Shown here: piece after piece, positions 1 through 39,936 of the stretch
Position numbering within the stretch: position 1 is the stretch's first letter
How the letters are laid out: the number at the start of each line of letters is the position of its first letter
Assembly: GCA_023129325.1 (NCBI GenBank)
Contig: JAGMCI010000029.1
Location: 1 to 39,936, forward strand
Direction: 5' to 3'
Length of the DNA: 39,936 bases
Source of the DNA: Caldifarciminota bacterium
Lineage (GTDB): Bacteria > Hydrothermota > UBA3073 > JACQXS01 > JAGMCI01
The notes under the pieces: model-generated
Told to the model about the DNA's origin: nothing
The model's database searches: none
What the model saw: only the letters and a program-made list of their open reading frames with translations
Program-made: the position numbers and the translations under genes

Positions 1-48
1 GCTTGGTTCGGGACCAAGAGGTCGCTGGTTCAAATCCAGTTCCCCCGA
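1..48 (+). tRNA. tRNA-Pro(CGG), 3' part
   Basis: Only the 3' portion lies in the window. An anticodon stem CTTGG/CCAAG closes the seven-base loop TTCGGGA, giving anticodon CGG (proline). It is followed by a variable region, a T arm with loop TTCAAAT, and the acceptor strand TCCCCCG with discriminator A. CCA is not encoded, so it must be added after transcription. The next gene starts only 6 bases after the tRNA end. Confidence 0.9.
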
Positions 49-54
49 TGTAAA

Positions 55-540
55 ATGAATAAAATTATTGGAGTTATAGGTGGGTCTTCTTGTTCAAAGG
101 AGATTAAAAAAATTGCTTTTGAAGTTGGGTGTGAGATTGCAAAAAAGAAAGCTTTACTTATATGTGGGGGATTATCAGGCGTTATGGAAGCAGTTTGTAA
201 AGGCGCCAAAAGTAAAGATGGGATTACTATAGGAGTTTTGCCAGGTAAATTAAAGAGCGAAGCTAATAAATGGGTAGATATTCCAATAGTGACAGGAATT
301 GGAGTTGCGAGAAATGTTATCATTGTTCGCTCATCAGATTCAATAATTGCCATAAATGGGAGATATGGAACATTATCGGAACTTGCTATTGCATCAAACT
401 TAGGAATCCCAATTGTAGGCTTAAAGACATGGGATGTAGATTTACCTATAAAAAGAGTTAATACTCCAAAAGAAGCAGTGGAATTAGCTATTAAGTTATC
501 AAGAAATCAAGCTCTTACAAATCAAAGAACAATAATATAA
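55..540 (+). CDS. LOG-family / TIGR00725-type Rossmann protein
   Basis: 161 aa. The N-terminal IIGVIGGSSC strand-loop, the GGLSGVMEAVCKGA segment around residues 38-51 and the GRYGTLSE segment near residue 102 match the lysine-decarboxylase-like (LOG/TIGR00725) nucleotide-binding fold. In LOG enzymes the last motif is usually PGGxGT, and here it is GRYGT, as in the TIGR00725 subgroup whose substrate is not established. LOG proteins release cytokinin bases from nucleotides, but I do not assign that reaction here. The ATG lies 6 bases after the 3' end of tRNA-Pro with no Shine-Dalgarno sequence. Processing of a tRNA-mRNA transcript would leave an almost leaderless message. Confidence 0.8.
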   Translation: MNKIIGVIGGSSCSKEIKKIAFEVGCEIAKKKALLICGGLSGVMEAVCKGAKSKDGITIGVLPGKLKSEANKWVDIPIVTGIGVARNVIIVRSSDSIIAINGRYGTLSELAIASNLGIPIVGLKTWDVDLPIKRVNTPKEAVELAIKLSRNQALTNQRTII

Positions 541-570
541 ATTAAGTTAAAATAAAGTGTTAATTTCTGA

Positions 571-700
571 AACCGCGGATAAACGCTGATGAACGCAGAT
601 AATCAAAGAACCAATACGGGTTCATTTAGACAGGCAAAAATTAAAAAAATCTATGTTTATCCTTGAATAATCTGTGCGTATTTGCGTCCATCTGCGGTTA
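571..700. repeat. Imperfect intergenic palindrome (CGCAGAT family)
   Basis: The left arm begins AACCGCGGATAAACGCTGAT and continues with GAACGCAGAT. The right arm carries ATCTGTGCGTATTTGCGTCC and ends TCTGCGGTTAA, its approximate reverse complement. The two arms are separated by about 65 bp. The same wording (ACCGCAGAT, ACGCAGAT, CACAGATT) recurs in many other gaps of the window, so this is a dispersed family. Confidence 0.8.
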
Positions 701-735
701 ATACATTATTTGATATTTGATTTTTGCATTTTTAT

Positions 736-1011
736 ATGTTGACAAGGGCTCATATATTGGTGTCTGGCTTTGTGCAAGGGGTTAATTATCGTTGGTTTAC
801 TGAAAAAAAGGCAATAGAATACAGACTTAAAGGGTGGGTAAAAAATCTCTGGGATGGTAGAGTTGAAATTGTATGCGAAGGCGAAAAAGGACTTATCATA
901 GATTTTGTTCGTGAACTCCGTATAGGTCCTACGAGTGCGGATGCTAAAGGAGTGCAAATTAAGTGGAAAAAATACACAGGAGAATTTGATGATTTTGAAA
1001 TAAAATTTTAA
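736..1011 (+). CDS. acyP: Acylphosphatase
   Basis: 91 aa from the ATG at 736; an in-frame ATG at 724 would add four residues (MHFY). The family signature VSGFVQGVNYRWF holds the phosphate-binding loop and the catalytic arginine. GWVKNLWDGRVEIVCEGE contains the conserved catalytic asparagine and the following strand. Length fits the family (about 90-100 aa). It hydrolyses acyl phosphates such as 1,3-bisphosphoglycerate or carbamoyl phosphate in the cytoplasm. It is 9 bases upstream of apt and probably co-transcribed. The start is chosen because homologues begin a few residues before the first strand. Confidence 0.9.
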   Translation: MLTRAHILVSGFVQGVNYRWFTEKKAIEYRLKGWVKNLWDGRVEIVCEGEKGLIIDFVRELRIGPTSADAKGVQIKWKKYTGEFDDFEIKF

Positions 1012-1020
1012 GGAGGGATT

Positions 1021-1551
1021 ATGAATGCTATAGAAAGTGAGTTAAAGAAGTTTATTCGCTCTATACCTGATTTCCCCAAAAAGGGAATCTTGTTCCGAGA
1101 TATTACAACCCTTATAAAAGATAAAGATGCTTTTAAACTTGCAATTGATGCTATTTACACACGATATAAAGATAAACAAATTGATAAAGTCGTCTCAACT
1201 GAAGCCAGGGGTTTTTTGTTTGGCGGAACCCTATCTTATCTTTTAGGAAGTGGACTCATCCCTGTCAGAAAGCCTGGAAAATTACCAGCTCCCACTCTCC
1301 GAGAAGAGTATGCACTTGAATATGGAACAGATGCTCTTGAAATCCATCGTGATGCCATAAAGCCGGGAGAAAGGATTTTAGTATTTGATGACCTTTTAGC
1401 TACAGGAGGAACGGCACTTGCAACCTGTAAATTGGTGGAAAAGTTGGGCGGTAAAGTAATTGAAGTTGCCTTCTTAATTGAACTTGTTGACCTAAAAGGA
1501 AGGGAAAAGTTAAAACAATATAAAGTATTCTCATTGATAAAATATGAATAA
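1021..1551 (+). CDS. apt: Adenine phosphoribosyltransferase
   Basis: 176 aa, the usual length. It converts adenine plus PRPP to AMP and pyrophosphate (purine salvage, cytoplasm). The N-terminal segment IPDFPKKGILFRDITTL is diagnostic of Apt. STEARGFLFGG contributes to the adenine/PRPP pocket, and ILVFDDLLATGGTA around residues 119-132 is the PRPP-binding motif. A strong Shine-Dalgarno (AAGGAGGGATT) sits directly before the ATG. The 3' end overlaps the next reading frame by 8 bases. Confidence 0.96.
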   Translation: MNAIESELKKFIRSIPDFPKKGILFRDITTLIKDKDAFKLAIDAIYTRYKDKQIDKVVSTEARGFLFGGTLSYLLGSGLIPVRKPGKLPAPTLREEYALEYGTDALEIHRDAIKPGERILVFDDLLATGGTALATCKLVEKLGGKVIEVAFLIELVDLKGREKLKQYKVFSLIKYE

Positions 1552-3736
1552 AAATGAGCCACAGATTGTACGGATTAAAAACAGTGACAAGGTTTTCCTG
1601 GCAAAGAGCATTTTTATCATAGCCCTACCATTCATTTTACTCCAAGGAGTCTATGCTCAGGATATTGCGAATATGACAAAAGAGCAATTTGATTCTATCC
1701 CTTATATAGGAAAATCTTACAGGATGATTATAAGCAAAAGTCGGTGCGATTTTCCTCATAAACATGAGTGGCGAGGACTCGCAACCGGAACTGGAAAAGG
1801 AGCGTCACGCATTGGGACGATAGTTGAAGTGCTAAAAGAGTATAATGAATACTTTTTTGTAAAGACATTAAGAGGTGGATTTGGTTGGATAAGAAAAGAT
1901 TGCCTTAAGAAGCCCTCAAATTCTAATAGGCGTTTTTGCTTAGAATTCACCATTGGTGATTCATTGGGTAGAGGTATTTTGGCAAGCTCTGTGCATGTTT
2001 CGAGTGATGTTAAGGGGAATATTTACATTCTGGAGGTTACCAGTGAGCTTAAATATAGATTACATAAATATGACGCGCATGGTAATTTCGTTCGATTCAT
2101 ACCAATACCTCTTCAGCCTAGAAAAGGAAGAGAGATTAAGCACTGGGTCAAGGACTGGAGCTGGGTTATTCGAGAGACTGCTTTTATGAAAGTCACTGGA
2201 ATGGGTACTATATTTATTCTAACGAAGGAAGGCATAGGTGAATTTTCACAAGATGGAGAAAAGCTTTTGGAAATCAAGCAAAATTCGAACTATCCAATTA
2301 TTCTCGACATTTCTGAAAATGAAGATATTTATGTATTGGAGTATTGTAAAATAGGGAGACATGCAAATGAGAGACAAGACATTCGGATTAAGATTTTTTC
2401 AAGAGAGGGAAAGTTCATAGACTCATTGATTATAGAAAATCTTCAAAATCCTACGGACTTGAAAGTAAGAAATGGCAAAATCTATGTTGTAGGAGAAAGA
2501 ATCAAGCCGTTTGAACATTTCTCTTTAAGGCACAATGGAGATAGCGCATTTGAAAAAGAGATGGATAATTACACATTAAATGTTATTGAAGACGGATTAA
2601 AGAATTATAGTAAAAATGTCGTAAGAATATATTCATTCAATAAGGAATTCGTTCGTGAGATATCTATAAAAAATATGTTTAAAAAGGTCGAGGATTTAGC
2701 TCCTTACGAAGCTAAGTTTTTTAAAGGTTATGGAATTGGTGACGATTTTAGAATACGCTGGGCAAATATTGCGGTAGGCAGATTTGGAAATATTTATATC
2801 TTTATCAGTGTAGTTAGTGAAGACTGCAGTGCATCGTACATAATGGAATATGATTCGCTTGGTCACTTTAAAAAGAAATTACCGTACAGTCGAGAAGGAT
2901 GTGCTTACGGAGGAAGTTGGCGAAGTCCAGCTTATTGGCCAAATCAAAGGGACCTTGAAATTTATATTGATAATTCTATCCTTTTTACATCCGGAGGATG
3001 GATTTATCGGTTAAAGGACGATTCTCTTTTTAGAGCTGTCAAGCACACACCGGGGAAGGAATATTTTATTAATCCAACCGCTGTCGCCATTGATGGAAAA
3101 GGTAACATCCTTGTATCTGATATCAGACTAAATGAATTAAAGAAATTTGAGCCTAATGGTTGTCTCTTGTGGTCGGTTGGTGGGTTCGGAAGAGAAGAGG
3201 GTAAGTTCAGTTATATAGGCGATTTGTGTGTAGATAAGTTAAACAATGTTTATGTTGCAGACAACAACAATGGACGGGTTCAAAAATTCGATAAGGACGG
3301 TAACTTTATTCTATCGTTTAAGTTACCTAAACTTCATAGGGCTGTGAGTGGCGCTCTCTTCGATGTATACATTGGCGAAGATGGAAATATATACACCAAA
3401 GGAAGGATTCAAGTATTCACACCTGATGGAGAATTTATTAAAGAATCAAAATTTCGCCCGTCTATACGTCCCGCTGATATTTCTGATAGGATAAGTCCAT
3501 GCGTTACTTTTGATAAATATGGAAATATATGGAAATTTGTTGTACCAGGCAGACCGGGTTTAATTCCGATTAAGATTTATGTATTTGATGAATTGGGCGA
3601 AATTCTTGATGTTTACACTGCTGAAAACTTCGATAAGCCACCTCGTATAATATCCGATATTGAATTTGATAAAGATGGCAATCTATGGATAACCGATCCC
3701 GGTGCTTATCAGGTCAAAAAATATGTCATAAAATGA
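1544..3736 (+). CDS. Exported 6-bladed beta-propeller (NHL-like) protein with N-terminal SH3-like segment
   Basis: 730 aa. Residues about 25-38 (IFIIALPFILLQGVYAQ) form a hydrophobic segment ending in an AQ cleavage-like site, so the protein is probably exported. Residues about 60-125 resemble a bacterial SH3 domain (GTIVEVLKEYNEYFFVKT, GGFGWIRKDCL). The rest consists of repeated FDKDGN / GNIYV / KFD phrases typical of NHL/6-bladed propellers, for example VYVADNNNGRVQKFDKDGNF near residue 570. Function unknown; such propellers usually bind proteins or sugars. The N-region of about 24 residues before the hydrophobic core is long. Its DNA (GAGCCACAGATTGTACGGATT) looks like the dispersed CACAGATT repeat, so either a repeat supplied the start region or the true start differs. 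There is no clear Shine-Dalgarno, and the ATG overlaps the end of apt. Confidence 0.75.
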   Translation: MNKNEPQIVRIKNSDKVFLAKSIFIIALPFILLQGVYAQDIANMTKEQFDSIPYIGKSYRMIISKSRCDFPHKHEWRGLATGTGKGASRIGTIVEVLKEYNEYFFVKTLRGGFGWIRKDCLKKPSNSNRRFCLEFTIGDSLGRGILASSVHVSSDVKGNIYILEVTSELKYRLHKYDAHGNFVRFIPIPLQPRKGREIKHWVKDWSWVIRETAFMKVTGMGTIFILTKEGIGEFSQDGEKLLEIKQNSNYPIILDISENEDIYVLEYCKIGRHANERQDIRIKIFSREGKFIDSLIIENLQNPTDLKVRNGKIYVVGERIKPFEHFSLRHNGDSAFEKEMDNYTLNVIEDGLKNYSKNVVRIYSFNKEFVREISIKNMFKKVEDLAPYEAKFFKGYGIGDDFRIRWANIAVGRFGNIYIFISVVSEDCSASYIMEYDSLGHFKKKLPYSREGCAYGGSWRSPAYWPNQRDLEIYIDNSILFTSGGWIYRLKDDSLFRAVKHTPGKEYFINPTAVAIDGKGNILVSDIRLNELKKFEPNGCLLWSVGGFGREEGKFSYIGDLCVDKLNNVYVADNNNGRVQKFDKDGNFILSFKLPKLHRAVSGALFDVYIGEDGNIYTKGRIQVFTPDGEFIKESKFRPSIRPADISDRISPCVTFDKYGNIWKFVVPGRPGLIPIKIYVFDELGEILDVYTAENFDKPPRIISDIEFDKDGNLWITDPGAYQVKKYVIK

Positions 3737-3770
3737 AATTTTCTTGCAATTTGAATAAAATATGATAAAT

Positions 3771-3845
3771 TTAACCGCAGATGAATGCAGATAGACGCAG
3801 ATATTTTTTTCTTCAGTGGGATTCTGTGTCTTTCTGTGGCTAATT
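3771..3845. repeat. Intergenic palindromic repeat (CGCAGAT family)
   Basis: The gap between the propeller gene and rmuC holds TTAACCGCAGATGAATGCAG with AGACGCAGAT on the left and TTCTGTGTCTTTCTGTGGCTAA on the right, an imperfect inverted repeat. It runs up to 7 bases before the rmuC ATG, leaving no room for a normal promoter and no Shine-Dalgarno. Confidence 0.7.
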
Positions 3846-3852
3846 TTTTAAA

Positions 3853-4815
3853 ATGATTGAATTTGTGATTCTTGGAATATTAGTGGTGCTTATCATCATA
3901 TTTTTATTCTATATGTCTCATACAAAGCGTGCCATAGAGGATTTAAAGAATAATCCAACACTGAATTTAATGCAACAACAACTTCAAGGCACAACTCAGC
4001 AAATTAATTTAAGGCTTGATAATACAGCTAAGACAATAAAGGATATGGCTCTGGCAGCACAAAGAGTCTCTGATATAGGAGCTAATATTGCCAGTCTTCA
4101 AGAATTGCTCAAGCCCCCAAAATTTAGAGGAGAGTTGGGAGAATTCTTTTTAGAAAATCTTTTGGCTCAAATTCTGCCTCATAGTCATTATGAAACTCAA
4201 TATGTTTTTAAAAGTGGAAATAAGGTAGATGCAGTAATTCATCTTGGAGAAAAGCTTGTTCCAGTTGATTCAAAATTCCCCTTGGAAGATTTTGAAAGAG
4301 TAATAAAAAGTGCCCCTGACTCGGAACATACAGCCCATCGTAGAAATTTTATAAAAACTGTCAAAAAGCACATTGATGATATTGCAAGTAAATATATTCT
4401 CCCAGATGAAGGCACTTATGACTTTGCCTTGATGTATATTCCGGCTGAAAATGTATATTATGAAACAATCATTAAAGATACAGAGCCTAAGGAAAGTAGT
4501 ATCTTTTCTTATGCCATGGAGAAAAAAGTTATCCCTGTCTCGCCTAATTCATTTTATGCTTATTTGCAGGTAATTATTGAAGGCTTACGAGGCTTCCATA
4601 TAGAGAAAAAAATACAAGAGGTTATTCAATCAATTTCAAGATTACAGGGTGATTTTAATAGATTTAGGGAAGACTTTGATACAGCTAACAGGCATCTAAC
4701 TAATGCTAAAAATAAATTTGATGAAGCAGAGCGTAAATTACTCCAGCTTGGAGATAAATTAACTTCTGTCAGTAAGCTCCCGGAAAGAGAAACCAAAACC
4801 CTCCCCGATAAATAA
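3853..4815 (+). CDS. rmuC: DNA recombination protein RmuC family
   Basis: 320 aa. A membrane-anchor helix (residues 2-20, IEFVILGILVVLIIIFLFY) is followed by a coiled-coil region and the RmuC core: RGELGEFFLENLLAQILP around residues 95-112, then KVDAVIHLGEKLVPVDSKFP with conserved acidic and lysine positions. RmuC proteins limit inversions and rearrangements and are predicted nuclease-like. This one is shorter than the E. coli protein (475 aa) because its coiled coil is short, but it matches the compact form seen in many phyla. A repeat abuts the start codon and no ribosome-binding site is visible. Its last 68 bases are repeated 993 bp downstream, next to the mscS 3' end. Confidence 0.9.
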   Translation: MIEFVILGILVVLIIIFLFYMSHTKRAIEDLKNNPTLNLMQQQLQGTTQQINLRLDNTAKTIKDMALAAQRVSDIGANIASLQELLKPPKFRGELGEFFLENLLAQILPHSHYETQYVFKSGNKVDAVIHLGEKLVPVDSKFPLEDFERVIKSAPDSEHTAHRRNFIKTVKKHIDDIASKYILPDEGTYDFALMYIPAENVYYETIIKDTEPKESSIFSYAMEKKVIPVSPNSFYAYLQVIIEGLRGFHIEKKIQEVIQSISRLQGDFNRFREDFDTANRHLTNAKNKFDEAERKLLQLGDKLTSVSKLPERETKTLPDK

Positions 4816-5053
4816 ATTCAAAAATTAAATATCAAATATCAAAATTACATATCAAAAAGCAGAAATCATAAACACGAATATTACAAATTAGACGAATATC
4901 CACGAATAAAAAAGGTAGTTTAAGGTTTTATTCGTGTAATTTGTGTTAAACTTTTTAATTTTTTATTTGTCATTTTAATTTTTGCATTTTGATTTTTAAT
5001 CTTTTTTCAGTTCCACGGTTGTTATTGGAAATGGGATTACAATGCCCTCTTTT
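4748..5053. repeat. Direct repeat copy 1 (rmuC 3' end + spacer + mscS 3' fragment)
   Basis: This 306-bp segment is repeated at 5741-6046 with a constant offset of 993 and only about three base differences seen by eye (near 4797, 5019 and 5034). It contains the last codons of intact rmuC, the AT-rich palindromic spacer (AAATATCAAAATTACATATC on the left, TTTGTCATTTTAATTTTTGC on the right) and a truncated copy of the mscS 3' end. The spacer between rmuC and the small membrane gene (4816-5227) contains no other gene. Confidence 0.95.
4996..5053 (-). pseudogene. mscS 3'-end fragment (duplicated remnant)
   Basis: Read on the minus strand, this encodes EGIVIPFPITTVELKKD plus the stop, identical to the C-terminus of the intact MscS at 5989. 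Upstream of the fragment about 29 bp are missing relative to the intact gene, after which a short match (TCATGAGCCACA versus TCATGAGTCACA) resumes and then ends. It is a non-functional by-product of the junction duplication. Confidence 0.9.
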
Positions 5054-5126
5054 TTCATGAGCCACATAATATCAATAACTTACAAATTTTCTCTTTCTCT
5101 TCTCTCATTCCTTTTTTGCAAAAAAC

Positions 5127-5155
5127 TTGACAAGCTTTGAAATAGTATATATATT
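5127..5155 (+). promoter_or_regulatory. Sigma-70-type promoter for the small membrane gene
   Basis: TTGACA at 5127-5132, a 17-bp spacer and TATATT at 5150-5155, preceded by the A-tract CAAAAAAC. The A-tract plus CTTGACA pattern recurs at several other promoters in this window. The predicted leader is about 65 nt. Confidence 0.75.
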
Positions 5156-5227
5156 ATTAGTCTTAGAATAAGTGTTTTAGCAAAGAAATTTCAAGATGCG
5201 ACCCATCGACATATTAGGAGATAGATA

Positions 5228-5653
5228 ATGAAATTCTTAAAACAAAAAAGAGGAGGTGGACTTATATTTTTCATGCTTTTCGCAGTTGTAATAGCGTTAG
5301 TTTCTATCTTATGGAAACCGTGGGGACGCGTAATTTTTTATGGTTTATGTGGAGTAATGTCATTAAGGGAAGCAATGGTGCTTTGGCGAAGAACTAAAAT
5401 GATTTACATGGCCATATTCATGACAATCGGTTCAATAACATCTTGGGTCTTTTTTGTGCTAATTTTGGTTATGCCTGAAAGCTACGAGTCGTGGCGTCAG
5501 ATATGGCTTCCTGTGGCAATTGTTATGCTTATTCTGCTTACAATTGAAAGGAAAAAGAACCCAGATAAAATGAAGAAATGGAACTCAGTTGGGATGAAAG
5601 CATCCTTTTTTGAATTCATATCATTCAAATACATTGCGGATTTAGAGGATTAG
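5228..5653 (+). CDS. Small four-helix membrane protein, unknown function
   Basis: 141 aa and unrecognised. Four hydrophobic segments are visible: about residues 11-29 (LIFFMLFAVVIALVSILW), 34-50, 57-80 (MIYMAIFMTIGSITSWVFFV) and 91-105 (WLPVAIVMLILLTI), followed by a charged C-terminal tail. A Shine-Dalgarno (TAGGAGATAGATA) precedes the ATG and a good promoter lies upstream. It sits in the segment between the two copies of the rmuC/mscS junction, so it is probably a recent arrival. I cannot assign a function. Confidence 0.75.
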   Translation: MKFLKQKRGGGLIFFMLFAVVIALVSILWKPWGRVIFYGLCGVMSLREAMVLWRRTKMIYMAIFMTIGSITSWVFFVLILVMPESYESWRQIWLPVAIVMLILLTIERKKNPDKMKKWNSVGMKASFFEFISFKYIADLED

Positions 5654-5740
5654 GGAAGAAACTAATCTTGGTAAGGCAGAATGTCCTGTTCAAGAATTTC
5701 TTGAATTAAAAGGAGAAAGTAGTGCGAAAATTACTACATT
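5654..5740 (+). other. Truncated coding remnant next to the duplication junction
   Basis: One frame from about 5654 reads without stops and looks coding (ETNLGKAECPVQEFLELKGE), ending at a TGGAGATAA stop inside repeat copy 2. A second frame has AAAGGAGAAAGTA followed by GTG CGA AAA TTA, resembling a Shine-Dalgarno plus GTG start that runs into the duplicated rmuC end. Either could be the remnant of a second gene carried by the inserted segment and cut at the junction. This is weak evidence from 87 bp. Confidence 0.35.
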
Positions 5741-6046
5741 TTGGAGATAAATTAACTTCTGTCAGTAAGCTCCCGGAAAGAGAAACCAAACCCCTCCCCG
5801 ATAAATAAATTCAAAAATTAAATATCAAATATCAAAATTACATATCAAAAAGCAGAAATCATAAACACGAATATTACAAATTAGACGAATATCCACGAAT
5901 AAAAAAGGTAGTTTAAGGTTTTATTCGTGTAATTTGTGTTAAACTTTTTAATTTTTTATTTGTCATTTTAATTTTTGCATTTTGATTTTTAATCTTTTTT
6001 CAGTTCCACAGTTGTTATTGGAAATGGAATTACAATGCCCTCTTTC
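5741..6046. repeat. Direct repeat copy 2 (rmuC 3' fragment + spacer + mscS 3' end)
   Basis: Partner of 4748-5053. Positions 5741-5808 are a duplicate of the rmuC 3' end including its TAA stop, without the rest of the gene. From 5989 on the sequence is the true 3' end of intact mscS. The gap between the small membrane gene and mscS (5654-5988) holds only this repeat and the short coding remnant before it. Confidence 0.95.
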
Positions 6047-7008
6047 TTATATCTTTTATGAAGGCGCTTTATAAATTCATGAGTCACAAGATATTTGTCC
6101 ACATATTCTTTTACTCGTAAAATAACAGTAAAATTGACGCTAAAGTCACCAAAAGTTTTATACCTTATAAGTGGCTCAAATTCTGTGATGCCACCTGTCA
6201 TTTCAGTTAGCACATTCTTGCCTACATCAATGGTCACCTTTTCTACATACTCAAGGTCCGAATCATAGCTCACACCTACATCTATGTATATAGAAAGCTC
6301 CGGTTTTGGAGAGCAAAAATTAGTTATCAGAGTGTTAGCGAACTTTGAATTTGGGAGGATAAGCTCATTGTTTGATAGCATTCTCACCCTTGTGCTTCGC
6401 CACCCAATTTGTGTCACATAACCTTCCTCACCGGATTCAAGTTTTATATAATCACCAACCTTAACAGGCTTATCAATTAAGATATGAATTCCTGAAAAAA
6501 AGTTTGATAAAGTATCTTGTAAAGCCAAAGCAACTGCTAATCCACCTACCCCTAAGCTTGCCACTAAAGGTGTAATAGATATACCTAATGAATCAAGTAT
6601 AATCAAACCGGCAATTGCTAATAGAATTATGCGAAAGAGTGTCTTTAAAACATTTCCAGATGTCTTTACAAATTCTACACGCTTAGAATACATATTAATC
6701 CAGTTTAAGAGTAATTTATCAAGAAAAAGGATTATCCCAAAAATAAAGAAAACAATTACTATAATCTGTGTATATTCGCTTGCTTTTGCTGGTAAAGGCA
6801 CAGCACCCATCCAGAACTTAATTCCAGCAGCTAATAGAATTAAAACAAGTGGAGTATGAATAGAGTCCGCTACTATATCATCAAGTTTGTTTCGTGTCTT
6901 TTTAGCTAATCTTTTTAATACTTTAATAACAATTGAAGTAACAATAAAAATTACTACTATCCATATACAAAGTAAAATAGATGGTAATAACCACACACTT
7001 AACTTCAT
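5989..7008 (-). CDS. mscS: MscS-family small-conductance mechanosensitive channel
   Basis: 339 aa. Hydrophobic helices lie at about residues 5-28, 52-68, 83-102 and 124-146. The pore helix LVASLGVGGLAVALALQDTL (about 147-167) has the Gly/Ala packing pattern of MscS TM3, followed by LSNFFSGIHILIDKPVKVGD and the beta domain (GYVTQIGWRSTRVRMLSNNE). It opens under membrane tension to release osmolytes. A Shine-Dalgarno-like GGGGGGTGAAAA precedes the ATG. The gene is convergent with rmuC, and its 3' end has been duplicated. Confidence 0.95.
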   Translation of the reverse strand: MKLSVWLLPSILLCIWIVVIFIVTSIVIKVLKRLAKKTRNKLDDIVADSIHTPLVLILLAAGIKFWMGAVPLPAKASEYTQIIVIVFFIFGIILFLDKLLLNWINMYSKRVEFVKTSGNVLKTLFRIILLAIAGLIILDSLGISITPLVASLGVGGLAVALALQDTLSNFFSGIHILIDKPVKVGDYIKLESGEEGYVTQIGWRSTRVRMLSNNELILPNSKFANTLITNFCSPKPELSIYIDVGVSYDSDLEYVEKVTIDVGKNVLTEMTGGITEFEPLIRYKTFGDFSVNFTVILRVKEYVDKYLVTHEFIKRLHKRYKKEGIVIPFPITTVELKKD

Positions 7009-7106
7009 TTTTCACCCCCCTTCTCTAAAGAGGCCGTTTAGCATTTGTAGAGCCTTGCTAATAAAGAGTCTGTGAATGTCCTAAAAAATGCTATTACCTC
7101 CTTGAG

Positions 7107-7197
7107 TCTCATGCTGAAACAAATGTCATGCTAAACCGACCGTCATGCTAAACCGACTGTCATGCTGAACTTGTTTCAGCATCTCTCGTTTTAGCAT
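7107..7197. repeat. 17-bp tandem repeats ending in a hairpin (TGTCATGCTGAAC family)
   Basis: Four units with a 17-bp period (starting 7107, 7124, 7141, 7158) share TCATGCT; the middle two are TGTCATGCTAAACCGAC and CGTCATGCTAAACCGAC. The last unit runs into the hairpin ATGCTGAAC-TTG-TTTCAGCAT, then TTTAGCATCTC. The same hairpin with a compensatory stem change occurs at 22946. The rest of the 7009-7291 gap contains a CCCGCAGGCGGG-type hairpin and AT-rich TTAATAACTTAATAACC sequence, with no gene. Confidence 0.8.
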
Positions 7198-7291
7198 CTC
7201 TAGACAGTAATCCTGCCCGGCACCCCGCAGGCGGGTAAGTAATTATGTAATTGAGTAAATAACCCAATAACTTAATAACTTAATAACCCTT

Positions 7292-8368
7292 TTATTTGTT
7301 CATCCGTTCTTCATACCATTCTTTAAATTCTTTGACTCCTTTTAATATTCCTTGTGCAAGTTGCTTTTGAAACTCCTTAGTCTTTAATCTCTTTTCACCT
7401 TTCAGATTTGATAAAAATTCAAGTTCTAATAAACAAGCTGGCATATAAGCACCACGGAGGACAAAAAAATTTGCCTGTCTGACTCCTCTATCCTTAGTAT
7501 TCGCAGATTCTAAAATTGATTTTAATAACTTGCCTGATAAAGTATTTGATTCCTTAAGGAACTCTGTTTGTGCCATATCCCATAAAATGCCTTTAACTTT
7601 ATCTTCCCAATCCGGAGTTTCATACTTTAAAGATGCATTTTCGCGTGCCTCAACAGCCCTTGCCCAGGTAGTCTTGGCAGGTGAGAGAAAATACATCTCA
7701 GTCCCGTGATGCCTTCTGGACCTTGCGGCATTGCAATGGATGGATAAAAAAAGGTCTGCTTCTTCATCATTTGCAAGCTTGGTTCGCTCGTTTAAAGGAA
7801 TGAAAATGTCTTTGTCCCTCGTGAGAATACATTTAACTCCAAGCTCTGATTCAATAAGTTTAGTGACGAGTTTGGCAATCTTAAGAACAATGTCTTTTTC
7901 ATAAGTGCCATTGTGGCCAATAGCTCCAGGGTCTTTGCCGCCATGTCCTGGGTCAATTACAATTTTCTTTATCCGTATCCCAGTTTCATAAACAATAAGC
8001 TTTTTCCCTTTTATCTTTATATTCTTTTTTAAAAAGTATTCCAATATCTTATTTAACATAGGAAGAGGAACATAGAGTTCTGTCCCCCTGAGTTCTGAAG
8101 AAAGAGGAAGATTTAAAATTTTATCCCCTAACTTTATCCAGGGATTATCAGGAATTAAAATTATATCCTTTTCTTTAAATTTAAGGACAAATCTTTTAGT
8201 CTTTGTATTTTCCGAGACTGTAAAATCAAATACAGGTTGAAGGTCTTTTAAACTTAAATAAGTGAACTTATCAATGATTTGACAATTAATTTTATAGGAT
8301 TTACCATTATATTCAATCTTCAACTTCGGAGCAGAAACTAAAAAAGCTATTATTAACACACTTAACAT
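7292..8368 (-). CDS. amiC: N-acetylmuramoyl-L-alanine amidase (Amidase_3), exported
   Basis: 358 aa. The N-terminal hydrophobic segment (LSVLIIAFLVSA) is a signal peptide or anchor. Residues about 15-125 form a copper-amine-oxidase-N-like/AMIN-type substrate-domain region, and the catalytic domain starts near residue 135. Zinc-site residues are visible: His in KIVIDPGHGGKDPGAIG, Glu in GTYEKDIVL, His in LFLSIHCNAA, and the catalytic Glu in ACLLELEFLSN. It cleaves the amide bond between MurNAc and the stem peptide during cell separation or wall turnover. A RAYT gene and a palindromic element lie directly upstream on the same strand, so part of its expression may read through that element. Confidence 0.92.
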   Translation of the reverse strand: MLSVLIIAFLVSAPKLKIEYNGKSYKINCQIIDKFTYLSLKDLQPVFDFTVSENTKTKRFVLKFKEKDIILIPDNPWIKLGDKILNLPLSSELRGTELYVPLPMLNKILEYFLKKNIKIKGKKLIVYETGIRIKKIVIDPGHGGKDPGAIGHNGTYEKDIVLKIAKLVTKLIESELGVKCILTRDKDIFIPLNERTKLANDEEADLFLSIHCNAARSRRHHGTEMYFLSPAKTTWARAVEARENASLKYETPDWEDKVKGILWDMAQTEFLKESNTLSGKLLKSILESANTKDRGVRQANFFVLRGAYMPACLLELEFLSNLKGEKRLKTKEFQKQLAQGILKGVKEFKEWYEERMNK

Positions 8369-8392
8369 TATTGTTTTCTAAAATTTTTATTT

Positions 8393-8442
8393 GGAGTGCA
8401 AAATCGGTGATTTTGCATGCAACAACATCGTTGTTGCACTCC
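8393..8442. repeat. REPIN-like double-hairpin element, left copy
   Basis: 50 bp. It is framed by GGAGTGCA and TGCACTCC, with two hairpins inside: GCAAAATC-GGT-GATTTTGC and TGCAACAAC-ATC-GTTGTTGCA. It lies between the RAYT stop and the amidase gene. It is identical over 49 bp, and in the same orientation, to the copy just upstream of the RAYT start. Confidence 0.92.
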
Positions 8443-8447
8443 ATATT

Positions 8448-8987
8448 TTAAAAATCATCTTTCACCTTCACTTTATTAAATGGATATTCTTTTTCTATTC
8501 TATTTGCTCCCCCAGGGTCTATTTTGCAAAACTTTAAATAACTGCTGAAATTCCAATCCTGGGGAGTAGCTACATACCCATGTTTGACAGGATTGTAATG
8601 TATATAATTTAATCTTGCAAAGTATGAACTTTCAAAAGTAATACAAGCATCCCAATAATTCCACCATACTTTTCTACCTGCCACATTATCTTCCTTATTG
8701 AACTGGATTGCTGTAAATTTGTGTATTTCTTTAATTATAGCAGATAATGAAGATGCATTGTGGGGAGCCTGTGCAAGTAAATGATAATGGTTATCTAATA
8801 TAACCCATGCATCAATCTTCCAGTCAGCTTGTGTGAATTTATTGTAGAGCAAATCTAATAGATAAGATTTATTGGGGTTACTTTTAAAGTATGGTATTTT
8901 TTGATAAGTCGCCGCCGTTATCATATAAACTTGATTGCTATCAAAATAATGAGGTGGCGAATGTTTATAGATTTTATAATTCTTCAT
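8448..8987 (-). CDS. REP-associated tyrosine transposase (Y1/IS200-like, RAYT)
   Basis: 179 aa. The HUH motif is visible as WVILDNHYHLLAQAP (residues about 62-76, HYH), and the candidate catalytic tyrosine lies in the helix NYIHYNPVKHGYV (about 127-139). FARLNYIHYNPVKHGYV and the WNFSSY motif near the C-terminus are typical of RAYTs (TnpA_REP). RAYTs nick and rejoin single-stranded DNA at REP hairpins. Here near-identical 49-50 bp double-hairpin elements lie 5 bases after the stop and 8 bases before the start, as expected for a RAYT with its own REP family. No paired left/right IS ends beyond these are seen. No clear ribosome-binding site. Confidence 0.9.
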   Translation of the reverse strand: MKNYKIYKHSPPHYFDSNQVYMITAATYQKIPYFKSNPNKSYLLDLLYNKFTQADWKIDAWVILDNHYHLLAQAPHNASSLSAIIKEIHKFTAIQFNKEDNVAGRKVWWNYWDACITFESSYFARLNYIHYNPVKHGYVATPQDWNFSSYLKFCKIDPGGANRIEKEYPFNKVKVKDDF

Positions 8988-8995
8988 TTCACTTT

Positions 8996-9044
8996 GGAGT
9001 GCAAAATCGGTGATTTTGCATGCAACAACATCGTTGTTGCACTC
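8996..9044. repeat. REPIN-like double-hairpin element, right copy
   Basis: 49 bp identical to 8393-8441 (GGAGTGCAAAATCGGTGATT and onward to GTTGTTGCACTC), lacking only the final C. It sits immediately upstream of the RAYT start codon. Confidence 0.92.
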
Positions 9045-9360
9045 AGATTATTTGATTTATAATACTACACATTTTACAAAAATCAACAAAAAACTTTAAC
9101 ATAGTACACAGATTTACACAGATATTTCTTGTAAATAGCTCTTCAGATTTTCTCCTTGTAGCCGAACCCCTGTCTCGATGAAAACGGGGCTTTAGGGTTC
9201 GCTCTGCGAGGACTGAAGCCCTGCACTATATCTTTCTATAATCTGCGTAAATCAGCGTCCGATTTAAATCTGTGTAATCTGTGGTTTCGTCTCTTTGATT
9301 TTTGATGTCTAATCTCGCCTTCCTAATTAACCAATTAACTAATTAACTAATTAACTTGTT
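9045..9360. repeat. Nested palindromic repeats in a 420-bp gene-free gap
   Basis: The outer arms are ACACAGATTTACACAGATAT (about 9106) and TTAAATCTGTGTAATCTGTG (about 9265). Nested between them is an element beginning GTAGCCGAACCC (9160) with GGGTTCGCTCTGC and GAAGCCCTGCAC to about 9225. Downstream are TTAACTAATTAACTAATTAA (about 9330) and a CTCTGTGGTTAAA half-repeat. I see no gene between the RAYT and the promoter at 9430. Confidence 0.7.
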
Positions 9361-9429
9361 ATTTCTCCGTGCTCTCTGTGGTTAAAATCTTTGATATGGA
9401 ATTTTTTTTAATTTTTTTAATTTTTTTAC

Positions 9430-9457
9430 TTGACAAAACAAAAAAATGTAATATAAT
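9430..9457 (+). promoter_or_regulatory. Promoter of DUF6266-like gene 1, probably leaderless
   Basis: TTGACA at 9430-9435, a 16-bp spacer and a perfect TATAAT at 9452-9457, with T-rich sequence upstream. A start site 6-8 bases after the -10 falls at about 9464, essentially on the ATG at 9465. Confidence 0.8.
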
Positions 9458-9464
9458 ATATATA

Positions 9465-10154
9465 ATGAAACTTGATATGACGAATCCATTTGGTGAGATA
9501 AGGGGCAAGCTTAGTCTTAATAAAAAGGAGGCATTAGAGATGTTTGGTTTTAAAATGAGAGACGATGCAAGGGGAGTTATATTTAGAAGAACAAGATGGG
9601 GTAATTTAATAATAGCAAACTGGATAAATCCTAATGACCGTAAAACTAAAAAGCAATTAAAACAACGCAAGTTATTTAAAAGACTTACACATATGGTAAA
9701 ACATCATAAAAAAGACATTATATGGCCCATATGGAATAAAAGAGCTTCCTATACTGGACATACGCTATTTATGGGCACTAACTTAAAGAAAGTTGGGAAT
9801 AATATGAATTTTGAAAATATGCTTATCTCTCTGGGTGAAATTGAACCCCCAAATCTTATATATGCAAAAGTGGAAAATGGAATATTAGAACTCAAAATTA
9901 GTAACTTAAATAATCAAGAAATAGGTATAGCTGTGTTGACGAGAAAGTATAAATTATATCATTTTAAACCAACTCATTATCCCAACCCTCGTAAAATAAA
10001 AATTAAGCTGATAGGTAGAGTGAAATCTCCTCCCCTTGTATATGTTTATTTTAAGGTGGGAGATAAATATTCTAATTCAGTTTCAAGGAGGATAAAATGG
10101 CAACATATTTTAAATAAAGCCACTGATTTCACAGATTCAAAACAGAGTATATAA
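9465..10154 (+). CDS. DUF6266-like protein 1
   Basis: 229 aa from the ATG at 9465; an upstream in-frame extension to 9369 is ruled out because it would contain the promoter. An alternative start is the ATG at 9477. The pattern FGEIRGKL, then WGNLIIANWINPN with KTKKQLKQRKLFKRLTHMV, then WPIWNKRASYTGHTLFMGTN resembles the DUF6266 layout (G-x-I-G-K, a Q/K-rich helix, P-x-W, then S-x-x-G-x-N-x-F). Beta-rich C-terminal half (GEIEPPNLIYAKVENGILEL). Function unknown. A related gene lies at 10403. The final 13 residues (KATDFTDSKQSI) are encoded by a CACAGATT-type repeat, and within the 3' end a 21-bp copy of the next gene's ribosome-binding site and start is visible. Confidence 0.7.
   Translation: MKLDMTNPFGEIRGKLSLNKKEALEMFGFKMRDDARGVIFRRTRWGNLIIANWINPNDRKTKKQLKQRKLFKRLTHMVKHHKKDIIWPIWNKRASYTGHTLFMGTNLKKVGNNMNFENMLISLGEIEPPNLIYAKVENGILELKISNLNNQEIGIAVLTRKYKLYHFKPTHYPNPRKIKIKLIGRVKSPPLVYVYFKVGDKYSNSVSRRIKWQHILNKATDFTDSKQSI
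10081..10117 (+). pseudogene. Remnant start of a third DUF6266-like gene
   Basis: TTTCAAGGAGGATAAAATGG at 10081 is repeated exactly (21 bp, ending in the following C) at 10387-10407, where it is the ribosome-binding site and start of the next gene. Here the ATG is followed by GCA ACA TAT TTT AAA TAA (MATYFK), close to MAKYY of that gene, then a CACAGATT-type repeat. This looks like a paralogue truncated after six codons by a repeat, lying inside the 3' end of DUF6266-like gene 1. Confidence 0.5.
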
Positions 10155-10242
10155 ATTAGGGAAATCTATCAAAAATCTGTGTAATTTTGTAGTTAAAGAT
10201 GAAAGAGTCTTGATTCATTGAATATCACAAATTCATGAATAT

Positions 10243-10345
10243 TAACAGGGATTTCAAGAGATTAAAAGAGATTTGTTCCAATTTATCTGGATTCTTCAAG
10301 CCCGCTTCCTATTTTTATCTCTTGGATTCTCTTCTAATCCCTGTT
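10243..10345. repeat. Long palindrome (AACAGGGATT family)
   Basis: Left arm AACAGGGATTTCAAGAGATT plus AAAAGAGAT; right arm ATCTCTTGGATTCTCTTCTA plus ATCCCTGTT, with about 45 bp between. Outer TGTGTAATTTTGTAG (10178) and CCGTGTAATCTGTGGCTA (10367) add a second, enclosing pair. The same AACAGGGATT palindrome recurs at 17263-17326 and, as a half, inside the PHP gene near 28874-28885. Confidence 0.8.
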
Positions 10346-10402
10346 ATTTTATAATTAAGAAAAAATCCGTGTAATCTGTGGCTATTTTTCAAGGAGGATA
10401 AA

Positions 10403-11161
10403 ATGGCTAAATATTACAACTCCCCATGGGGAACAATAATAGGTAAATTAGGATATGCTATAGGAAGTGTTTATAGAGGTAGACAAATTTTAAGAGTCTA
10501 TCGTAAACCAAAAGATACAGGTAACCCTGAACTTATTAAATCTGCATTAAGGGGTGAAATTGATAAGAAAGAAATTTCAATAAGTTCAATGAACCAGCGA
10601 CGAATGATATTTGGTATGATAAATCGTATAGCTTATCAAAACTTAAGTTCCCTGATTTATCCTGTTTGGGAACCATCAGCTCGACGCAAAGGTATAACAG
10701 GAATTAACTTATTTGCTAAATATAATATCCCTTCATTTTATGACTCTATGCCAGATAAAGAAAAAATTTATTCTTATAAAAATAAGCCAAGTCTAAGCTC
10801 TATTGTTTTGACTGAAGGAAATTTAGAACCTGCTATTATAAAAGAAACTCATTATAATAAAAAAACAGGAAGACTCACTGTCATCTGGGACACTCATTGT
10901 TATTCTTGTGGCGCTCCTTCTGATTTTGCTTATATAATGGCAATTTACTGGTATATGCCTAAAAAAGCTTTTTACAAAGATACTGTAGGTTTAATTAAAT
11001 GCTGGGGTAATGCTAAGGAGCCTATAGGTAAAAGGGAAGAGGGGGAGGGTGAAATTTTTATTAAAGAGAACTTAAACCCAAGATATTTAACTGCGTTCCT
11101 GTTTTTTAAGACCCCAAAAATTGGCTATTCACCAAGTGAATCCTCCCAAGTCACAAAATAG
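10403..11161 (+). CDS. DUF6266-like protein 2
   Basis: 252 aa. SPWGTIIGKLGYAIGSVYRG at residues 7-26, then QILRVYRKPKDTGNPELIKS and an S/Q/R-rich helix (ISSMNQRRMIFGMINRI), then YPVWEPSARRKGITGINLFAKYN, fits the DUF6266 pattern better than its neighbour. The C-terminal half has a predicted beta domain (TGRLTVIWDTHCYSCGAPSD). Function unknown; the family is best known from Bacteroidota. A strong Shine-Dalgarno (CAAGGAGGATAAA) precedes the ATG. Paralogue of the gene at 9465 and separated from it by a repeat-filled gap. Confidence 0.75.
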   Translation: MAKYYNSPWGTIIGKLGYAIGSVYRGRQILRVYRKPKDTGNPELIKSALRGEIDKKEISISSMNQRRMIFGMINRIAYQNLSSLIYPVWEPSARRKGITGINLFAKYNIPSFYDSMPDKEKIYSYKNKPSLSSIVLTEGNLEPAIIKETHYNKKTGRLTVIWDTHCYSCGAPSDFAYIMAIYWYMPKKAFYKDTVGLIKCWGNAKEPIGKREEGEGEIFIKENLNPRYLTAFLFFKTPKIGYSPSESSQVTK

Positions 11162-11170
11162 CCACATCTG

Positions 11171-11195
11171 CCCCGCACATAACTTATGTGCGGGG
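11171..11195. repeat. Perfect palindrome CCCCGCACATAA-C-TTATGTGCGGGG
   Basis: A 12-bp perfect dyad with a one-base centre, just after the stop of the DUF6266-like gene. It could act as a terminator stem but no T-run follows. The same palindrome occurs at 28847-28869 inside the PHP gene, with a variant (CCGCACAAA) at 19095. Confidence 0.85.
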
Positions 11196-11248
11196 GAACT
11201 CCACAGAAAAACAGAGAAAGGTTTTTATTTGGGATTTTTTTAAAAAAC

Positions 11249-11277
11249 TTGACAAGGCTATCTTTTAGGTATATAAC
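11249..11277 (+). promoter_or_regulatory. Promoter of the mntA-hepT pair
   Basis: TTTTTTTAAAAAACTTGACA ends with the -35 TTGACA at 11249-11254. A 17-bp spacer leads to TATAAC at 11272-11277. The leader to the MntA ATG is about 25 nt. Confidence 0.8.
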
Positions 11278-11308
11278 AATTAAAAATGGGATTTACATAT
11301 GTAAACTT

Positions 11309-11620
11309 ATGAATAAGGCTCTTATTAATAAGCTCAGAAATTTTTGTAGGATGAACGGCATAACTTATTGTGCTCTCTTTGGCTCAAGGGCACGAAATGA
11401 CAACAAGAAGGATAGCGACTTGGATTTGCTAATTGGTTTAAAAGAAGAAATTTCTGGATTCAAATTTGTGAGGCTCATGAGAGAGATAGAGGAATATCTT
11501 GGGGAAAAGATAGATGTTGTGACAAAAGATGGTCTTTCCCATCCAAGGGGAGAGGCAGGAAAAATCTTCCGAGAGGAGATTGAAAAAGACCTGAAAGTCA
11601 TCTATGAAGAGAGGAAATAA
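11309..11620 (+). CDS. mntA: MntA-type nucleotidyltransferase antitoxin
   Basis: 103 aa from the ATG at 11309; the frame is open upstream to 11186 but the promoter at 11249 rules that out. The minimal nucleotidyltransferase motif is clear: CALFGSRARNDNKKDSDLDL, with GSRA, DSD and D-x-D at residues about 25-38. A third acidic position lies in KIDVVT. In characterised MntA/HepT systems MntA AMPylates tyrosine of the HepT toxin and so neutralises it. It overlaps hepT by 17 bases and is translated with it. Confidence 0.9.
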   Translation: MNKALINKLRNFCRMNGITYCALFGSRARNDNKKDSDLDLLIGLKEEISGFKFVRLMREIEEYLGEKIDVVTKDGLSHPRGEAGKIFREEIEKDLKVIYEERK

Positions 11621-11945
11621 AGCATACTTAATGGATATTCTCAATTCCGCAGAGGAGATTGGGGAGTTTACAAAAGGCATGAGCTATGAGAATTTCGTTC
11701 AAGACGAAAAGACTCAAAGAGCAGTTGAAAGAGAGTTAGAGATAATTGGTGAAGCTTCAAAGAGAGTCTCGCAAGAGCTTAAGGATAAGCATCCAAAATT
11801 ACTATGGAAAGATATGGCTGGAATGAGAGATTTTGTGATACATGATTACCCTGAGATTGAATTGAAGAAGATATGGAAAACAGTGGAAGAGGATATTCCA
11901 CAATTGAAAAGACAGGTAAATGGAATTTTAAAAAGAGGGTTCTGA
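11604..11945 (+). CDS. hepT: HepT-like ribonuclease toxin
   Basis: 113 aa, alpha-helical. The HEPN RX4HXY motif reads RDFVIHDY near residues 82-89 (R, H and the target Y all present), so the toxin looks active. EIIGEASKRVSQEL and the MAGMRD segment are typical of HepT. HEPN toxins cut RNA, and the MntA partner directly upstream AMPylates the Tyr of HXY. It overlaps mntA by 17 bases, which supports translational coupling. Confidence 0.92.
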   Translation: MKRGNKAYLMDILNSAEEIGEFTKGMSYENFVQDEKTQRAVERELEIIGEASKRVSQELKDKHPKLLWKDMAGMRDFVIHDYPEIELKKIWKTVEEDIPQLKRQVNGILKRGF

Positions 11946-12004
11946 TAAGAAGACATAAAAAATTTCTTTACATTCAGGATACTGTTAGATTTTTTTTAAA
12001 AAAC

Positions 12005-12032
12005 TTGACAAAACTATTTTAATATTTATAAT
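12005..12032 (+). promoter_or_regulatory. Promoter of the lipoprotein gene at 12159
   Basis: The A-tract TTTAAAAAAC precedes TTGACA at 12005-12010, with a 16-bp spacer and TATAAT at 12027-12032. The predicted leader is about 120 nt and contains a complete palindromic element (12064-12139), so the transcript would begin with strong hairpins. Confidence 0.85.
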
Positions 12033-12063
12033 AAAATATAGACGACATTTTGCCCGGGAGAAT

Positions 12064-12139
12064 GTAGGCACGATTTTAAATCGTGCTATGGAGTGCAACA
12101 ACGGTGTTGTTGCATGCATTAACATAGTTAATGCACTCC
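12064..12139. repeat. Hairpin plus REPIN-like double hairpin in a 5' leader
   Basis: First a hairpin GCACGATTT-T-AAATCGTGC preceded by GTAG (12064-12086). Then a 50-bp element (12090-12139) framed by GGAGTGCA and TGCACTCC, containing GCAACAAC-GGT-GTTGTTGC and TGCATTAAC-ATA-GTTAATGCA. Frame, length, spacing and the first loop equal those of the RAYT-flanking copies, while the stem bases differ in a paired fashion. Confidence 0.9.
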
Positions 12140-12158
12140 AAAAAGTAAAGGAGGTGTT

Positions 12159-12635
12159 ATGGTAAAAGTATTAAGAAGTAGCGGAGTGGTAGCCCTTCTT
12201 GGGCTATTCGTTTTGATGCTCTCCGGCTGTGCTGGTATACCAAAGGTAGAAGTGCCAGGAGCAAAAAAAGTAGTCAAGAAAGCAGTTGCGGAAGCTACAG
12301 TTGAAGTGCTGGAAGTCAAGATGGAGAAAATAGCAGAGGGGGCTTCAGAAGAATACGGCACTATTAAGATAACCGGCAAAGCTGTATATCATCCTGCTAA
12401 GGTTGGTGGCAAGGCTTTTAAAGATATGGCAAGTGACCCAAGGTTCAATCTTTTAGATGCCGCTGGTAGGAAGGTACAGACCTTTAATGTACCTCTTGAC
12501 TGTGGTGAATATGGTAAAGCCGAGAATGTTGTCGCTGGTGAGCCATTTCCATTTGAAGGTGAAAATAGTATGGTGAAAAAGGCTAATTGGCTAATAATAG
12601 AGTCTGTTAAGTTAAACGAGTGGAAGGTCTTTTAA
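12159..12635 (+). CDS. Lipoprotein, unknown function
   Basis: 158 aa. A signal peptide with lipobox LSGC (Cys24) predicts lipidation. The mature part starts with a lysine/valine-rich linker, then a region with YGTIKITGKAVYHPAKVGGKA and a beta-rich C-terminus. No known family recognised. A strong Shine-Dalgarno (AAAGGAGGTGTT) precedes the ATG. The promoter lies about 130 bp upstream, with a palindromic element in the leader. Confidence 0.8.
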   Translation: MVKVLRSSGVVALLGLFVLMLSGCAGIPKVEVPGAKKVVKKAVAEATVEVLEVKMEKIAEGASEEYGTIKITGKAVYHPAKVGGKAFKDMASDPRFNLLDAAGRKVQTFNVPLDCGEYGKAENVVAGEPFPFEGENSMVKKANWLIIESVKLNEWKVF

Positions 12636-12752
12636 TTTTTCATTTCAACCTTCCAGGCAAAATGTCGCCTAACAGGATTTTAGATTTGGAAATTGGGATT
12701 TGTTTAGGATTTAGTGCTTGTGATTTGGAATTTTTAAGAAAGGGGGGGTAAG

Positions 12753-13178
12753 ATGCGTAAGTTTTGGATAGTTTTTGTGGTCCTTAGCTTGGCTCTCGGA
12801 ATGAGTTGTAAGAAAAAATCCGAGAAAGCTAAAGAAGCTCCAAAAGTTGAGGAAAAGGCAGAGGTCAAAGAAGCTACAGAAAAAGAGGTGACAACTGGCA
12901 AGATGACAGATGATATATGGGTGGAGATGTTTGCATACACTACCTATATAACAGGTAAATATGCTGCTAAGGCTGAGAAAGTTAAAACTACAGCTGGTAC
13001 GATTCGGCTTGGTGAAGAAATGGGTAAAGAAATGGAAAATGTATATAAAAAATTCGGGGTTACAGGAGATGAATTCAGTGCTTATACGGAGAAACTGGGA
13101 GAAAATCCTGAGTATTATGTAAAACTGATGGAAAGGGTCGGAAAGCAAATAGAGGAGTTACAAAAAGAAGGGAAGTAA
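12753..13178 (+). CDS. Lipoprotein with charged linker, unknown function
   Basis: 141 aa. A signal peptide with lipobox GMSC (Cys19) is followed by a Lys/Glu/Ala-rich linker (residues 20-50). A helical domain (residues about 50-141) includes MTDDIWVEMFAYTTYITGKY and GVTGDEFSAYTEKLGENPEY. The YITGKYAAKA...GVTGDEFSAY layout is reminiscent of small lipoproteins of FCB bacteria, but I do not recognise a family. The Shine-Dalgarno is AAAGGGGGGGTAAG. Probably in the same transcript as the upstream lipoprotein. Confidence 0.8.
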   Translation: MRKFWIVFVVLSLALGMSCKKKSEKAKEAPKVEEKAEVKEATEKEVTTGKMTDDIWVEMFAYTTYITGKYAAKAEKVKTTAGTIRLGEEMGKEMENVYKKFGVTGDEFSAYTEKLGENPEYYVKLMERVGKQIEELQKEGK

Positions 13179-13185
13179 ATAACCA

Positions 13186-13217
13186 CACGGGGTGTCTACA
13201 ATTTCGGGCACCCCGTG
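13186..13217 (+). terminator. Strong hairpin after the lipoprotein genes
   Basis: A perfect 9-bp stem CACGGGGTG / CACCCCGTG with a 14-nt loop, 8 bases after the stop codon. No T-run follows, so it may be a repeat or an mRNA-stabilising hairpin rather than an intrinsic terminator. Confidence 0.45.
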
Positions 13218-13273
13218 CAACAGATTAAACAAAAAGCAATATTATCACAAAAACGAGAAGTCTTTTAAATATT

Positions 13274-13350
13274 GTAGGTGCAAATTCAATTTGTGCAAGC
13301 ATGATTTAAAATCGTGCTTTATTTTGGAGTGCAAAATCGGTGATTTTGCA
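13274..13350. repeat. Row of hairpin half-elements (GTAGG and GGAGTGC families)
   Basis: GTAGG, an imperfect TGCAAATT/AATTTGTGCA hairpin, a second hairpin AGCATGATTT/AAATCGTGCT, then GGAGTGCAAAATCGGTGATT completed by TTGCA (13326-13350), which is exactly the first half of the RAYT-flanking element. The second half is missing. Located in the leader of the beta-barrel gene. Confidence 0.85.
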
Positions 13351-13365
13351 ATAAATTAGGTTAAA

Positions 13366-13860
13366 ATGAAAATTTGTAAATATTTTATAATATTGTTTGC
13401 TTTGGAATTTGCAAGCCAGAGCTTGGCTGGTAAACTTACTATTGGGGTAAAGGCTTCTATATATGACCCTCCTGGCGCTCCTGGACCTACTCCTATGGTC
13501 GGTGGGTATGTAAGTTATAGTATTGGTAAATATCTAAATATAGAAGGAGCAGTAGAATGGAGTAATTATGATAATACTACCTTTATGCCCATAACTGTTA
13601 ATACAGTATATCATCCATTAGGAAGGAAGGTTTTTAATCCATATATTGGTGGAGGAATTGGATATTACTATAAAAAGGTTAATGATGCGCCAGAATCCAC
13701 CATTGGCTGCCAATTGCTTCTTGGTCTGAACTGGAATCCACCTCAGGCTTTTGGATTAAGTTTAGAAATAAAATACATCATCCCAGACATCAAAAATACA
13801 AGTGAAAGTGGATTTTCCTATGGTGGTGCAATAACAGGAACAATGATAATGGAGTTATGA
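13366..13860 (+). CDS. Outer-membrane beta-barrel protein (small porin-like)
   Basis: 164 aa. A signal peptide (residues 1-21, IILFALEFASQSLAG) is followed by alternating amphipathic strands (LTIGVKASIY, MVGGYVSYSIGKYLNIEGAV, FNPYIGGGIGYYY). The FNPYIGGGIGYYY phrase and an open-ended C-terminal strand (GGAITGTMIMEL) are typical of OmpW/OMP_b-brl proteins with about eight strands. No Shine-Dalgarno is obvious (TTAGGTTAAA). Its stop overlaps the next gene's start (ATGA). Confidence 0.75.
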   Translation: MKICKYFIILFALEFASQSLAGKLTIGVKASIYDPPGAPGPTPMVGGYVSYSIGKYLNIEGAVEWSNYDNTTFMPITVNTVYHPLGRKVFNPYIGGGIGYYYKKVNDAPESTIGCQLLLGLNWNPPQAFGLSLEIKYIIPDIKNTSESGFSYGGAITGTMIMEL

Positions 13861-14909
13861 ATAAACATTTAATAAAAACTTTTCTTATTTTGGCAATCTT
13901 AATTTTGGGCTTTTCTTCAGCCTTTGCACAAGTTGAGAATTATGAAAGTTATTTGGAAGAAATGCTTCAACAACGAAAAGCAAAAAGTAAGAAGTTATCA
14001 GGATGGATAGAAAAGCGAAGCTCAGAGTACAGTGCTCCCACAGAGATGGGTGGAGGTAATAAAGGAGAAGACTTTGTACGAATAGAAATAATAAGTATAT
14101 ATGATTATAAACAAGGAAACGAACATACTTTTTATGATGGCTGGTATACTATTGAAGGAACCGCACATGGCATTAGTTGCATCGTTCCCGTTGAGGAGTG
14201 TAAAACGAAAGAATGGAGACATGAATGTCCCAAAATAACAGCAAAATGCGAAGGACGCTGGGACGAAGACGGAGGATTAGATATTGACTTTGACTTTCCA
14301 GATATAGTAAACGTAGAATACCCTTTTCTTCACGGTCTACTATCCGTGGATGCAACATCAGTTAAGTGTGAGGATTCTAAAGTAATTAAAATAAATTGGA
14401 AAAAAGACGCATCAGAAGGGCCTGGTCATGAATCTAAGATTAATATTACTGGTGAACTTTACAGGATTGGAACAAAAAAGGATACTCTTGGGAAGACTGT
14501 TAAAGTAAATGAACCAATAAAAACTGACAAATATACCCAAAGGGATATTGTTGTTCCAAGTGTAGGCGAGGTTTTTGTTAATACAAATTCAGAATGCGTG
14601 TTTGAAACAGAAGCTTCAATTGAACAGGCTATGGGCGAATTATTCAATAGAGTTAAGCAAGGGGTTGATTACAGGGCTCGTTCACCTGTAGCAGCATGGT
14701 CTGTTCGGGGTACTCAATTTATAACAAAGGTAAAAAAAGATGGGACTACCACATTAACGGTGCTTGATGGTGTAGTAGAGTTTTTAGATATAAATAAGAA
14801 GAAAACGGTAATTGTAAAAAAGAATCAGAAATCAGTTGTTGAGCTTGGAGAATTGCCTTCCGAGCCAGTTTCCATTGACCCTACCTATATTCCCAGATGG
14901 TGGGAATAG
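13857..14909 (+). CDS. Exported FecR-domain protein
   Basis: 350 aa. A signal peptide ends AFAQ (residue about 25). The central part is unrecognised and beta-rich (EEDGGLDIDFDF-like acidic stretch, two Cys pairs at VPVEECKTKEWRHECPK). The C-terminal 100 residues match FecR: SPVAAWSVRGTQFITKV, then TTTLTVLDGVVEFLD and VVKKNQKSVVEL. FecR domains sit in the periplasm, in iron-siderophore signalling or as stand-alone surface modules; there is no FecI sigma factor or TonB receptor nearby, so a structural role is as likely. ATGA overlap with the barrel gene suggests a joint operon and perhaps a surface complex. Confidence 0.8.
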   Translation: MNKHLIKTFLILAILILGFSSAFAQVENYESYLEEMLQQRKAKSKKLSGWIEKRSSEYSAPTEMGGGNKGEDFVRIEIISIYDYKQGNEHTFYDGWYTIEGTAHGISCIVPVEECKTKEWRHECPKITAKCEGRWDEDGGLDIDFDFPDIVNVEYPFLHGLLSVDATSVKCEDSKVIKINWKKDASEGPGHESKINITGELYRIGTKKDTLGKTVKVNEPIKTDKYTQRDIVVPSVGEVFVNTNSECVFETEASIEQAMGELFNRVKQGVDYRARSPVAAWSVRGTQFITKVKKDGTTTLTVLDGVVEFLDINKKKTVIVKKNQKSVVELGELPSEPVSIDPTYIPRWWE

Positions 14910-14918
14910 CAAAGCCGT

Positions 14919-15087
14919 AGCCACAGATTACACAGAACTTCCTAAAAAGAGATGGATAAGGGTGAGTTATGAGTAGTGTGTCGAGTTGTGAGTTGATAGG
15001 ATGGGGGAAAATCTCACAACTCATTCACATAACCCGACTCACAACCCACAACTCATTCCAAGTCCCTTTCTGTGAAGTTCTGTGGCT
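14919..15087. repeat. Large nested palindrome
   Basis: Outer arms AGCCACAGATTACACAGAAC and GTGAAGTTCTGTGGCT. Nested inside are TGAGTTATGAGTAGTGTG / TCGAGTTGTGAGTT on the left and CTCACAACCCACAACTCATT on the right. No gene in the 14910-15144 gap. Confidence 0.75.
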
Positions 15088-15144
15088 GTTTTTCTCTGTG
15101 TCCATGTGCGGTTATTCGTGAAATTCGTGGTTATAAATTCTGTG

Positions 15145-15579
15145 TTATTCTGTGGCTTGAGACCGCATTTCGCGTTCAAGGTCTCTCTTTTTTATGACTT
15201 CGCGTTTTTCGTATTTCCTTTTTCCAGAACAAAGGGCAATTTGAAGCTTTACTTTACCCCTTTTATTAAAATATAGAGAAAGAGGAATAAGGGTAAATCC
15301 CCTTTCAGTAACTTTACCAGTTAAGCGGTGTATTTCACTCCGATTAAGCAATAATTTTCTTCTGCGTTTTGGGTTAAGTTTCTCTCTTGCCTTTTCGTAA
15401 GCCGAGATATGCATATTTTCAAGGAAAATTTCGTTTTCAAGAATTCTACAAAAGCTATCAGAAAGTGATACTTCTCCTTCCCGTATAGATTTAACTTCCT
15501 GGCCTTTAAGCACAATTCCTGCCTCATATTGCTCAAGGATATTATATTCATACCTTGCTTTCCTGTTCTCAACCCTCAT
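15145..15579 (-). CDS. smpB: SsrA-binding protein SmpB
   Basis: 144 aa. The family features are all present: NRKARYEYNILEQYEAGIVL, then GQEVKSIREGEVSLSDSFC and the C-terminal basic tail KRKYEKREVIKKRDLEREM. SmpB binds tmRNA and delivers it to stalled ribosomes (trans-translation). The tmRNA gene itself was not found in the window. No clear Shine-Dalgarno upstream of the ATG. Repeats flank the gene on both sides. Confidence 0.96.
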   Translation of the reverse strand: MRVENRKARYEYNILEQYEAGIVLKGQEVKSIREGEVSLSDSFCRILENEIFLENMHISAYEKAREKLNPKRRRKLLLNRSEIHRLTGKVTERGFTLIPLSLYFNKRGKVKLQIALCSGKRKYEKREVIKKRDLEREMRSQATE

Positions 15580-15594
15580 AACAAAAATAAAAAA

Positions 15595-15730
15595 TTATCA
15601 CGAAGCCACGAAAGGGCGAAATCACGAAAAATTTTCACCACAAAGGGCACAAAGAAAATAAAAAGTATCTTTCAATCTTTGGTTTTTTCTCTGTGGTTCT
15701 TTATATCCTTCCTTCGTGTTTTCGTGATAA
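15595..15730. repeat. Nested palindromes (TTATCACGAA and CACAAAG families)
   Basis: Left arms TTATCACGAAGCCACGAAAG and TTCACCACAAAGGGCACAAA; right arms TTTCTCTGTGGTTC and TTCGTGTTTTCGTGATAA. A TCTGTGTCTATCTGCGTTTA half-repeat follows to 15780. No gene. Confidence 0.75.
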
Positions 15731-15787
15731 ATTATTAGAGTTCTATTTAATCTGTGTCTATCTGCGTTTATCTGCGGTTACATTTAT

Positions 15788-17155
15788 TTATTCTTCGTCT
15801 CCAAAGATTTCTGCTTGAAATTTGTAAACTTTAGCATCTTTCCATGCATCAGATTGAAGCCCAGCTTTCCAGCAAGTTTGTTCAAGAAATTCTTCCCTTC
15901 CCCATCCCTGTTCTGTGGCTACTTGAGGTAATAATAGGCCAGAAGATTCGCCCTTTTTTATATAAAGCCCATCACTCCCTATCTCAATTTCATCTATAGA
16001 TTTTACAAGCTGAAGGGGCGAAAGGATTGATATTTCAAGTTTAAGTTCAGGAATCTCTTCTACTTCTACTGGTGGAAATCTTGGGTCATGTAAAGCAGCT
16101 TCAACAGCCATCTCAGAAACTGCTTGATAAAGTGGTTTTACAGGTAAAATATAACCAATACATCCACGAAGCTCATTTTTTTTCTTAATGGTTACAAAAC
16201 AGCCTCTTTTTTCCATTAGTATTTGAGATTCTGGGGGCTTTGTTTTTTGTGGTTTTCCTATTACAGAGTTTGTTATTGAATTTCTGGCAATCTCAAGAAG
16301 GTCATTCCTATCCTCTTTTGAAAGGGAAACTCTGCCTGGATTTGTAAGGATGAAGCTTGCATATCCAACTATATAGCCGCTTTTCATTCCTGTAACATCT
16401 CCAGAATTTGTGGAATGTGCAAGGGTAGCTTTCTTAGTTCCGAATTTCTGTGCCGCAAGCATACAAGTTGTAATACAACCACCACCACAAGCGGACTGAT
16501 GTTCATTAAAAGCTCTATGAAAACCCTTTATGTCATAATTAGATATTAAAGAAATTGACTCTTTTAAACTGCGGTCACATTCATTATAATCAGAGCCGTG
16601 ATAAAAATCAGATGAAGCAAGTATAAGTATATTTTTATCTTTTATTGATTTAAATATAGCATCAGCAAGAATTTCACACATTTCAAAAGACTGGTCCATC
16701 ATACAGATAGGGACGATTTTGAAATTCTTAAGCACGGTTTGAAGAAATGGTATTTCAACTTCTAATGAGTGTTCTGGGATATGAGGTTCTATCATATCAT
16801 TGATATATTTATTTTGTGAAATAATCTCTTTTGCAAGAGAACTATTTATCTCCACATTTCCAAGCGGTGTCTTGAAAAAGCCTTCAGGATAAATAGCTAT
16901 ACCTTTAAATGGGACTTGATGAGAAGGACCAATAATTATAATTGTATCATACTCTTTGTCGGCAATTTGTTTAAAAGCATAAGCGGCTGTCTGTCCTGAG
17001 TATTCATATCCTGCGTGAGGAACAATGATTCCGCGTATCTTGCCTTCAATCTTGGTTTCTGGAACATTCTTGAGAAATCCTTTTATCATATTAGTAATAG
17101 ATTTCGGGTCTCCGGGATAAAATTGCCCAGCAACCGCTGGTTCCCTAACTTTCAT
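15788..17155 (-). CDS. AmmeMemoRadiSam B-A fusion (Memo + AMMECR1), cytoplasmic
   Basis: 455 aa. Residues 1-270 are a Memo domain: REPAVAGQFYPGD, VPHAGYEYSGQTAAYAF (His), GPSHQVPFKGIAIY (His) and SSDFYHGSDY, ending with CGGGCITTCML. Residues about 280-455 are an AMMECR1 domain with the hallmark ELRGCIGYI and HDPRFPPV. The two are separate genes in many prokaryotes and are linked to a radical-SAM partner in the AmmeMemoRadiSam system, but no such partner is in this window. The chemistry is unknown; Memo is related to LigB-type dioxygenases. No signal peptide. Shine-Dalgarno AGGAGGAG. A paralogue lies directly upstream. Confidence 0.9.
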   Translation of the reverse strand: MKVREPAVAGQFYPGDPKSITNMIKGFLKNVPETKIEGKIRGIIVPHAGYEYSGQTAAYAFKQIADKEYDTIIIIGPSHQVPFKGIAIYPEGFFKTPLGNVEINSSLAKEIISQNKYINDMIEPHIPEHSLEVEIPFLQTVLKNFKIVPICMMDQSFEMCEILADAIFKSIKDKNILILASSDFYHGSDYNECDRSLKESISLISNYDIKGFHRAFNEHQSACGGGCITTCMLAAQKFGTKKATLAHSTNSGDVTGMKSGYIVGYASFILTNPGRVSLSKEDRNDLLEIARNSITNSVIGKPQKTKPPESQILMEKRGCFVTIKKKNELRGCIGYILPVKPLYQAVSEMAVEAALHDPRFPPVEVEEIPELKLEISILSPLQLVKSIDEIEIGSDGLYIKKGESSGLLLPQVATEQGWGREEFLEQTCWKAGLQSDAWKDAKVYKFQAEIFGDEE

Positions 17156-17184
17156 CTCCTCCTCCTGGTATAATATCCATTATA

Positions 17185-17480
17185 CCTGATTACACAGATT
17201 AACAAATCTGGTATATACTTGCTAACCTCTTGCCCTTCGTATATTACAGAAAATGCTTTTTAAACAGGGATTTTAAGAGATTGAAAGAGTTTTCTCATCT
17301 CTTAACTTCTCTTTCAATCCCTGTTAATTTTATTTTCTGTTTGGGCAACCGCAAGGGTTGCCCCTACCTTTGTAGGGGCAGGGCTTGTCCCTGCCCTCAC
17401 TCTTCTGTCTCTATAGCAACAAGCTATTATTCGTTCTGCAAGAGGGTCTCTATGTTTCATAATCTGTGTAATCAGTTTTT
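17185..17480. repeat. Three nested or adjacent palindromes
   Basis: The outer pair is TGATTACACAGATT (17188) and AATCTGTGTAATCAG (about 17460). Inside are AACAGGGATTTTAAGAGATT with its partner CTTTCAATCCCTGTT (17263-17326), and an element at 17342-17396: GGGCAACC-GCAA-GGGTTGCCC, then CTAC...GTAG, then GGGCAGGG-CTTG-TCCCTGCCC. No gene in the 17156-17520 gap. Immediately before the gene at 17155 a TATAAT box is visible on the minus strand (17179-17184), but without a good -35. Confidence 0.8.
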
Positions 17481-17520
17481 GTAATCTGAGTAATCAGACA
17501 TCCTAATCTTTATAGGATGT

Positions 17521-18993
17521 CTATTCGCTAAATACTTGTGTTCTATAGACATAAAACTTTGCTCCTTCTTTCCAGGCATCCTGTGGCAAGCCTGCTTTTT
17601 GACAAAGATGAGCAAGTGTTTCTTCTTTTGACCAGCCGACTTCAAGAGGGACTTCTGGAAGATATGTTGCGCCTCTGCCATCTTTTATCATAATAATGCC
17701 ATGAACTCCAACCTTAAACTCGCTTATATCTATTTCATGAACTTCACATAAATAAACTGAAAGCTTTATCTTGATATTTTTAAGTTCATTAAGAGAAACA
17801 GGTAAGAACCTGGAATCCTGAAATGCAGATGCAAATGCCATTTTAGGAACTAATTTATAAAGTGGAGTATCAGCTTTATGATGTCCTATACAACCACGAA
17901 GTTGCCCATTTTTAGTCAAAGTAACAAAGACTCCTCTTTTTTCATTAAGCACAGTCCCTTTCGGCTTAAATTCAGGGACTTTGCGGGATTTGGCATAACT
18001 TTCAATAGATAGTCTGGCAATTTTTAAAAGCTCCTTTTGAACAGATTCTCCAAGAGGTTCAAATTCAGTCTTTTCCATTTTTCCCTCCTTACAAAAGGCA
18101 ACAGCCCCATACCCAACAACCCTGTCTTTATCGCCTATAGATATATCTCCAGAGTTTGCATAATGTAAGGTCTTTACCTTATTTGCTCCTAAGGCTTTAA
18201 CAATTTCCATAGCTATGATTACAGGGAATTTGCCACATAATGTGCAATTTAAATTTGGAATACCTTGAGAGAGTTGTTGGTTGCTTACACGAATGACTTC
18301 TTTTGGGTCAAGAGATTCAATTGAAGTTAGTGTGCGTCTATCAACTTCACAAGCATTTTCATAATTTGGGTAATGGGACATATCTGATGATGCAACAATT
18401 AATACATCTTCTCGACCCTTAATATGCTTTATGATAGCAGATGCAAGTTGATTACAAATATCAGGCGTCACCTGCCCAACAACAATAGGGACTATTTTAA
18501 AGTCTTTAAGCACCTGCTGTAAAAATGGCAGTTCTGCTTCAAGTGAATGCTCCTTGAGATGAGCTTTTTCTATAAAGGAAAAATTTTTATTCTCATTTAT
18601 TATTTTTTTTGCTAACTTCTCGTTAATTGGTATATCTCCTAATGGAGTGTGATAGTGACCTTTTGAATAAATTGAGGCTCCTTTAAAGAAGGCACGATGG
18701 GTAGGTCCCAGTAAAATGATGTCCTTATAATGATGTCCTGTGAGTTGCTTAAATGCATAAGCTGCTGTTTGTCCTGAATAAACATAACCTGCATGAGGGG
18801 CTATGATTCCATAAATCTTGCCTTCAATTTTAGGTTCCTTTACATTGCTGAAAAATCCTTGAATCATATTCTGCAATTCTACCTTATCAGCTGGATACCA
18901 GGTCCCGGCAACAGCAGGTTCTCTAATATTATTAGAACTACAACCTGCTAATAAAATAAATCCAGAAATTAATAAAGTAACCATAAATTGCAT
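17521..18993 (-). CDS. AmmeMemoRadiSam B-A fusion, lipoprotein form
   Basis: 490 aa. It has the same two-domain order as its downstream neighbour, plus an N-terminal signal peptide with lipobox LLAGC (Cys at about 18), so it is predicted to be a lipoprotein outside the cytoplasmic membrane. Memo motifs: REPAVAGTWYPAD, APHAGYVYSGQTAAYAF, GPTHRAFFKGASIY, SSDMSHYPNY, LNCTLCGKFPV. AMMECR1 motifs: QLRGCIGHH and QDSRFLPV. A promoter lies 17-44 bases upstream. A tandem pair, one inside and one outside the membrane, is unusual. Confidence 0.9.
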   Translation of the reverse strand: MQFMVTLLISGFILLAGCSSNNIREPAVAGTWYPADKVELQNMIQGFFSNVKEPKIEGKIYGIIAPHAGYVYSGQTAAYAFKQLTGHHYKDIILLGPTHRAFFKGASIYSKGHYHTPLGDIPINEKLAKKIINENKNFSFIEKAHLKEHSLEAELPFLQQVLKDFKIVPIVVGQVTPDICNQLASAIIKHIKGREDVLIVASSDMSHYPNYENACEVDRRTLTSIESLDPKEVIRVSNQQLSQGIPNLNCTLCGKFPVIIAMEIVKALGANKVKTLHYANSGDISIGDKDRVVGYGAVAFCKEGKMEKTEFEPLGESVQKELLKIARLSIESYAKSRKVPEFKPKGTVLNEKRGVFVTLTKNGQLRGCIGHHKADTPLYKLVPKMAFASAFQDSRFLPVSLNELKNIKIKLSVYLCEVHEIDISEFKVGVHGIIMIKDGRGATYLPEVPLEVGWSKEETLAHLCQKAGLPQDAWKEGAKFYVYRTQVFSE

Positions 18994-19009
18994 TTTACTC
19001 TATTTTAAA

Positions 19010-19037
19010 AGCATAGTTAAACTATTTAAAAAGTCAA
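19010..19037 (-). promoter_or_regulatory. Promoter of the lipoprotein Memo/AMMECR1 gene
   Basis: On the minus strand TTCTTGACT gives the -35 TTGACT (19032-19037), followed by a 16-bp spacer and TATGCT (19010-19015). The predicted start site is about 10 bases before the ATG at 18993. Confidence 0.6.
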
Positions 19038-19041
19038 GAAA

Positions 19042-19215
19042 ATCTTTCTGATGACCTCAATTTTATTGAGGTCTAATGATTAGAATTTCTGACCCCGCAC
19101 AAATGTATTTTGTGCGGTGGTCAAGAAAAAAAACATTTTAACCACAGAGAACACAGAGGTAATAAGAGAAAGTTCGTGTAGTGTTCGTAAATGTTCGTGA
19201 TAAGTTCGTGTTAAA
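19042..19215. repeat. Hairpins and CACAGAG repeats upstream of the Memo promoter
   Basis: GACCTCAATT-TTATT-GAGGTC (about 19047-19065), then GACCCCGCACAAA-TG-TATTTTGTGCGGTGGTC (19091-19124, related to the CCCGCACATAA palindrome), then AACCACAGAGAACACAGAGG and TTCGTG-rich sequence to about 19215. The 18994-19265 gap contains no gene. Confidence 0.7.
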
Positions 19216-19265
19216 AATTTGTTTATGCTTCCATAGTATATTAATCAAAAGGCTTAAGAGCCATA

Positions 19266-20381
19266 TCATAGTATGGATTTAATATATTTAAGGTCATCAA
19301 GGCTTTGCCCCCAGGCATCTTTTCCTGACTTTATCTGATTGCCAACAATTAAGAGTCTTTGCTTAATTTTTGTTGCTCTTCCAAGTGTTCGATATTCAAC
19401 TTCTTCAAGACTTTCTGAAATGCCCCATAAATAAGGAAAAAGGCCGGTTGCTTTTAAAACATTGAAAAAATAATCCTCTGTTTGCTTCATATTGATTTGT
19501 ATCGCAAGTGAAGACCATTTTTTGGGAGGAGATATTCCAGGTGATAAAGAATATAAAATCCCAGTATCTACTTTTTGTGAATCAGTAAATGAATCAAGTA
19601 AATCAACTGCAATCAAACTGCTTCTATACAAAGAATGATTATCATCTTTCATCTTTTGAGTTGCGTGCGATTGCCAGCCAGCATAAAGTTGTAGTTTTGT
19701 TTTTTTATCTAAATAACTCATATCTGCTGGATGAGTATCATCTACAATAACTTTATACATAGACGGAATAAGTGTTTTAAATACAGGAAAATTATATCCT
19801 CTGAGAGATATGGAACTCGGAAAACTACCATATTTCATTATAGCTTTGTTTAAAGACCTATCAAATTCTTTCCTTATATTAAAATTTTTCTCAATTTCTT
19901 TTTCCTGCGGTAATCCGTCAGCCGACGGAGAACCTGGTGGATAAAAAAATCTTGTTTCCTTAATTGGCGATTTTGAACGTTTGTTATATTTTTTCCTATA
20001 CCAGCTTTTAAAATCTAACTCAACATAATTTAAACCAAAATCTTTAAATTCTCTAAATATAGTTCTTGCATTAGATGCAGTTTTATTGGTAACTACAAGT
20101 TTATATTCAATAGGTGACCAGCCTAAATCATTTTTAATTTCTCTTGCATACTCTAATTCTTTTCTCCCTGTTAGAAAACTGCCTGAACCAAATATTGCAC
20201 AAGAAAGAACTTCATTCTTTTTAAGTGTATAAAGAGGAATAAATTTAGTTTTTTTGCTTGTTTTATTCCACTCAAATTTTAACTTTTGCTGTAGTTCATA
20301 AGGAGAATAATTTCGCCATATCAATCTCGCAAGAGATTTTATAGCTTTTACCCTCTCATCACTTATTGCCTTAACTTTCAT
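19266..20381 (-). CDS. Divergent PurN-like formyltransferase
   Basis: 371 aa from the ATG at 20381 (a TTG at 20414 is an alternative). The layout follows glycinamide ribonucleotide formyltransferases: AIFGSGSFLTG near residue 62-72, then YKLVVTNKTASNARTIFREF, LNYVELDF, SISLRGYNFPVFKTLIPSMY, VDDTHPADM (usually N-I-H-P) and DTGILYSLSPG (usually D-G-G-P-I). The conserved His and Asp of the active site are present, but the catalytic Asn is Asp in DDTHP, and the protein is much longer than PurN (about 210 aa). A palindrome-encoded PPGSPSADG segment lies near residue 150-157. Neighbours purD and a GYD protein fit a role in or near purine synthesis. Substrate unproven. Confidence 0.6.
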   Translation of the reverse strand: MKVKAISDERVKAIKSLARLIWRNYSPYELQQKLKFEWNKTSKKTKFIPLYTLKKNEVLSCAIFGSGSFLTGRKELEYAREIKNDLGWSPIEYKLVVTNKTASNARTIFREFKDFGLNYVELDFKSWYRKKYNKRSKSPIKETRFFYPPGSPSADGLPQEKEIEKNFNIRKEFDRSLNKAIMKYGSFPSSISLRGYNFPVFKTLIPSMYKVIVDDTHPADMSYLDKKTKLQLYAGWQSHATQKMKDDNHSLYRSSLIAVDLLDSFTDSQKVDTGILYSLSPGISPPKKWSSLAIQINMKQTEDYFFNVLKATGLFPYLWGISESLEEVEYRTLGRATKIKQRLLIVGNQIKSGKDAWGQSLDDLKYIKSIL

Positions 20382-20481
20382 ACCCTGACTACTAACTATC
20401 CCATTCTTGTTCAAATCTCTGATTTGAATACAAAAATGAGGATCCCGATTTCATATCGGGACTTCTCACTTCCCACTTCTT

Positions 20482-20778
20482 TTATATTTCTTTTGTGAGT
20501 TCAACAAAGCGTTTGTAAGGAATGGCAGTCCAGCTCTCCGCCTTCACAGCACCCAATGATAAACTTATCATTGAAACTTTAGATGCTACTTCCTCATCTG
20601 GTGCTTCATAGATATCAAGAAAGTCATAGGGACCCAAAAGTGCATAATGGGAGATAAATTTTACCTCTGGACACTTTTCTTTAACAACTTTTCGCCACTT
20701 CTCACCAATTATTGCTCTTTCCTTCATTCGCTTTGATACTTCAGTAGAAAGCTTTGTCATTAAAATAAATGTCGCCAT
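20482..20778 (-). CDS. GYD-domain protein
   Basis: 98 aa. TFILMTKLSTE at the N-terminus, then FISHYALLGPYDFLDIYEAPD and KVSMISLSLGAVKAESWTAIP. The domain name comes from the G-x-Y-D core, here GPYDF. These are small ferredoxin-like (dimeric alpha/beta) proteins of unknown role. Shine-Dalgarno AAGGGGGGG precedes the ATG. It lies between the PurN-like gene and purD on the same strand, probably in the purD operon. Confidence 0.85.
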   Translation of the reverse strand: MATFILMTKLSTEVSKRMKERAIIGEKWRKVVKEKCPEVKFISHYALLGPYDFLDIYEAPDEEVASKVSMISLSLGAVKAESWTAIPYKRFVELTKEI

Positions 20779-20789
20779 AACCCCCCCCT

Positions 20790-21030
20790 TAGAATATCAA
20801 ATATTAAAAATTAAATATCAAAATTACATATCAAAAAGCAAAATTGTTTAAAGAAACCACAGATTGGCACAAGATTCTCACGAGAGGAGAATATAAAATC
20901 TGGTGCTAATCTCGTGAAATCTTGTGGTTGCAGATTTGTCATTTTGATTTTTGATCCGCCTAAGGCGGATTGATTTTTGCATTAACATTCTGTGTCTATT
21001 TGCGTTCATCTGTGGTTACACACTTTTTAA
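20790..21030. repeat. Nested palindromes including the 17-bp ATCCGCCTAAGGCGGAT
   Basis: AATATCAAATATTAAAAATT plus ATTACATATCAAAAAGCAAA matches the rmuC spacer family. AAACCACAGATTGGCACAAG pairs with CTTGTGGTTGCAGATTTG. A perfect dyad ATCCGCCT-A-AGGCGGAT sits at 20954-20970 and is also found inside yggU. CTGTGTCTATTTGCGTTCAT follows. No gene in 20779-21070. Confidence 0.85.
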
Positions 21031-21070
21031 AAATACTTACCTATTACCTTATCTTAATCATTTACAAAAA

Positions 21071-22333
21071 TCAAGTAAATTTATAATTTTTCTTAAGTCC
21101 CTTCTTGCCTATGTCTTTTCTGTGATACATACCATCAAATCGGATATGCTTTATTTCTTTATAAGTTGTTTCTATTGATTCCTCTAAAGAACGCCCAATC
21201 CCAGTTACTCCAAGAACCCTGCCACCATTAGTGAGAATTTTATCCCCTTCTTTTTTGGTCCCTGCATGGAAAACCAAAGCATTGCTTATTTCATTAAGTC
21301 CCATAATTTCTTTGCCTTTCTCATACTTAACAGGATATCCCCGAGATGATAAAATTACACAAGTTGCGTAATCAGATTTCCATTTCAATGAGATAGATTT
21401 TAAATTTTCTTCTATGGTTGCAAGTATTGGTTCCATTATATCAGTTTCAAGTAATGGTAAGACTGGTTGAGTTTCAGGGTCGCCAAATCTACAGTTAAAT
21501 TCAAGAACTTTTATGCCTTCACGAGTCCTAATAAGTCCTGCATACAATATGCCTTTATAAGTTATCCCTTCCTTTTTAAGCCCCCATACACAGGGCTCAA
21601 AGATTTGTTCAATTACATTTTCAATTTCCAATTTAGTTAAAATTGCCGGTGCGTATGCACCCATCCCACCCGTGTTCGGACCTTTTTCGCCATCAAGTAG
21701 CTTCTTGTGGTCCTGACATGGGAGTAGTGGAATAAAATCTTTTCCATCTGTAAAGGCAATTACAGAAACCTCTTCTCCTTCAAGGTATTCTTCTATAACT
21801 ATTTTATTTCCTGATTCACCAAATGCTCGCTCAATCATTATCTCATTTAATACAGATTTAGCCTCTTCTTTATCTTTAATAATAAATACTCCCTTGCCAG
21901 CCGCTAATCCTGAGACCTTTATGACAATAGCCTCTTTGGCATTCTCAATATAAGCACTCGCAGATTCATAAGATTTAAATACCTTAAACTCAGCACTCGG
22001 GATACCAACCTTTTTCATTAATTCTTTGGCAAATGATTTATCAGATTCTATTGTTGCACCTTCTTTTGTAGGACCAAATGCTTTTCCTTTTGGGAGTTCG
22101 TTTATAATTCCATCAGCAAGTGGAACTTCGGGACCCACTACCACAAGGTCTACATTTTTTGCAAATTTAATGAGCCCGCCAATATCTTCAGCTGAAATTG
22201 GTAAGCATTCAGCAATCTCAGCTATTCCTCCATTCCCGGGAGCCGCATAAATTTTATCAACAAGAGGTGACTTTGCTATTTTCCAAATAAGTGTGTGTTC
22301 TCTACCGCCACCCCCTACAACAAGAACTTTCAT
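21071..22333 (-). CDS. purD: Phosphoribosylamine-glycine ligase
   Basis: 420 aa, full length. It catalyses step 2 of purine synthesis: phosphoribosylamine + glycine + ATP to GAR. An N-terminal MKVLVVGGGGREHTLIWKI, then VVGPEVPLADGI, the ATP-grasp segments VIKVSGLAAGKGVF and KIVIEEYLEGEEVSV, PCQDHKKLLDGEKGPNTGGM, and ILYAGLIRTREGIKVLEFNC with RFGDPETQ are all present. Its ATG overlaps the stop of the upstream nucleotidyltransferase by 4 bases (ATGA), with GGGGGGAAAT as ribosome-binding site. Downstream are a GYD gene and a PurN-like gene. Confidence 0.97.
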   Translation of the reverse strand: MKVLVVGGGGREHTLIWKIAKSPLVDKIYAAPGNGGIAEIAECLPISAEDIGGLIKFAKNVDLVVVGPEVPLADGIINELPKGKAFGPTKEGATIESDKSFAKELMKKVGIPSAEFKVFKSYESASAYIENAKEAIVIKVSGLAAGKGVFIIKDKEEAKSVLNEIMIERAFGESGNKIVIEEYLEGEEVSVIAFTDGKDFIPLLPCQDHKKLLDGEKGPNTGGMGAYAPAILTKLEIENVIEQIFEPCVWGLKKEGITYKGILYAGLIRTREGIKVLEFNCRFGDPETQPVLPLLETDIMEPILATIEENLKSISLKWKSDYATCVILSSRGYPVKYEKGKEIMGLNEISNALVFHAGTKKEGDKILTNGGRVLGVTGIGRSLEESIETTYKEIKHIRFDGMYHRKDIGKKGLKKNYKFT

Positions 22334-22788
22334 ATTTCCCCCCGCAATATCTTTTTTAACATTTCTATATCTTCAAGGTCTTTTGGTCTGTCTAAATATT
22401 TCTTGGTCTCAATTAAATCCTCAATTGAGATGACATTAATTTTTACATTTCTCAGATATTTTATAGCTCTGCGTTCCCACATATCATTAAAATCAGTCAT
22501 CCTTGCTCCTGCTTGAATATCTACATTTATGTAGTCTACAATTGAATACATAGTTGCTTCTAAAATAACTTCAGGTGCTAATTTACCAGCCCTCTTAAGT
22601 CCAGCTTCCTTCAACGCTTTTAGAGTTTTACGACAATTTTCCAAGGTCGGTTCTATTAGTATATCCAAATCCAGAGTAAATCTCGGAATTCCATGTGCCA
22701 TAACTGCAATTCCGCCTATTACAAGGTATTTTACCCTATTTCTGTTTAGTGCCTTGTATACCTCTCTGTGTTCTTCTAAGATTGACAT
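22330..22788 (-). CDS. Nucleotidyltransferase-fold protein (AbiEii/DUF6036-like)
   Basis: 152 aa from the ATG at 22788, which has a Shine-Dalgarno (AAGGGGAAGA); the frame is open further up to 22839. YLVIGGIAVMAHGIPRFTLDLDILI carries the G-G-x-A-x-x-x-H-G and D-L-D-I pattern of this family, and VDYINVDIQAG the third acidic position. It is typical of toxin-antitoxin nucleotidyltransferases. The upstream small gene overlaps it by 53 bases and may be the partner. It overlaps purD by 4 bases, so purD is translated behind it. Confidence 0.8.
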   Translation of the reverse strand: MSILEEHREVYKALNRNRVKYLVIGGIAVMAHGIPRFTLDLDILIEPTLENCRKTLKALKEAGLKRAGKLAPEVILEATMYSIVDYINVDIQAGARMTDFNDMWERRAIKYLRNVKINVISIEDLIETKKYLDRPKDLEDIEMLKKILRGEI

Positions 22789-22930
22789 CTCTTTTCTTCC
22801 CCTTTTGGATATCTCTATAAAACTGCATAAAACTTGCAAACATCTCGTATTTACGGGTAAATGATAATGGCAAAAACCATTTTATTTTATATTCCATTGG
22901 TTCATACTTTATATTATCAAATTTACCCAA
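22736..22930 (-). CDS. Small protein, possible partner of the nucleotidyltransferase
   Basis: 64 aa from a TTG preceded by AGGGGGGTCAGA; a shorter version would begin at the ATG at 22897 (MEYKIKW). The segment YKIKWFLPLSFTRKYEMFAS and FMQFYRDIQKGKK resembles short helical proteins found in front of nucleotidyltransferases. Its C-terminal third overlaps the nucleotidyltransferase start in another frame, which lowers certainty. Function unknown. Confidence 0.5.
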   Translation of the reverse strand: MGKFDNIKYEPMEYKIKWFLPLSFTRKYEMFASFMQFYRDIQKGKKRDVNLRRTQRGIQGTKQK

Positions 22931-22945
22931 TCTGACCCCCCTAAA

Positions 22946-22974
22946 GTGTCATTCTGAACTTGGTTCAGAATCTC
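22946..22974. repeat. Hairpin repeat TGTCATTCTGAAC family
   Basis: TGTCATTCTGAACTTGGTTC and AGAATCTC: the hairpin is ATTCTGAAC-TTG-GTTCAGAAT. It is the same element as 7158-7186, whose stem reads ATGCTGAAC / TTTCAGCAT, a compensatory T-A for G-C change in the stem. Confidence 0.8.
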
Positions 22975-22997
22975 TTAACATCTTTACATAGATATTT

Positions 22998-23240
22998 TCA
23001 TTTTACAATTTGAACAACTTTATCTCTTGATTTCTCACCTTTTATAATTTTAATATTTGATTTTTTTATATCAAAATGCTTGGCTAAAACCTTTATAAGC
23101 AACTTATTTGCCTTCCCCTCAACAGGTGGTGCAGTGAGCCAAACTTTAATCCGCCTAAGGCGGATACCATCTTCTTCCTTAACCTCATTTTTCCTTGCAT
23201 TTGGTACTACCCTGACCTGTATAACTTGTTTCTTATTCAC
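22998..23240 (-). CDS. yggU: DUF167/YggU-family protein with an in-frame palindrome
   Basis: 80 aa. Family features: VRVVPNARKNEV, then VWLTAPPVEGKANKLLIKVLAKHF and IKGEKSRDKVVQI. The function of YggU proteins is unknown. Between EEDG and KVWLTAPP it has the extra residues IRLRRI, encoded by the perfect 17-bp palindrome ATCCGCCTAAGGCGGAT (23149-23165), which also occurs in the gap at 20954. The insertion keeps the frame. It lies between the nucleotidyltransferase pair and hicA on the same strand. Confidence 0.9.
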   Translation of the reverse strand: MNKKQVIQVRVVPNARKNEVKEEDGIRLRRIKVWLTAPPVEGKANKLLIKVLAKHFDIKKSNIKIIKGEKSRDKVVQIVK

Positions 23241-23255
23241 CTTCTCATCTTTTAC

Positions 23256-23477
23256 TTACAATAACTTTACAAACTCATCTACTGTTAAACCAGAGTGGCG
23301 GATAATAGAACGCAATGTTCCACGGTCCAATTCTTTATGTAAAGGGACAACTACTTGAGCAAAAGGAGTATCACAGCGAAGGGTTACATGGCTACCTTCC
23401 TGTCTCTTAAAATAAAAACCAGCCCTTTTTAGAGCCTTGATACACTCCTTACCTGATAAGACAGGAAGCTTACTCAT
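23256..23477 (-). CDS. hicA: HicA-family mRNA interferase toxin
   Basis: 73 aa. LSGKECIKALKRAGF, then FKRQEGSHVTLRC with the conserved catalytic His, and VVVPLHKELDRGTLRSIIRHSGLTVDEF are diagnostic. HicA cuts mRNA and tmRNA. Its ATG overlaps the hicB stop by 4 bases. Order hicB-hicA. Confidence 0.93.
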   Translation of the reverse strand: MSKLPVLSGKECIKALKRAGFYFKRQEGSHVTLRCDTPFAQVVVPLHKELDRGTLRSIIRHSGLTVDEFVKLL

Positions 23478-23680
23478 ACTGCTACCACTTTGGTCTCAAA
23501 TTTTTCTTCAGGAATTGGTAAATTATCTTCTTCAAGAGCATGGATATAGCAATTTATAGCCTCTTTAATATTCTTGAGTGCTTCCTCCTCTGTCTTACCC
23601 TGACTGACACATCCGCGTAAGCTTGGGCATTCAGCTACCCAATAACCATCTTCACCTGGATATAACATAACTTCTCTCAT
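23474..23680 (-). CDS. hicB: HicB-family antitoxin
   Basis: 68 aa. MLYPGEDGYWVAECPSLRGC, then VSQGKTEEEALKNIKEAIN, is the degenerate RNase H-like HicB fold. There is no C-terminal DNA-binding domain, so this is the short HicB type. A Shine-Dalgarno (AGGAGGTGAG) and a good promoter precede the ATG. Confidence 0.93.
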   Translation of the reverse strand: MREVMLYPGEDGYWVAECPSLRGCVSQGKTEEEALKNIKEAINCYIHALEEDNLPIPEEKFETKVVAV

Positions 23681-23706
23681 TTCTCACCTCCTGCGACTAC
23701 TTTTTT

Positions 23707-23735
23707 ATCTTAATATAAAATTTATAATTTGTCAA
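23707..23735 (-). promoter_or_regulatory. Promoter of hicBA
   Basis: On the minus strand ACTTGACA gives the -35 TTGACA (23730-23735), then a 17-bp spacer and TAAGAT (23707-23712). The predicted leader is about 20 nt. Confidence 0.75.
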
Positions 23736-23739
23736 GTCC

Positions 23740-24170
23740 AATATACTTCTATCTTAAAAATCAAACCCGACATCAAATTTTCAACTTAAAAGAGAGCCAT
23801 CCCCTCTTGCGTGCAATTTGCGTGCAATTTTATTTTAACCTGTACTTTATAATGGTCATTTATCTTATTAGTTATGGTAAATTTAGGCTTAAACATCTTT
23901 ACCTGAAAATCAAACCTGACATTAAATTGTTATGGTTTAGCGTCTCCTAAATGCATTGACGTAGCGCGGGGGTTTATCCCCCGCCTAATTATTTGCCGAG
24001 GACAAGCCTCGGCGCTACTATAATTTATTTGTATTATCCCAAAAGAAAGGAAATTGATGTCAGGGCTCATTTTTGCTTATGTTAATTCTTGCCTGCGGCA
24101 AGCAGGTTTGAGGTTGACATTTTCTGATTCTTGAATTCCAGCCTGACCCCATTTTTTAAATACAATCCCT
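23740..24170. repeat. Gene-free gap with direct and palindromic repeats
   Basis: AAAATCAAACCCGACATCAA (23757) and AAAATCAAACCTGACATTAA (23905) are direct repeats about 148 bp apart. GTGCAATTTGC and GTGCAATTTTA lie at 23812. A GTAGCGC...GCGCTAC element follows at 23962-24017: GCGGGGG-TTTAT-CCCCCGC, then GCCGAGG-ACAA-GCCTCGGC. Then CCTGCGGCAAGCAGG at about 24093. No convincing gene; a short open frame across 23729-23950 is made largely of the repeats. Confidence 0.75.
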
Positions 24171-24902
24171 TTAACTTTTAGGTGCCAAGCATATAGATAT
24201 CTTATGTATCCTTAGGAACCAATCTTCTTTGTCTACGACTCCTGCAATAAATTTAAGAACAAACCTTAGTTTCGATACACCTTCGTCAAACTCTACTCTC
24301 TTTTGGGTGTCTAATGCAGAAGACTGAAAATATCTCCACTTTTCATGCCATTGTCCCGGGTCACATAGATGCTCATATTCCAAAATGCCATTACAGATTC
24401 CATGATTATAGTATAAGGAGACAAAAAATTCTACCCATGCTATTTCTTTATCTTTAGGGCATTGGTAGGAAAATTCTGCGTAATTCCCAGGATGATAGTG
24501 TTCCTTTGAGATTTCAATTGTGAGGTCTTTAGTGTTTTCATGTTTCCATGCCCTTTCTGGTTTATCTTTATGTAATTCTTTATCATGTGAGAAAATCCAA
24601 TCTTTCCAATTATTTTCTATTACAGCAAACCTGTCAAGATAAGAAAGTATTGACGAAGGATGAGCATACTCATCAGGGAAAGTAGATTTGAGAGTGTTAA
24701 GGAAAATCTTATCTCTGCGTTTCCCTTTCCCCATGATGAAGCCTAGCATCTGGTATAACTGAATTGTTAAAGTTAACCTAAAGGCATCTCTCGTTGATTT
24801 GGCAGTATTTCTTATTTCTATCCAAAGTCTAATAGTAAAAACCACATACACACAGGTAGCAACTGCGATTATAGCAGTAAAGAAAATCATTGTTTTACTC
24901 AT
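24171..24902 (-). CDS. Membrane-anchored protein paired with Type IIG RM
   Basis: 243 aa. One N-terminal membrane helix (residues 5-27, MIFFTAIIAVATCVYVVFTI) and a soluble, mostly helical remainder rich in Trp, His and Lys (NNWKDWIFSHDKEL, EHYHPGNYAEFSYQC, ICNGILEYEHLCDPGQWHEK). No known domain recognised. The ATG directly follows the stop of the restriction-modification gene (TAAATG), so both are translated from one mRNA. Proteins with a single N-terminal helix plus a helical domain often accompany defence genes, hence an accessory or regulatory role is possible but not shown. Confidence 0.75.
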   Translation of the reverse strand: MSKTMIFFTAIIAVATCVYVVFTIRLWIEIRNTAKSTRDAFRLTLTIQLYQMLGFIMGKGKRRDKIFLNTLKSTFPDEYAHPSSILSYLDRFAVIENNWKDWIFSHDKELHKDKPERAWKHENTKDLTIEISKEHYHPGNYAEFSYQCPKDKEIAWVEFFVSLYYNHGICNGILEYEHLCDPGQWHEKWRYFQSSALDTQKRVEFDEGVSKLRFVLKFIAGVVDKEDWFLRIHKISICLAPKS

Positions 24903-27731
24903 TTAAATTTTTTTGATGATTTCTCTCTCCTTTTTTGTAAGCCCGTAAAGGTTGTAAACGAGGAAGTTGATTTGATTGTCAAGGGCATCTATGCGGGTTT
25001 TATACATCTTTTTATCACTCTCCAATTTAGCAGAATGAAACTTTTCCTGTAATTCTAACATTTTATCCACCATCGCCACTAATTTATCATGCATTGCCTT
25101 CTCAGATGGATTGGTAAAATCAATAGTGCGAATGGGAAGTTGTTCTAAATGTCCCGATTTGACTATGGGAAAAGCATCTCTGTAATCAGTGAATACTTGT
25201 CTAAAATAGAAATTCAATAATTTGGAATTTAAGAGAGCAAGAATATATTTGATTTTTTCAGATGTTTGCTGAAGAGGAAATATAACGCAAGTAGTATTTA
25301 ATGTATAGAGTTTCCTATTATCATATGATAACTCTAAATTTTTACACACAAACTTACTAATCAATTTTTCTTCTATTTCGAATATTCTTGGCTGCCTTGC
25401 ACGATCAAGTTGATTGACAATATAATGAACGTAAAGTTTGCTATCTTCAGTATAATATCGGTGAATTTGTTTCCCTTGAACTATTTTTTTATATTTCTCA
25501 TTCACTTTCTTTTTGGTGATAAACCTCTTGTCATCACCAGTGGTAAGTCCCCTCCAAACCTCACACAATTCTTTAAGCGGTCTTGTATTTCTTAAACACT
25601 TACTGATTAATTTTGTAGAAGTTTCCGTCAAATGAATTAAGAATCTTGAACGATAAAAGCTCGAGAGTATAGCTTGATCTATATGATTAGTCTGACCTGC
25701 AAACTTTATAGTAATCCTATTTCCATTTCCAATGTCTTTCTTATATACAATTACCAAACCTTCAACAACAGCATTTTCAAACACTCTGCCTTCGTTATTC
25801 AGGAAAAGTATTTTGGTATTGTGTAAAAAGAACTGCCTTATCGTCTCGCAATAATCATTTGTCAAAAGTGTATTGGGGACAATCATACCTCCGAAACCAT
25901 TTTTCTTGAGGATATTGTAACTTAATTCTAAAAAAGCAACGTATATGTTTACTTGTTGTTGAACATATTTATACTTTCGTTTATAGTAATCTATAACCAA
26001 TTTAGATTCCTCAAAACCTGTGTATCTCCCACCTTTAACCACGACATACGGGGGATTTCCTATTACTACATCAAACCCATCGTTATGAAAAATGTCGGGG
26101 AAGGCGGTTTTCCAATCAAAAACATTGATGCGCCTCATCTCGGCTTCATCAAAAAGAGTTGTTTGTTGTGTCCCGTAAAAATCAGGACCAATGAGAGAGT
26201 TGCCACATTTGATGTTATTTGATAAATCGGGCAAGAGCTTTAGCTGGGTATATCTAAATAGTTGCCTGGTTGACTCTTCAGTTTCTCCCTCCAAGAGTTT
26301 AAGAAGAAGGGAAAGTTTAGATACTTCTACTGCCTGAGTATCTATATCGACTCCAAATATATTATTAAGAAGAATTCTCTGTTTCTCTGCAATAGTTAAT
26401 TGAAAACTATCTTTTCCTGTCTGTATAATTTGCCCTTTCTTCAATGCTTTCTTGTAATTTGTGTCTTTGGAATACCAATCCAGATGATAGTTTAAGAGAC
26501 ATTGATACGCACCAAGAAGAAAACTCCCTGAGCCACAGGCAGGGTCAAGGATTTTGAGCTTATCAATCTGTTTTGGTGTTTTGCCTTTTATAATTTCTCC
26601 GACAGTGTTTTTAACAATGTAATCAACAATATATTTTGGTGTGTAATATACACCACCTGCCTTTTTTACTTCTAACTTTTCTTCTACCTTTACCTGATGG
26701 GCTGGAGTCAGGCGAATGGTCTTGCCTAAAAATTGTTCATAAATGTTGCTAAGAATTTCTACACCTAAAACAGAAAATTCATAAGGGGATTCCGGATAGT
26801 ATACAGATTTTAGAATTTCCTTTATTATTTTATCATCAACAGAGATACCCGGAGTAATCTTGTCTTTATCAAAATCAAATAATCCACTGTTATATTTTTC
26901 ATCGGAGTGAAGGAATATTTCCCTTAATCTTTTATATGTATTAGTCCCGTTTAAGAGATTCTGAAGTTTCCCGTAATCCTCAATCTGTCTATCTTCTGCT
27001 ATACGCAGGAATATAATTCTATCAATGATTTTTTGGATAGCAAAGTTCAGTTCATACAAGGATAACCGTTTATTCCGAAGGGCAATATTCTTTGCAAGTT
27101 TCTCACGCCACTTATCAATAAGTTTTAAAAATTCTTTGTCTACCTCTGATGTGCCTTTTTTATTCTTAGTTGATTCTACATATCGGTCAAAACTGCCTTT
27201 TAAAATGCCATCTTTTGAAAATGTATTATGTATGAAATCAAAATTTTTAAGATAATCTTTGTAGGTGCAGTAGAAAATGCGGGCACAGGAAGCCAAATCT
27301 TTTGGTGTAGGTTTAATTCTGGTATCATATACGGAGAATTCCTCAAAGTCTGTGAGAATAGAGAGGGGTAATTTGGCAGTATAAGCATATCGCCTTAATT
27401 GGTATGCAGATGATATCTGCTGCTTGAGGTCAACAGCTGGCTTTTTTGCCTCCACAAAGAACTTTCGGATTCCACCGATACGAAAGGAATAATCAGGCGC
27501 CTTGTGTTTTCCGGCAATAATAACCTCGGCTTCTCTTACAACCTCACGATACTGCTCAGCATAACCCTGTTTATTGGCAACATCCCAGCCCAGATTTTCG
27601 AAGAAAGGGTCTATAAAGTCGGTTCGGGTATTTGCCTCATCATAATCCGCTTTCTTGTATTGAGAAATATTCTCTTCAAATCTCTCTACCAACTTTTTAA
27701 TCTGTTCTTTTACCTCTATTTTCTTATCCAT
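24903..27731 (-). CDS. Type IIG (Eco57I-like) restriction-modification enzyme
   Basis: 942 aa, all activities in one chain. The N-terminal nuclease domain shows a PD-(D/E)xK pattern (APD80, then FFVE94AK96). A helical connector spans about residues 180-350. The N6-adenine methyltransferase starts with VYYTPKYIVDYIV, motif I LDPACGSGSFLLGAY (about 396-408) and motif IV GNPPY (about 558-562). The C-terminus is a target-recognition region (about 700-940, with EVWRGLTTGDDKRF and LLNSKLLNFYFRQV typical of Type IIG TRDs). It methylates host DNA and cuts unmodified sites. The recognition sequence cannot be read from the sequence. No frameshift or truncation. Confidence 0.93.
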   Translation of the reverse strand: MDKKIEVKEQIKKLVERFEENISQYKKADYDEANTRTDFIDPFFENLGWDVANKQGYAEQYREVVREAEVIIAGKHKAPDYSFRIGGIRKFFVEAKKPAVDLKQQISSAYQLRRYAYTAKLPLSILTDFEEFSVYDTRIKPTPKDLASCARIFYCTYKDYLKNFDFIHNTFSKDGILKGSFDRYVESTKNKKGTSEVDKEFLKLIDKWREKLAKNIALRNKRLSLYELNFAIQKIIDRIIFLRIAEDRQIEDYGKLQNLLNGTNTYKRLREIFLHSDEKYNSGLFDFDKDKITPGISVDDKIIKEILKSVYYPESPYEFSVLGVEILSNIYEQFLGKTIRLTPAHQVKVEEKLEVKKAGGVYYTPKYIVDYIVKNTVGEIIKGKTPKQIDKLKILDPACGSGSFLLGAYQCLLNYHLDWYSKDTNYKKALKKGQIIQTGKDSFQLTIAEKQRILLNNIFGVDIDTQAVEVSKLSLLLKLLEGETEESTRQLFRYTQLKLLPDLSNNIKCGNSLIGPDFYGTQQTTLFDEAEMRRINVFDWKTAFPDIFHNDGFDVVIGNPPYVVVKGGRYTGFEESKLVIDYYKRKYKYVQQQVNIYVAFLELSYNILKKNGFGGMIVPNTLLTNDYCETIRQFFLHNTKILFLNNEGRVFENAVVEGLVIVYKKDIGNGNRITIKFAGQTNHIDQAILSSFYRSRFLIHLTETSTKLISKCLRNTRPLKELCEVWRGLTTGDDKRFITKKKVNEKYKKIVQGKQIHRYYTEDSKLYVHYIVNQLDRARQPRIFEIEEKLISKFVCKNLELSYDNRKLYTLNTTCVIFPLQQTSEKIKYILALLNSKLLNFYFRQVFTDYRDAFPIVKSGHLEQLPIRTIDFTNPSEKAMHDKLVAMVDKMLELQEKFHSAKLESDKKMYKTRIDALDNQINFLVYNLYGLTKKEREIIKKI

Positions 27732-27779
27732 CTCTACATATTTTCTTTATTACTAACCTTACTCACTCATCTTTACTAA

Positions 27780-28673
27780 TCAACTTTTTAATGCCCCTCG
27801 TGGGGTAAAGCCACGACCTAATACTTCATATACATCTGTTATTATCATAAAACATTCCGGGTCAATCTCTTTAACAAGTTCACGGAGCTGAGGTATTTCC
27901 CTTTTTGTAACTACGCAGAATAGAGTGGTTTTTTCTTCTCCTTTATACATACCACGACTCTTAAATTCAGTGACTCCTCTTTGCATTTTTTTAGCAATAA
28001 CATCTGATATTTTATCAGGAATTTCTGAAAATATAAACGCCGCTCTCACATAACTTGTGCCTTCAATTACATAATCAATTACTTTAGCTGCTATGAACAT
28101 AGTAATAAAACCATAAAAAATGGCATCAAATGAATGAAAACAAAGCCCGGCTCCTATAATGATTATAGCATCTACAATCATAATGCCTGTCCCTGTGGAA
28201 AAATTGGTGTATCGTCCTGTAATTCTACCTATAATATCTGTCCCTCCTGTAGAACCTCCTCCTCTAAATACAAGCCCTAATCCAATACCTACCATTAATC
28301 CACCAAATATAGAACCAATGAGTATATTTTCTGTTAAAGGAGGTATCTTTAACCCATAGACAAAGAAATCGGAAAAAGCAGAAAGCAAAATAAATCCCAC
28401 GGCAGTTCGTAAGCCAAAAACCTTACCCAAGAATTTGAGTCCTGCCAAGAAAAGAGGTATATTGAGTCCAAGCATTACAAGCCCGAAAGGTGTATTAAAG
28501 AACTTATTAAATATGATTGAGATTCCACTCATGCCTCCTGGCACGATATGTAATGGTATGAGAAAGAAAACAAACGATAGGGCACCAATTATAGTTCCCA
28601 GCACAATAAGTATGTAATCCCTGATAAGACGCCTGTTCAATCTATTAGAAAAGAATCTCCGAATCTTACTCAT
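27780..28673 (-). CDS. YitT/DUF2179-family membrane protein
   Basis: 297 aa. Five or six hydrophobic helices in the first 210 residues, with the family motif IPLHIVPGGMSGISIIF and GLGLVFRGGGSTGGTDII, and a C-terminal DUF2179 domain (EEKTTLFCVVTKREIPQLRE, DPECFMIITDVYEVLGRGF). Role unknown in this lineage; family members are inner-membrane proteins. 48 bases upstream of the RM gene on the same strand; co-transcription is possible. Confidence 0.92.
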   Translation of the reverse strand: MSKIRRFFSNRLNRRLIRDYILIVLGTIIGALSFVFFLIPLHIVPGGMSGISIIFNKFFNTPFGLVMLGLNIPLFLAGLKFLGKVFGLRTAVGFILLSAFSDFFVYGLKIPPLTENILIGSIFGGLMVGIGLGLVFRGGGSTGGTDIIGRITGRYTNFSTGTGIMIVDAIIIIGAGLCFHSFDAIFYGFITMFIAAKVIDYVIEGTSYVRAAFIFSEIPDKISDVIAKKMQRGVTEFKSRGMYKGEEKTTLFCVVTKREIPQLRELVKEIDPECFMIITDVYEVLGRGFTPRGALKS

Positions 28674-28689
28674 TTTTTATTTTCTTTTA

Positions 28690-28825
28690 TTGACAGTGAT
28701 TTAATTTGACAGGATTTACAGGATTTTTATTTAATTTCTTACCCGCCTTGACTCGCAGGCCCGCTTCGCCAAAGCTCCAGCGAGGCGAGCGAGACAGGTA
28801 ATCCTGTTAATCTTGTCCGTCATTG
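28690..28825. repeat. Palindrome inside palindrome (GACAGGATT family)
   Basis: Outer arms TTTGACAGGATTTACAGGAT and AATCCTGTTAATCTTGTCCG. Inside, a GC-rich element CCCGCCTTGACTCGCAGG, CCCGCTTCGCC and GGCGAGCGAGACAGGT has clearly different base composition from its AT-rich surroundings. It resembles the GC-rich palindromic segment in degQ. Confidence 0.75.
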
Positions 28826-28835
28826 CTTTTTATTT

Positions 28836-29702
28836 TTATCTCTTATCCCGCACATAATTTATGTGCGGGACTCTTTCAATCCCTGTTGATTTAGCAGATT
28901 CTTTTAACCTTTCTAAAACCTTATAAGGCACTGTAAAATCCCCAATTTGAGTATAGCCTGGTCTTGTGCCATGCGAATCGGAACCACCAGTTGGAATTAG
29001 TTTATATTCTTCTGCTATTTTTAAATATTTTTTTATTTGAGCTTTAGAATGTGAAGGATACCAGGTCTCTATTCCTAAAAGTCCTTCATTGACAAAATCA
29101 GGAATCCATTCGTCTCTGTTAAGTAAGCCAGGATGAGCCAGAACAGGAATGCCTCCTGTGTTAAGTATAAGTTCTATAGTTGAACGGGTAGGCATATTTG
29201 ACTTTGATACATAACAGGGTTTACCGTCCCCAAGATATTTTGAAAATACTTCACGAAAATCTTTAACTAATCCTTTATCCACAAGTGTTTCTGCTATATG
29301 AGGTCTGCCAATGCCTCCAAGTCCTGAATGTTCTTTTATATCATCAAGAGTTATGTGAATGTTATACTCCTTAAATTTTAAGATAATTTTTTCCGCTCTT
29401 ACAAGTCTCGCTTGTTTCATTTCTTGAAGAAAATTAAGTAATGTTTGATTATGTATGTCTATAAAATAACCAAGCAGATGGATACTTTTATTCTCCCTTT
29501 TAGCTGAAAGCTCAACTCCCGGAATTATATCAATACCAAGTTTTTTACCAATCTTGGTTGCCTCAGAAATGCCAGCTATCTCATCGTGGTCAGTTATAGA
29601 AATTGCAGAAATTCCGTTCAGTTTTGCAAGCTTAACCACTTCTTGAGGTGTCAAATTTCCATCAGAAAAAATAGTATGAGTATGTAAATCAACGACTTTC
29701 AT
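28836..29702 (-). CDS. PHP-domain phosphoesterase
   Basis: 288 aa from the ATG at 29702 (MKVVDLHTHT); a TTG at 29735 would add 11 unlikely residues overlapping coaD. Metal-binding motifs: DLHTHTIFSDG, ISITDHDEI, PGVELSA, LLGYFID, LAHPG and GGSDSHG. Similar proteins are YciV/RNase AM or TrpH, which act on 3',5'-bisphosphates or RNA ends. The last 17 residues (STGIERVPHINYVRDKR) are encoded by repeats: AACAGGGATTGAAAGAG and the palindrome CCCGCACATAAATTATGTGC (28847-28869). This suggests insertion-driven extension of the C-terminus. Confidence 0.9.
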   Translation of the reverse strand: MKVVDLHTHTIFSDGNLTPQEVVKLAKLNGISAISITDHDEIAGISEATKIGKKLGIDIIPGVELSAKRENKSIHLLGYFIDIHNQTLLNFLQEMKQARLVRAEKIILKFKEYNIHITLDDIKEHSGLGGIGRPHIAETLVDKGLVKDFREVFSKYLGDGKPCYVSKSNMPTRSTIELILNTGGIPVLAHPGLLNRDEWIPDFVNEGLLGIETWYPSHSKAQIKKYLKIAEEYKLIPTGGSDSHGTRPGYTQIGDFTVPYKVLERLKESAKSTGIERVPHINYVRDKR

Positions 29703-29721
29703 GCCCCTTAGGTCCCACTCA

Positions 29722-30225
29722 TCACTCTGTGTCAATCTTGTATCCCATTTTTAATGTTCTCTTTAATGGCTCTACTACAATTTGTGGCACAAACTGGGAG
29801 ATGTCACCGCCACTGAAGGCAATTTCTTTGATGGTACTGGAAGATAGGGGGAAATATTCTTCACCCGCCATAATAAATATAGTTTCCAGTTCCGGGTAAA
29901 GCCTCCTGTTCAGCTGGCACATCTGGAATTCATAATCAAAGTCAGATACAGCACGTAGTCCCCGAATGATTATTTTAGCACCCTTTTTCTTGAGATAATT
30001 GGCAAGCAAACCATCCCAGGCATCAACTTCTATTCCTTTTAGCCCTTTTGTGGCTTCACGTGCAAATCTGATACGCTCTTCCATGCTGAACAGAGGAGCC
30101 TTCTCACGATGTTTGACAACAAGGACAATGATATGCTTAAAGAGTCGCTGTGCCCTGGAAAGTATGTCTAAATGACCATTAGTAATGGGGTCAAAAGTCC
30201 CAGGATATACTACAAACTCACTCAT
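29722..30225 (-). CDS. coaD: Phosphopantetheine adenylyltransferase
   Basis: 167 aa. VVYPGTFDPITNGHLDILSR (T/HxGH nucleotidyl motif), then LFSMEERIRFAREAT, IIRGLRAVSDFDYEFQM and EEYFPLSSSTIKEIA are diagnostic. It adenylylates phosphopantetheine in coenzyme A synthesis. It overlaps the stop of the upstream AbiEii-like gene by 4 bases. The PHP gene follows 19 bases downstream. Confidence 0.97.
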   Translation of the reverse strand: MSEFVVYPGTFDPITNGHLDILSRAQRLFKHIIVLVVKHREKAPLFSMEERIRFAREATKGLKGIEVDAWDGLLANYLKKKGAKIIIRGLRAVSDFDYEFQMCQLNRRLYPELETIFIMAGEEYFPLSSSTIKEIAFSGGDISQFVPQIVVEPLKRTLKMGYKIDTE

Positions 30226-30905
30226 ATTTGTTCCCTCCCTTTAATTTTATCCATAATTTCCTTTACAAGATTTAAAAACCTCTCTTTTAATTCTTTAACC
30301 TTTACCTCAAGGACCATCTCAACAGGCCATCCCTTTATATCATCTGGAAAATTTCTTACTTTTTCCAATGCCACTGCTAACCAGTAAAGGTCAAACCCAG
30401 TATCCTTTTTGGAAGCAAGTTTTACAAGTTCCCATAAATCCTTTTTCTTCAATATAAAGAATAAATCCACGGCATCTCTTGGTTCAGCTCGCCCAAAGAA
30501 GGTAAGGAGTTTATCTGCTATGATGTCTTTATAGTCATTTACTTTGACACCGAGGTCTGAATCCTCAGGTTCAGCAAATCTGAAGGGTGAATCATAAGCC
30601 AATTGGAGTTTGGTTCTTTCGTCTTTTTTGCCCAATTCAAACTCTATAAATGTTTGAAATCTGCGAATAACACTTACCGATAACCCTTCTTTTTTAAATC
30701 CGTCCTCCATTACTCTGGAAAATGGCAGGACAAGTTCTCCTTCCGAAGTAAACAAGTCCAAATCGTAGGATAGTCTGTGGCCTATGTAAAATTCTGCTAA
30801 AGCAGTTCCACCGGTAAGATAAAAATATTGAGAATCAGTAAGTTTGGAGAAAGAAAGTAAAAGTTTTCTCTGAAAATTTGTTATGAGTCCTTTACTTTTT
30901 AGCAT
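30222..30905 (-). CDS. abiEii: AbiEii-type nucleotidyltransferase toxin
   Basis: 227 aa. FYLTGGTALAEFYIGHRLSY has the G-G-T-A-L and H-R-x-S-x-D-L-D pattern (SYDLDLFT follows). Then LADKLLTFFGRAEPRDAVDL-like KLL...F.R.E.RDA.D motif and a C-terminal helical region. It belongs to the DUF1814/AbiEii family found in phage-abortive and toxin-antitoxin modules. The small DUF6922 gene upstream overlaps by 14 bases. It overlaps coaD by 4 bases downstream. Confidence 0.9.
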   Translation of the reverse strand: MLKSKGLITNFQRKLLLSFSKLTDSQYFYLTGGTALAEFYIGHRLSYDLDLFTSEGELVLPFSRVMEDGFKKEGLSVSVIRRFQTFIEFELGKKDERTKLQLAYDSPFRFAEPEDSDLGVKVNDYKDIIADKLLTFFGRAEPRDAVDLFFILKKKDLWELVKLASKKDTGFDLYWLAVALEKVRNFPDDIKGWPVEMVLEVKVKELKERFLNLVKEIMDKIKGREQI

Positions 30906-31107
30906 TAAAATAGCTCTCCCAGAGCATTCTCACATCCTCAGGTAAATCTAATTCAAAAAGAAGTAGCCTTACTTCTTTCCAATTAAGTTGACTAATATCC
31001 TCTGCTCTGCCGTAAGTCAATATCTGTTTGATATACCACTTTCTTTGCCAAGGGTCTTTTAAATCAATCTCATTTTTAGACCACACAATATATCTTTTAG
31101 GTTGCAT
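30892..31107 (-). CDS. DUF6922-like small protein (partner of AbiEii)
   Basis: 71 aa. YIVWSKNEIDLKDPWQRKWY, then IKQILTYGRAEDISQLNW and LPEDVRMLWESYF match the DUF6922 layout of small helical proteins in front of AbiEii-like genes. By position it would serve as antitoxin, though this is not proven. Overlaps the next gene by 14 bases. Confidence 0.8.
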   Translation of the reverse strand: MQPKRYIVWSKNEIDLKDPWQRKWYIKQILTYGRAEDISQLNWKEVRLLLFELDLPEDVRMLWESYFNAKK

Positions 31108-31286
31108 ATCTTAAAACTTACTGTATCTTTAACTAAATTGCAAGAAAAAAATCAAACCATAGATTACACTGATTATGTTCATGCTTCAAAAATTAAACCC
31201 AAATATCAATCTTCGCTATGCCTTTTTAAATTACTTAATTACTCAATAACTTAATTACTGTCTTTTTATATTATCCGTGGTTTCCT
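31108..31286. repeat. Repeat-filled gap
   Basis: AAACCATAGATTACACTGAT on one side and TTATCCGTGGTTTCC on the other form a weak inverted pair, with AAAAATTAAACCCAAATATC and TTAATTACTCAATAACTTAA between. No gene seen. Confidence 0.55.
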
Positions 31287-32800
<1,514 letters not shown>

Positions 32801-32841
32801 TTATCATTTTGCAATTTGCACTTTACATTTTGAATTTGTGG

Positions 32842-33519
32842 TTATACCCATCCTCTAAATTTACGTTTTTTAAACCATCTTACCCAAAAAAGTCCAACAA
32901 AGAATCCTCCGATATGAGCAAAGAAAGCAATACTTGAACCTCCGGCAAAAGTAACCATTGATGAAAAGAGTTGCCATACTATCCAGAATCCAAGAAATAA
33001 AAAGGCAGGAAGTGCAATAATCCTGAAGAAAAAGAAAATTGGAATAAGACAAAGCACTTTTGCTCTTGGATAAAGGATGAGATAAGCTCCCATAATTCCG
33101 GCAATTGCTCCTGAGGCACCAACTGTCGGAATTTTAGATGTCCAGTGAAATAATATCTGTATAAGGCTTGCCGCAATCCCACAACCTAAATAAAATAAAA
33201 TGAATCTCTTGTGTCCAAGCCAATCTTCAATATTGTCACCAAATATGAATAAAAACCACATATTGCCTAAAATATGCCACCATGAACCGTGAAGAAATAT
33301 TGAAGTAATCAAAGTAAGGTATACCGGAAAATCAATATGTGGATATAAATCTATTGCATGTGTAATTTCATAAGGCGTGCACCCAAATCTTCTTATGAAA
33401 ATTCCTAATCCTTTTCCCAAGTGAAGCTCATAACCAAATAAAAATACATTAAGCGCTATGATAAAAATTGTAAATATAGGAAATGTTTTTACTGGAATAT
33501 TGTCTTTTAAAGGAAGCAT
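32842..33519 (-). CDS. Rhomboid-family intramembrane serine protease
   Basis: 225 aa, six hydrophobic segments. ITSIFLHGSWWHILGNMWFL holds the conserved HGxxxHxxxN, VGASGAIAGIMGAYL the nucleophile Ser (GASGA), and FAHIGGFFVGL the catalytic His. Cleaves membrane proteins near the bilayer surface. The minus-strand promoter at 33529-33556 gives a leader of only a few bases. Divergent from the gene at 33624. Confidence 0.94.
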   Translation of the reverse strand: MLPLKDNIPVKTFPIFTIFIIALNVFLFGYELHLGKGLGIFIRRFGCTPYEITHAIDLYPHIDFPVYLTLITSIFLHGSWWHILGNMWFLFIFGDNIEDWLGHKRFILFYLGCGIAASLIQILFHWTSKIPTVGASGAIAGIMGAYLILYPRAKVLCLIPIFFFFRIIALPAFLFLGFWIVWQLFSSMVTFAGGSSIAFFAHIGGFFVGLFWVRWFKKRKFRGWV

Positions 33520-33528
33520 TTCTTAAAA

Positions 33529-33556
33529 AGTATACCTAAATTTTTTTCTTTTGCAA
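33529..33556 (-). promoter_or_regulatory. Promoter of the rhomboid gene, leaderless
   Basis: -35 TTGCAA (33551-33556), 16-bp spacer, -10 TATACT (33529-33534 on the minus strand). Only 9 bases separate the -10 from the ATG at 33519, so transcription would start at or within a few bases of it. A plus-strand AAAAAAACTTGACT (-35 at 33566-33571) runs in the opposite direction for the next gene, but its -10 is weak. Confidence 0.65.
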
Positions 33557-33623
33557 GAAAAAAACTTGACTTTTTAAAATCATAGGATAAAAATGAAGAA
33601 GTATTTAATAACAACTTAATATC

Positions 33624-34442
33624 ATGAATTTGAGTTTTGTCTCATTAGTTCTACTTTTTCTACAATTCCAGCCACCGCAGTTTGATTCTCTTCATAAGAA
33701 TATAAAATTTACAAATGAGAAAAGACTTAAAGTATGGGTTGAACTTGAAAATTTTAAATTTAAACTCAAAAAGGGTAATACCTTGATTGAGACAAGAATG
33801 AAATATAATTCAAAAACTCTCTCTCCTGTATTTAAATATGAAAAGAAAGGAAGAGTTGGGGAAGTGATTATTAAAGAAAAAAGGGAAAAAAGCAAGGAAC
33901 TGTTTGGCTCAAGGAATGAGTGTGACCTGGAACTTACTTCAAAAATCCCATTAGATTTAGACCTTTCCTTTAGTTCATCTTTTGTAAACATTGATTGTTC
34001 AGGATTGAAAATAGAGGGATTACAGCTCTCTGTTCCTGCAGGAAAAACCTTGCTTTGTTTTAATTCTCCAAATTCTGTAAACTGCAAGGATTTAAATATT
34101 TTTGCCGGATTATCAAGTTTTAATGGAAAATACTTAGGAAATGCTTGTTTTGAAAAATTTTATTTTAAAGGAACAGCAGGATTTTATACACTTGATTTTA
34201 GAGGAGAATTTACAGGTAAAAAAAGAGTAGAAATAACTATGGGAGTGGGAAAATTAAAACTTATTTTACCCAAAGATACTGGTATAAGACTAAAATTAAC
34301 AGGTGCTAATTTAAAATTTATTCGTGGATTAAAGCTTGACAATGAAGGTTGGTGGCTATCTTCAAATTTAAGAACTGCTAAAAGAGAACTCATAATTCAT
34401 ATTGATACCAGCTTTGGAATACTTGAAGTTGAAATTTTATAG
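33624..34442 (+). CDS. Exported beta-helical/'toast-rack' protein
   Basis: 272 aa. A short signal peptide (residues 2-16, LSFVSLVLLFLQFQPPQ) and then a beta-rich protein. NECDLELTSKIPLDLDLSFS, followed by regular short strands (LQLSVPAGKTLLCFNS, KDLNIFAGLSSF, GKLKLILPKDTGIRLKLTG), resembles LiaF/DUF4097/toast-rack proteins in which each strand adds to a stack. Function unknown. No Shine-Dalgarno and a weak promoter. It is directly upstream of yidC but has a separate transcription signal downstream. Confidence 0.7.
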   Translation: MNLSFVSLVLLFLQFQPPQFDSLHKNIKFTNEKRLKVWVELENFKFKLKKGNTLIETRMKYNSKTLSPVFKYEKKGRVGEVIIKEKREKSKELFGSRNECDLELTSKIPLDLDLSFSSSFVNIDCSGLKIEGLQLSVPAGKTLLCFNSPNSVNCKDLNIFAGLSSFNGKYLGNACFEKFYFKGTAGFYTLDFRGEFTGKKRVEITMGVGKLKLILPKDTGIRLKLTGANLKFIRGLKLDNEGWWLSSNLRTAKRELIIHIDTSFGILEVEIL

Positions 34443-34470
34443 TTGACAAATACTTAAAAGATGTTATAAT
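34443..34470 (+). promoter_or_regulatory. Promoter of the yidC operon, leaderless
   Basis: TTGACA at 34443-34448, a 16-bp spacer and a perfect TATAAT at 34465-34470, beginning in the same bases that end the upstream gene. The yidC ATG is at 34479, 8 bases after the -10, so the mRNA should begin at or next to the start codon. No ribosome-binding site could fit. Confidence 0.85.
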
Positions 34471-34478
34471 TAAAACCT

Positions 34479-36146
34479 ATGGATAAAAAGTCTATTATAG
34501 GTATTTTGCTTATCTTTTTAGTTCTTATACTCTGGCAGTCACTGATGGTTCGTAAGGCACCAAAGGAAGAAAGTAAAGGAGTAGAGGAACAAAGGAGAAA
34601 AGAAATACCTCAGGAAATTGTTAAGCCCCCTGAAATGAAATTGCCTGAAAGTGTAAGCTTAAAACTTGATACTGTGGATACTCCATTATTTCGTATTGTC
34701 TTAACCTCGCTTGGAGCAAGTGCCCAATCAATAAAACTTAAAAAATATGAATCAGCTCTTCCTGAAGACAAAAACTTACCTGAACCTTGGGTTGAACTTA
34801 TCCCTCCAGAAAAAAAGGTACTTGAAGATATAATAATTGTTGATGGAAAAGGATTTAATTTATCTAATGAAGTTTTTAACTTAGTTTCAAAAACACCAAC
34901 TCAATTGATTTATGAATTTGTTCTCCCTTCTAAAAAGAAGATTCAGAAGATTTATACCTTTTCAGATTCAAGTTATATTTTTGACCTTAAGCTCAATATC
35001 CCAAATGCTGATAGATACGAAATTTTATGGCAAGCTGGCGTTAAATCAACTGAGAAAAATGAAGCTATGGGACTCAGATATTTTGGAGGACTTGTAAGTT
35101 TAGGAGGTATTACAGTGCTCAAGAGTTTAAATAAGCTTGATACTATACCAAAAGGAGAGCAAGGAGACATAGACTGGATAGGAGTAAAGAATAAATACTT
35201 TTTAGCAGCTATTGTTCCAAGAGTTGAAACTGAAAGCTATTCAATGAAAAGATTTGCACTTGGCAATGTGGGAGGTGGTTGCGCAATGGCTTGTGCACCT
35301 GCCGTAAAAGACCCAGAGGCAAAGAGGGTGGGAATATCCCTTCTTACACGGTCAAGTGGTGCTTATAATTTCAAGATTTATACAGGACCTCTTGATTATG
35401 ACAAGCTTTTAGGACTTGGGCTTGGACTACAAGAAGCGTGTTACCTTGGCATGAAGTGGATAAGACCTATATCCAGATTTTTCCTTAAGTTATTTAAAGT
35501 ATTGAATAAAGGAATATCAAATTATGGATTGGTAATAATAGTATTTTCTTTAATGATGACAATAGTTTTCTATCCCTTAACAAGGATAAGTCATAAGTCT
35601 ATGCATGCGATGCAGCAGATTCAACCAAAGCTCAAGGAGTTGCAGAAGAGATATAAAAAGGATTCTAAAAAGTTAAGTCAAGAGACAATGGCTTTATATC
35701 GGAAGCATGGTGTAAGTCCATTGTCAGGCTGTTTGCCTATGTTAATTCAGTTGCCGGTTTTCTTTGCTTTATATGCAATTCTTGATACGACAATAGCTTT
35801 GAGGGGAGCTGTGTTTATCCCACACTGGATAGAGGATTTATCACAAAGCGACCCTTATTTTGCTCTGCCAATTTTGATGGGGGGGACGATGTTTTTGCAA
35901 CAAAAAATTCAGGGTTCAAGTATGAGCATGGGGCAGGGTTCACAGCAAAAGATGATGGCTTATTTTATGCCAATTATGATGACAGTGATATTTTTAAGAT
36001 TTCCAGCTGGATTAGTGCTTTACTGGTTTATGTACAATATTTTTGCCATGATTCAAACTTACATGATTAAGAAAGAAACGGCTAATAAGACAAGTTTTCC
36101 TTCACTATCAAGACCCAAGTTGCTACACTCTCAAACAAAAAAATAA
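34479..36146 (+). CDS. yidC: Membrane protein insertase YidC
   Basis: 555 aa. N-terminal helix (IIGILLIFLVLILWQSLMV), a periplasmic beta domain (residues about 60-340), then the conserved insertase core with five helices: NYGLVIIVFSLMMTIVFYP, LKELQKRYKKDSKKLSQETM, PLSGCLPMLIQLPVFFALYA, PILMGGTMFLQQKI and YFMPIMMTVIFLRFPAGLVL. The long periplasmic domain is the Gram-negative form. The usual neighbours rpmH, rnpA and jag are absent; here it heads a cluster with degQ, a sigma factor, an M23 protein and ndk. Confidence 0.97.
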   Translation: MDKKSIIGILLIFLVLILWQSLMVRKAPKEESKGVEEQRRKEIPQEIVKPPEMKLPESVSLKLDTVDTPLFRIVLTSLGASAQSIKLKKYESALPEDKNLPEPWVELIPPEKKVLEDIIIVDGKGFNLSNEVFNLVSKTPTQLIYEFVLPSKKKIQKIYTFSDSSYIFDLKLNIPNADRYEILWQAGVKSTEKNEAMGLRYFGGLVSLGGITVLKSLNKLDTIPKGEQGDIDWIGVKNKYFLAAIVPRVETESYSMKRFALGNVGGGCAMACAPAVKDPEAKRVGISLLTRSSGAYNFKIYTGPLDYDKLLGLGLGLQEACYLGMKWIRPISRFFLKLFKVLNKGISNYGLVIIVFSLMMTIVFYPLTRISHKSMHAMQQIQPKLKELQKRYKKDSKKLSQETMALYRKHGVSPLSGCLPMLIQLPVFFALYAILDTTIALRGAVFIPHWIEDLSQSDPYFALPILMGGTMFLQQKIQGSSMSMGQGSQQKMMAYFMPIMMTVIFLRFPAGLVLYWFMYNIFAMIQTYMIKKETANKTSFPSLSRPKLLHSQTKK

Positions 36147-36164
36147 GTTTAAAGGAGGTATGAT

Positions 36165-37613
36165 ATGAAACAAATTTCAAAATGGTTAATGGGCATATTA
36201 TTTCTATTTCCTATACTGGTATGCCCGCCTTGCCTTGACGAGGCAGGTGGAGAGCCACCGAATTTATGGAGGCAAGAGACTCAGACCGAAGTCCAGGAGG
36301 AGCAGACAAAAACCACTTTCCCCCTGACATCGGAAGGAAAGAGCCCGTTTGTAAGGATAGCTAAAGAGTTGATGTCGACAGTGGTAAGTATATCAGCCGA
36401 GCAGACTGTGGAGGTGGTATCGCCATTTTCAGATTTCTTTGAAGACCCGTTTTTCAAACACTTTTTTCCGGAGTTCAAGCAAAAAGCAAAGAGACCTATT
36501 TTGGGTTCTGGATTTATAATCTCGGAGAATGGTTATATTTTAACTAATAATCATGTAATTGCTCATGCATCAAAAATAGTGGTGAAGACAATGGATAAGA
36601 AGGAATATGAAGCTAAAGTGATTGGAGCAGACCAAATGACAGATGTAGGTTTGATAAAAATTAAAGCACAGAGCCTGCCATACGCAAAGCTTGGTGATTC
36701 AGACGAAATCGAAGCAGGTGATTGGGTGATGGCGATTGGTAATCCATTTCAGTTAATGGGAACCGTGACAGTAGGGGTAATATCGGCAAAAGAAAGAACA
36801 AATTTATCAATTGGTGGTGGGGGACCACAAATTCAGAATTTTATTCAGACCGATGCAGCTATAAATCCTGGCAATTCAGGTGGACCTCTTGTGAATTTAA
36901 ATGGGGAAGTAATTGGAATAAATACAGCTATCAAAACAGCTGGTTATTATCCTTCCGGGAATATAGGAATTGGTTTTGCTATTCCAATAAATCTTGCTAA
37001 GAAGGTAAAAGAAGATTTAATCAAATATAAGGAAGTAAAAAGAGGATGGCTTGGTGTAAGATATCAAGACTTGACTCCAGAGTTAGGAGAAGCTTACGGT
37101 TTAGAAAAGGCTCAGGGTGTTCTGGTGGGAGAAGTGTTGCCAAATTCACCTGCATTAAGAGCTGGGATAAAAGAAGAGGATGTAATCCTTGAATGGAATA
37201 GCAAGAAGGTATCATATAGTAACTTTCCTGTTCTCGTGGCTCAAACATCAATTGGCAAGAAAGTAAAGGTAAAAGTGTTCAGAAACCACAAGACTTATAT
37301 TTTATGGGTAAAGGTGGGAAAACGACCTACTGAGGTATCGGGAGCTTCCACTGTATCTGAAGAATGGCTTGGACTTCAAGTAAATTTTAGAACAAGTAAA
37401 GGAATTGTTGTAACTAAAGTAAATCCAAGCTCGCCTGCGGCTGATGCAGGAATCCGTGTCGACGACATAATTGAAAGAATTGGCAAAAAGAAGATAGGAG
37501 ATTTAAAAGATTATAAGGAAGCGCAGTTAAGATATAAAGGACAAAAATCTTCTCTTTTATTTAAGCTTAAACGAGAAAATATGATAATTTATACAGCTGT
37601 GAGACCAGAATGA
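36165..37613 (+). CDS. degQ: DegQ/HtrA-type serine protease with two PDZ domains
   Basis: 482 aa. A signal peptide (hydrophobic residues 7-20). Protease triad visible: ILTNNH130, TD160VGLIKI, NPGNS238GGPLV. PDZ1 about residues 280-370 (GWLGVRYQDLTPELGEAYGL) and PDZ2 about 395-480 (GIVVTKVNPSSPAADAGI). It degrades or refolds misfolded periplasmic proteins. A GC-rich palindromic segment (36221-36278; inner stem GGTGG-AGAG-CCACC, outer stem CTTGCCT/AGGCAAG) encodes residues about 21-38 (PPCLDEAGGEPPNLWRQE) right behind the signal peptide; this looks like a repeat read in frame. Shine-Dalgarno AAAGGAGGTATGAT. Confidence 0.95.
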   Translation: MKQISKWLMGILFLFPILVCPPCLDEAGGEPPNLWRQETQTEVQEEQTKTTFPLTSEGKSPFVRIAKELMSTVVSISAEQTVEVVSPFSDFFEDPFFKHFFPEFKQKAKRPILGSGFIISENGYILTNNHVIAHASKIVVKTMDKKEYEAKVIGADQMTDVGLIKIKAQSLPYAKLGDSDEIEAGDWVMAIGNPFQLMGTVTVGVISAKERTNLSIGGGGPQIQNFIQTDAAINPGNSGGPLVNLNGEVIGINTAIKTAGYYPSGNIGIGFAIPINLAKKVKEDLIKYKEVKRGWLGVRYQDLTPELGEAYGLEKAQGVLVGEVLPNSPALRAGIKEEDVILEWNSKKVSYSNFPVLVAQTSIGKKVKVKVFRNHKTYILWVKVGKRPTEVSGASTVSEEWLGLQVNFRTSKGIVVTKVNPSSPAADAGIRVDDIIERIGKKKIGDLKDYKEAQLRYKGQKSSLLFKLKRENMIIYTAVRPE

Positions 37614-38404
37614 GGAATAATGTTCTCAATCTTTATCTCAAAGAAATTGAAAAAATCCCCCCCTTATCCACGGAAGAAGAACAGAAACTTTTTGAAAAAA
37701 TAAAACTTGGTGACAGGAAAGCCAGAGAGCGATTAATCCTTCGGCATCTTAGGTCGGTGGTAAAAATAGCCAAATTGTATTATAGAAGAGGCATTCCGCT
37801 TGATGATTTGATAAATGAAGGAAATTTAGGGTTATTAAGAGCACTCAAAACTTATGATTTAAGCCGTGGGGTAAAGTTTATATCTTATGCAAGTTGGTGG
37901 ATAAAACAACGTATTTTGAATATAATTTATAAACAATCTAAAACAGTAAAAATTCCTGTGCAAAAGTTTGCTAAGAGGAAAATAATAATAAAAATAGAAG
38001 AAGAGTTAACCCAAAAACTTGGCCGACTACCAAAAACTGAGGAAATAGCGAGAGTAATTGGAGTTTCGCCTCATGAGATAGCTCAATCAATGGAAATAGC
38101 TCAAAGTGACTTTTCTCTCGATGCTTCGATGGGAGATTCGGAGGTCTCATTACTTGACTTTATAAAGGCAAATCCAGAACAACTTGAAGATTATATAATT
38201 AAGGAGCTTCTTGAAGGTGAATTGTGGGAGGAACTAAAAAAACTGGAAGAACGAGAAAAAATGATAATTACTTTATATTTTGGCCTGAACGGTAATCGAC
38301 ATCATACTTTAACAGAAATAGGGGAAATACTTGAGCTCTCAAGAGAAAGGGTTAGACAAATAAAAGAAAAAAGTTTAATAAAATTAAAGGCAAGGGCAGG
38401 ATGA
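37610..38404 (+). CDS. RNA polymerase sigma-70 family factor (group 1/2-like)
   Basis: 264 aa. Region 1.2 LYLKEIEKIPPLSTEEEQKL, region 2 RHLRSVVKIAKLYYRRGIPL, then DLINEGNLGLLRALKTYDLS and FISYASWWIKQRI, region 3 and region 4 with the HTH TEIGEILELSRERVRQIKEK. It lacks a long region 1.1, so it is a short primary-like or group-2 factor. Overlaps degQ (ATGA) and the M23 gene (ATGA), so it is translated in one cluster with envelope genes. Its own promoter specificity cannot be read here, but the TTGACA/TATAAT boxes in this window fit a sigma-70 of this type. Confidence 0.95.
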   Translation: MRNNVLNLYLKEIEKIPPLSTEEEQKLFEKIKLGDRKARERLILRHLRSVVKIAKLYYRRGIPLDDLINEGNLGLLRALKTYDLSRGVKFISYASWWIKQRILNIIYKQSKTVKIPVQKFAKRKIIIKIEEELTQKLGRLPKTEEIARVIGVSPHEIAQSMEIAQSDFSLDASMGDSEVSLLDFIKANPEQLEDYIIKELLEGELWEELKKLEEREKMIITLYFGLNGNRHHTLTEIGEILELSRERVRQIKEKSLIKLKARAG

Positions 38405-39210
38405 AGGTGACAATAATTCCTCATAATACCTCCAGAATTAAGATAGTTTCAATCAATAAATTTTTAATTGGTGGATTTATCTTGATTATCTTAATTCCTC
38501 TTTTGAGTAGATATCTCAGATCAAAAGAATTCATAAAAAGCTCTACTTCTAAATTGGAAGTTGCCAACCAACAATTAGAAAAAGATTTAGGACATTTTCA
38601 ACAAGAATACGAGGCTCTTGATAATAAATATAAAACACTCTTAATTCAAGCCAAGAAACTTCAGAGTTCAACTTTTTTAAAACCTCAAGACAAAGAACTC
38701 CCGGTCACTGAGTCCATTGATGGGCTATTAGGTGATATGCAGGAATCCAAGCAGGTATTACAAAATATTCAACTTGAGATTAAGCATAATAAAGAGCTTG
38801 TGAAATTTACTCCTTCTATTTTTCCTGTAAATGGATATGTGACCCAGCCTTTTGGCCCAACACAGGATATATTTACAGGGGAACAACGATTTTGCCAGGG
38901 AATTGATATTACTGCTCCTAAAGGGAGTAAAGTTTATGCTACAGCTGATGGAGTAGTAAAATTTGCTGGATACCACAGACATTCCGGTCTTGAAGTCATA
39001 ATTAATCATAAAAATAGATTTGAAACCAGATACTCTCATTTAGCATTTATAAAGACACGGAAATATCAAATAGTCAAAAGAGGAGATGTAATTGGATTTG
39101 TCGGAACAACTGGAAAAACAATAGGTCCGAGACTACATTATGAAATATGGATAAATGGAGAACCTAAAAACCCCCTTGATTTTATCTTAACTAAAGTAAA
39201 TTTCTTTTGA
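38401..39210 (+). CDS. M23/LytM-type peptidase with an altered zinc ligand
   Basis: 269 aa. One membrane helix (residues 19-36, INKFLIGGFILIILIPLL), a coiled coil (about 50-90) and a LytM domain (about 140-260). YVTQPFGPTQ, GIDITAPKGSKVYATADGVV, TRYSHLAF and the LHYEIWINGEPKNPL segment are present. In active M23 enzymes the first ligand lies in H-x-G-x-D; here FCQGID has Cys165 where His is usual, while Asp169, His213 and His246 remain. It may be a degraded regulator (as in EnvC/NlpD) or use Cys as ligand. Overlaps the sigma gene (ATGA). Confidence 0.88.
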   Translation: MKVTIIPHNTSRIKIVSINKFLIGGFILIILIPLLSRYLRSKEFIKSSTSKLEVANQQLEKDLGHFQQEYEALDNKYKTLLIQAKKLQSSTFLKPQDKELPVTESIDGLLGDMQESKQVLQNIQLEIKHNKELVKFTPSIFPVNGYVTQPFGPTQDIFTGEQRFCQGIDITAPKGSKVYATADGVVKFAGYHRHSGLEVIINHKNRFETRYSHLAFIKTRKYQIVKRGDVIGFVGTTGKTIGPRLHYEIWINGEPKNPLDFILTKVNFF

Positions 39211-39213
39211 ATT

Positions 39214-39612
39214 ATGGTTGAGAAAACTCTCTTTATCATAAAACCTGATGCTACAAAACGTGGCATTATAGGTAAAATACTCGCACGAATAGAAAATGAA
39301 GATTTTAAGATTGTAGAATTAAAATCCTTGAAGCTTTCTAAAAAGAAAGCAGAAAAATTTTATAAAATCCATCAAGGAAAACCATTTTATCCTGAACTAA
39401 CAGACTTTATGAGCTCCGGGAAAATTATTGTCTGCCTTTTGGCTCGTGAAAAGGGAGTAAAATATTTAAGAGAAGTGGTTGGAGCAACTGACCCTGAGCT
39501 CGCTAAGCCAAATACCTTGAGGAATTTGTTTGGTACATCTATCAGGGAGAATGCTGTCCATGCCTCGGATTCAAAGAAAACAGCAGATTGGGAAATATCC
39601 TTCTTCTTTTAA
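39214..39612 (+). CDS. ndk: Nucleoside diphosphate kinase
   Basis: 132 aa. TLFIIKPDATKRGIIGKILA, then GKIIVCLLAREKGVKYLREV, VGATDPELAKPNTLRNLFGT and the catalytic NAVHASDS (phosphorylated His). Transfers the gamma phosphate from ATP to NDPs. It follows the M23 gene by 3 bases. No Shine-Dalgarno, so it is probably translated by coupling. Confidence 0.96.
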   Translation: MVEKTLFIIKPDATKRGIIGKILARIENEDFKIVELKSLKLSKKKAEKFYKIHQGKPFYPELTDFMSSGKIIVCLLAREKGVKYLREVVGATDPELAKPNTLRNLFGTSIRENAVHASDSKKTADWEISFFF

Positions 39613-39649
39613 ATTACAAATTCCCGTTTAAAAAAAGTTTAAAAAAAAC

Positions 39650-39678
39650 TTGACAAAGTATAAATTTAATGATATATA
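39650..39678 (+). promoter_or_regulatory. Promoter of the 23S rRNA gene
   Basis: A tract GTTTAAAAAAAGTTTAAAAA and AAACTTGACA (-35 TTGACA 39650-39655), a 17-bp spacer and TATATA (39673-39678; TATTATAGT just after). The predicted start is about 45 bases before the rRNA. Long A-tracts directly upstream may act as an UP element. Confidence 0.75.
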
Positions 39679-39729
39679 TATTATAGTTCTTTGATAATTA
39701 TATATGGATTGGTAATTTAGTGGTCTAAA

Positions 39730-39936
39730 AGATAAGCTACTAAGGGTATATGGTGGATGCCTTGGCACTGGAAAGCGATGAAGGACGTGGTAAGCTGCGA
39801 TAAGCCTCGGTGAGGTGCAAACAACCTTTAACCCGGGGATTTCCGAATGGGGAAACCCATCTTGACTAATATCAAGATATTCTGAGTTTTTCTCAGGAGG
39901 TTAACCTGGAAAAGTGAAACATCTCAGTACCCAGAG
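39730..39936 (+). rRNA. 23S ribosomal RNA, 5' part
   Basis: GATAAGCTACTAAGGG, GGTGGATGCCTTGGCACTGG, AAGCGATGAAGGACGTGG and GATTTCCGAATGGGGAAACC are the conserved 5' end of bacterial 23S rRNA. The gene runs off the window. There is no 16S gene or tRNA spacer upstream; ndk ends 117 bases before it, and a promoter lies in between. Confidence 0.97.

Follow-up and report, generated by a model that had tools for sequence, protein, structure and literature searches.

REP elements are defined by a GT[A/G]G head at the foot of a hairpin (PMC2817692, PMC3686654, PMC6006769), with GTAG variously degenerated to GYAG, GYRG, GTRG or GTMG (PMC3733652), and this foot has been treated both as the defining feature of REPs and as a search filter. 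The mechanistic model comes from TnpAREP of E. coli, Stenotrophomonas and Marinomonas, in which the head helps to pick the cleavage site; for Marinomonas, the selection of CT depends on A3 and G4 of the head (PMC8266576). Residues W94, Q95, E100, H101 and R104 of the E. coli protein have been discussed for GTAG recognition (PMC6006769). Regarding the stems, "selection for complementary mutations" was described in 2010 (PMC2817692), and alternative complementary residues were listed for most REP families in 2013, in a study that also proposed a preference for heterodimers, possibly as a protection from enzymes that cleave palindromes (PMC3733652). Additionally, a 2018 survey grouped eight cyanobacterial proteins with GT[A/G]G REPs as subclass 2.8 (PMC6006769).

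The window analyzed here, a stretch of 39,936 nucleotides, is contig C22 of a 2.02-Mb assembly (57 contigs, 89% complete). It carries a RAYT gene between two REPIN copies (Table 1), and all REPs beside this gene lack the canonical GT[A/G]G head at the hairpin foot and have GGAG instead. Our analysis points, with a probability of about 85%, to a real RAYT/REPIN system (REPtron) with a new head variant, in which the RAYT gene is flanked by its own non-autonomous REPINs that are dispersed in the genome. The original prediction had described a RAYT accompanied by its own REPINs, a 50-bp relative and a half copy, and its coordinates and sequences proved correct. The second flanking copy ends in CTCA where the first ends in CTCC, which is one altered head base. 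At both dispersed sites of the window (12064-12139 and 13274-13350) GTAG REPs of another family, that of the RAYT on contig C36, directly adjoin the GGAG REPs, and cognate copies of both GTAG-headed elements were found at locus L015. The window also holds a 300-bp direct repeat (4711-5010 and 5704-6003, 96% identical, 993 bp apart).

Table 1. REP elements and RAYT gene in the window.
Feature	Position	Strand	Description
REPIN copy 1	8393-8442	+	50 bp double hairpin beside the RAYT gene
REPIN copy 1, REP	8393-8417		GGAG-TGCAAAATC-GGT-GATTTTGCA
REPIN copy 1, inverted REP	8418-8442		GGAG-TGCAACAAC-GAT-GTTGTTGCA; directly abuts the first REP
RAYT gene	8448-8987	-	179 aa; between both REPIN copies
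REPIN copy 2	8996-9044	+	49 bp identical to copy 1
GTAG-headed REP, other family	12064-12086	+	GTAG-GCACGATTTTAAATCGTGC; resembles REPs beside the C36 RAYT; adjoins the 12090 REPIN
REPIN variant	12090-12139	-	50 bp; stops 19 bp 5' of the start codon of the ORF at 12159
Decayed GTAG-headed REPIN, C36 type	13274-13317	+	adjoins the 13326 GGAG REP
Single GGAG REP (half REPIN)	13326-13350	+	15 bp upstream of the start codon of the ORF at 13366

By profile, fold and cognate REPs the encoded protein is a member of the RAYT (TnpAREP) family. It scores 113.2 bits with the NCBIfam model NF047646, "REP-associated tyrosine transposase" (cut-off 80), matches Pfam PF01797 (Y1_Tnp) and reaches only 18 bits with the IS200 transposase model NF033573, below the cut-off of 55. 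The E. coli RAYT-REP complex (PDB 4er8) is its best match both by sequence and by fold (Foldseek E 5e-11, AlphaFold2 model with pLDDT 90). The HuH motif reads N66-H67-Y68-H69, Y128 aligns with the catalytic tyrosine of E. coli and N132 is also present; N66, H67, H69, Y128 and N132 are invariant in an alignment of 36 relatives. In the head-contact strand, W108, W109, D113, A114 and T117 correspond to W94, Q95, E100, H101 and R104 of E. coli, so that H101 and R104 are lost. As is required of a RAYT, the gene is flanked by cognate REPs with dispersed genomic copies. The records with the most similar RAYTs belong largely to Stahlbacteria/WOR-3 and other candidate phyla.

The REPs extend through the genome, where the original prediction had only the window to go by. 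Copies were collected by pattern search: the head GGAGTGCA occurs 124 times, and each occurrence was examined with about 50 downstream bases, GGAG being present in all 124 by construction, while a de novo search across the RAYT family separately gave GGAG as the top head. In 70 of the 124 the head leads straight into a hairpin in which 7 or all 8 pairs form (0.09 expected with shuffled downstream sequence), with three-base loops in 61 cases (22 distinct sequences) and TT loops in nine (7 distinct). The pattern GGAGTGC-N15-45-GCACTCC has 14 matches in 2.0 Mb against none for the control, and 13 of these are true complete inverted pairs, that is REPINs. The elements combine the conserved 5' tetranucleotide, perfect palindrome and inverted pairing of the wider REP/REPIN definition. 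Taken by itself, the number of heads (124, with 4 occurrences of the reversed word) exaggerates the enrichment, as the reversed word contains CpG, and raw counts in relatives were set aside because GGAGTGCA exceeded a CpG-biased control in most genomes, with or without a RAYT.

Other palindromes were noticed as well. A headless one, CCGTYAGCTRACGG, has 48 copies in genome G000 against none for the reversed word (e.g. C9:21993, C9:66313, C25:8670 and C16:12453; loci L135, L136, L146 and L144), and it often lies in the loop of another palindrome, also within GGAG REPs (C10:7644, C23:40056), forming nested palindromes. Other GC-rich palindromes, such as TTGTCCCGAATTTATTTCGGGA and CCCGTCCCGACACGGAACGGGTCGGGA, interrupt GGAG REPs in their stem or loop; insertions of GC-rich palindromes into these REPs of G000 were located at C2:54850, C30:28111, C50:640, C54:27801, C23:48960, C41:40351 and C25:12930.

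The stems covary, as had been predicted, rather than drifting unpaired: 21 distinct hairpins gave a covariation score of 0.306, compared with 0.084 after shuffling (0/500) and at most 0.092 in slid controls, and 18 double-change cells against 6.0 in shuffled sets, although REPIN copies share descent and these cells, like the heterodimers described below, are therefore non-independent counts. Within the window, the element at 12090 is 84% identical to the RAYT-flanking copy over 56 nt in opposite orientation and 76% over 59 nt in direct orientation, the less good one, which the original prediction had used. Read on the minus strand, it has an unchanged stem, GCAACAAC/GTTGTTGC, in the second hairpin and three compensated pairs in the first, GCAAAATC/GATTTTGC against GCATTAAC/GTTAATGC. 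The paired changes reported for this element are accordingly real in one hairpin, whereas the claim of two paired sets arose from comparing non-corresponding halves. The further claim that paired changes imply selection went too far, since intrastrand template switching at imperfect hairpins yields the same pattern.

Among known mutational processes is quasi-palindrome correction, which, by copying one arm of an imperfect hairpin onto the other, could have produced the compensated stems from mutation alone, with no selection needed. Most of the 70 hairpins are perfect (59) and few are single-side intermediates (11 with one mismatch), as this explanation predicts, and selection predicts the same. 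However, where RAYTs have diverged between genomes, the stems next to their genes have not, indicating that something keeps the stem sequences: the RAYT-flanking REPINs of the window are identical to those at locus L049 of genome G002, despite a gene identity of 84% overall and 76% at third codon positions. Furthermore, a paired stem is required for cleavage by published RAYTs (PMC8266576). We regard mutation alone as a possible though rather doubtful source of the pattern. The covariation supports the hairpin structure, and the kinship of copies together with template switching limits what it says about selection.

A second property of the stems concerns the two halves of each REPIN. None of 69 REPINs in eight genomes has identical stem arms, where about 19 would be expected from random pairing within genomes, and between the two arms of one REPIN there are 2 to 4 differences in 8 positions. 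The REPIN pattern search also recovered collapsed 29-nt elements, in which a single hairpin lies between two heads, as expected from central deletion of a REPIN pair. That homodimers are absent may explain in a simple way the diversification of stems by paired changes: each hairpin would have to pair, its sequence being free to change in compensated steps, and the two would have to avoid matching each other, differing stems presumably keeping a REPIN from turning into a 50-bp perfect palindrome.

The genome of the window also offers an internal comparison for the head. It encodes three further Y1 transposases (contigs C36, C18 and C56), each with its own flanking palindromes, all headed by GTAG. 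At the positions aligned to W94, Q95, E100, H101 and R104 of E. coli these three RAYTs have the canonical residues W-Q-[DE]-H-R, and the GGAG RAYT reads W-W-D-A-T.

Heads and proteins were also compared across the RAYT family, with relatives taken from related genomes and GTDB genome contigs. GGAGTGC proved to be a single instance of a broader class of GGAG heads: without presupposing a head, GGAG was the top tetramer before hairpins, at 50 of 99 loci beside RAYT relatives (1 in shuffled sequence). Heads could be called at 65 of these loci, 48 GGAG and 17 GTAG or GTGG, the other 34 giving no head call. In a RAYT tree built without the head-contact columns, 91 rows form one group (SH-aLRT 97) that includes the cyanobacterial GTAG RAYTs; within it GTAG is confined to one 17-row clade (support 100), mostly cyanobacteria plus one myxococcote, and all called rows outside this clade are GGAG, so that two head changes suffice on the tree. 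GGAG hosts span about ten phyla, including Cloacimonadota, Fidelibacterota (Neomarinimicrobiota), Planctomycetota, Ignavibacteriota, Nitrospirota, Chloroflexota, Pseudomonadota, Armatimonadota, Buchananiibacteriota and Stahliibacteriota, many of them represented by metagenome assemblies for which single phylum assignments may be wrong. All 15 GTRG rows have R or H at position 101 (E. coli numbering), and 43 of the 46 GGAG rows carry T, Y, K, S or A there, a correlation between aligned residues and heads that rests on two changes in the tree and is not a proof. Two other candidates for the head determinant were rejected: W99 splits GGAG from GTRG inside the family, yet E. coli combines W99 with GTAG, and Q95 is replaced in nearly the whole family regardless of the head. 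REPs at three loci (L029, L034 and L036) start with GGAGTAGC, which holds both GGAG and GTAG, and could be intermediates between the two heads.

The position of the dispersed copies 15 to 19 bp upstream of start codons (12090 and 13326) would fit hairpins kept as host regulatory elements, such as 5' leader structures or attenuators, to which the RAYT is incidental. We consider this very improbable, because GGAG hairpins are concentrated around RAYT genes family-wide (29.9 per 10 kb up to 300 bp from the gene, falling to 0.7 at distances of 600-1100 bp, with 0.3 for resampled sequence; 10.9, 0.7 and 0.2 for GTAG hairpins) and the identity of the head tracks the RAYT lineage.

The REPINs are also associated with the RAYT at the genome level. 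In a set of 150 related genomes, with RAYT presence judged by tblastn (E up to 3e-25), at least three GGAGTGC REPINs were found in 9 of 20 genomes with a family RAYT and in 8 of 130 without one (Fisher p 2.7e-5). The link is not strict in this set, as four genomes (G014, G020, G023 and G125) have many GGAG REPINs and no detected family RAYT, which may reflect assembly gaps or loss. The 50-bp REPIN of the window also recurs unaltered elsewhere in G036, a genome whose own RAYT shows about 63% identity to that of the window. This G036 RAYT, at locus L050 (ORF 645-1296, G036:C622), contains an in-frame, degenerate GGAG REPIN that separates the HuH motif from the Tyr motif, a feature described as unique to subclass 2.4 (PMC6006769).

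How the locus reached its present distribution bears on a third explanation, that the REPIN-RAYT-REPIN block is an IS200/IS605-like mobile unit whose internal-deletion derivatives are the dispersed REPINs. The DNA common to the window and L049 covers 8371-9051 only and ends at the REPINs, amid different neighbouring genes; for this pair of genomes RAYT identity (78%) exceeds that of enolase (72%), unlike in three other genome pairs; and the RAYT family is patchy among relatives. Insertion sequences, however, tend to be multicopy, and no second copy of the GGAG RAYT was found in the window's genome, while the ends of the block are identical, in contrast to the unlike ends of the multicopy, autonomous IS200/IS605 units. 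In addition, gene order varies between bacterial families anyway, and REPtrons apparently do not move as a unit (PMC6006769). We regard this explanation as unlikely. Horizontal transfer is likely, and transposition of the block as a unit is possible.

Returning to a REPtron with a changed head, its mechanism can be proposed by analogy with the TnpAREP proteins studied so far. The RAYT, a single-tyrosine HuH nuclease, would bind REP hairpins on single-stranded DNA, and the unpaired 5' tetranucleotide would recognise the foot and select the cleavage dinucleotide; the RAYT would then cut and rejoin REPs, with REPINs copied or moved in trans. GGAG differs from GT[A/G]G at head position 2, and given that A3 and G4 are kept, the CT cleavage site would be expected to be kept as well. 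GGAG is probably a second widespread class of REP guide, read by one RAYT family with a changed head-contacting strand and missed by surveys based on GT[A/G]G. If so, a single T-to-G change at position 2 has been tracked by the protein, and specificity could be tested by swaps. The occurrence of GGAG heads in about ten phyla means that REP surveys missed a class, mostly in uncultured lineages, and related RAYTs with heads one base apart are natural pairs in which head reading and the choice of cleavage site become testable.

As to novelty, the original prediction had called a GGAGTGC-type REPIN with stem covariation unfamiliar, and this holds for the head only, compensated stems having been described before (PMC2817692, PMC3733652). 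We found no mention of "GGAG" in the REP papers searched, nor together with "RAYT" in the other papers covered. The GGAG head is what is new here, and an earlier record of it may still stand in the supplementary REP table of PMC6006769 or in the paper defining RAYT groups 1-5 (10.1093/gbe/evx146).

Lastly, the system shares features with several described ones. With the E. coli REPtron (TnpAREP, PDB 4er8) it has in common the protein fold and family and the REPs flanking the gene, but the E. coli system has a GTAG head, a bulged and longer stem and a C-terminal tail contacting the head, and its Q95, H101 and R104 are replaced in the window RAYT. Group 3 REPtrons (Stenotrophomonas, Marinomonas; PMC8266576, PMC2817692) also have a head that is followed immediately by a perfect stem of 8-9 bp, a short loop, REPINs of two inverted REPs and a RAYT flanked by its own REPs; they differ in their GTAG or GTGG head and in the motifs WQ and YI[VI]ANP, compared with W[WYHF] and YIHYNP here. 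The atypical REP-like structures of subclass 2.6 and class 3 (PMC6006769) resemble ours in having heads other than GT[A/G]G, whereas by description they are weaker structures (with a CnGA foot in class 3) beside proteins with other motifs, which in subclass 2.6, mostly from Bacteroidetes, are WQ and YIH[QN]NP. The window RAYT family appears to be related to subclass 2.8 (PMC6006769), with which it shares NHYH, a W followed by an aromatic residue or His, YIHYNP and a length of about 180-200 aa. The motifs of subclass 2.8 are NHYH, W[YH] and YIHYNP; the window protein matches NHYH and YIHYNP and reads WW at the second motif, where other family members read WY, WH, WF or F-. Unlike subclass 2.8, which was described from cyanobacteria only, most members of the family described here occur in other phyla and are accompanied by GGAG REPs.
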